A stretch of 26,819 nucleotides of DNA from a virus, in IMG/VR virus record IMGVR_UViG_3300035698_017414, positions 1 to 26,819 of that record; one strand, 5' to 3'. A program made the position numbers and the translations under genes. How positions within the stretch are numbered: position 1 is the first letter of the stretch; the number at the start of each line of letters is the position of its first letter. Positions 1 through 26,819 of this stretch are shown here, piece by piece. The notes beneath the pieces are model-generated. The model saw only the letters and a list, made by a program, of their open reading frames with translations, did no database searches and was not told the DNA's origin.

Positions 1-51
1 TTCCTAATAGGTATTAAAGTAGAGTACCCAGTAGATAGTTACAGTGATTAG
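1..51 (+). CDS. 3' end of an upstream gene (partial)
   Basis: Frame 1 is open from the first base to a TAG at 49-51 and gives a 16-residue tail ending in SYSD. It stops 10 bases before the next start, which is the spacing seen between genes throughout the window. By position it should be the end of a virion structural gene. Nothing about its function can be read from so short a piece. Confidence 0.5.
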   Translation, partial: FLIGIKVEYPVDSYSD

Positions 52-61
52 GAAATAGATA

Positions 62-1021
62 ATGGTTTATGAAAAGACTTCTAGTGGAAAAATAGCACAG
101 AGTGACTTAAACTCAAAACCTTCTTGGGCTGATGAAAGAGACTATGGTGGTACAACTATAGATTTTGATTTAGGTCGGTGTACTATAGATTTTGATGTAA
201 TACAGCAGGGAGCTTTATTATATAATATTAAGTTGCCATCTAATAAGATATTTACAGTTAGGTCTAAAGCGTATAGGACAGAAGGTAGTGAGTACGTAAT
301 TGCAGGACTATTTGAAAGTGTAGGCATACAGGAAACAGGCACATTAATGTCTCCCGATTATTGGTCTAGTAATATATTGGCTTATGCAGAGTGTTCTAAT
401 GATGCAACAGATGAGTTAACGCTAGGATGGAGAGGCGGACCATCTTTAGCAATAGCTGACAAATTTATACCTGAACAATTTTATCTTTGGGAGTTTGATA
501 GTGATGGAACCAATCTTACAATAAGACAAATAGATTGGCAAAACTTTGTAGTTTTTAATGAGCAAACAAGAGCATGGGGTAGCGTAGACTTGCCTAATCC
601 TGTAGGAGATGTATGGGCATTTTTTGGGCAATTAAGACACAACTTAATATTCACTGAATCTGTGAATATTTCTTTTACAGATTTAGCCATAGATGTTACA
701 GATATTACTCAGAAATTTGTAAATCCTGATGAAGAAACTGTGAATATTTCTTTAACTGATTTAGTTATAGATGTAACAGATATAGACCAGAGAGTTGTAA
801 ATCCTGATGAAGAAATTGTGAATGTTTCTTTAACTGACTTAGTTATAGATGTTACAGATATTACTCAGAAATTTGTAAATCCTGATGAAGAAATTGTGAA
901 TGTTTCTTTAACTGACTTAGTTATAGATGTTACAGATATTACTCAGAAATTTGTAAATCCTGATGAAGAAAATGTGAATGTTTCTTTTACAGATTTAGTG
1001 ATTAGTTTAACTGATGTTTAA
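62..1021 (+). CDS. putative virion surface protein with C-terminal tandem repeats
   Basis: This is a 319-residue protein with no family I recognise. Residues 1 to about 198 form a non-repetitive domain rich in aromatic residues and beta-prone sequence (for example FYLWEFDSDGTNLTIRQIDW). Residues 199-318 are four 26-residue repeats plus a 17-residue partial copy, each of the form E-x-VNxSxTDLxIDVTDI-x-Q-x-VNPDE. The alternating hydrophobic and Asp/Thr pattern suggests short beta strands stacked into a stalk. AGGAAATAG lies just upstream of the ATG. Its neighbour at 1047 looks like a tail or baseplate protein, so a virion appendage or host-binding role is inferred. The repeats are acidic, with no signal peptide or membrane segment. 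Confidence 0.75.
   Translation: MVYEKTSSGKIAQSDLNSKPSWADERDYGGTTIDFDLGRCTIDFDVIQQGALLYNIKLPSNKIFTVRSKAYRTEGSEYVIAGLFESVGIQETGTLMSPDYWSSNILAYAECSNDATDELTLGWRGGPSLAIADKFIPEQFYLWEFDSDGTNLTIRQIDWQNFVVFNEQTRAWGSVDLPNPVGDVWAFFGQLRHNLIFTESVNISFTDLAIDVTDITQKFVNPDEETVNISLTDLVIDVTDIDQRVVNPDEEIVNVSLTDLVIDVTDITQKFVNPDEEIVNVSLTDLVIDVTDITQKFVNPDEENVNVSFTDLVISLTDV
656..1018 (+). repeat. 78-bp in-frame tandem repeat (4.65 copies)
   Basis: Units start at 656, 734, 812, 890 and 968 (last one 51 bp), each beginning with GAA. Units 3 (812-889) and 4 (890-967) are identical over all 78 bases, whereas units 1 and 2 differ at scattered positions. That indicates a recent duplication by slippage or unequal exchange. 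Because 78 is a multiple of three, gain or loss of a unit keeps the reading frame. Confidence 0.95.
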
Positions 1022-1046
1022 TGTAGGAGAGGAAAAAGGAGAAAAG

Positions 1047-2252
1047 ATGGAAAAAGTAAAGATAGAACAGAATGTGTTTTTGCACAATGAAGCGACCATA
1101 GAGGTGCGAAATGTGGAGACTGAGGAAGTGAAAACATATAAGGCATATAATGTGATTCTTGACCAAGCATGGCCTAAGATTGTTGGCTGTGTTGCTATAC
1201 CAAGTGCAGTTTACCAAAGAGGTATGTATTACGCTAGTAACCTTACTGGAGGGTTTGGTCCATATATTCAGATGGGAACGGGCACCGCCGCTCCTCATCC
1301 AGCAAATACTCAATTAGCAGGGCATGTGTATAAAACTGGAGTTAGTTATGAAACAAGTATGGATATTGCAACAGGGATAGCGTATTATACACAGTATGCT
1401 GTATGGGATGTTGGAGACGATAATGGACCTTTTTTTGGAGAGGTCGCACTTTCTACAGGAACAGGGGCTACAGATATATCAACAAGAGCTTTGATTAAGG
1501 ACGACTTGGGTAATCCTATAACAATAGAAAAAACTCCTACTGTTACGATAACGATTTATTATAAGACATACTGTGCTTTACAAGCAATGGCTTATGGTGC
1601 TAATGTAGATTGGGTAGCGGGGGGTGTTACAGATAATATGCTCCTGAGGTTGTTTTCAAATACATATACTAGATTTCACGGCAATGGCTTTCAATGGAAG
1701 GTTGGGTCAAATAATACAGCCATAACAAAAGCAACAGACAGAGAAGTGTTAACTGAAATTGGAAATAAGTGGTATGCAGGGCCAACAGCATCAATAGCAT
1801 CTCCTTGGACAGTTACATTTACAGAACTACTTAGTACTACAGAATGCAATGGAACAATATGGGAGTTAGGTCTTCTTAGAGATGATTATTACTGTCAAAC
1901 TCCAAATTCTAGGTATCCTCTTTTTCGTGCAGTAATGCCAGTAGCAGGTATATTCGATAACCATACTATTACTGATGATGATTGTGGTACAGGAGATGGA
2001 GTAGAAGATGAGTTTAATATAACGTGGTTTCCAATCGAGACTCTTACCAACGTAAAGGTAGATGGTAATATCCAAACAAACGGTGGAGTGGATTACACAG
2101 CAAACCTGACTACAGGACTTATTACATTTGAAGTAGGGAGTATTCCACCTCTTGATGATGAGGTAACATCCACGTATGATGTTGAGTTTATACCAAAAGA
2201 TGCAAGTAGGATACTAGATATAGAGTTCGTATTGGGATTTGCGTCAGCGTAA
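1047..2252 (+). CDS. putative tail/baseplate structural protein
   Basis: The protein has 401 residues. An in-frame ATG lies earlier at 1014, inside the preceding gene, but AAAGGAG at 1035-1041 sits 5 bases before the ATG at 1047, so 1047 is preferred. The N-terminal half contains a pattern common in phage tail and baseplate proteins: a MGTGTAAPHPANTQLAG segment, then FGEVALSTGTG, then TRALIKD and a TITIYYKTY strand. The last 80 or so residues (TGDGVEDEF, then VDGNIQTNGGVDYTANLTTG, then SIPPLDDEV) resemble the small beta-sandwich seen at the ends of many phage structural proteins. No enzyme motif is visible. Structural role is likely; the exact position in the virion is unknown. Confidence 0.75.
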   Translation: MEKVKIEQNVFLHNEATIEVRNVETEEVKTYKAYNVILDQAWPKIVGCVAIPSAVYQRGMYYASNLTGGFGPYIQMGTGTAAPHPANTQLAGHVYKTGVSYETSMDIATGIAYYTQYAVWDVGDDNGPFFGEVALSTGTGATDISTRALIKDDLGNPITIEKTPTVTITIYYKTYCALQAMAYGANVDWVAGGVTDNMLLRLFSNTYTRFHGNGFQWKVGSNNTAITKATDREVLTEIGNKWYAGPTASIASPWTVTFTELLSTTECNGTIWELGLLRDDYYCQTPNSRYPLFRAVMPVAGIFDNHTITDDDCGTGDGVEDEFNITWFPIETLTNVKVDGNIQTNGGVDYTANLTTGLITFEVGSIPPLDDEVTSTYDVEFIPKDASRILDIEFVLGFASA

Positions 2253-2275
2253 ATGAATAAGGAAAGGTGAATTAA

Positions 2276-2494
2276 GTGTCAGAAGAAGAAATTGAAGAAG
2301 AAGTTTTATTACCATTTGTATGTAGAGCTTGTAATAACATTGTATATGAACAAAGAGGAACAGAAGTAAATATTGCAAAAGACAATGCAGTAGGTAAACT
2401 TTGTGACAGGTGTAAGGCTATAGCAGAAGTCCAAGATATTAAATTGGATACAGGAAAGATGGTAGTGTTAGAAGAAGTGATAGTGAAATGCTAA
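2276..2494 (+). CDS. small zinc-ribbon-like protein
   Basis: This 72-residue protein starts at a GTG preceded by AGGAAAGGTG. A very acidic N terminus (SEEEIEEEV) is followed by two Cys-x2-Cys pairs, CRAC near residue 16 and CDRC near residue 43. That spacing is typical of a single-zinc ribbon or knuckle. It is packed between the tail-like gene and another small gene, and its stop abuts the next start. It may be a small virion accessory or a regulator. No specific function is supported. Confidence 0.7.
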   Translation: MSEEEIEEEVLLPFVCRACNNIVYEQRGTEVNIAKDNAVGKLCDRCKAIAEVQDIKLDTGKMVVLEEVIVKC

Positions 2495-2791
2495 GTGGCT
2501 ATGCCTAAGAATATATATACTATTCCAAAGATGCCTGATAGTAATGGTTTCACTTTTCTTAAGGTAGGGCGTTTGCAAGGAAAGAAACACGAAGATGAAA
2601 TTTCTCAATATAAACAGGTAGAAGGACATCTGCATATGATTGAGTTTGAAGATAGATATGAGCTTCATGTGGATACATATATGAGTATTCATGGGCCTAT
2701 AGAGTATATGAAACATGGATTGTTAGAAATAACACCTATGTACGTAAGGGATAGGATTAGAGGAGTAAAAAAGGTTTTTAATAAGGAATAA
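2495..2791 (+). CDS. hypothetical protein
   Basis: The predicted protein is 98 residues and starts at a GTG directly after the previous stop; an ATG two codons later (2501) is the alternative. No clear ribosome site is seen, so translation is probably coupled to the upstream gene. It is a mixed alpha/beta sequence with many His, Met and Tyr residues and a basic C terminus (RDRIRGVKKVF). No domain is recognised. It is the last gene before the control region at 2792-2942. Confidence 0.65.
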   Translation: MAMPKNIYTIPKMPDSNGFTFLKVGRLQGKKHEDEISQYKQVEGHLHMIEFEDRYELHVDTYMSIHGPIEYMKHGLLEITPMYVRDRIRGVKKVFNKE

Positions 2792-2819
2792 TGTTGAGTT
2801 CTAGTAAGCATACATTATT
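2787..2819 (+). terminator. weak AT-rich hairpin after the structural genes
   Basis: AATAATGT (2787-2794) and ACATTATT (2812-2819) form a perfect 8-bp stem with a 17-nt loop, beginning at the stop codon of the preceding gene. It is followed only by TT before GG, so it is a poor intrinsic terminator. It may protect the 3' end of the structural mRNA or partly terminate transcription. Confidence 0.3.
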
Positions 2820-2836
2820 TTGGCATAGATGTACAG

Positions 2837-2892
2837 AGTAGCCGAATTAGATAAAGGTTTTTTGGTGTAACCTATTGACTTCTTCGGCTACT
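2837..2892. repeat. inverted repeat flanking the -35 region
   Basis: AGTAGCCGAA (2837-2846) and TTCGGCTACT (2883-2892) are perfect 10-bp inverted arms 36 bases apart. A second inverted pair, AGGTT and AACCT, lies in between. The right arm occupies most of the spacer of the promoter at 2875-2903. The arms could be two half-sites for a regulator that loops the DNA. There is no T-tract, so a terminator is less likely. Confidence 0.55.
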
Positions 2893-2903
2893 TGTGGTAT
2901 AAT
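2875..2903 (+). promoter_or_regulatory. consensus sigma-70/sigma-A promoter for the replication module
   Basis: The -35 is TTGACT (2875-2880) and the -10 is TATAAT (2898-2903), with an exact 17-bp spacer and a TGG extended -10. It lies in the only large gap on the left side of the window and points into the gene at 2943. The TGTGGTATAAT core is repeated exactly in the promoter at 23744, so the two probably belong to the same class. Confidence 0.85.
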
Positions 2904-2919
2904 TAGAATACATCTAATT
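2901..2919. promoter_or_regulatory. operator-like palindrome over the -10 and start site
   Basis: AATTAGA (2901-2907) and TCTAATT (2913-2919) are perfect 7-bp arms separated by 5 bases. The palindrome begins inside the -10 box and covers the expected transcription start. That is where a dimeric repressor would block polymerase. No repressor gene is visible in the window. Confidence 0.5.
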
Positions 2920-2942
2920 GGAACGGAAAGGAAGTGGTTTCG

Positions 2943-3632
2943 TTGGCTTATGGGAGCAATCGGCGAAGATTTGAAGAATGGACATATGCTACAAAAGATG
3001 GTAAGGAGATTAAGTATAAAGTATATTACATTGAAGGACGAGATTCCCCTGCTATAGAAGAAAGTGAGTGTTTGAACCTTGCTTTTCAAGCGGGGTGTCA
3101 TTCTTTTAGAGTGTCTAGACCAGTACAAGCATTTGATGATATTATGTTCTACTCTAGTAAAGCTCAGCAAAAAAAGTTTGGTATAATAGCCCCTAGAGCG
3201 AATAGGTATGTAGCTTATTGTGAGTGTATAGGTTTTGACGATAAAGGGTATGAGGCACTCGGTAATGCTGCTCCTGATAATGTTGATATGGTTAAGAACT
3301 ATCTTCCTGAAATGGCAATGAAAAGGGCAAGGGTAAGATGTGCTATCTTGGCACTGGGTCTTAAAGGATTAAATGCAGATGTTGAGTTTGCTGACCAAGA
3401 TAAAACATATGGAGCGTCTCCTTCAGAGCAAAACGCTGCGGAAGTACTAGCAAAAAAGGCTGAACGCCTCAAGAAGATTAAAGAGCTTTTTGATGAGATG
3501 GGTCTTACTAAAACAAAGGAAGACCTTAAGAAAAAGAAAGAGCTTCTTGAGGAATGCGGTATCAATGTTCCACATAATGCAATGACTGTTCCACAACTAG
3601 ATGACTTCATTAAGTTCCTTGAAAGGAAATAA
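2943..3632 (+). CDS. putative recombination or ssDNA-annealing-like protein
   Basis: This is the first gene behind the 2875 promoter. A GTG at 2934 is too close to the ribosome site GGAAAGGAAG (2925-2934), so the TTG at 2943 is taken as the start, giving 229 residues. The middle region reads RYVAYCECIGFDDKGYEALGNAAP, in two adjoining pieces, then a helix with KRARVRCAILALGLKGLNADV. This resembles the pattern in Rad52/ERF-like phage proteins, where a beta strand with a 'GxASP'-like turn precedes an Arg/Ala-rich helix. The C-terminal 70 residues are Lys/Leu-rich and helical. The annealing role is inferred from this resemblance and from the position ahead of replication genes; it could also be an unrelated early protein. 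Confidence 0.55.
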   Translation: MAYGSNRRRFEEWTYATKDGKEIKYKVYYIEGRDSPAIEESECLNLAFQAGCHSFRVSRPVQAFDDIMFYSSKAQQKKFGIIAPRANRYVAYCECIGFDDKGYEALGNAAPDNVDMVKNYLPEMAMKRARVRCAILALGLKGLNADVEFADQDKTYGASPSEQNAAEVLAKKAERLKKIKELFDEMGLTKTKEDLKKKKELLEECGINVPHNAMTVPQLDDFIKFLERK

Positions 3633-3638
3633 TAAATA

Positions 3639-3818
3639 ATGGAGAAGTCTGATTTTGCAGAAAATACTATTGACTTATTATGTGAGTATGTTGGTGAGGA
3701 TAGAGTTTTTGACGCTCTTATAAGGCGATGGGGTATTGAACCAACGTTTAATGTCATATCTAATTTGATGGAGAAGAAGAAATCTATTGATGAAAAGGGA
3801 GATAGCGAGGTTGATTGA
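3639..3818 (+). CDS. 59-residue hypothetical protein
   Basis: ATG at 3639 follows AAAGGAAAT with a spacing of about 10 bases, and the stop is TGA at 3816-3818. The sequence begins MEKSDFAENT and is acidic and helical, with an amphipathic segment around DRVFDALIRRWGI. It overlaps the proposed start of the HNH gene by 8 bases, which suggests translational coupling. No family is recognised. Confidence 0.6.
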   Translation: MEKSDFAENTIDLLCEYVGEDRVFDALIRRWGIEPTFNVISNLMEKKKSIDEKGDSEVD

Positions 3819-4296
3819 TACCAATAGATTCCTTGATTTGTATATTGACCTTTTAACTGCTGAACTAACACAAAAAGATATACTCGATGTTTTAATGCAA
3901 CGGTGGGAACTTGAAAGAGTATATAATACTGCTAAGAAGATGTTAGTTTCATCTCGTAAAAAGAAATCTAGGAATGCTTTGTCACGTACCAATAGGCGTA
4001 TTATAATAAAAGCAATTGACCAAGACCATTGCCAATATTGTGGGTCTGAGGTTGACTATTTTGAAGTTGACCATGTTACTCCTATAGATGATTTAGGTAC
4101 TGATGCTTTGGATAATGTAGCTACTGCGTGTCATTCCTGTAATCGTGTAAAAGGTGATAGGCTTAAGGAAGAAACACGTAAGGAAATAGAAAGACGAAGA
4201 CGAGACTTTTTGTACAAGAGAGCTGTAGTTATGTTTCAAACTAAAAAAGGAAGGTCAATCTTAAAGAGATTTCTGTTGGACACACCTAAGGAGTAG
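3811..4296 (+). CDS. HNH endonuclease
   Basis: HNH proteins cut DNA at a beta-beta-alpha metal site. Numbered from the TTG at 3811 (161 residues), Cys74 and Cys77 and Cys107 and Cys110 form the zinc-binding pairs. The catalytic segment is FEVDHVTPI (Asp87-His88), followed by Asn102 and Asn111 in the typical DNVATACHSCNRVKG arrangement. The N-terminal 60 residues are helical and basic. The TTG has AAAGGGAG at 3794-3801, 9 bases upstream; an in-frame ATG at 3790 has a poorly placed site and is the alternative start. Placed within the replication module, it could be a free-standing homing-type nuclease or a recombination nuclease. The domain call is firm; the biological role is not. Confidence 0.85.
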   Translation: MIDTNRFLDLYIDLLTAELTQKDILDVLMQRWELERVYNTAKKMLVSSRKKKSRNALSRTNRRIIIKAIDQDHCQYCGSEVDYFEVDHVTPIDDLGTDALDNVATACHSCNRVKGDRLKEETRKEIERRRRDFLYKRAVVMFQTKKGRSILKRFLLDTPKE

Positions 4297-4299
4297 TTT

Positions 4300-4728
4300 A
4301 TGTTAGACCCTTTTGGTCCTCTAACTATTAGAGAACAAGTTAATGATATAGTACAGATGTTTGATGAAGAAGATGGAAGGGAGTACCGTCCTGTGATAGG
4401 TAAAGTTATCAAGAAGTATGGATATGATATCTCCTTGTTTGTGTTTGGGCAGTTACGGAACGAAATTCATAAACCTGCAAATGTATGGGCATATTCTATG
4501 TTCAAAGCTAAACAGAAATCAGTTCTAACTATGGAAAAGAGTAATAAGCAAAACTGGACAAAGAAACTATCTGATGGTGGTGTAACAGCTATGCTAGATG
4601 CTCTGTTTTTGGAAGGTAAAGTATTAACAGATGACTATGACAAAATATGTAGTATAGAAGATGCAAGAGCCTTGTTGGGTAAGATGATTGAAAGGGAGGA
4701 AAATGGTAGAGCTTCTTACGACAGCTAA
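4300..4728 (+). CDS. hypothetical protein upstream of the helicase
   Basis: This 142-residue protein has its ATG after AAGGAG at the usual distance. The sequence is mainly helical, mildly acidic at the N terminus and charged at the C terminus, with a central region rich in Lys and Trp (AKQKSVLTMEKSNKQNWTKK). It overlaps the DnaB gene by 26 bases, so the two are co-translated. The slot directly before a replicative helicase is often held by a helicase loader, but no loader motif (for example an AAA+ Walker A) is present. The loader idea rests on position only. Confidence 0.65.
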   Translation: MLDPFGPLTIREQVNDIVQMFDEEDGREYRPVIGKVIKKYGYDISLFVFGQLRNEIHKPANVWAYSMFKAKQKSVLTMEKSNKQNWTKKLSDGGVTAMLDALFLEGKVLTDDYDKICSIEDARALLGKMIEREENGRASYDS

Positions 4729-6070
4729 TGAGAGGTACGTTCTTTCTTGTGTCTTAAATAACCCTGAGATGGTTTGGGAAGTTAGTTCAGTTCTTAGTAT
4801 AAGGGATTTTAGTTTAGATGCTAATAAGTATATTTTTTCTTTATGTAGAAAACTAATTGAAGAAGGAAAAGAACTGGATGAAGCTACTATTGATAATGGT
4901 TTAAATAAAGAGGTACGTAAGATTATAGAGAGGGTATCTCCTGATAAAACAGTTGCTACATATATAAGAGCGTTGAAAGAATCGCCTCATTCAGTGAAAA
5001 ACATGAATGATAATGTTAATAGTATAAAGAAGAAGTCTGTTATACGTCAGTTGTATAGTGAGTTTGATGATATGAAGCTTGAACTTGCTGATAATAATGA
5101 TAGTAGAAGTATTGCAGAGCTTGTAGCGTATTGTGAAGACCGTATAGTGGACTTGGGAGTATCAAATGAGTCTTTAGCCTCTACTCATCAGATAGCAGAT
5201 GGGCTTAGGACTTTTGTAGAGGAGAGGGCTAAATTTCCTGTTGAGGTACCTGGGATACGGACTGGGTTTTCTAAGTTAGATGTTTCTTTTGGTGGTTTGC
5301 GTGGTGGGCAACTAACAGTTATTGTTGCTCGTCCAAAGACGGGTAAAACATCTTTATTGTTAAACTGGGCAAGACACATTGCTATTGACCAGGAAATTCC
5401 AATTCTAATGCTTGATACAGAAATGGAAACATCAGAGGTAAACACTAGGCTATTGTCTATGATGGCAGATATTGAAGAACGTAAGATTATTAGTGGACTT
5501 TATTCAAAGAACGAAGATGAAAAGGAAAGAGTTTTTAAGGCTCTAAGGTTACTTGAAAATGCTCCACTATATCATATTTATATGCCAGTATGGGATTTTG
5601 ATACTATACTAGCCTATGCACGGAAATATAAAGTACGTTACAATATAGGTGCGTTGTTCTTTGACTATATAAAGCTACCTGACCGCGCTAATCTACACTC
5701 TGCCCAGGAATATGTGCATCTTGGTCAACTAACTACTGACCTTAAAAATAAGATTGCTGGTAAGTTGGATATTCCTGTAGTTACAGCTGGACAAATGAAC
5801 AGAATGCGTTTAGGAGAAGAGGTTGGCACAGACCAAATAGCAGGGTCTGACCGAATACTTCATTTTGCTAATCATTTGTTAGCATTAAGGAAGAAAACAC
5901 ACGAGGAGATTGAAAAGAGTGGTGGGAAAACAAACCTATCATTATCAGTGTTGGCAAGTAGAAACGCTGAGAGTGGGGCTGTATTCGATTTATACTTTAG
6001 AAGACCTAAGTTACAGATGTATGAACTAGGCGTAAGTAAAGAATCAGAGGCTACATGGAATGAGTATTAG
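4703..6070 (+). CDS. dnaB: replicative DNA helicase, DnaB family
   Basis: The hexameric helicase unwinds the fork ahead of the polymerase. AAAGGGAGG immediately precedes the ATG at 4703, so this start is preferred over the in-frame TTG at 4688; the product has 455 residues. An N-terminal helical domain (VLSCVLNNPEMVWEV and following, about residues 1-110) is followed by a linker with GIRTGFSKLD and the RecA-like domain. Walker A is ARPKTGKTS at 209-217, then MLDTEM, a FFDYIKLP Walker B-like strand, and VVTAGQMNR. Its length matches bacterial DnaB. It overlaps the primase gene by 11 bases, consistent with the usual helicase-primase partnership. Confidence 0.95.
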   Translation: MVELLTTANERYVLSCVLNNPEMVWEVSSVLSIRDFSLDANKYIFSLCRKLIEEGKELDEATIDNGLNKEVRKIIERVSPDKTVATYIRALKESPHSVKNMNDNVNSIKKKSVIRQLYSEFDDMKLELADNNDSRSIAELVAYCEDRIVDLGVSNESLASTHQIADGLRTFVEERAKFPVEVPGIRTGFSKLDVSFGGLRGGQLTVIVARPKTGKTSLLLNWARHIAIDQEIPILMLDTEMETSEVNTRLLSMMADIEERKIISGLYSKNEDEKERVFKALRLLENAPLYHIYMPVWDFDTILAYARKYKVRYNIGALFFDYIKLPDRANLHSAQEYVHLGQLTTDLKNKIAGKLDIPVVTAGQMNRMRLGEEVGTDQIAGSDRILHFANHLLALRKKTHEEIEKSGGKTNLSLSVLASRNAESGAVFDLYFRRPKLQMYELGVSKESEATWNEY

Positions 6071-7034
6071 AGACTTAAAGGATGCTATTGATGTTGTATC
6101 TGTTGTCAATATGTATCCACTTGGTGATATAATTGATGATGATGAAGAATTGCAGTTGTTGTGTCCTTGGCATAGTGACGCTTCTCCTTCCTTTTTTGTA
6201 AACAAGAGAAAGAAGGTGTTTCATTGCTTTGGATGTAATGCTAAGGGAAGCATTATAGATTTTGTAATGCAAATGGAAGGTATTTCATTTAAACAGGCTG
6301 TAGACAAACTTTCTAAAATGTTTAATGTAGATGTTACATCTGATTCAACTTTACGTATGGGTGAAGAAGAAACTATTAGATGGTTAATAGAGAGTAGAAA
6401 GAAGGCTCCTATATCTACTAATGGGGATGAATCTTTTATCAAAATAGCTAAGTCGGCTAGTAATAAGATAAAGGGTACTGACTTCTGGAAGGCAAGACGT
6501 TTTCCAAGTTCTGTAATTGATTTTTTTGAACTTGGTTGCTATAATGATAGGTTGATTATACCTATAAGGGATGTTGATGGACGTCTATTAGGGCATAGTA
6601 GTAGGGCTTTAATTGACAAGGCTGGAGATGATAGGTTTTTACACCAAAAGGGTTTTCCAAAAGGTGGTTATCTGTATAATTTTAACAATGTTGGTAAGCT
6701 GTTAGTAGATGGTCAGTGTGATATGATTATGATTGTAGAAGGGTTCTCTGATGTTTGGAGGGCGTTTGCACACGGCTTTCTTAAATGTGTGGCTGTAATG
6801 GGAAGTAACGTGTCTGATGCACAGATAGACATACTACTAAAACATACTTATAGAGTAGTTTTAGCGTTTGATAACGATGATACTGGTGCTGGACGAAATG
6901 GTATGGAAGAATTCTGGCGTAAAATGAAAAACTTAATAGAGATGGAATGGATGAGAATACCCAAAGGAAAAGACATCGGAAATTTGGGGAAAGATGACTT
7001 TTGGACACTTTATAATAAGAGGATTAAAATATGA
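6060..7034 (+). CDS. dnaG: DNA primase, DnaG family
   Basis: The primase makes RNA primers at the fork. The N-terminal CHC2 zinc site has Cys35, His38, Cys56 and Cys59 (CPWH and CFGC). The TOPRIM domain has the catalytic Glu227 in MIMIVEGFSD and the acidic motif AFDNDDTG with Asp271, Asp273 and Asp274. At 324 residues it is about half the length of bacterial DnaG and lacks the C-terminal helicase-binding domain, as is common in phages. The start overlaps the helicase stop, and its own stop overlaps the next start as ATGA. Confidence 0.95.
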   Translation: MSIRDLKDAIDVVSVVNMYPLGDIIDDDEELQLLCPWHSDASPSFFVNKRKKVFHCFGCNAKGSIIDFVMQMEGISFKQAVDKLSKMFNVDVTSDSTLRMGEEETIRWLIESRKKAPISTNGDESFIKIAKSASNKIKGTDFWKARRFPSSVIDFFELGCYNDRLIIPIRDVDGRLLGHSSRALIDKAGDDRFLHQKGFPKGGYLYNFNNVGKLLVDGQCDMIMIVEGFSDVWRAFAHGFLKCVAVMGSNVSDAQIDILLKHTYRVVLAFDNDDTGAGRNGMEEFWRKMKNLIEMEWMRIPKGKDIGNLGKDDFWTLYNKRIKI

Positions 7035-9199
7035 TAGACACGGTACGAGTAACAACACAGAGTAAGGAAGTACAACTTTGCTGGAATAAGCAAAAAATAA
7101 TAGACTCTCTTAAAGAGGAAACAAATCTTGCTGATTCGACCATTACTGAGATAGTTGATTCAGTTGAGGAAAAAATAAATAATTCAGGATTGAAAGAAGT
7201 ATCTACTGTTTATATTCGTGAGATGGTAGATAGTGAGATGATTAAATGTGGATATACTAAGGCATTGGAGATGCATTCACTACTTGGTATCCCTGTTTAT
7301 GATATGAATGCTATGTTTTTTGATAGAAGTAGGGAAAACTCTAATCAAACACCTAATCCTGAAGCAATAAATCTTGAGATAGCAGAGAACGTATTGAAGC
7401 AATATGCTTTACGAATGGTATTTGATAATACTATAGCAGATGCTCATGTAAGGGGGGATATACATGTTCACGACTTAGGTTTTGTGTGTCGCCCATATTG
7501 TGGAGGACATTCATTAGAGTATATAAAGAAATATGGTTTGCGCTTTCCAAGTATGACGAGCTCATCTTATCCTGCTGTTCATCCTACTGTTTTAGTAGGG
7601 CATATGGTTAAAATGGCTATGGTATTACAGTCTAATTATGCTGGAGCAGTTGGTTGGGAAGCTGTAAATATGTTTTTTGCACCTTATTTAAGAGGAGCTA
7701 CATACGAAGAAGTAAAACAGATTGCTCAAATGCTTATATTTGAGTTTAATCAGCTTGCTGGAGCTCGAGGTGGGCAAGTTGTTTATACAGATTTTAACCT
7801 GTATTATGGGATACCTAAAAGGTTTCAAGATACTCCTGCTATTGGTCCAGGTGGGAAGTATATGCTAGAAGTTTTTGGTATGGATGGAACTACGAAGGAC
7901 GGATACCAATATGTAGATAAGCCAAAGCCTATGTCCAAAGAGGAATTAAAAGAAGTATATGGTAGTACGTGTGCTGGCTCCCTCCATAGTCGTGTTGTTA
8001 CTTATAGTGATTTTGAAGAGGAATCTAATTTGTTTCTTACTGCATTACTAGATTTGTATCGTGATGGTGATGCAGATGGAAAACCATTCTTTTTCCCAAA
8101 ACCTTTGATTCATATAAATGATGAGTCATTTGTTTCTCCAGGTTGGGATGAGGCATTTAAGTTAATGTGTGAAATTACTAGTGATAATGGAACATTGTAT
8201 TTTATATTTGATAGGGGTGAAAATGCTTCAATATCTCAGTGTTGTAGATTAAACCTTAAGTTAGATGAAGAAGATTTGAAGTTAAGCAAAACACCTGAGA
8301 AAATGAGGTTTACAGCACTACAAAATGTTACTATAAACTTACCTAGATTAGCATATAGAGCTAATGGAGATTACAAAGTTCTAAAAAAACTTATGAAGGA
8401 GCAAGTAGTGTTGGTAGCAGAAGCGCATATGCAAAAAAAGAGGTTTATAAAGAAACTTATGTTGTTAGGAAATGCTAGCCCATTAGTCTTTTTCTTAGTT
8501 GACCATGATGGAGAGCCGTATTTGAAGCAGAATAAAATGACTTATTTGTGTGGTATTATAGGGCTTAATGAGTGTGTTCAATATATGGTTGGTAATGAGT
8601 TACATGAATCAGATAAAGCATTTGATATGGGATTAGATATAGTAGGATATGTTTCAGGTTTATGTAATATGGAAGGCGAAAAAAGAGGGATAAAGATTGT
8701 AGTAGAAGAAACTCCTGCTGAATCATCAAATGAGAGATTAGTTATACTGGATAAAAAGTATTATCCTGATGAATCTGCTAAAACTATAAAGGGAAAGAAT
8801 CAAAAGTATTACACAAACTCTTGTCACTTTGCTGAGGGAGCAGAGATTGATTTAATAGGTAGAATTATTAAGCAAAGTAAGTTCCATCCTTTGGTTGAAG
8901 CAGGTAGTATTATTCACGTATGGCTAGGGGAGTATAAGCCGCCTCCTAAAGGTATTGCAAACTTACTTATGAAGGTATATAATAAAAGTGAGTGTACTCA
9001 GTTAACTTTTAGTCCCGAATTTACAGTCTGTAATGATTGCCATCGTACAACAAGAGGATTGAAAAAGAAATGTAGCTTTTGTGAAAGCACAAACACGTAT
9101 GGAATTACTCGTATAGTTGGGTATTTTTCAAAGATAGAAGGTTGGAATGATGGTAAATTAGATGAACTAAAAGACAGAAGGAGGGAAACAATAAGGTAA
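7031..9199 (+). CDS. nrdD: anaerobic ribonucleoside-triphosphate reductase, class III
   Basis: This 722-residue enzyme reduces NTPs to dNTPs using a glycyl radical, and works only without oxygen. An N-terminal ATP-cone occupies about residues 1-95. The core has HVHDLGFVCRPYCGGHS and the ISQCCRLNL stretch, which carries the candidate active-site cysteines. The C-terminal zinc site has Cys667, Cys670, Cys681 and Cys684. The radical site is Gly697 in TRIVGYF, 25 residues from the end. It is translated from an ATGA overlap with the primase gene. The activating enzyme NrdG, which makes the radical, is not encoded here. The gene indicates a strictly anaerobic host or infection setting. Confidence 0.96.
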   Translation: MIDTVRVTTQSKEVQLCWNKQKIIDSLKEETNLADSTITEIVDSVEEKINNSGLKEVSTVYIREMVDSEMIKCGYTKALEMHSLLGIPVYDMNAMFFDRSRENSNQTPNPEAINLEIAENVLKQYALRMVFDNTIADAHVRGDIHVHDLGFVCRPYCGGHSLEYIKKYGLRFPSMTSSSYPAVHPTVLVGHMVKMAMVLQSNYAGAVGWEAVNMFFAPYLRGATYEEVKQIAQMLIFEFNQLAGARGGQVVYTDFNLYYGIPKRFQDTPAIGPGGKYMLEVFGMDGTTKDGYQYVDKPKPMSKEELKEVYGSTCAGSLHSRVVTYSDFEEESNLFLTALLDLYRDGDADGKPFFFPKPLIHINDESFVSPGWDEAFKLMCEITSDNGTLYFIFDRGENASISQCCRLNLKLDEEDLKLSKTPEKMRFTALQNVTINLPRLAYRANGDYKVLKKLMKEQVVLVAEAHMQKKRFIKKLMLLGNASPLVFFLVDHDGEPYLKQNKMTYLCGIIGLNECVQYMVGNELHESDKAFDMGLDIVGYVSGLCNMEGEKRGIKIVVEETPAESSNERLVILDKKYYPDESAKTIKGKNQKYYTNSCHFAEGAEIDLIGRIIKQSKFHPLVEAGSIIHVWLGEYKPPPKGIANLLMKVYNKSECTQLTFSPEFTVCNDCHRTTRGLKKKCSFCESTNTYGITRIVGYFSKIEGWNDGKLDELKDRRRETIR

Positions 9200-9207
9200 T
9201 AAAAGAC

Positions 9208-9236
9208 TTGACATTCGATACATTTTATGGTATACT
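9208..9236 (+). promoter_or_regulatory. consensus promoter before the vWA gene
   Basis: TTGACA (9208-9213) and TATACT (9231-9236) are separated by exactly 17 bases, in the short gap after nrdD. The sequence before the -10 is TTATGG rather than the TTGTGG or TATGTGG of the other two promoters, so the TG extension is one base off. A small TACT-A-AGTA palindrome overlaps the -10. It probably drives the operon from 9267 onward. Confidence 0.8.
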
Positions 9237-9266
9237 AAGTAATAAGTAAATGGAAAGGAGATGGAA

Positions 9267-9902
9267 ATGGGTAAGAAGAAAGTTGGAATGGATATATTCA
9301 TATTGCTAGACAGGACTGGTTCTATGGCAAGCAAATGGGAAGAATCAGTTTCGTCTGTAAACTCTTATGTAAAAGAGATAGCAAAAGATAAGGCTAAGGA
9401 TGTTGTTACTTTAGCAGTATTTGATTCTCAAAGTTATGATGTTTTGAGAGATGCTGTTTCGATTAATGATTGGGAGGATATGGGTAAAGAAGAAGTGTTG
9501 CCAAGGGGATTAACGCCGTTACTTGATTCGTTAATGAAAATTATAGTAACAGCTGAGGAAAAGGGCAATAAGAAAACAACACTAGTTGTTATGACAGATG
9601 GTATGGAGAACGCAAGTAGTGAGAATACTTTGGAAAGTGTGAAGGCAGCTATCGAGAGAGTTAAACAAAAAGACTGGCAAATTAACTTCTTGGGAGCAGA
9701 TTTTGATGCTTTTGGTCAAGCAGGTTTATTAGGAATTCCTGTTGGAGTTACAATGAATTTCATGCAGGGGTGTGCTGGACAAGCTATGTCTTCCACAGCA
9801 CGTACACATTCTGCTTATAGAGGCGGTGCAACTGGGCAATCGCTGTGTTATAGTGATGATGATAGAGCAAATTCAGGAGAGGATTCTGTACAACCAAATT
9901 AG
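9267..9902 (+). CDS. von Willebrand factor A-domain protein
   Basis: AAAGGAG sits immediately before an ATG at 9261 and 6 bases before the in-frame ATG at 9267, so the latter is chosen (211 residues). Nearly the whole protein is a vWA fold. The metal-ion site (MIDAS) is DRTGS (Asp15, Thr17, Ser19), with Thr in place of the more usual Ser, and the second acidic loop is MTDGMEN. vWA domains bind protein partners through this metal. The C-terminal 45 residues are Gly/Ser-rich and acidic. It is the first gene behind its own promoter. A role in complex assembly is general to the fold; the partner is unknown, although the Ro60 protein in this window has another vWA domain. Confidence 0.85.
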   Translation: MGKKKVGMDIFILLDRTGSMASKWEESVSSVNSYVKEIAKDKAKDVVTLAVFDSQSYDVLRDAVSINDWEDMGKEEVLPRGLTPLLDSLMKIIVTAEEKGNKKTTLVVMTDGMENASSENTLESVKAAIERVKQKDWQINFLGADFDAFGQAGLLGIPVGVTMNFMQGCAGQAMSSTARTHSAYRGGATGQSLCYSDDDRANSGEDSVQPN

Positions 9903-9924
9903 TATGATGGAAAAGGAGTAGTGG

Positions 9925-10332
9925 ATGGGAAATTTTAGTGTTAAGAAAGTGTCTAAGTCGGCTAAAATGCCTGAATACGATAATGGTGTATTCACATTAT
10001 ATGCTGATACCGGAACAAACATGGGGCTTCAAGCGGGTAAAACCTTAGTAGTACCGTCTGGTGTTTCAGTAGTAATACCCTCTGGTCACGCTGGTATCGT
10101 ATCTCTTGCTAAAGAGTTTATGGGAACCAACGCAGAGCTTGTGCTTGCTGAAGGGGTTAACATCTTACCGCCTGAATCCGAACAATTAATTACTGTAAAA
10201 GTAGTTAATACAGGTACAACTACACGTATAGTACGTAGAGATAACGAATTATGCAGTCTTGTAGTTGTTCCTCTAAAGGAGTTCAGCGCGGGGGGTGTAG
10301 ATGATGGCTCAGGAGATGAAGAAACTAGTTAA
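9925..10332 (+). CDS. dUTPase-fold protein lacking catalytic motifs
   Basis: This 135-residue protein has AAAGGAG 6 bases before the ATG. The layout follows the trimeric dUTPase beta-barrel: FTLYAD at the motif 1 position, KTLVVPSGVSVVIPSGHAGIV as the central strands, EGVNILPPESEQL where motif 3 lies, and VVNTGTTTRIVRRDNELCSL as the motif 4 region. However, the RSG of motif 2 reads AKEF, and the catalytic Asp-rich motif 3 (G-x-IDxDY) is replaced by GVNILPP. Enzyme activity is therefore doubtful. It may be a dUTPase-derived binding or regulatory protein. The Gly/Asp-rich tail overlaps the next gene by 32 bases. Confidence 0.65.
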   Translation: MGNFSVKKVSKSAKMPEYDNGVFTLYADTGTNMGLQAGKTLVVPSGVSVVIPSGHAGIVSLAKEFMGTNAELVLAEGVNILPPESEQLITVKVVNTGTTTRIVRRDNELCSLVVVPLKEFSAGGVDDGSGDEETS

Positions 10333-10564
10333 AGTTCTGTTACCTTGTGGCGAATTAATGTACTTTGATGAAAGTGAATGGGCATTGGAGGGTGATGATA
10401 ATCCTTCGTATTTTGTTAATCCTACAGTTCATTGTGCCTTATGTTCATTTGAAGAAAAGGTAGAGCATGAAGGAAAACCAGTATGCCCTGCAGAAGTAGA
10501 GCATATTGAAATGACAGAAGAAGAAATGAAGGAGAATCTAGTTAAAATAGATTATGGGTCATAA
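10301..10564 (+). CDS. small Cys-containing hypothetical protein
   Basis: This 87-residue protein begins with consecutive ATG codons at 10301 and 10304, preceded by GGGGGTG within the end of the previous gene. It has CALC in the middle plus flanking Cys residues (LLPCGEL and PVCPAEV), so a zinc site is possible. The C terminus is acidic (EMTEEEMKEN). It overlaps genes on both sides, which supports its being translated in this operon. Function unknown. Confidence 0.65.
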   Translation: MMAQEMKKLVKVLLPCGELMYFDESEWALEGDDNPSYFVNPTVHCALCSFEEKVEHEGKPVCPAEVEHIEMTEEEMKENLVKIDYGS

Positions 10565-10754
10565 GATACAAGAATATGTCTGTGAGCGGTGTGGTGCGTG
10601 GTTGGTTGATGGAGAGCATTGTGAAGATTGTGATATAGATGAAAATGAAGATTTAGGGAAGGGAGATAAAGATGGATTTGAACGTATGGGTAGGAGAGGG
10701 CTTTGTAGGGTCGAACCCGACGATAAGTTATGTAGGAGAGAAGGGAACGGCTAG
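10554..10754 (+). CDS. zinc-ribbon miniprotein overlapping SSB
   Basis: The predicted 66-residue protein begins with a clear double Cys motif: YVCERCGAW, then EHCEDC, a typical zinc ribbon within the first 30 residues, followed by an acidic patch. The last 28 codons overlap the start of the SSB gene in another frame and are rich in Arg and Gly, as expected where the second frame sets the codons. The zinc-ribbon part lies entirely before the SSB start. The shared DNA could limit divergence of both. Function unknown. Confidence 0.55.
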   Translation: MGHKIQEYVCERCGAWLVDGEHCEDCDIDENEDLGKGDKDGFERMGRRGLCRVEPDDKLCRREGNG

Positions 10755-11157
10755 ATGCTTTTTTACACTAGCTAACCATAGAGGATTTAAGAATCGTCGT
10801 AAAACTAATTGGGTTCCTTGTGTTATATGGGGAGAGCGTGGAGAAAAAATTATGAAGTACCTTGAGAAAGGTACAAAGTTAAAAGTAAGAGGCGAACTAA
10901 CAGTAACAAGCTGGAAGGGCGATGATGGGGAATGGAATAGGAATTGGTACATAAATTGTGGTGAGGTTAACTTTGAAAGTAACGGCAATGGTGGAGATGA
11001 AGCAGATAAATCAGTCGCTAACACAGAAGAATCTAAACCAGCAGATAGTCCATTTGAGGTAGATGATGATTCTTCTACTAAATCAGAGCCAAGTGCAGTA
11101 CCTAAGGAAGATAACGTACCTGACGAGAATCTCGAAGACTTGGTTGACTGGGAGTAA
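10672..11157 (+). CDS. ssb: single-stranded DNA-binding protein
   Basis: SSB coats single strands during replication and recombination. AAGGGAG at 10659-10665 sits 6 bases before the ATG, giving 161 residues. An OB-fold of about 105 residues shows the family pattern: ARCFFTLANHRG, then TNWVPCVIWGERGEKIMKYL, KGTKLKVRGEL and WYINCGEVNF. A flexible Ser/Glu/Asp-rich linker follows. The C-terminal tip is acidic and ends in LVDWE rather than the DDDIPF-like tip that bacterial partner proteins bind. It could be adapted to phage partners. The stop overlaps the next start as TAATG. Confidence 0.9.
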   Translation: MDLNVWVGEGFVGSNPTISYVGEKGTARCFFTLANHRGFKNRRKTNWVPCVIWGERGEKIMKYLEKGTKLKVRGELTVTSWKGDDGEWNRNWYINCGEVNFESNGNGGDEADKSVANTEESKPADSPFEVDDDSSTKSEPSAVPKEDNVPDENLEDLVDWE

Positions 11158-11450
11158 TGAGTAAACAATATACGCAAGGGCGTAATATTGAGTACCAAAT
11201 AGTTAGGTATTTCAAGAAACTAGGTTACGAAGCGTGGCGTACAGCAGGTTCTCATGGTCCTTTTGATGTTATAGCTGTTGGGCCGCATGATGTAACATTA
11301 GCACAAGTTAAGAGTTATAGGGATAAGCATGGTAGTTATGCTAAAGATATAGAGAAGTTACATAACTTGAAATGCCCTTCGTACATAAAGAAGGTTATGA
11401 TTATCTATAAAATAGGGACTGGAATAGAAAAGGTGGAGGAAGTTAAATGA
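11157..11450 (+). CDS. Hjc-like Holliday-junction resolvase or related PD-(D/E)xK nuclease
   Basis: This 97-residue protein matches the small archaeal-type resolvase layout. Glu12 lies in the first helix (GRNIEYQIVRYFKKLGYEAW), followed by GPFDVIAV with Asp37 and TLAQVKS with Gln50 and Lys52. The Q-V-K form replaces the commoner E-V-K, a variation found in some members. Resolvases of this type cut four-way junctions as dimers. Its place between SSB and the clamp, with RecA further on, suits recombination-dependent replication. The fold is likely; the exact substrate is inferred. Confidence 0.75.
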   Translation: MSKQYTQGRNIEYQIVRYFKKLGYEAWRTAGSHGPFDVIAVGPHDVTLAQVKSYRDKHGSYAKDIEKLHNLKCPSYIKKVMIIYKIGTGIEKVEEVK

Positions 11451-12535
11451 AAGCAACGATAAGTAATGGAGCCTTAAAAGACGTATGTGGGTTTACTAAG
11501 ACATTTCTTACGCAAGTTAATTTGCTTGAATCAGCATTGTCATTAGAAGTAATTTTTGGTAACGATAAAGCAACATTTAGAGGGTGTAATGATTACGCTA
11601 GTTTTAGCACACACGTTAAGGCAGAGGTTACTGATAGTGGAAGCTGTTATGTTGATGCTCAGTTGTTTGCTAAGATTATGTCTCGTCTTCCATCTGGGCT
11701 TATTAATTTAGAGCTTAAAGGAGCTGTTCTAGAGGCTTCAACATCTTCTTACACAGCTGATATATCTACTGTAGAAAACATTATTGATTATAAGGCTATG
11801 GATGAGCCTGAAGTTATGATAGATGGTGTTGATGTATTAGATGCAATTGATTCGTTATTATGGGCTATAGATAAGAAGTCTAAAGTGTTATTGAACATCC
11901 CACTTGACTGTATTTGTTTAGTTCAGACAGATGATGGGATTGATGTAGTTGCATCTGATAGAAATGTAATGCCAGTGATACAGATGCCAGGTATTGATAT
12001 GAAGTTCAAGCGCGTGCTTATTCCTTATAAGGCGATAGGGTCTGTTCAAAAGTTTAATGGTTTGGAAAATGTAAAAGTAGGAGCTACAAATGGAGTGTTC
12101 AAAGTAGAGAATGATAATAGAGTATTGTATTGTAGAGCTTTTAACTCTGATTATATTAAGTATAATGATTTGTATAGTAAAGTAACATCACCACAATTTA
12201 CCTTAAATCTTACTGATTTTGATTTTGCCTCTGTATTACAGAGAGTAGGTATTCTATTTAGTGGTAAATACTATGCAGTAGACCTTAGATATGAAGCTGG
12301 TTTATTGCACGTATCATCAAAAGGGGAAGGCGGTCAAATTGCGGAAGTTATAGAAATAGCAGACGCTCCTAATGAGGACTTTAATATTTCTATAAATAAT
12401 ATGTATTTTTCTAATGCTGTTACAACTGCAGGAGAAACTATATATTTAGACTACATTGGTAATCAGAAACCTATTGTTATTAGGAATGACAGTGAATATA
12501 AGTGTATGATTTCACAAATAGTAGGTGCAGGATAG
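11447..12535 (+). CDS. dnaN: DNA polymerase III beta-clamp-like protein
   Basis: The protein has 362 residues, the normal length of a bacterial sliding clamp, which encircles DNA and holds the polymerase. The three-domain pattern is visible: an N-terminal domain opening with KDVCGFTKTFLTQVNLLESALSL in two adjoining parts and VDAQLFAKIMSRLPSG, a middle domain with GIDVVASDRNVM, and a final domain with LLHVSSKGEGGQIAEVIEI and NISINNMYFSNAV. The end (KCMISQIVGAG) corresponds to the usual '-Y-x-I-M-P-' terminal strand but is diverged. It overlaps the resolvase gene as ATGA. Divergence is high, so the assignment rests on pattern and length. Confidence 0.75.
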   Translation: MKATISNGALKDVCGFTKTFLTQVNLLESALSLEVIFGNDKATFRGCNDYASFSTHVKAEVTDSGSCYVDAQLFAKIMSRLPSGLINLELKGAVLEASTSSYTADISTVENIIDYKAMDEPEVMIDGVDVLDAIDSLLWAIDKKSKVLLNIPLDCICLVQTDDGIDVVASDRNVMPVIQMPGIDMKFKRVLIPYKAIGSVQKFNGLENVKVGATNGVFKVENDNRVLYCRAFNSDYIKYNDLYSKVTSPQFTLNLTDFDFASVLQRVGILFSGKYYAVDLRYEAGLLHVSSKGEGGQIAEVIEIADAPNEDFNISINNMYFSNAVTTAGETIYLDYIGNQKPIVIRNDSEYKCMISQIVGAG

Positions 12536-12549
12536 GAAAGGAGACTGTT

Positions 12550-12672
12550 ATGAGATTCTTTAATAAGGTCATAGCCCTCTTTAATAAAAAGGGGAAGGGA
12601 AAGGGCAAGGAGCTTCCTCCTGTCCAAGTACAGGTAGATGAAGAACGCGAAGTAGTTAAGGTGTGGTGGTAA
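12550..12672 (+). CDS. 40-residue basic/hydrophobic miniprotein
   Basis: AGGAAAGGAG at 12534-12543 lies 6 bases before the ATG. The N terminus (MRFFNKVIALFNKKGKGKGK) is an amphipathic or membrane-touching helix followed by a Lys/Gly stretch. The rest is Val/Glu-rich and ends in VWW. The ideal ribosome site and exact fit between two genes argue that it is real. Function unknown; membrane or nucleic-acid contact are both possible. Confidence 0.65.
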   Translation: MRFFNKVIALFNKKGKGKGKELPPVQVQVDEEREVVKVWW

Positions 12673-12674
12673 TA

Positions 12675-13820
12675 ATGAGAGACTATCTTAGTGCATCTTT
12701 TGTAGAAGATTGGCTTCGGTGTCCATATAGGGCAATCACTGTTCGAGAGTCTAAATTAGATACGGGTAGTGTTTTCACAGAGTTGGGGTCTTTGGTACAT
12801 AAGACACTTGATAAGTATTATGAAACAGATGCTTCCATAAGTGAGGTATTTGAAGACGAAATGGATAATATGGGTGTATTAGACCTTAAAATGTATAAGG
12901 ACGCTCAGAAGATGTTGAAGAGTTTTGAGCTAACTGAAGCTATATCTGAGTCAGAAATTCTTGAAAGAGAAGTTGAGTTTTTGATGGATACAGAGGAGGG
13001 TGAAGCAGAGCCCCACTGTCTTGTCAAGGGTATTATAGATAGGGTAGACTATCATGGTGATGGAGTATATGAGATAAGCGATTACAAAACTTCATCATAT
13101 GTTAAAGACCGTTGGGAGCTTGCTAATGATATGCAGATGTGTGTTTATGACTTAGCATTCTGGCGAATGTGGGAGACTGGTATATTCTTTGATACAGAGA
13201 AGTATCCTCCACCAAAGCGGTTGTTAATAACAATACATTATTTACGATATGGTAAGTGGAGGCTTAATGAAAGAACTCCAGAAGAAAGAGAAATGCTTGA
13301 AGCATATCTTATAGGGTTGTTTCATAAGGTACAGAATACAAAAACATTACCACAAAAGATTAATAAATACTGTGCTTATTGCCCACTAAGAAACGATTGT
13401 GATGCTTTTAAGAAGGCAACAGAGGAGAACCCTACACTATTTGCATTGTCTGATATGACTCCTAATGAATTGGTAGGGTACTACAAAGAGTTAAAGACAC
13501 AGAAAACAGCTACTGAGAAACGAATTGATGAGGTTAAGAGTGCGTTGGGTGTGTTAGTGGTAGATGAAGACGGAAATCTAGAGACTGATGATTTCAATGT
13601 AACTGCTAATACTAAGAGGTATAAGGTTAGGAATAAAGAAGATGTTAGAGATATTTTAGAACCACTGGGGTTGTTTGATGCTGTTATAGAAGTTAGTAAT
13701 AGGAAGTTAGATAAAGTTGCAAAGGATAATGACATCAAAAGAGATATTGACCGTATAACTACATACAACTTTTCTAAACCTATAATTGATGTTAAAAGTA
13801 AACCAGCATTTATTGAATAA
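12675..13820 (+). CDS. RecB/Cas4-type PD-(D/E)xK nuclease with probable 4Fe-4S cluster
   Basis: Numbered from the ATG at 12675 (381 residues), the protein has the AddB/Cas4 layout. The first cluster ligand is Cys16 (RCPYRA). The conserved His is His42 (GSLVHKTLDKYY). The active site has Asp122 in GIIDRVD and Asp136-Tyr137-Lys138-Thr139 in ISDYKTS. The last three ligands are Cys233, Cys236 and Cys242 (CAYCPLRNDC). The spacing C-x2-C-x5-C plus an N-terminal Cys is the Fe-S signature. Members act as exonucleases that process DNA ends for recombination. An upstream in-frame GTG (12663) is less likely as start. It lies in an operon with RecA, SSB and resolvase. Confidence 0.9.
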   Translation: MRDYLSASFVEDWLRCPYRAITVRESKLDTGSVFTELGSLVHKTLDKYYETDASISEVFEDEMDNMGVLDLKMYKDAQKMLKSFELTEAISESEILEREVEFLMDTEEGEAEPHCLVKGIIDRVDYHGDGVYEISDYKTSSYVKDRWELANDMQMCVYDLAFWRMWETGIFFDTEKYPPPKRLLITIHYLRYGKWRLNERTPEEREMLEAYLIGLFHKVQNTKTLPQKINKYCAYCPLRNDCDAFKKATEENPTLFALSDMTPNELVGYYKELKTQKTATEKRIDEVKSALGVLVVDEDGNLETDDFNVTANTKRYKVRNKEDVRDILEPLGLFDAVIEVSNRKLDKVAKDNDIKRDIDRITTYNFSKPIIDVKSKPAFIE

Positions 13821-13831
13821 GGAGGTTTGGT

Positions 13832-14299
13832 ATGGATGACCAGTTAATGCAACTAAACTTTTCGCTGGGAAAAAATCAACACGTTTCTGCTGATTTAGGA
13901 AAGGAACTTCAGATAGATACTAGTGGTCCTGAAGTGATTGCTAGGCAGATGCAAGAGTCGTCATCTGTATTTTATCATTGGTGTGGTTTATATGAGTTAG
14001 CTGTTGTTATAGAAGTAAATATAAAGAATGGATTTGAGAGATGGTATGCGTCTGTATATGAAGAAGTGAAAGATACGTTAATCGCAAAGTATGGAAAGAC
14101 TGCAACTACAGAAGCTACTGTTAAGAATGCTATCTTGAACAAGTATCCTGATACAATGGCAGACTGGCAAAAAAAGATGGTTTCTGCTAAGTATAAGAAG
14201 GGACGTCTTAGTGGGGCTAAGGATTCTTTTGGAAAGAAAAACGATAACCTTATTAATTTGTTAGCATATTATAGACGCCTCGCCGAGAATGGAGGATAA
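13832..14299 (+). CDS. possible UvsY-like recombination mediator
   Basis: This 155-residue helical protein has a perfect AAGGAGG 6 bases before its ATG. The start, with a polar tail then ADLGKELQIDTSGPEVIARQ and a QESSSVFYHWCGL helix, is reminiscent of the opening of T4 UvsY (an 'ID-x-x-x' segment followed by a helix with a SKWL-type motif). The central region is coiled and basic, and the C terminus (KNDNLINLLAYYRRLA) resembles the final helices of such mediators. UvsY loads the RecA-like UvsX onto SSB-coated DNA. The RecA gene is two genes downstream, which fits. Resemblance is by eye only; a different helical ssDNA-binding role is possible. Confidence 0.45.
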   Translation: MDDQLMQLNFSLGKNQHVSADLGKELQIDTSGPEVIARQMQESSSVFYHWCGLYELAVVIEVNIKNGFERWYASVYEEVKDTLIAKYGKTATTEATVKNAILNKYPDTMADWQKKMVSAKYKKGRLSGAKDSFGKKNDNLINLLAYYRRLAENGG

Positions 14300-14300
14300 G

Positions 14301-14579
14301 ATGCAAGAATCAGAGAATGTTCCTGAAGTTATAAAAGATGTAGAGAAGATATTAGAAAATGCTGAAATCAGTATGAAGTATGGTCCTGATATAAAGCCTA
14401 GGTTTTGGGTTCATCAACTGAAGTTTGCTATAGCTGGTTTGGCAAGAGCTAGGGATGCGTTAGCTTTTGGAGATTTACGAAACGAAAAGGATGCTATGGT
14501 TTCTGCCCGTATGATAGACAGTGTTATGAATGTTATAAGAAACTGTATTAAATCCATTATGGAGGAGATAGATGACTGA
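14301..14579 (+). CDS. hypothetical helical protein upstream of recA
   Basis: GGAGG at 14291-14295 sits 5 bases before the ATG at 14301, so an in-frame ATG at 14289 is rejected as start. The product is 92 residues, almost entirely helical, with acidic ends and a hydrophobic centre (WVHQLKFAIAGLARARDALAF). The stop overlaps the RecA start by 8 bases. It is probably part of the recombination operon; no family recognised. Confidence 0.65.
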   Translation: MQESENVPEVIKDVEKILENAEISMKYGPDIKPRFWVHQLKFAIAGLARARDALAFGDLRNEKDAMVSARMIDSVMNVIRNCIKSIMEEIDD

Positions 14580-15603
14580 GTCTAAGATATTAGATGTAGC
14601 GATTAAGTCGCTTGACAAGGAGTTTGGAGCGGGTACAGTCATAAGGGGTGATGAAGTAGCCCTATATGATAACGTGCTTTCTACGGGGAGCATAGGGCTC
14701 GACAGAGCCCTTGGGATAGGTGGCTACCCAATGGGGAGCATAGTGGAAGTATATGGTGCGCCAGCTGTTGGAAAGACTACGCTGGCTCTCCATGCTGTTG
14801 CAGAAGCACAAAAAAGGGGAGATTTGTGTGTGTTTGTTGATGTGGAACACGGTCTTGACCCTGAATATGCTAAGAATCTAGGAGTTAATATGGAGGATGT
14901 GCTTATTGCCCAGCCTTCCTATGCCCAAGAAGCTCTTACTATCGTAGATAAGCTGGCAAGAACTGGAGATGTTGGGCTTATTGTGGTTGACTCTGTTGCT
15001 GCTCTTGTCCCAAGGGAGGAGCTGGAAGGTAATGTTGACAAAGACCACGTAGCGAGACAAGCACGTATTATGTCACAGTTTCTTCGTAGAATAACAGGGT
15101 TTGTACATAAGTCTGGTTGTCTAGTAATCTTTGTGAATCAAACGCGACAAAAAATCGGAGTCATGTTTGGCAATCCACAAACTACGGCTGGAGGAACAGC
15201 ATTAAGGTTTTATGCTCATGCTCGATTGGAAGTTAAGGCTATCTCAAAGATTAAAAATGGGGATGAAGTTATAGGTAATAGGATTAGAACCATTGTTGTT
15301 AAGAATAAACACGCTGCTCCATACAAACAGACTGAGTTTGATTTAGTATTTGGTAAAGGAATAGATGTGTATTCTGAGGTTTTGGATGCAGCCATAGAAA
15401 GCAACTTGCTACAAAAAAGTGGGGCGTGGTTCAAATATGAAGGTGAGAATATAGCACAGGGTAGACACAACGCTATCCAATTTCTTATGGATGATGAAGA
15501 CATATTTAATATGTTAAAGGAGGAAGTGTCTGTCAATGGTACAGAAGCACAAGTCGAAGATTCAGAAGAAATTATTGATGACAGTAAAGCAGGCATTCCC
15601 TAA
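14572..15603 (+). CDS. recA: RecA recombinase
   Basis: The strand-exchange protein has 343 residues, near the bacterial norm. Walker A is GAPAVGKTT (residues 62-70; GPESSGKTT in E. coli). Glu92 lies in VDVEHGLDPEYA. Walker B is LIVVDSVAAL with Asp140. The NQTRQKIGVMFGNPQTTAGG segment includes the Gln190 that senses ATP and the start of the DNA-binding loop L2. The C-terminal tail is acidic. It shares an operon with SSB, the nuclease and the possible mediator, so it likely drives phage recombination-dependent replication. The last 68 bases also encode the start of the next gene. Confidence 0.97.
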   Translation: MTESKILDVAIKSLDKEFGAGTVIRGDEVALYDNVLSTGSIGLDRALGIGGYPMGSIVEVYGAPAVGKTTLALHAVAEAQKRGDLCVFVDVEHGLDPEYAKNLGVNMEDVLIAQPSYAQEALTIVDKLARTGDVGLIVVDSVAALVPREELEGNVDKDHVARQARIMSQFLRRITGFVHKSGCLVIFVNQTRQKIGVMFGNPQTTAGGTALRFYAHARLEVKAISKIKNGDEVIGNRIRTIVVKNKHAAPYKQTEFDLVFGKGIDVYSEVLDAAIESNLLQKSGAWFKYEGENIAQGRHNAIQFLMDDEDIFNMLKEEVSVNGTEAQVEDSEEIIDDSKAGIP

Positions 15604-15895
15604 CTTTAGAGTACAAGATGAGCATTATATTGGAGAAGGATTATCTTTAGATATATTTCTTCCAGATTTTGTATGTGGGATAGAACTGCATGGAAAACAG
15701 CATTATGAGTTTAGTCCATTCTTTCATACTGATTCTGAAGGATGGGAAGACCAGAAGAGGTTAGACAAGCGTAAGATAGATATTTGCGATAGAGAAGAAT
15801 ACTGTTTAATTGTTTTTCGTTACGATGAACATATAGACGATATAGAGTACGTTAAAAATAAGATATTAAAAGGGTTGGGGGAATTCCATCAATGA
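15536..15895 (+). CDS. Vsr/DUF559-like PD-(D/E)xK nuclease
   Basis: This 119-residue protein is encoded partly inside the end of recA in another frame; AAAGGAGG at 15517-15524 precedes the ATG by 11 bases. The fold is like Vsr and DUF559 nucleases: GLSLDIFLPDF with Asp39, then the strand GIELHGKQHYEF with Glu50, Lys54 and His56, and a helix with KRLDKRKIDICDREEYCLIVF. The family includes mismatch-nicking and restriction-like enzymes. The N terminus (MVQKHKSKIQKK) is basic. The 68-base overlap is unusual, but the ribosome site supports it. DNA repair or junction processing is inferred. Confidence 0.7.
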   Translation: MVQKHKSKIQKKLLMTVKQAFPNFRVQDEHYIGEGLSLDIFLPDFVCGIELHGKQHYEFSPFFHTDSEGWEDQKRLDKRKIDICDREEYCLIVFRYDEHIDDIEYVKNKILKGLGEFHQ

Positions 15896-16731
15896 CAATA
15901 TCAGCCTGTATTATGGTAAAAAATGAAGAAGATTTTATAGAACCATGCTTGAAAAGCATACGAAATGTAGTTGATGAAATTATTTTAATGGATACTGGTT
16001 CTGTTGACGGTACTGTAAAGAAGGCAGCACCTTATGTAGATAGAATGATACATGAACCCTGGAAACAGGATTTTTCTTATCATAGAAACACGCTTAAACA
16101 GTTTGCATCTTGTGACTGGATTCTAAGTATAGATGGTGATGAGGTTATGATAGAGATAACAGAGGATGCATTAATAAATTCTATTAAAGAAGCTGAAATA
16201 GCAAACGCAAATGTATGTTGTTTTAGATTATATAATTTTGGTTATGAAATACCTATTGTTTTAGTAGCAGGTTACGCTAAAAATCAGGCTCTTTTGTATA
16301 GAAATATAGATGAGTTAAAGTGGTATGGAAGAAGGCATAATAAGCTATCCCTAAAAGAGCCAACTAAATGGAATCCAAGTTCAGATAATCCAGAGCTACT
16401 ATTACCTGCTAATGTTGATGTTGGTACTACATACATGAGTCCAACTGTTATTTTTCATCATTATGGTAGGATTAAAAGAAATTGGTTATCGCGTTTTATA
16501 GACCAACTTGAAATAGATAACCCATCTTTTCAAAATGGAAATCTTGATTATGATAAAGCTGTTACGATGTATTTAGATTCTATAGGCATTAAGAAAAGCG
16601 ATTTACACGACCTTCCAACTGTTGTATATGATGAGGTATGCGTAGAGTCACCGCACAAGTTATTTTTATACGATGGACCATATCCTAAGGAGGTAAACTT
16701 TGAAAAAGCTATTAGTACTAGGTTGTGGTAG
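15892..16731 (+). CDS. family 2 glycosyltransferase
   Basis: GT2 enzymes move a sugar from a nucleotide sugar to an acceptor. The GT-A fold signs are present in 279 residues: the opening ACIMVKNEEDFIEPCLKSI, the IILMDTGSVDGTV loop, DFSYHRN and the metal-binding DGDE (Asp81-Asp83) after CDWILSI. The second half has HHYGRIKRNW, with possible catalytic or acceptor contacts. It starts in an ATGA overlap with the previous gene and is the first gene of a cassette with two sulfotransferases. No membrane segment is seen. The acceptor may be a cell-wall glycan, a virion protein or DNA. Confidence 0.9.
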   Translation: MTISACIMVKNEEDFIEPCLKSIRNVVDEIILMDTGSVDGTVKKAAPYVDRMIHEPWKQDFSYHRNTLKQFASCDWILSIDGDEVMIEITEDALINSIKEAEIANANVCCFRLYNFGYEIPIVLVAGYAKNQALLYRNIDELKWYGRRHNKLSLKEPTKWNPSSDNPELLLPANVDVGTTYMSPTVIFHHYGRIKRNWLSRFIDQLEIDNPSFQNGNLDYDKAVTMYLDSIGIKKSDLHDLPTVVYDEVCVESPHKLFLYDGPYPKEVNFEKAISTRLW

Positions 16732-17392
16732 GTCTGGTAACACATTAATGCAAAGCTTGTGTGCTGTAGGGTTTGAAAATGTATATTATACACGAGGAGA
16801 AAAAAGCCCATTAAAACATAAAGATTTAAATCAGGTTCCTAAAGAATACTCATGGGCTGTGTTCAAATGCCCAAGTTTAGTAAGAAGATTGCATGATGCA
16901 CTTCCTGAAAAAGATATGAATGTTATATTTATGTTACGTGACCCTAGAGGGGCTTTAATTTCTAGAAAAATTAGAGAAAAAACAGATAGAAGTAGTCTTG
17001 TTATAGGTAGAGATGATTTATATACGGTTCGTCCTGGAAGATGGGTTGATTCATCTAGATATTATTGGGCTTATCATAAAAATATAAAGATATTACAGGT
17101 AAAATACGAAGACCTACTTACTGACCCTAATAGTATTCAGTTACGTATAGGAAATAGGTTTGGGTTACAAACTAGAATGCCTTTTACAGAATGTTATAAG
17201 CACATGGAAGGTGTTATAGATAAAGGCAATATAGATGCTATGCGCGGTGTGCGCCCCATAGACGCTAGTATGGTTGACTCTTGGAAGAAATGTTCTAAGG
17301 AAGACACAGAATATTTACGTAAATGCTTTGATGTATATCCAGAAATGGTTGGTTGGATGAAGAGGTACGGTTATACATATGAGAAAATTTAA
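16700..17392 (+). CDS. PAPS-dependent sulfotransferase-like protein (1)
   Basis: This 230-residue protein starts at TTG 16700, with AAGGAGG at 16687-16693, 6 bases away and inside the GT2 gene. The 5'-phosphosulfate loop is GCGRSGNT (residues 8-15). The 3'-phosphate motif is VIFMLRDPRGALIS, with Arg80 and Ser88 at the family spacing. VKYEDLLTDP matches the later conserved segment. These enzymes take sulfate from PAPS to a hydroxyl or amine. A 32-base overlap with GT2 couples the two proteins. The acceptor is unknown. Confidence 0.85.
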   Translation: MKKLLVLGCGRSGNTLMQSLCAVGFENVYYTRGEKSPLKHKDLNQVPKEYSWAVFKCPSLVRRLHDALPEKDMNVIFMLRDPRGALISRKIREKTDRSSLVIGRDDLYTVRPGRWVDSSRYYWAYHKNIKILQVKYEDLLTDPNSIQLRIGNRFGLQTRMPFTECYKHMEGVIDKGNIDAMRGVRPIDASMVDSWKKCSKEDTEYLRKCFDVYPEMVGWMKRYGYTYEKI

Positions 17393-18180
17393 TGCTACCT
17401 AATTTTATAATTATAGGAGCCCAAAAAGCTGGAACAACTGCATTTAGAGGACGCCTATCGTTTCATCCTGAAATATATATGGTAAAAAATGAAATACATT
17501 ATTTTAATGATAGGTTAATAACATCTCCTAGAAAAAGAACGTACTCTGAGTTAGGTATAGATTGGTATAAAAGTAAGTTTAATGAATTTAATGGGGAGAA
17601 AGCAGTAGGGGAAAAATCACCTGATTACTGTTATGATAGTAACGTACCTAAACGTATGTATGAGCTTTTACCTGATGCTAAGTTAATAATGATAGTTAGG
17701 AATCCTGTTGATAGAGCATTTTCTTCGTACAAACACCAAGTGGTAGCTGGTAGAGAAAATCTATCTTTAGAAGAAGCGATAGGAAGGGAAAGTTTTAGAA
17801 TGAAGCACAATCCTGATGGTTTGTTGCACTTTTCATATCTTTATCAAGGATACTATTTTAACCATATTACAAGATTTCTAGAATACTATGATAAGAATAA
17901 ATGTTTGTTTATAACTTTTGAGGAACTATGTACTAATCCTAAACAAGTATTCAAAGATACATTCGAGTTTCTAGAAGTAGATTCTTCTTTTACAAATAAA
18001 AGGTTTAAAGAATACTCACCTAGAGTGGAGTATATAGATATATCTCCTATAAGAGGCATAAATAAGGGAAAGAAAATTAGCATTAAACTAAACTCAGATA
18101 CTAGGAAATTATTAGAAAAAGTATATGCTAAGCATAATAGGAAACTAGAACAACTAATAGATAAGGAGATACAATGGTAG
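17392..18180 (+). CDS. PAPS-dependent sulfotransferase-like protein (2), heparan-type
   Basis: The 262-residue protein has FIIIGAQKAGTT (loop at residues 9-16), AVGEKSPDYCY, and LIMIVRNPVDRAFSSY with Arg103 and Ser111. These three motifs are those of the heparan-sulfate and glycan sulfotransferases (NDST-type domain). FEELCTNPKQVF is the later conserved segment. It is a different subtype from the preceding sulfotransferase, so two distinct acceptor positions are likely. The gene starts in TAATG with the previous stop. No membrane anchor is present, so it should be cytoplasmic. Confidence 0.9.
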   Translation: MLPNFIIIGAQKAGTTAFRGRLSFHPEIYMVKNEIHYFNDRLITSPRKRTYSELGIDWYKSKFNEFNGEKAVGEKSPDYCYDSNVPKRMYELLPDAKLIMIVRNPVDRAFSSYKHQVVAGRENLSLEEAIGRESFRMKHNPDGLLHFSYLYQGYYFNHITRFLEYYDKNKCLFITFEELCTNPKQVFKDTFEFLEVDSSFTNKRFKEYSPRVEYIDISPIRGINKGKKISIKLNSDTRKLLEKVYAKHNRKLEQLIDKEIQW

Positions 18181-18593
18181 AGTATGACGCACAAGTGCCT
18201 CATTACGCTTTCATAGGGCGTTGGTGTCCTTTGCATAAAGGGCATATATCTATAATCAAAAAGAAACTTGAAGAAAAGAAGCGTCCAGTGTTGATTCTAG
18301 TAAGAGATACATCTTTTGACCAGTATAATGCTGCTTTTAGAGCTAAGATGGTAAGATGCTGGCTAGATACTGAAGGAATAGCAGGTAAGGTGGTAATCAT
18401 ACCAGACATAGAAGGAGTTTACTATGGACGAGGAGTGGGCTATAAAATTGAGATGGTGGACGTTGATGAAGTCACTAAAGGTATCTCTGCCACCGAAATA
18501 CGTAAACGCATTGGTGATGGAGACAGTTCTTGGATGGAACTCGTTGCTCCAGGTATCGCAGACTTTCTTAGAAAAGAATGGAAGGAGGTATAG
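18174..18593 (+). CDS. small cytidylyltransferase-like adenylyltransferase
   Basis: This 139-residue protein has the nucleotidyltransferase signature: FIGRWCPLHKGH with His21 and His24, and ISATEIRKRI (104-113) as the second phosphate motif. The family attaches a nucleotide from NTP to a small acceptor, as in NMN adenylyltransferase and ATP sulfurylase. Because APS kinase and two PAPS users flank it, a sulfate-activating role (making APS from ATP and sulfate) is attractive. However, it is far shorter than ordinary ATP sulfurylases, so an NMN or other acceptor is equally possible on sequence alone. It overlaps the previous gene by 7 bases. Confidence 0.75.
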   Translation: MVEYDAQVPHYAFIGRWCPLHKGHISIIKKKLEEKKRPVLILVRDTSFDQYNAAFRAKMVRCWLDTEGIAGKVVIIPDIEGVYYGRGVGYKIEMVDVDEVTKGISATEIRKRIGDGDSSWMELVAPGIADFLRKEWKEV

Positions 18594-18596
18594 AAT

Positions 18597-18719
18597 ATGG
18601 CAACTAAAAAAGGAACGCCGAAAAGAGATGGCTCTGGAAAAGGTGTAAGGAAAAATAAAGGTCGGGGTGGCTGTAAAACTACTAAACAAACAGGTCAAGG
18701 ACGAAATAAAAGTAAGTAA
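18597..18719 (+). CDS. 40-residue Gly/Lys-rich basic miniprotein
   Basis: AAGGAGG lies 8 bases before the ATG. The sequence has GKGVRKNKGRGGC in its centre and ends RNKSK. It is very basic, contains a single Cys and has no hydrophobic core. It is probably disordered until bound to nucleic acid or an acidic partner. The stop overlaps the next start as TAATG, showing it belongs to the operon. Function unknown. Confidence 0.6.
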   Translation: MATKKGTPKRDGSGKGVRKNKGRGGCKTTKQTGQGRNKSK

Positions 18720-18937
18720 TGAAGAAGTTTCATGCATTAAAAAGGAGAAGTTTTCTAAAGGCGTTTTTGTATAGGATTGTAGGTAGTGCAACAACTTTTA
18801 TTGTAGCATTGATATGGACAAGAAAAATATCTGTATCAGCAGGAGTTTTTGTTGCAGATTTTATATTAAAAACAATATTGCTTTATGTGTATGAAAGAGT
18901 TTGGGACCATATACAGTGGGGTAGGGCTAAAGAATGA
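18719..18937 (+). CDS. DUF2061 membrane protein
   Basis: The 72-residue protein has the DUF2061 pattern: a basic start (KKFHALKRRSFLKAFLYRIVGS), a first membrane helix around TTFIVALIW, a second around AGVFVADFILKTILLYVY, and the conserved ending YERVWDHIQWG. The family function is unknown. From memory, DUF2061 genes often neighbour sulfate-activation genes such as cysC, which is the case here. That supports a link with sulfate use or transport, not proven. Confidence 0.85.
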   Translation: MKKFHALKRRSFLKAFLYRIVGSATTFIVALIWTRKISVSAGVFVADFILKTILLYVYERVWDHIQWGRAKE

Positions 18938-19461
18938 AAGAAATAAGACCGTGGTTGCCTTATAAGGCAACAGAGATTATAGACCATTACTTAGATTCAA
19001 ACCATGTTGGTTTTGAATATGGTTCTGGTTGGTCTACGCTTTGGTTTGCTGAAAGAACTTACTTATTAGTTTCTATTGACCATTCTGTTGAATGGGGAGA
19101 TAAAACTGAAAAACGCATAGAAAAATATGGGGTAGATAATGTAGTGTTTACAGTAGAAGAAGATTTAGATACATATGCAGATTTTATTAACATATTCCCA
19201 GACAATATGTTTGATTACATATTAGTTGATGGTAGAAATAGAAATGAATGTGTTATAAATGCAATACCAAAGATTAAATATAATGGATTGCTTATTGTTG
19301 ATAATACAAATAGGATAAGGTATCATACCGCATTAAAATTAATACCTTCTGACTGGGATAGAATAATAGTACAAGGTAAAGGAAAGGATAAGGCAGCACC
19401 TTATAAAGAAAATGGCGGTGGAATGGAAACTACTATATGGTTTAAGGAGGGTAAATGTTAG
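18934..19461 (+). CDS. class I methyltransferase-fold protein
   Basis: This 175-residue protein has a nucleotide-binding opening GFEYGSGWSTLWFAE (motif I-like) followed by LVSIDHSVEW, then FDYILVDGRNRNE and NGLLIVDNTNR. This is the Rossmann pattern of SAM-dependent methyltransferases acting on small molecules or glycans. The GSGWSTL form is seen in a subgroup that may not be active methyltransferases. ATGA overlaps with the DUF2061 gene. In this cassette it could O-methylate the same glycan; that is inferred. Confidence 0.7.
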   Translation: MKEIRPWLPYKATEIIDHYLDSNHVGFEYGSGWSTLWFAERTYLLVSIDHSVEWGDKTEKRIEKYGVDNVVFTVEEDLDTYADFINIFPDNMFDYILVDGRNRNECVINAIPKIKYNGLLIVDNTNRIRYHTALKLIPSDWDRIIVQGKGKDKAAPYKENGGGMETTIWFKEGKC

Positions 19462-19991
19462 TTATATGGTTAACTGGAGTACCATGCTCAGGAAAAACAA
19501 CTATATCAAACGAATTAGTGAAGATGTTTGAAAAAGACAGAATAGATTATCAGCAATTGGATGGTGATATTATACGTAATACACCATTATCAGAAGATGT
19601 TGGTTTTACTCCTGAAGATAGGGCAAAACATATAAGAAGGATGGGATGGCTTTCGAAAATGCTTGTTGACCACGGAATATATGTTATCTGCTCTTTCGTA
19701 TCCCCAAATATAGAAGTTAGAGAACAAGTACGCAGTATGATAGGCGAAAAACGGTTTGTAGAGGTTTATGTTGAGTGTCCTATAGATGTTGCAATAGAGC
19801 GAGACGTTAAGGGTATGTATAAGAAAGCGCTGGCTGGAGAAATAGCTAATTTTACAGGGGTTGACGCTGTTTATGAACCCCCTGAAACGCCAAATGTATG
19901 GGTACACACAGATGAGGAGAACGTTAATATTAGTGTGGACAGTATATATAGGTATATATTAGCACAACAAGGAGGTTGTTTATGCGAGTAA
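19455..19991 (+). CDS. cysC: adenylylsulfate (APS) kinase
   Basis: The enzyme phosphorylates APS to PAPS, the sulfate donor for sulfotransferases. In 178 residues it shows Walker A GVPCSGKTT (8-16), the DGD motif (36-38), FTPEDRAKHIRRMG, and the family signature MYKKALAGEIANFTGVDAVY, which is followed by EPPETPNV. AAGGAGG precedes the ATG. Its length is that of stand-alone CysC. It closes the cassette containing two sulfotransferases and the small adenylyltransferase, so PAPS supply for phage-directed sulfation is the obvious role. Confidence 0.95.
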   Translation: MLVIWLTGVPCSGKTTISNELVKMFEKDRIDYQQLDGDIIRNTPLSEDVGFTPEDRAKHIRRMGWLSKMLVDHGIYVICSFVSPNIEVREQVRSMIGEKRFVEVYVECPIDVAIERDVKGMYKKALAGEIANFTGVDAVYEPPETPNVWVHTDEENVNISVDSIYRYILAQQGGCLCE

Positions 19992-20890
19992 TTGCACATA
20001 AAGTTGAAGTTCCTGTTAAAGGTTATACTACATTTCAAGCAAATCTATATGGATGTGGTGACTGGCACCTTGGTACAGCTAACTGTGCTGAGTCAATGCT
20101 TGACCGAACTCTTGAAGCCATTGAAAAAGACCCTAATGGGTTATTTATTGGAATGGGAGACTATGCAGAGTGTATAACGCCACAAGACCCTCGTTTCGAT
20201 GCTAGGTCAGTTGATAAGTATTACTTAGAGAGGCTTGAGGACATTGCTGGAGCGCAGTTTATGGAGGTTAGAAAGAAGCTAAAACCATTAGCTGAACAGG
20301 GTAAGATAATAGGTTTACTTGATGGGAACCATGAGGATAATATCAGAAAACGACATTATAGACATTTAACTATGGATTTGTGTAGGGAGTTGAACGTTCC
20401 ATATCTAAGTTATACTTCGTTTATTGTATTAAGGTTCCAAGTAAAAGGAAAAACTAGTTCTAGTTATCCAAGTTCAGCATACACAATTAGTGCAGCTCAT
20501 GGTTGGGGTGCTGGTAGAAAAAAAGGTTCTCATATTAATAGAATCGGTGATATGCTTGCTTGGTCTGATTTTGATATAGCATTAAGAGGACATATACATA
20601 GGATTATAACAGATACAACTACACGGCTAAAGATATCTCAAAGTTCTAAGACTCCTATACTATACCAAGATACACCTGTTTTGGGATACACTGGTTGCTA
20701 CTACCGTTCATACATAGCTGGACAGGATTGTTATGCAGAGAAAGCTGAGTATCCTCCGTCTGACCTTGGATGTGTTGTAGTACACATTAAGCCGTTTAAG
20801 AAAATAAGTATTCCTAAGACTGAAGGTGACGCTGGAGGAAGAAAACGAGTAGTAGCTGGAGAACTTACAATAGAAAGATTTATCCAATAA
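19982..20890 (+). CDS. calcineurin-like metallophosphoesterase
   Basis: The start is the ATG at 19982, 6 bases after AAGGAGG (19969-19975); an in-frame TTG at 19976 is too close. In 302 residues the metal ligands are visible in family order: GDWHLG (Asp27, His29), GMGDYAE (Asp60), LLDGNHED, SAAHGWG and LRGHIHR. The fold includes nucleases and nucleotide phosphatases. Its 10-base overlap with cysC would suit removal of the PAP by-product of sulfation, but the gene also leads into the polymerase genes, so a DNA role is equally possible. Confidence 0.85.
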   Translation: MRVIAHKVEVPVKGYTTFQANLYGCGDWHLGTANCAESMLDRTLEAIEKDPNGLFIGMGDYAECITPQDPRFDARSVDKYYLERLEDIAGAQFMEVRKKLKPLAEQGKIIGLLDGNHEDNIRKRHYRHLTMDLCRELNVPYLSYTSFIVLRFQVKGKTSSSYPSSAYTISAAHGWGAGRKKGSHINRIGDMLAWSDFDIALRGHIHRIITDTTTRLKISQSSKTPILYQDTPVLGYTGCYYRSYIAGQDCYAEKAEYPPSDLGCVVVHIKPFKKISIPKTEGDAGGRKRVVAGELTIERFIQ

Positions 20891-21081
20891 TGTTTAATAG
20901 TATTGATTTAGGAGTGTTTGACTCTACAGAGATACAAACTATTATATCTGCTATAGGAGAAACTGTAATAATGCTTGGTGAGGAGATTAACGAAGCTAGG
21001 GATTCTTTGACTGAATTAAAAAGGAAACATGATGTATTAACGGATGCTGTGAACTCAATAAAAACTGCTGTTAATCTTTAG
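20890..21081 (+). CDS. small coiled-coil protein
   Basis: The predicted protein is 63 residues and starts in TAATG with the previous stop. After about 20 residues it becomes a continuous heptad-like helix (GEEINEARDSLTELKRKHDV). It is acidic and has no Cys or membrane segment. It may oligomerise or bind the polymerase encoded next. No family recognised. Confidence 0.6.
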   Translation: MFNSIDLGVFDSTEIQTIISAIGETVIMLGEEINEARDSLTELKRKHDVLTDAVNSIKTAVNL

Positions 21082-21089
21082 GATGTGGT

Positions 21090-22940
21090 ATGGACTTATT
21101 TACGGCGTTAGAGGATTGGAAAAGGAAAGGGCGAATTGTTCAAGACTGTGATAGTCTAGAGAAAATGGTTTATTACCTGACTCGGGCTGATGTTATAGCT
21201 GTAGATACAGAAACAACAGGTCTTGATATAGAAGCCTTGGATATAGTAGGAATAGGTTTTGCAACACTTGATTTTGGGTCTTGGTATGTTCCTTTGAATC
21301 ATATCATAAACCACCCTCAGTTGAGTGTGGCTTCGGTATTTGGTGCTATAGAACACTTTTTTAAGGCTCCAGATAAGACGTTCATTTTTCACAATGCTAA
21401 GTTCGATATTAAGGTATTACAGAAGTATGGTATAGATGTTCCTCCTCGAATACTAGACACTATGATAATGTCATGGTTATTAGACGAAGAGGGTAGGCAC
21501 AAGTTAAAAATACTAGCAAAACGATATCTTGGAATACGAATGACAGAGCTAGATGAAGTTGCTCCTGATAAGAATCCTGCTAACTCTAGTATTACACTTA
21601 CAGGAAGATACTGTAGAATGGACGCTAAGTGTACGTTAAACTTAGCACAGAAGTTTTTGCCAATGTTAAAGGAAGAAGTGTTGGACAGAGCGTTGCGTCT
21701 TGAGATGGAATTGCTACCTGTTGTTATAGCAATGGAGAATAATGGAGCATATATTGATGAAAAGAAGCTAAAAGAACTGAAAGTAATAGTTGATGATAAA
21801 GTACAAAACTTGAAGACCGACATACAGCAGGAAGCTGGATTTAAGTTCAATGTAAATAGTTCAAACCAATTGTCTGATATTCTTTTCAAGAATATGGGCA
21901 TGAAACCTATTGTGTTTACTGATAAAGAAGAAGACGAATTTGGTAAGAAAACTCCATCTACAAATGTAGAAGCAATCAAAGCATTGCAAAGAGAACATCC
22001 TGATAATTCTATATTAGAATACATACTAGGGTATCGTCATTATAATAAAATCAAAACAACTTACATAGACCCTATGTTTAGAAAGATACGTAATGACATA
22101 GTATATGCATCATTTAATCAACTTGGTGCAGAAACTGGTAGATTTTCTTCTGAAAATCCTAACTTACAAAACATACCTCGTATGGATGAAGAAGATGAAC
22201 TGAAGATACGTAATGTTTTTTATGCTCCTCCTAGATTTGAGCTGATAATAGCAGACTACAATCAAATAGAACTTAGGGTTATGGCGCATTTCTGTGAAGA
22301 TGAAAATATGCTTAATGCGTTCAAGAGTGGTAAAGATATTCATAAAAGTACAGCATCTATTATGTTTGATGTGCCTTTTTCAAAGGTAACTAAAACACAA
22401 AGACAAGAAGCAAAGGCTCTAAACTTTGGTTTGGTGTATGGAATGAGAGTTTATGGGTTGGCTAATAGAATAGGAAAATATGATGATATTCCATATGCTC
22501 AAGAATTGATGGACAAGTATTTTGAGATTTACAAAAACATAAAGCCTTGGAGCAACCAAGAAGTTATATTTGCACGAAGCAGAGGTTTTGTAAGGACTTT
22601 GGTAGGAAGAAAGAGACGCCTAAAAAGGCTTAATGATACAGATGGTAGTAAACGTAAGGGAGCTGAACGAAAAGCGATAAATACTATAGTACAAGGGTCT
22701 GCTGCTGATGTAATTAAAGGGGCTATGATTAAGCTCTACGGAAGTGCAAAATTACGTGATTTAGATGTTAAAATGCAGATTCAAGTTCACGATGAGATAG
22801 TATTTATTTGTCCTAAGGAAAATGTTGATGAAGCATTGCCTGAAATTACAGAAATAATGGAACATCCTTTTAGAAAGGAATTAAGAATACCTGTAACAAT
22901 AAAAGCAGGGGTAGGTACATATTGGGGAGACGCAAAATAG
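21090..22940 (+). CDS. polA: family A DNA polymerase with proofreading domain
   Basis: The 616-residue polymerase lacks the 5'-3' nuclease domain of bacterial Pol I, as usual in phages. The 3'-5' exonuclease begins with AVDTETTGL (Asp39, Glu41) and ends near YCRMDAKCTL. The polymerase domain has TGRFSSENPNLQNIPR, motif A IADYNQIELR (Asp389), motif B RQEAKALNFGLVYGM (Arg438, Lys442, Phe446, Tyr450), and motif C QVHDEIVF (His567, Asp568). All catalytic residues are intact. It presumably works with the phage helicase, primase and SSB. The ribosome site (AGGATG) is weaker than its neighbours'. Confidence 0.97.
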   Translation: MDLFTALEDWKRKGRIVQDCDSLEKMVYYLTRADVIAVDTETTGLDIEALDIVGIGFATLDFGSWYVPLNHIINHPQLSVASVFGAIEHFFKAPDKTFIFHNAKFDIKVLQKYGIDVPPRILDTMIMSWLLDEEGRHKLKILAKRYLGIRMTELDEVAPDKNPANSSITLTGRYCRMDAKCTLNLAQKFLPMLKEEVLDRALRLEMELLPVVIAMENNGAYIDEKKLKELKVIVDDKVQNLKTDIQQEAGFKFNVNSSNQLSDILFKNMGMKPIVFTDKEEDEFGKKTPSTNVEAIKALQREHPDNSILEYILGYRHYNKIKTTYIDPMFRKIRNDIVYASFNQLGAETGRFSSENPNLQNIPRMDEEDELKIRNVFYAPPRFELIIADYNQIELRVMAHFCEDENMLNAFKSGKDIHKSTASIMFDVPFSKVTKTQRQEAKALNFGLVYGMRVYGLANRIGKYDDIPYAQELMDKYFEIYKNIKPWSNQEVIFARSRGFVRTLVGRKRRLKRLNDTDGSKRKGAERKAINTIVQGSAADVIKGAMIKLYGSAKLRDLDVKMQIQVHDEIVFICPKENVDEALPEITEIMEHPFRKELRIPVTIKAGVGTYWGDAK

Positions 22941-22950
22941 GGGGTGCGGT

Positions 22951-23259
22951 ATGGAAGAGGAAGAACTACTAGAGGAAGAAATGGAAGTTATAGAAGGTGA
23001 ATTGGTAACAATTGAAGAACCTTATGAGTGTACAAATACAGATATAGAAGGTTTAGCATTATTACTAGAAACAGAAATTAGAAAAAATAGATTAATGCGT
23101 ATGGAATTAGAAAAAGTGTATGTTACTATTGAGATGGCTATTTCTCAACTTGACGAAGTTGCAACAAATTACAGTATGATAAAAGAAATAGCTGAAGGTA
23201 AGATGAAGTTTGAAGGTATTGACCAATCTACGATGACGATGCATTGGAAAAGAAGATAG
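22951..23259 (+). CDS. acidic coiled-coil hypothetical protein
   Basis: The 102-residue product starts 10 bases after polA with a GGGGGTGCGG site. The first 25 residues are nearly all Glu and hydrophobic residues (EEEELLEEEMEVIEGEL). The rest is helical with heptad spacing (LALLLETEIRKNRLMRMELE) and ends in a basic tip. No family recognised. Confidence 0.6.
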   Translation: MEEEELLEEEMEVIEGELVTIEEPYECTNTDIEGLALLLETEIRKNRLMRMELEKVYVTIEMAISQLDEVATNYSMIKEIAEGKMKFEGIDQSTMTMHWKRR

Positions 23260-23265
23260 ATAAAG

Positions 23266-23439
23266 ATGCATAGCTTTTTAACATTCATATTTATATGTTT
23301 TATTTGTTTTTGGGTTTTGAGTTTAGTAATGTGGATATGTGACCAGATACGAAGAAGCGATGATATGTTCTGGGAATATATGTTAATGCTTGCGACTTCC
23401 AGTATGTTAGTGGTTGGAATAATATATTTTGTCATATAA
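23266..23439 (+). CDS. 57-residue two-helix membrane miniprotein
   Basis: ATG at 23266 and TAA at 23437-23439 give a 57-residue product with two hydrophobic stretches, about residues 4-25 and 39-57. They are joined by a charged loop (CDQIRRSDD). It has the size and layout of small holin-like or membrane-targeting phage proteins, but no lysis gene is nearby. The ribosome site (GGAAAAGAAG) is modest. A chance open frame would rarely give two membrane helices in this order, so it is probably real. Confidence 0.55.
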   Translation: MHSFLTFIFICFICFWVLSLVMWICDQIRRSDDMFWEYMLMLATSSMLVVGIIYFVI

Positions 23440-23496
23440 TAACTCTATATCCCAAACTAAAATTCAGGGGAAAATGAAAGATTGGATGTGAGAGGA

Positions 23497-23697
23497 ATGG
23501 AAGACAAGAAATTATGTCCATTTAGAGGGCGCAGTATTGTTGTTGTTACACCTAAAGATGAAAATCTTAATCAAGAACTATTAGAGGCTATGTCTGAACA
23601 ACTTAATAAAATGCCAGTTTGTGTAGAAGCCGATTGTGCAGTTTGGAATAGCAAATTAGGGCTTTGTTCTAACCATATAAGGAGTGTTTTGGGCTAA
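23497..23697 (+). CDS. small Cys-rich protein
   Basis: The conserved-looking part begins at MEDKKLCPFRGR (ATG at 23497), giving 66 residues; in-frame TTG at 23482 and GTG at 23488 are alternative starts, and the ribosome site is unclear. Four Cys residues (LCPF, PVCVEAD, DCAVW, LCSNH) suggest a metal site. It resembles small phage proteins with a C-P-F-R start whose function is unknown. It is the last gene before the third promoter. Confidence 0.6.
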   Translation: MEDKKLCPFRGRSIVVVTPKDENLNQELLEAMSEQLNKMPVCVEADCAVWNSKLGLCSNHIRSVLG

Positions 23698-23743
23698 AAT
23701 TGTGTTTTTTTGGAAAAAAATCGAAAAAAGAAGTAAAAAAGAC

Positions 23744-23772
23744 TTGACAAACCTCGTTATATGTGGTATAAT
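23744..23772 (+). promoter_or_regulatory. consensus promoter for the Ro60/RNA operon
   Basis: TTGACA (23744-23749) and TATAAT (23767-23772) are 17 bases apart, with a TGTGG extended -10 identical to that of the promoter at 2875. An A/T-rich tract with several A-runs lies upstream (23705-23743), which may act as an UP element. Transcription should start near 23780 and run through the Ro60 gene into the RNA array. Confidence 0.88.
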
Positions 23773-23819
23773 AGGTATATAAGATGGAATAGACGGAACG
23801 GATGGGAAAGGAGCCCAGA

Positions 23820-25358
23820 ATGTCAAAGTTTAATCCTGCGCCAAAGGGAAGTAAGACAGTTAACTATGAAGGCGCAGATGCCTATCAGTTAACCCCACAA
23901 GTAGATTTGTATTCTGCTGTAGTTACAAGTTCTCTTGAGCCAAAGTTTTATGAATCAGCTGGTGACAGAGTAGAGCGTGTTCGTAATTTGGTTAAGAAGA
24001 ACTCTCCTGAGTTTGTAGCTAAGTTAGCAGTTTATACAAGAGAGAAGATGTATTTACGGTCAATGCCTCTTGTTTTGGCTGTTGAACTTGCCAGAATTCA
24101 CAAAGGCGACTCTCTAGTAAGCAAAACGGTTGAGCGTGTCGTAAAACGCGCTGATGAACTTACTGAACTATTGGCATATTACCAGCTTGCTAATAAGAGA
24201 ACTGATGAAAAGAAGTTAAACAACTTGTCAAAGCAGATTCAAAAGGGTCTTGCAAATGCGTTTAATAACTTTGATGAATATCAGTTTGCTAAGTATAATA
24301 GAGATAATGAGATTAAGATTAGGGATGTTCTGTTTCTTGTTCACCCACATCCAAAAAGTATGACTCAACAGTTGCTATTTGATAAAATAGTAAATGATAC
24401 ATTAGAGGTACCTTATACATGGGAAGTAGAACTATCAGAACTTGGTCAAAATGCCTTTGATAATGATATTGCTCGTAAAGACGCTTTCAAAGGAAAGTGG
24501 GAGGAACTTATCAAGTCTGATAAACTTGGATATATGGCTATGTTGAGAAACCTACGTAACTTTATAGAGAACGATGTAGGGGTTGAATGCATGGAAATAG
24601 TAGCCGATAGATTAGCAGACCCTAATCAAGTGCTTCGTTCTAGACAGTTTCCATTTAGATTCTTGTCTGCATACAGAAGCATAAAGGGAATAACATCTCC
24701 ACACGTATCAAATATTGTTGATGCTCTTGAGAAAGCAATAGCAGTAAGCATTGATAATGTATCTGGGTTTAGTGCAACAGAAACGTACCTAATTGCTTCT
24801 GATGTTAGTGGTTCAATGAGTGTGCCTATTTCACGTAATAGTACCGTTCAGAACTACGATATTGGTCTTGTATTGGGTATGTTAGCTCGTTCTAAGTGTA
24901 AAAGTGTTGCAACTGGTATTTTTGGAAGCGATTGGAAAGTTGTGAACTTGCCACAAGATAACATTTTGGCTAACTCAGACCACTTGGACGAATTGAGTCG
25001 TTTAGTAGGATGGGCTACCAATGGTTGGAAGGTTATTGCTGATATACACCAACAAGGTGTTAAGTTTGATAAAGTAATGATGTTCACGGATATGCAATTA
25101 TGGGATACTCAAAATTACTGGGGTGGTAATTCTACTAAGAATACCCTTAAGGATTATTGGAATATGTATAAGAGAGATGTAAACCCTGATGCAAAGTTGT
25201 ATATATTCGACCTTGCTGGTTACGGAAATAGCTTCCTTGACACAAACAACAAGGATGTATTTTTGATAGCTGGTTGGAGTGAGAAAGTATTTGATGTGTT
25301 AGACTCTATAGAGAATGGTGAGTCTGCCATTTCAGAAATAAACAAAATTGACCTTTGA
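23820..25358 (+). CDS. TROVE-domain (Ro60/Rsr) RNA-binding protein
   Basis: AAAGGAG (23807-23813) points to the ATG at 23820 rather than the in-frame ATG at 23802; the product has 512 residues, normal for the family. Residues 1 to about 310 are the helical-repeat ring that binds Y RNA and the 3' ends of misfolded RNA. It opens with MSKFNPAPKGSKTVNYEGAD and contains SRQFPFRFLSAYRSI. The rest is a vWA domain with an intact MIDAS, DVSGS (Asp328, Ser330, Ser332), and MFTDMQLWD (Asp424). In Deinococcus, the Ro60 homologue Rsr with its Y RNA acts with PNPase in RNA decay. The five RNA units begin only 11 bases after the stop. Confidence 0.96.
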   Translation: MSKFNPAPKGSKTVNYEGADAYQLTPQVDLYSAVVTSSLEPKFYESAGDRVERVRNLVKKNSPEFVAKLAVYTREKMYLRSMPLVLAVELARIHKGDSLVSKTVERVVKRADELTELLAYYQLANKRTDEKKLNNLSKQIQKGLANAFNNFDEYQFAKYNRDNEIKIRDVLFLVHPHPKSMTQQLLFDKIVNDTLEVPYTWEVELSELGQNAFDNDIARKDAFKGKWEELIKSDKLGYMAMLRNLRNFIENDVGVECMEIVADRLADPNQVLRSRQFPFRFLSAYRSIKGITSPHVSNIVDALEKAIAVSIDNVSGFSATETYLIASDVSGSMSVPISRNSTVQNYDIGLVLGMLARSKCKSVATGIFGSDWKVVNLPQDNILANSDHLDELSRLVGWATNGWKVIADIHQQGVKFDKVMMFTDMQLWDTQNYWGGNSTKNTLKDYWNMYKRDVNPDAKLYIFDLAGYGNSFLDTNNKDVFLIAGWSEKVFDVLDSIENGESAISEINKIDL

Positions 25359-25369
25359 AAATAGAATTA

Positions 25370-25426
25370 GGTGCCGTAGATAAGAGATACTTCTTATGGG
25401 AAACATACTCTTATCGTTTGTAGCCC
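25370..25426 (+). ncRNA. Y-like RNA unit 1
   Basis: This is the shortest unit (57 nt). GATAAGAG (25379-25386) pairs perfectly with CTCTTATC (25408-25415). A terminal hairpin, TATG-GGAAA-CATA (25395-25407), stacks beneath the second strand, leaving ATACTTCT as a one-sided bulge. The base is closed by GGT (25370-25372) with GCC (25423-25425). It differs from the others by GTGCC in the 5' block and TGTAGCCC in the 3' block. Confidence 0.75.
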
Positions 25427-25437
25427 TTCTAATAATT

Positions 25438-25529
25438 GGGTGTCGTAGGTTAGAGCTACTTCATTAAATGTAATGGGAACGTCTAGGTGAATCTTAGGCA
25501 ACAAAATATCTCTAATTGACTGTAACCCC
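25438..25529 (+). ncRNA. Y-like RNA unit 2
   Basis: GGTTAGAG (25448-25455) pairs with CTCTAATT (25510-25517) in 8 pairs, two of them G-U. The base is GGGT with ACCC. The loop carries two local hairpins: CATTA-AATG-TAATG (25462-25475) and CTAGG-TGAAT-CTTAG (25483-25497). The 92-nt length is within the usual range of Y RNAs. Confidence 0.8.
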
Positions 25530-25544
25530 ATTTTATTAAGAACT

Positions 25545-25644
25545 GAGTGTCGTAAAAAAGAGTTACTTCACATTAAGCCCGAAATAGGCGGTAAACTAGT
25601 CCGCAAATGACAAAAAACTAGATTCTCTTTTTGCCTGTAACCTC
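25545..25644 (+). ncRNA. Y-like RNA unit 3
   Basis: AAAAAGAG (25555-25562) pairs perfectly with CTCTTTTT (25625-25632). The base is GAGT with ACCTC, which needs one bulged C, so the substitution of G by A in the 5' block is partly balanced by T in the 3' block. The 55-nt loop contains GCGG (25588-25591) and CCGC (25601-25604) as a hairpin. It is the longest unit (100 nt). Confidence 0.8.
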
Positions 25645-25666
25645 TGTTCTTTATTAGGTAATTATT

Positions 25667-25730
25667 GGGTGTCGTAGATTGGACTTACTTCGTTACTTTC
25701 AAAACAAAACGTCCTTTCGCTTGTAACCCC
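25667..25730 (+). ncRNA. Y-like RNA unit 4
   Basis: GATTGGAC (25677-25684) faces GTCCTTTC (25711-25718): a 4-bp GGAC/GTCC stem, two U-U mismatches, then GA/TC. The other units use AGAG or ATAG here, so both strands have changed together. The base is GGGT with ACCC. The loop is an A/C-rich stretch without obvious pairing. Confidence 0.75.
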
Positions 25731-25739
25731 TCATTTTTA

Positions 25740-25813
25740 GGTGTCGTAGGGTATAGTTACTTCGTTAAATTAAACAAAGGGCTCCTAAACCAAACTTTAT
25801 CCGGTTGTTACCC
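25740..25813 (+). ncRNA. Y-like RNA unit 5
   Basis: GGGTATAG (25749-25756) pairs with CTTTATCC (25795-25802) at seven of eight positions, with one U-U mismatch. The base is GGT with ACC, and the 3' block reads TGTTACCC. It ends about 15 bases before the ribosome site of the next gene, so the mature RNA end must be made by cleavage. Confidence 0.75.
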
Positions 25814-25844
25814 TAAACTATTAACACAGGAAAGGTGTGAATCA

Positions 25845-26489
25845 GTGAGAACTATTTTTCACATTGAAGGAGAAAATGATTACTTGTCAGTGGCAAGTGT
25901 CTACAAATGGATGGATAACTATCTTTTTTATACAAGTACAAAGTATGGAAAAGAGGCTTGTATTAACCACAACCTGAAGTTCCGCTATATTAGAGATGCA
26001 AGAGTCATGGCGTGGGAAATGGCTCGTTGGAAGCCAAAGGTGTATGTAGATGTACCATTTACACCTGTTACGTTTCCACGTAATGGTGAGATTTCAGTAT
26101 TCCTACCTAATTCTTTAGAGCCGATTCTATCAAAGAAGATGCTACTTTATTCATACGTATGTTGCCCAAGTCAGAGCTATGCTGATATACTTAAATCAGA
26201 ACTTAATGTATCAGAAGATAGTCTGAAGGTTATAGGGTATCCTCAACTTGAAACGTGGGATGAAATAGCAAATACTAAACATAAGATTCCAGTTTTAGAA
26301 GCGTCTATCCTCCAGTCTGTACGTGAGAATGAGGAACAGAGTTTGGTATTCAAACCTGATGGTAATGCTGGATTACGTGTGGCTACATTTCTTCATCAAA
26401 TAGGGATTGGAAATACAAACTTTCAAATGAGTTTGTCTTCTGAACCTAACTTATATAAGTTTCTTCAAAAACGTGAAAAGCGGTTTTAG
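25845..26489 (+). CDS. GT-B-like glycosyl/glycerophosphotransferase fragment
   Basis: The frame is open from 25665 through RNA units 4 and 5, but CAGGAAAGGTG at 25827-25837 sets the start at GTG 25845, giving 214 residues. The central region (YVCCPSQSYADILKSEL, then LKVIGYPQLETWDEI) resembles the CDP-glycerol glycerophosphotransferase family, where a 'S-x-x-x-A' helix is followed by G-x-P-R-x-D. The usual Arg and Asp are replaced by Gln and Glu. The end (LYKFLQKREKRF) is abrupt for a GT-B protein. A possible continuation in another frame is listed next. Assignment is tentative; it could be a different phage-specific family. Confidence 0.6.
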   Translation: MRTIFHIEGENDYLSVASVYKWMDNYLFYTSTKYGKEACINHNLKFRYIRDARVMAWEMARWKPKVYVDVPFTPVTFPRNGEISVFLPNSLEPILSKKMLLYSYVCCPSQSYADILKSELNVSEDSLKVIGYPQLETWDEIANTKHKIPVLEASILQSVRENEEQSLVFKPDGNAGLRVATFLHQIGIGNTNFQMSLSSEPNLYKFLQKREKRF

Positions 26490-26617
26490 GTACCCATAAA
26501 TGGTCCAGTCTAACCTTTGAGCATTTACTGTTCACTTTTATTGAATATAGAGTTTTCCAGGGAAATAAGGCAGTTAAATCTTTGTATAATTTTTTGGTTC
26601 AAGAAATACTAATGTAG
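26477..26617 (+). pseudogene. possible frameshifted C-terminal continuation
   Basis: In the -1 frame relative to the preceding gene, the sequence is open from 26477 to a TAG at 26615-26617 (46 codons) with no convincing start. It encodes KWSSLTFEHLLFTFIEYRVF and then an amphipathic helix with KSLYNFLVQEIL, which looks protein-like. It overlaps the end of the preceding gene at a GGTTTTAGG stretch. Explanations are a programmed or mutational -1 shift, a sequencing error, or chance. If translated with the preceding frame, the protein would be about 255 residues. Confidence 0.35.
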
Positions 26618-26628
26618 ATTAAAATATC

Positions 26629-26657
26629 TAGAATGCGGTTATAAAAATCCGCTTCTA
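26629..26657 (+). other. stable hairpin before the terminator
   Basis: TAGAATGCGG (26629-26638) pairs with CCGCTTCTA (26649-26657): nine base pairs, one bulged T and a 10-nt A/T-rich loop. It is not followed by a T-run. It lies in the transcript leader-like stretch between the last frame and the terminator and may mark a small RNA or an mRNA stability element. Confidence 0.5.
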
Positions 26658-26683
26658 CAATGCAGGGACGTCTCATTCTAAGG

Positions 26684-26714
26684 GCAGGGGCAATTAACAG
26701 CTCCTGCTTTTTTT
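26684..26714 (+). terminator. rho-independent terminator
   Basis: GCAGGGG (26684-26690) pairs with CTCCTGC (26701-26707) in a 7-bp stem with one G-U, a 10-nt loop, and then seven T residues. It is the only strong intrinsic terminator found on the right side and probably ends the Ro60/RNA transcript. From 26715 to the window end I see no gene or confident signal. Confidence 0.88.
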
Positions 26715-26819
26715 GTTACCCCAAATGCGCTGGCTTGCCAAAGAGTATTCAAATGTTAGGGGGCGAATCTGGGTGGGTTTGTGCTACTATTAGATTGTAA
26801 GAAAAAACGCCTGCAGAAA

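What the first reader, a model, noticed from the sequence alone, without database searches (positions are those of the whole stretch)
23820..25813. Phage Ro60 (TROVE) gene followed by five tandem Y-like RNAs
Seen: an intact TROVE-vWA gene, then, 11 bases after its stop, five co-oriented units sharing GGTGYCGTA, TACTTC and GNYTGTAACCC around a variable paired stem. Known: Ro60 proteins bind Y RNAs, usually one or a few per genome, and some phages carry Ro60 homologues. Inferred: these units are its RNA partners, amplified into a family. A five-member array in one phage is, to my knowledge, not described. Different loop lengths (14-55 nt) could let each RNA recruit a different host target or nuclease.
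Basis: partly seen in the sequence, partly recalled or inferred. Interest (0 to 1): 0.93.

Follow-up and report, generated by a model that had tools for sequence, protein, structure and literature searches.

The report
Five tandem phage Y RNAs beside Ro60
A phage carries a gene for the RNA-handling ring protein Ro60 followed directly by five small RNA genes that fit the docking site of Ro60's partner RNAs; such clusters turn out to be common beside Ro60 genes in phages and bacteria, but this one is unusual because none of its five RNAs carries the usual tRNA look-alike part.

Summary
23820-25358 encodes an intact Ro60 protein (TROVE + vWA). It is followed by five abutting, co-oriented RNA units (25364-25819) with one shared architecture: outer stem, single bulged U, two pairs, asymmetric loop, 8-bp stem, UACUUC, then a 14-55-nt loop. 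A covariance model trained on 48 units from other loci, window excluded, finds all five (34-50 bits), and the stems covary. In 62 sources (502 kb) its 71 matches all lie on the Ro60 strand. In 13 whole genomes or records all 21 matches fall at the Ro60 locus. Conversely, 38 of 47 viral stretches picked by the RNA motif alone encode TROVE, all on the same strand.

Some members match Rfam YrlA weakly. What is distinctive here is that none of the five carries the tRNA-like domain, they follow the Ro60 gene with almost no linkers, and one consensus promoter lies upstream. Expression, processing, Ro60 binding and recruitment of different partners by different loops are untested.

The parts
23744..23772 (+). 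sigma-70 consensus promoter TTGACA-N17-TATAAT with TG before the -10, presumed promoter of the Ro60/Y RNA transcript
   Evidence: 12 of 12 matches; consensus match only, function inferred
23820..25358 (+). phage Ro60 homologue (TROVE + vWA), 512 aa
   Evidence: Pfam, PHROG 850, profile match to Ro60 structures, predicted fold
25364..25432 (+). Y RNA unit 1, loop 14 nt
   Evidence: R1 50.5 bits
25433..25534 (+). Y RNA unit 2, loop 47 nt with two predicted hairpins
   Evidence: R1 45.4 bits, 9.3 bits with filters off; loop fold
25540..25649 (+). Y RNA unit 3, loop 55 nt
   Evidence: R1 47.4 bits, not listed with filters off
25662..25733 (+). Y RNA unit 4, loop 19 nt; weakest outer stem, two mismatches in the 8-bp stem
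   Evidence: R1 33.8 bits, filters off; pairing counts
25734..25819 (+). Y RNA unit 5, loop 31 nt
   Evidence: R1 43.2 bits, 27.5 bits with filters off
25845..26489 (+). downstream gene of unknown family (GTG start after AGGAAAGG), apparently in the same transcript
   Evidence: ORF list; no Pfam or PHROG match
26680..26711 (+). terminator-like hairpin, possible end of the transcript
   Evidence: two such sites found, two expected by chance, so weak

Best explanation
The locus is a phage Ro60 operon. One host-type promoter (inferred) drives the Ro60 mRNA and a tail of five abutting Y RNAs. Each unit folds so that its 5' and 3' ends form a stem with a single bulged U and an asymmetric internal loop, then an 8-bp stem capped by UACUUC and a variable loop; this is the Ro60 docking site (architecture shown by covariation, binding inferred). 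The units are probably cut or trimmed from the long transcript and survive as RNAs of about 65-110 nt because Ro60 binds them (inferred). As in known Ro60 particles, the bound Y RNA covers and gates the surface on which Ro60 receives misfolded or broken RNA. Long-loop members (units 2 and 3) could also tether a partner such as a nuclease; the short-loop ones (1, 4 and 5) have little room for that and would act as lids or stabilisers (inferred). The phage would use the particle to sort or degrade structured RNA during infection (inferred).
For: Model R1, trained without the window, finds all five units. Window-only pairing is 81% of cells, against 70.5% when shuffled (0 of 500 shuffles as high) and 41-52% when slid. 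With 14 units of close relatives it is 87%, covariation 0.71 against 0.23, and the inner pair 11-52 is G-C 8, U-A 6, C-G 5 without exception. Close relatives at 37-57% protein identity (L021-L028) carry the same kind of units beside Ro60. R1 hits: 71 in 502 kb of 62 sources, all on the Ro60 strand; 21 of 21 in 13 whole genomes or records lie in Ro60 loci. Reverse test: 38 of 47 motif-selected viral stretches encode TROVE on the motif's strand. Rfam YrlA matches lie on units of other phages, E 9.5e-14 to 2e-5, below its cut-off. The protein is predicted to fold like Ro60, including the phage phiLo Ro60 9l5y. Arrays upstream of Ro60 in L025 and L033 start 18-32 nt after 12/12 promoters. In Listeria phage CKA15, abundant non-coding RNAs lie near an Rsr gene and its authors propose Y RNAs (PMC12282133).
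Against: No expression or binding data exist for this phage. Single-unit folding energies are not clearly better than shuffles; for units 3 and 5 the z-scores are positive, and the whole array folds no better than shuffles. The filters-off run scored unit 2 at only 9.3 bits and did not list unit 3, while the default run gave 45-47 bits. A strict descriptor found no unit in 34 of 95 phage loci. No clear promoter or terminator separates the units, so discrete small RNAs require processing. No experimentally proven Y RNA sequence could be compared directly.
Confidence: 0.85

Rival explanations
1. The array is a cis element in the 3' part of the Ro60 mRNA: Ro60 binds its own transcript at five sites and controls its stability or translation, or several rings assemble on one uncut RNA. 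It would not be a set of separate small RNAs.
For: Units abut (linkers of 0, 5, 12 and 0 nt by R1 boundaries), follow the stop codon by 11 bases, and no clear promoter or terminator lies between them.
Against: In most relatives the units lie upstream of the gene (119 upstream, 19 downstream in phages; 145 and 1 in bacteria) and some arrays start just after a consensus promoter, so position after the gene is not the conserved feature. The docking stem is shared with YrlA-like RNAs, known as separate RNAs (PMC8394870).
Confidence: 0.1
2. The units are decayed or divergent tRNA or tRNA-like genes, as phage Ro60 loci often sit in tRNA clusters.
For: Several phage Ro60 genes lie among tRNAs, and some Y-like units hold tRNA-like parts.
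Against: No tRNA is predicted in the window, no T-arm occurs in the five loops, and the conserved part is the non-tRNA stem.
Confidence: 0.02
3. The units are another kind of repeat: type III antitoxin RNA repeats, DNA-binding iterons or terminators.
For: Tandem, co-oriented, similar units.
Against: Base-pair-preserving changes show selection on RNA; unit lengths differ; there is no toxin gene or T-run; the association is with Ro60 in both search directions.
Confidence: 0.02

Closest known systems
YrlA bacterial Y RNA (Rfam RF02553)
   Same: RNA gene beside a Ro60/Rsr gene; closing stem formed by the 5' and 3' ends. The stem signature of the window units is shared with other-phage RNAs that the YrlA model recognises below its cut-off.
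   Different: YrlA carries a tRNA-like domain (PMC8394870); none of the five window units does, and the YrlA model does not match the window.
Ro60/Rsr proteins, e.g. Deinococcus radiodurans Rsr (2nvo), vertebrate Ro60 (1yvp), Thermus phage phiLo Ro60 (9kop, 9l5y)
   Same: TROVE + vWA architecture, invariant DxSxS motif, Ro60 fold by prediction.
   Different: About 27-33% identity to the annotated phage homologues aligned; closest metagenomic relative 57%.
Vertebrate Y RNAs
   Same: Docking stem with one bulged nucleotide and an asymmetric loop, as described for vertebrate Y RNAs (PMC4726728).
   Different: The bulge is U instead of C, the sequence differs and no Rfam match was found.
Listeria phage CKA15 Rsr and its abundant non-coding RNAs (PMC12282133)
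   Same: Phage Ro60 homologue with nearby, very abundant non-coding RNAs proposed to be Y RNAs; its Rsr protein was found in virions.
   Different: In the related phage A511 the three tandem units just upstream of Rsr carry another motif (UAACAGCAAUUACU) and are not found by our descriptor or R1.

Membership tests
Ro60/Rsr protein | TROVE domain | tested here: met
   PF05731 E 1.9e-31
Ro60/Rsr protein | vWA domain with intact DxSxS metal site | tested here: met
   PF25045 E 1.5e-8; D328, S330 and S332 invariant
Ro60/Rsr protein | Ro60 fold | tested here: met
   AlphaFold pLDDT 88; Foldseek 1yvp TMq 0.74, 9nep 0.71, 9kop 0.62; prediction only
Ro60-bound Y RNA (broad class) | gene next to a Ro60 gene | tested here: met
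   11 bases after the stop codon; association general
Ro60-bound Y RNA (broad class) | docking stem shared with Y-like RNAs beside other Ro60 genes | tested here: met
   R1 trained without the window, 33.8-50.5 bits
Ro60-bound Y RNA (broad class) | stable small RNA bound by Ro60 | not testable with these tools
   needs RNA-seq and pull-down
YrlA (RF02553) | match to the Rfam model | tested here: not met
   no match in the window at gathering, nor in 25300-25900 up to E 5
YrlA (RF02553) | tRNA-like domain (D and T arms) | tested here: not met
   loops of 14-55 nt, no T-arm; no tRNA by ARAGORN
Vertebrate Y RNA | sequence and structure match to an Rfam Y RNA family | tested here: not met
Type III toxin-antitoxin RNA repeats | near-identical short repeats before a toxin gene | tested here: not met
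   units 63-80% alike over 41 nt, of different lengths, after a Ro60 gene

The most novel reading that the evidence does not exclude
Phage Ro60 is used with a set of interchangeable adaptor RNAs: the phage encodes several Y RNAs with one common docking stem and different loops, so that one ring protein forms several particles with different jobs. In this phage the set lacks the tRNA-mimic members; the uncut array might hold several Ro60 rings on one RNA, and could even enter the virion, as the Rsr protein of Listeria phage CKA15 does.
Probability: 0.2. Interest if true: 0.82.

Novelty: new variant of a known kind. Interest (0 to 1): 0.6.

Why it matters
Bacterial Ro60 has been studied in few organisms, and why phages carry it is unknown. 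A precise docking signature with covariation, tied to Ro60 genes across many phages, gives a direct handle: predicted RNAs and binding sites in cultured phages (crAss001, Xanthomonas, Caulobacter and Brevundimonas phages, Thermus phiLo with a solved Ro60 structure) that can be tested now. In the sampled loci, phage units are shorter-looped than bacterial ones (loops of 35 nt or less: 69 of 143 against 25 of 147). This suggests that phages use Y RNAs more often as lids or stabilisers of the ring than as tRNA-mimic tethers, which is a testable difference.

Tried and rejected
The search for related loci with the single window protein found nothing; an alignment of phage homologues was needed. An exact pattern built from the window's own motif gave no viral hit; the general motif did. 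Rfam at gathering and at E 5 found nothing relevant in the window. Single-unit and whole-array free-energy folding was uninformative. Listeria phage A511 was checked for the same units because of the CKA15 expression data: no convincing descriptor or R1 match, but three tandem units of another motif. The key papers on bacterial Y RNAs (Chen 2013, 2014; Sim 2018, 2020) are not in the library, so whether multi-copy arrays are already described there could not be checked. An own-genome search with R1 failed technically and was replaced.

Full report
Observation. The window is a 26.8-kb virus record. The 512-residue protein at 23820-25358 carries TROVE and the Ro60 vWA domain and the conserved metal-site residues. 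It is predicted with good confidence to fold like Ro60 (pLDDT 88; Foldseek best hits are vertebrate Ro60 structures and the Thermus phage phiLo Ro60). Eleven bases after its stop begin five co-oriented units. They were found as one direct-repeat family and align around GTGYCGTA, TACTTC and TGTWRCC.

Architecture. Comparing 187 units from Ro60 loci gives one register: an outer stem whose four innermost flanking pairs form in 85-97% of units, then c1-m7 (97%), one unpaired U (c2, 92% U), c3-m6 (97%), c4-m5 (99%), an asymmetric internal loop, an 8-bp stem, one free base, UACUUC, and the variable loop. Over all units c4-m5 is mostly G-C. In the window it is C-G in unit 1 and U-A in units 2-5, a replacement on both sides that keeps the pair; some close relatives have U-A or C-G too. 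The outer-stem pairing and the core pairs were not used to select units, so they are the fair test (the core and 3' motif letters were partly used); the 8-bp stem was part of the selection and its pairing is biased upward. On the window alone 81% of cells pair, against 70.5% in shuffles (0 of 500) and 41-52% when slid by 1-3 columns. Pairing each 5' arm with its own 3' arm gives the highest total of all 120 permutations.

Independent detection. A covariance model (R1) was built from 48 units of other phages and bacteria, with the window left out. It finds all five: 25364-25432, 25433-25534, 25540-25649 and 25734-25819 at 43-50 bits with default filters, and 25662-25733 at 33.8 bits with filters off. 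The two runs disagree on the long-loop units 2 and 3 (weak or absent with filters off). I did not resolve why; long insertions are a likely reason.

Association with Ro60. A fixed-geometry descriptor gave 432 hits on the Ro60 strand, 47 on the other strand and 14 in shuffled sequence over 1.23 Mb. R1 gave 71 hits in 62 sources, all on the Ro60 strand; some of these are training units. In 13 whole genomes or records, including two bacterial genomes of 5-6 Mb, 21 of 21 hits fall inside the Ro60 loci (for the bacterial genomes only the first 150 candidates were scored). In the other direction, 47 viral stretches were picked by the RNA motif alone; 38 encode a TROVE protein, each on the strand of the motif. 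One further stretch, L182, is only 1.4 kb long and comes from a contig with the length of Caulobacter phage CcrPW, which has a TROVE gene.

Arrays are common. With the strict descriptor, 42 of 95 phage loci have two or more units, 9 have four or more and 3 have five or more. Bacterial loci: 43 of 80, 6 and 3. Examples are Xanthomonas phage 10KY502B (5), CcrColossus (5-6), crAss001 and cr112_1 (5-6 by eye) and L067 (7 with the looser threshold). Most lie upstream of the gene; the window, the crAss phages and L067 have them downstream.

Two kinds of loop. Loops of 35 nt or less never carry a T-arm (0 of 94). Of loops of 70-95 nt, 72 of 86 do, and these are YrlA-like: in the Xanthomonas, Brevundimonas and Caulobacter phages the Rfam YrlA model matches such units with E down to 9.5e-14, below its curated cut-off. 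The window's loops (14, 47, 55, 19 and 31 nt) have none. The units therefore share the docking stem with YrlA-like RNAs but are not YrlA.

Transcription. A 12/12 sigma-70 promoter with TG before the -10 lies at 23744-23772, and the first terminator-like hairpin after the array is at 26680-26711. No clear promoter or terminator lies between the units. In relatives L025 and L033 a 12/12 promoter, and in L024, L026 and L089 an 11/12 one, ends 4-32 nt before the first unit. This fits RNA genes, but 11-12 matches also occur occasionally in the controls.

Mechanism. Shown here: the protein family, the RNA architecture, its conservation by covariation, and the tie to Ro60 genes. Inferred: transcription, processing, Ro60 binding, and function. 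From published work on Ro60 particles (PMC8394870, PMC4726728) and general knowledge, Y RNA binds the outer face of the ring, Ro60 binding protects the RNA, the RNA can control access of substrate RNA, and it can tether PNPase. The short-loop units would act as lids; units 2 and 3 have room for a partner-binding part.

Verdict. The finding is real and well explained as phage Y RNAs. Its uniqueness is overstated, because arrays are frequent beside phage Ro60 genes. The distinctive points are the absence of any tRNA-like member, the tight packing behind the gene and the swapped inner pair. I rate it a new variant of a known kind, interest 0.6. Whether multi-copy arrays were already noted in the founding papers could not be checked. 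The window is a fragment, so a tRNA-like member elsewhere in this phage genome cannot be excluded.

Noticed in passing
L015 (phage csAssE-Sib) 2666-2738 and 2811-2884: Annotated tRNA-Tyr and tRNA-Lys lie inside the loops of Y-like units; each tRNA starts at or within a few bases of UACUUC. They look like whole tRNAs capping a Ro60 docking stem.
   Followed up: partly
L011 (crAss001) 4693-4836 and 4940-5086: tRNA bodies with open acceptor stem, D and T arms, in which the anticodon arm is replaced by a Ro60-type stem; Rfam tRNA matches the first (and the cr112_1 homologue) across an insert of about 72 nt. The reverse topology of YrlA.
   Followed up: partly
L010 (Xanthomonas phage 10KY502B) 2601-2670 and 2822-2889: A predicted tRNA-Glu and an annotated tRNA-Thr overlap Y-like units and are probably misannotated YrlA-like RNAs.
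   Followed up: partly
L181 (Listeria phage A511) 25288-25553, minus strand: Three tandem hairpins with UAACAGCAAUUACU (third copy CACAGCAAAUACU) and perfect but different stems lie just upstream of the Rsr gene: probably a divergent phage Y RNA array.
   Followed up: partly
L067 4774-5890: Seven Y-like units downstream of a phage TROVE gene, most with tRNA-like loops; one loop holds a complete tRNA in normal order.
   Followed up: partly
L019 (Thermus phage phiLo) 4488-4555: A Y-like unit lies directly downstream of the gene whose Ro60 structure is solved (9kop, 9l5y): a ready RNA-protein pair.
   Followed up: no
window 25845-26489: 214-residue gene of unknown family in the same apparent transcript.
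   Followed up: no

Follow-up and report, generated by a model that had tools for sequence, protein, structure and literature searches.

Likely Y RNAs near Ro60 genes have reportedly been identified by Chen et al. (2014; RNA 20:1715) in more than 250 species of bacteria and phages, each with one or more tRNA-like RNAs. Bacterial Y RNAs share a plan of a basal stem with a tRNA-like insert, according to excerpts of PMC8394870 and PMC6181284, which also describe a Deinococcus Y RNA that tethers the Ro-family protein Rsr to PNPase; in the passages of PMC6181284, PNPase is bound by a two-hairpin arrangement. The Ro60 sites on vertebrate Y RNA comprise a single bulged C with a 3-nt bulge opposite (excerpts of PMC4726728). 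Phages also encode Ro60 homologues. The Ro60 of Thermus phage phiLo has a solved structure (9l5y), and in Listeria phage CKA15 highly transcribed regions less than 2 kb from an Rsr-like gene are suggested to be Y RNAs (PMC12282133). The TROVE gene of phage crAss001 is given as an early gene in an excerpt of PMC10136315, and such early expression would suit a takeover of host RNA metabolism.

Here, we describe five RNA units beside a Ro60/Rsr gene in a phage genome fragment, the 26,819-base virus record IMGVR_UViG_3300035698_017414, the whole of which is referred to as the window. The units are very probably Y RNAs encoded by the phage in an array, and would serve the adjacent Ro60/Rsr homologue as its non-coding partners. 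Structure and genomic context strongly support the array as a further example of a kind known from bacteria and some phages, and a five-member array without a tRNA mimic is a modest variation on the known Ro60–Y RNA kind.

The locus resembles the Deinococcus Rsr–Y RNA–PNPase complex (RYPER) in combining a Ro-family ring with linked RNAs, and its core matches RNAs of D. gobiensis. On plasmid P2 of that organism, two computationally identified units lie upstream of the TROVE gene (rsr) with the same core as in the window (TGGTGAAG ... TTCCTTC ... TTCCC); the inner helix pairs at 8/8 positions in both, the outer helices have 5 and 7 bp, the N:N' pair described below is G-C, and one unit carries T- and D-arm-like sequences. 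Nevertheless, there are differences from RYPER: the array is phage-borne, it has five units, and none of them has a tRNA-like arm. Window unit 2 is predicted to form two hairpins, like the PNPase-binding arrangement in the excerpts of PMC6181284.

The YrlA/Yrl RNAs of rsr–rtcB operons likewise combine a basal Ro stem with a variable apical module and lie beside rsr, but the window units lack the D, T and acceptor arms of the tRNA-like domain, and assignment to the YrlA class was therefore rejected. Among the window ORFs scanned, which are a part of all its ORFs, none was found to encode RtcB, RtcA or RtcR. An RNA repair layout is present on a plasmid of Rhizobium sp. NLR16a (L215:4007-4592), where rtcR is followed by the TROVE gene, a gap that contains tRNA-like units, and rtcB; the core sequence of these units between rsr and rtcB differs from that of the window. 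With vertebrate Ro60–Y RNA, the window units share a stem that runs end to end, with a single base bulged from one strand and three nucleotides from the other, although the sequence is different, there is no Rfam match and the bulged base in the covarying register is U. As in phages CKA15 (compared by its description) and phiLo, the Ro60 homologue is phage-encoded; the stretch of phiLo that was scanned contained no unit of the window's kind.

Gene order and transcription signals

The ORF upstream of the units encodes a Ro60/Rsr homologue with a predicted Ro60-like ring fold (Table 1). Its mechanical start is at 23802 and its probable ATG is preceded by AAAGGAG at 23807-23813. The protein matches the TROVE family (PF05731, 1.9e-31) and the Ro60 vWA domain (PF25045, 1.5e-8) in Pfam, and PHROG 850, 'RNA-binding protein' (1.5e-57). 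An AlphaFold2 model (pLDDT 86.7, pTM 0.85) gave 13 structural matches in the PDB at E<=0.001, all of them Ro60/TROVE proteins (TM 0.56-0.72), including 1yvp and 2i91 (Ro autoantigen with RNA), Deinococcus Rsr and phiLo Ro60. Residues D334, S336, S338, T406 and D430 are invariant in 25 Ro proteins and fall in a DxSxS...T...D pattern, which we take to be the vWA metal-site motif. A second vWA-like protein (9261-9902; PHROG 7371, unknown function) is encoded far from the Ro gene.

In type III toxin–antitoxin systems, too, a protein gene adjoins tandem repeats of a small RNA, and on this reading the units would be the repeat antitoxin RNA. We give this reading hardly any credence, as the neighbour is a TROVE and vWA protein with a Ro60-like predicted fold rather than an RNase toxin, and neither it nor the downstream ORF has a match in PADLOC. 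An anti-phage system was dropped as a reading of the locus on the same lack of a PADLOC match.

Table 1. Features of the Ro60/Rsr locus in the window.
Feature	Coordinates	Strand	Description
Sigma-70-type promoter-like site	23744..23772	+	TTGACA-17-TATAAT, 12/12 consensus, extended TG
Ro60/Rsr homologue, 512 aa	23820..25358	+	Predicted TROVE ring and Ro60-type vWA
Putative Y RNA unit 1	25369..25427	+	Insert 14 nt; N:N' C-G; inner helix 8/8
Putative Y RNA unit 2	25437..25530	+	Insert 47 nt, predicted two hairpins; N:N' T-A; inner helix 8/8
Putative Y RNA unit 3	25542..25647	+	Insert 55 nt; N:N' T-A; inner helix 8/8
Putative Y RNA unit 4	25667..25730	+	Insert 19 nt; N:N' T-A; inner helix 6/8
Putative Y RNA unit 5	25736..25817	+	Insert 31 nt; 6-bp outer helix; N:N' T-A; inner helix 7/8
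Downstream ORF, 214 aa	25845..26489	+	Function unassigned; no family match
Terminator-like hairpin with T tail	26680..26711	+	12 pairs, 6 GC; sole strong one downstream of Ro

The Ro gene and the downstream ORF, for which Pfam, PHROGs and PADLOC gave zero matches, lie on the same strand, and the window scan detected neither a strong promoter nor a strong terminator in the interval. The promoter-like site is a consensus match alone, such sites being no commoner in the whole scan than in shuffles, and a 9/12 promoter-like match just 5' of unit 1 is at chance level in the consensus scan. The arrangement suggests that one transcript, running from the promoter-like site to the terminator-like hairpin, likely spans Ro, the units and the downstream ORF; the last probably shares the transcription unit with Ro and the units.

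With this layout, and with unit 1 beginning 10 nt past the ro stop codon, the units might instead act in cis, as hairpins that bind Ro, are never released from the 3' part of the ro message and autoregulate, stabilize or insulate it. We consider this unlikely, since in many relatives the units precede ro or are separated from it by more than 1 kb, and the tRNA-like inserts of some relatives fit a free RNA; cis and free roles could coexist. Free Y RNAs remain our preferred reading of the array.

Elsewhere in the window (16700-19991), a sulfation gene set adjoins a glycosyltransferase and consists of two sulfotransferase-domain proteins, an adenylylsulfate kinase and an ATP-sulfurylase-like nucleotidyltransferase, the match of the last being below the cut-off. 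A surface polymer or another substrate could be the target of modification.

Fold, covariation and register of the units

The five units of the original prediction stand, and lie on the + strand; their extent was corrected from 25370-25813 to 25369-25817. Each unit contains a pair of complementary 8-nt strands; as proposed, the first follows GTA directly, and the second ends 3 nt short of TGTAACC, TGTAGCC or TGTTACC. Across the five units, 37 of the 40 positions pair, which is the best of all 120 permutations of the strands (mean 30.2; second best 35). The single-unit folding energies are unremarkable, with z-scores of -1.79, -1.72, +0.89, -1.18 and +0.56 for units 1-5, none significant, so the structural claim rests on comparison and not on thermodynamics. 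The free minimum-energy folds of units 1-4 do not use the core with the bulged U, and that of unit 3 lacks the core.

For the comparison, units were collected from the window and from related loci. There were 98 matches to the 5' motif (82 distinct) from 80 sources, and after 21 without a 3' motif had been left out, a set of 61 units remained. Their 3' halves were picked by motif alone and pairing was never used: TGTAGCTCA-type sites were excluded and TGTT was preferred, as choosing the nearest motif hit D-arms in some tRNA-like units. Two of the 61 rows (L032 and L033) had been found by a DNA pattern; the others came from the window itself or through protein searches, which take no account of the RNA. 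Pairing is well above that obtained with shuffled partners in the inner stem (421/488 versus 295.9 +/- 8.2), in N:N' (59/61 versus 27.2 +/- 3.5) and in the outer helix (264/305 versus 167.1 +/- 6.9).

The proposed check for covariation was carried out with a custom script modelled on R-scape (not R-scape itself), using a tree-based null of 200 simulated sets. When the 1176 column pairs are ranked, the top 15 coincide one for one with the variable pairs of the fold, of which there are 15; eight of these are significant at E<0.05, compared with none outside it. Rows from one locus or from related loci are not independent, which the tree null corrects in part. G-U pairs outnumber A-C mismatches by 61 to 18 in the set (p=1.3e-6); RNA is therefore the selected molecule, and the excess points to that of the + strand. 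Together with the tree-null covariation, it supports the idea of selection for RNA structure. It also speaks against the units acting as DNA, in the form of protein-binding or attC-like recombination sites, a reading that the tandem arrangement of imperfect inverted repeats, with their constant blocks and variable inserts, might suggest. Symmetry at the DNA level does not produce such a G-U excess and the units adjoin Ro in both phages and bacteria, which leaves a DNA role very improbable.

The fold supported by this comparison begins at its base with an outer helix, followed by one bulged U, the pairs G-C and N-N', and a fixed region of C-G-U-A facing U-G-U-[U/A], which has a 3-nt bulge on the 3' strand. 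Above these lie the 8-bp inner helix and a fixed NUACUUC beside the variable apical insert. With the single bulged U on the 5' strand, 192 of 224 positions of the outer helix pair, compared with 129, 109 and 101 at other offsets, the 3' half being chosen in this count as the nearest 3' motif. The closing GGGT/ACCC helix had been drawn one base out of register: it is the U of GGU that bulges out, and N:N' is the pair that covaries. The supposed T-G variant of unit 1 is accordingly a C-G pair at N:N', where units 2-5 have T-A; both registers are possible in units 2-5 because N' is A. In the family, the earlier T:N' register is possible in 27 of 61 units, whereas N:N' pairs in 59 (G-C 31, T-A 13, C-G 12, A-T 2, G-T 1; unpaired 2). 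The N position uses all four bases and N' follows. Covariation is blind at the nearly invariant C, such that neither a bulge at that position nor the precise bulge of the 3' strand is fixed by it.

The UACUUC block is present even in the shortest units, which have an insert of 11 nt. Its retention there suggests that it is probably part of a Ro-binding module rather than of a tRNA mimic.

Relatives of the units and their tRNA-like arms

A scan of viral contigs with a single protein found no relative; an alignment of four Ro proteins as query gave 73 viral loci. The same alignment was used in a genome search, from which the best 80 of 302 relatives were taken (mostly Bacteroidota, 52-60% identity). 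A search rule that combined the 5' motif with N:N' and pairing located one or more units beside the Ro homologue in 47 of the 73 viral loci and in 71 of these best 80 bacterial loci, and none in 3.04 Mb of shuffled sequence. The conservation of the UGNCGUA, UACUUC and UGU[U/A] blocks beside Ro60 homologues in phages and bacteria fits the earlier suggestion of a motif read by a protein. The rule found no unit in 26 of the 73 viral loci and 9 of the best 80 of 302 bacterial ones, which may reflect true absence or a more divergent core. A relaxed scan without UACUUC added 2 of these 26 viral loci and none of seven remaining annotated phage records; units had been found in 4 of 11 stretches from annotated phages.

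A 16-base DNA pattern matched 46 viral stretches, of which about eight were judged by eye to be true relatives and three of the other 38 passed the search rule; some tens of matches are estimated by chance, for an assumed collection size, and the count of 46 is thus not evidence. A motif-only scan, itself weak with 105 matches in 2.5 Mb of shuffled sequence, found TTACTTC with other cores in several Ro loci without units. Just after the TROVE gene, Bacteroides phage crAss001 (L208:4262) and Arthrobacter phage Atuin (L210:4175, 4627) have TTACTTC/TACTTC with other cores, a weak hint that these are possibly more divergent Y RNAs.

A tRNA-like arm with a T-loop is present in none of the five window units, the T-loop consensus GGTTYRANYC is absent from the + strand of the window, and the window yielded no tRNA in ARAGORN. 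Units with a T-loop are present in 30 of the 73 viral Ro loci and in 62 of the best 80 of 302 bacterial ones, and in many viral and bacterial relatives the inserts include sequences of the T-arm and D-arm, whose order is permuted. Insert lengths in the 61 units cluster at 11-55 nt and at about 76-97 nt, and the window has only the short kind. A tRNA-like unit may lie elsewhere in the phage genome, outside the fragment.

The tRNA-like arms of relatives invite the reading that the units are decoys carried by the phage Ro: by resembling structured or tRNA-like substrates, they would tie up host RNases or Ro-type proteins that target phage RNA; competitive inhibition of an anticodon nuclease is raised for the tRNA-like domain of YrlA in an excerpt of PMC7790460. 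As all five window units lack such an arm, we regard decoys as quite improbable here, and favour Y RNAs that partner the phage Ro.

Searched against Rfam at E<=5, the window gave no Y RNA match and two unrelated sub-threshold matches. Twelve relative loci matched tRNA and tmRNA models only; therefore, Rfam does not cover these RNAs, and we do not treat an Rfam match as a hallmark of Y RNAs. Several tRNAs annotated in GenBank beside a TROVE gene lie within or coincide with Y RNA units: tRNA-Thr of 10KY502B (L206:2343-2410), tRNA-Gln of CcrColossus (L212:1688-1755) and tRNA-Lys of csAssE-Sib (L207:2323-2396). ARAGORN likewise labels Y RNA units as tRNAs in the loci L059 and L033; the latter (L033:8584-8941) lies on a 235,765-base viral contig that also has a tmRNA gene, and the Y RNA unit there is one of 13 tRNAs called by ARAGORN. 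Phage tRNA annotations in GenBank can thus be pieces of Y RNAs.

Possible roles of the phage Ro60 and its RNAs

We propose that a single transcript would carry ro and the five units, and that the five RNAs would be cut out of it and then loaded onto Ro, itself a product of that message. The conserved basal stem would dock on the outside of the phage Ro ring, and the variable apical inserts might gate the ring or recruit partners or effectors. In this way, the Ro–Y RNA particle could steer RNA decay or protection during infection. A more specific and tentative idea, which we hold to be possible but doubtful, is that of a phage Ro particle that works without the tRNA-mimic arm: five Y RNAs with a shared Ro stem and unrelated apical inserts would serve as interchangeable adaptors for several partners and, being cut from the ring's own message, would be supplied in a matching amount.

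The window thus presents a compact, putative phage Ro60–Y RNA locus that is open to testing. The family covariation model, with its bulged U, N:N' pair and UACUUC, finds candidate Y RNAs where Rfam found none. Furthermore, the unrelated apical ends on one stem make the adaptor idea testable for phage Ro60.
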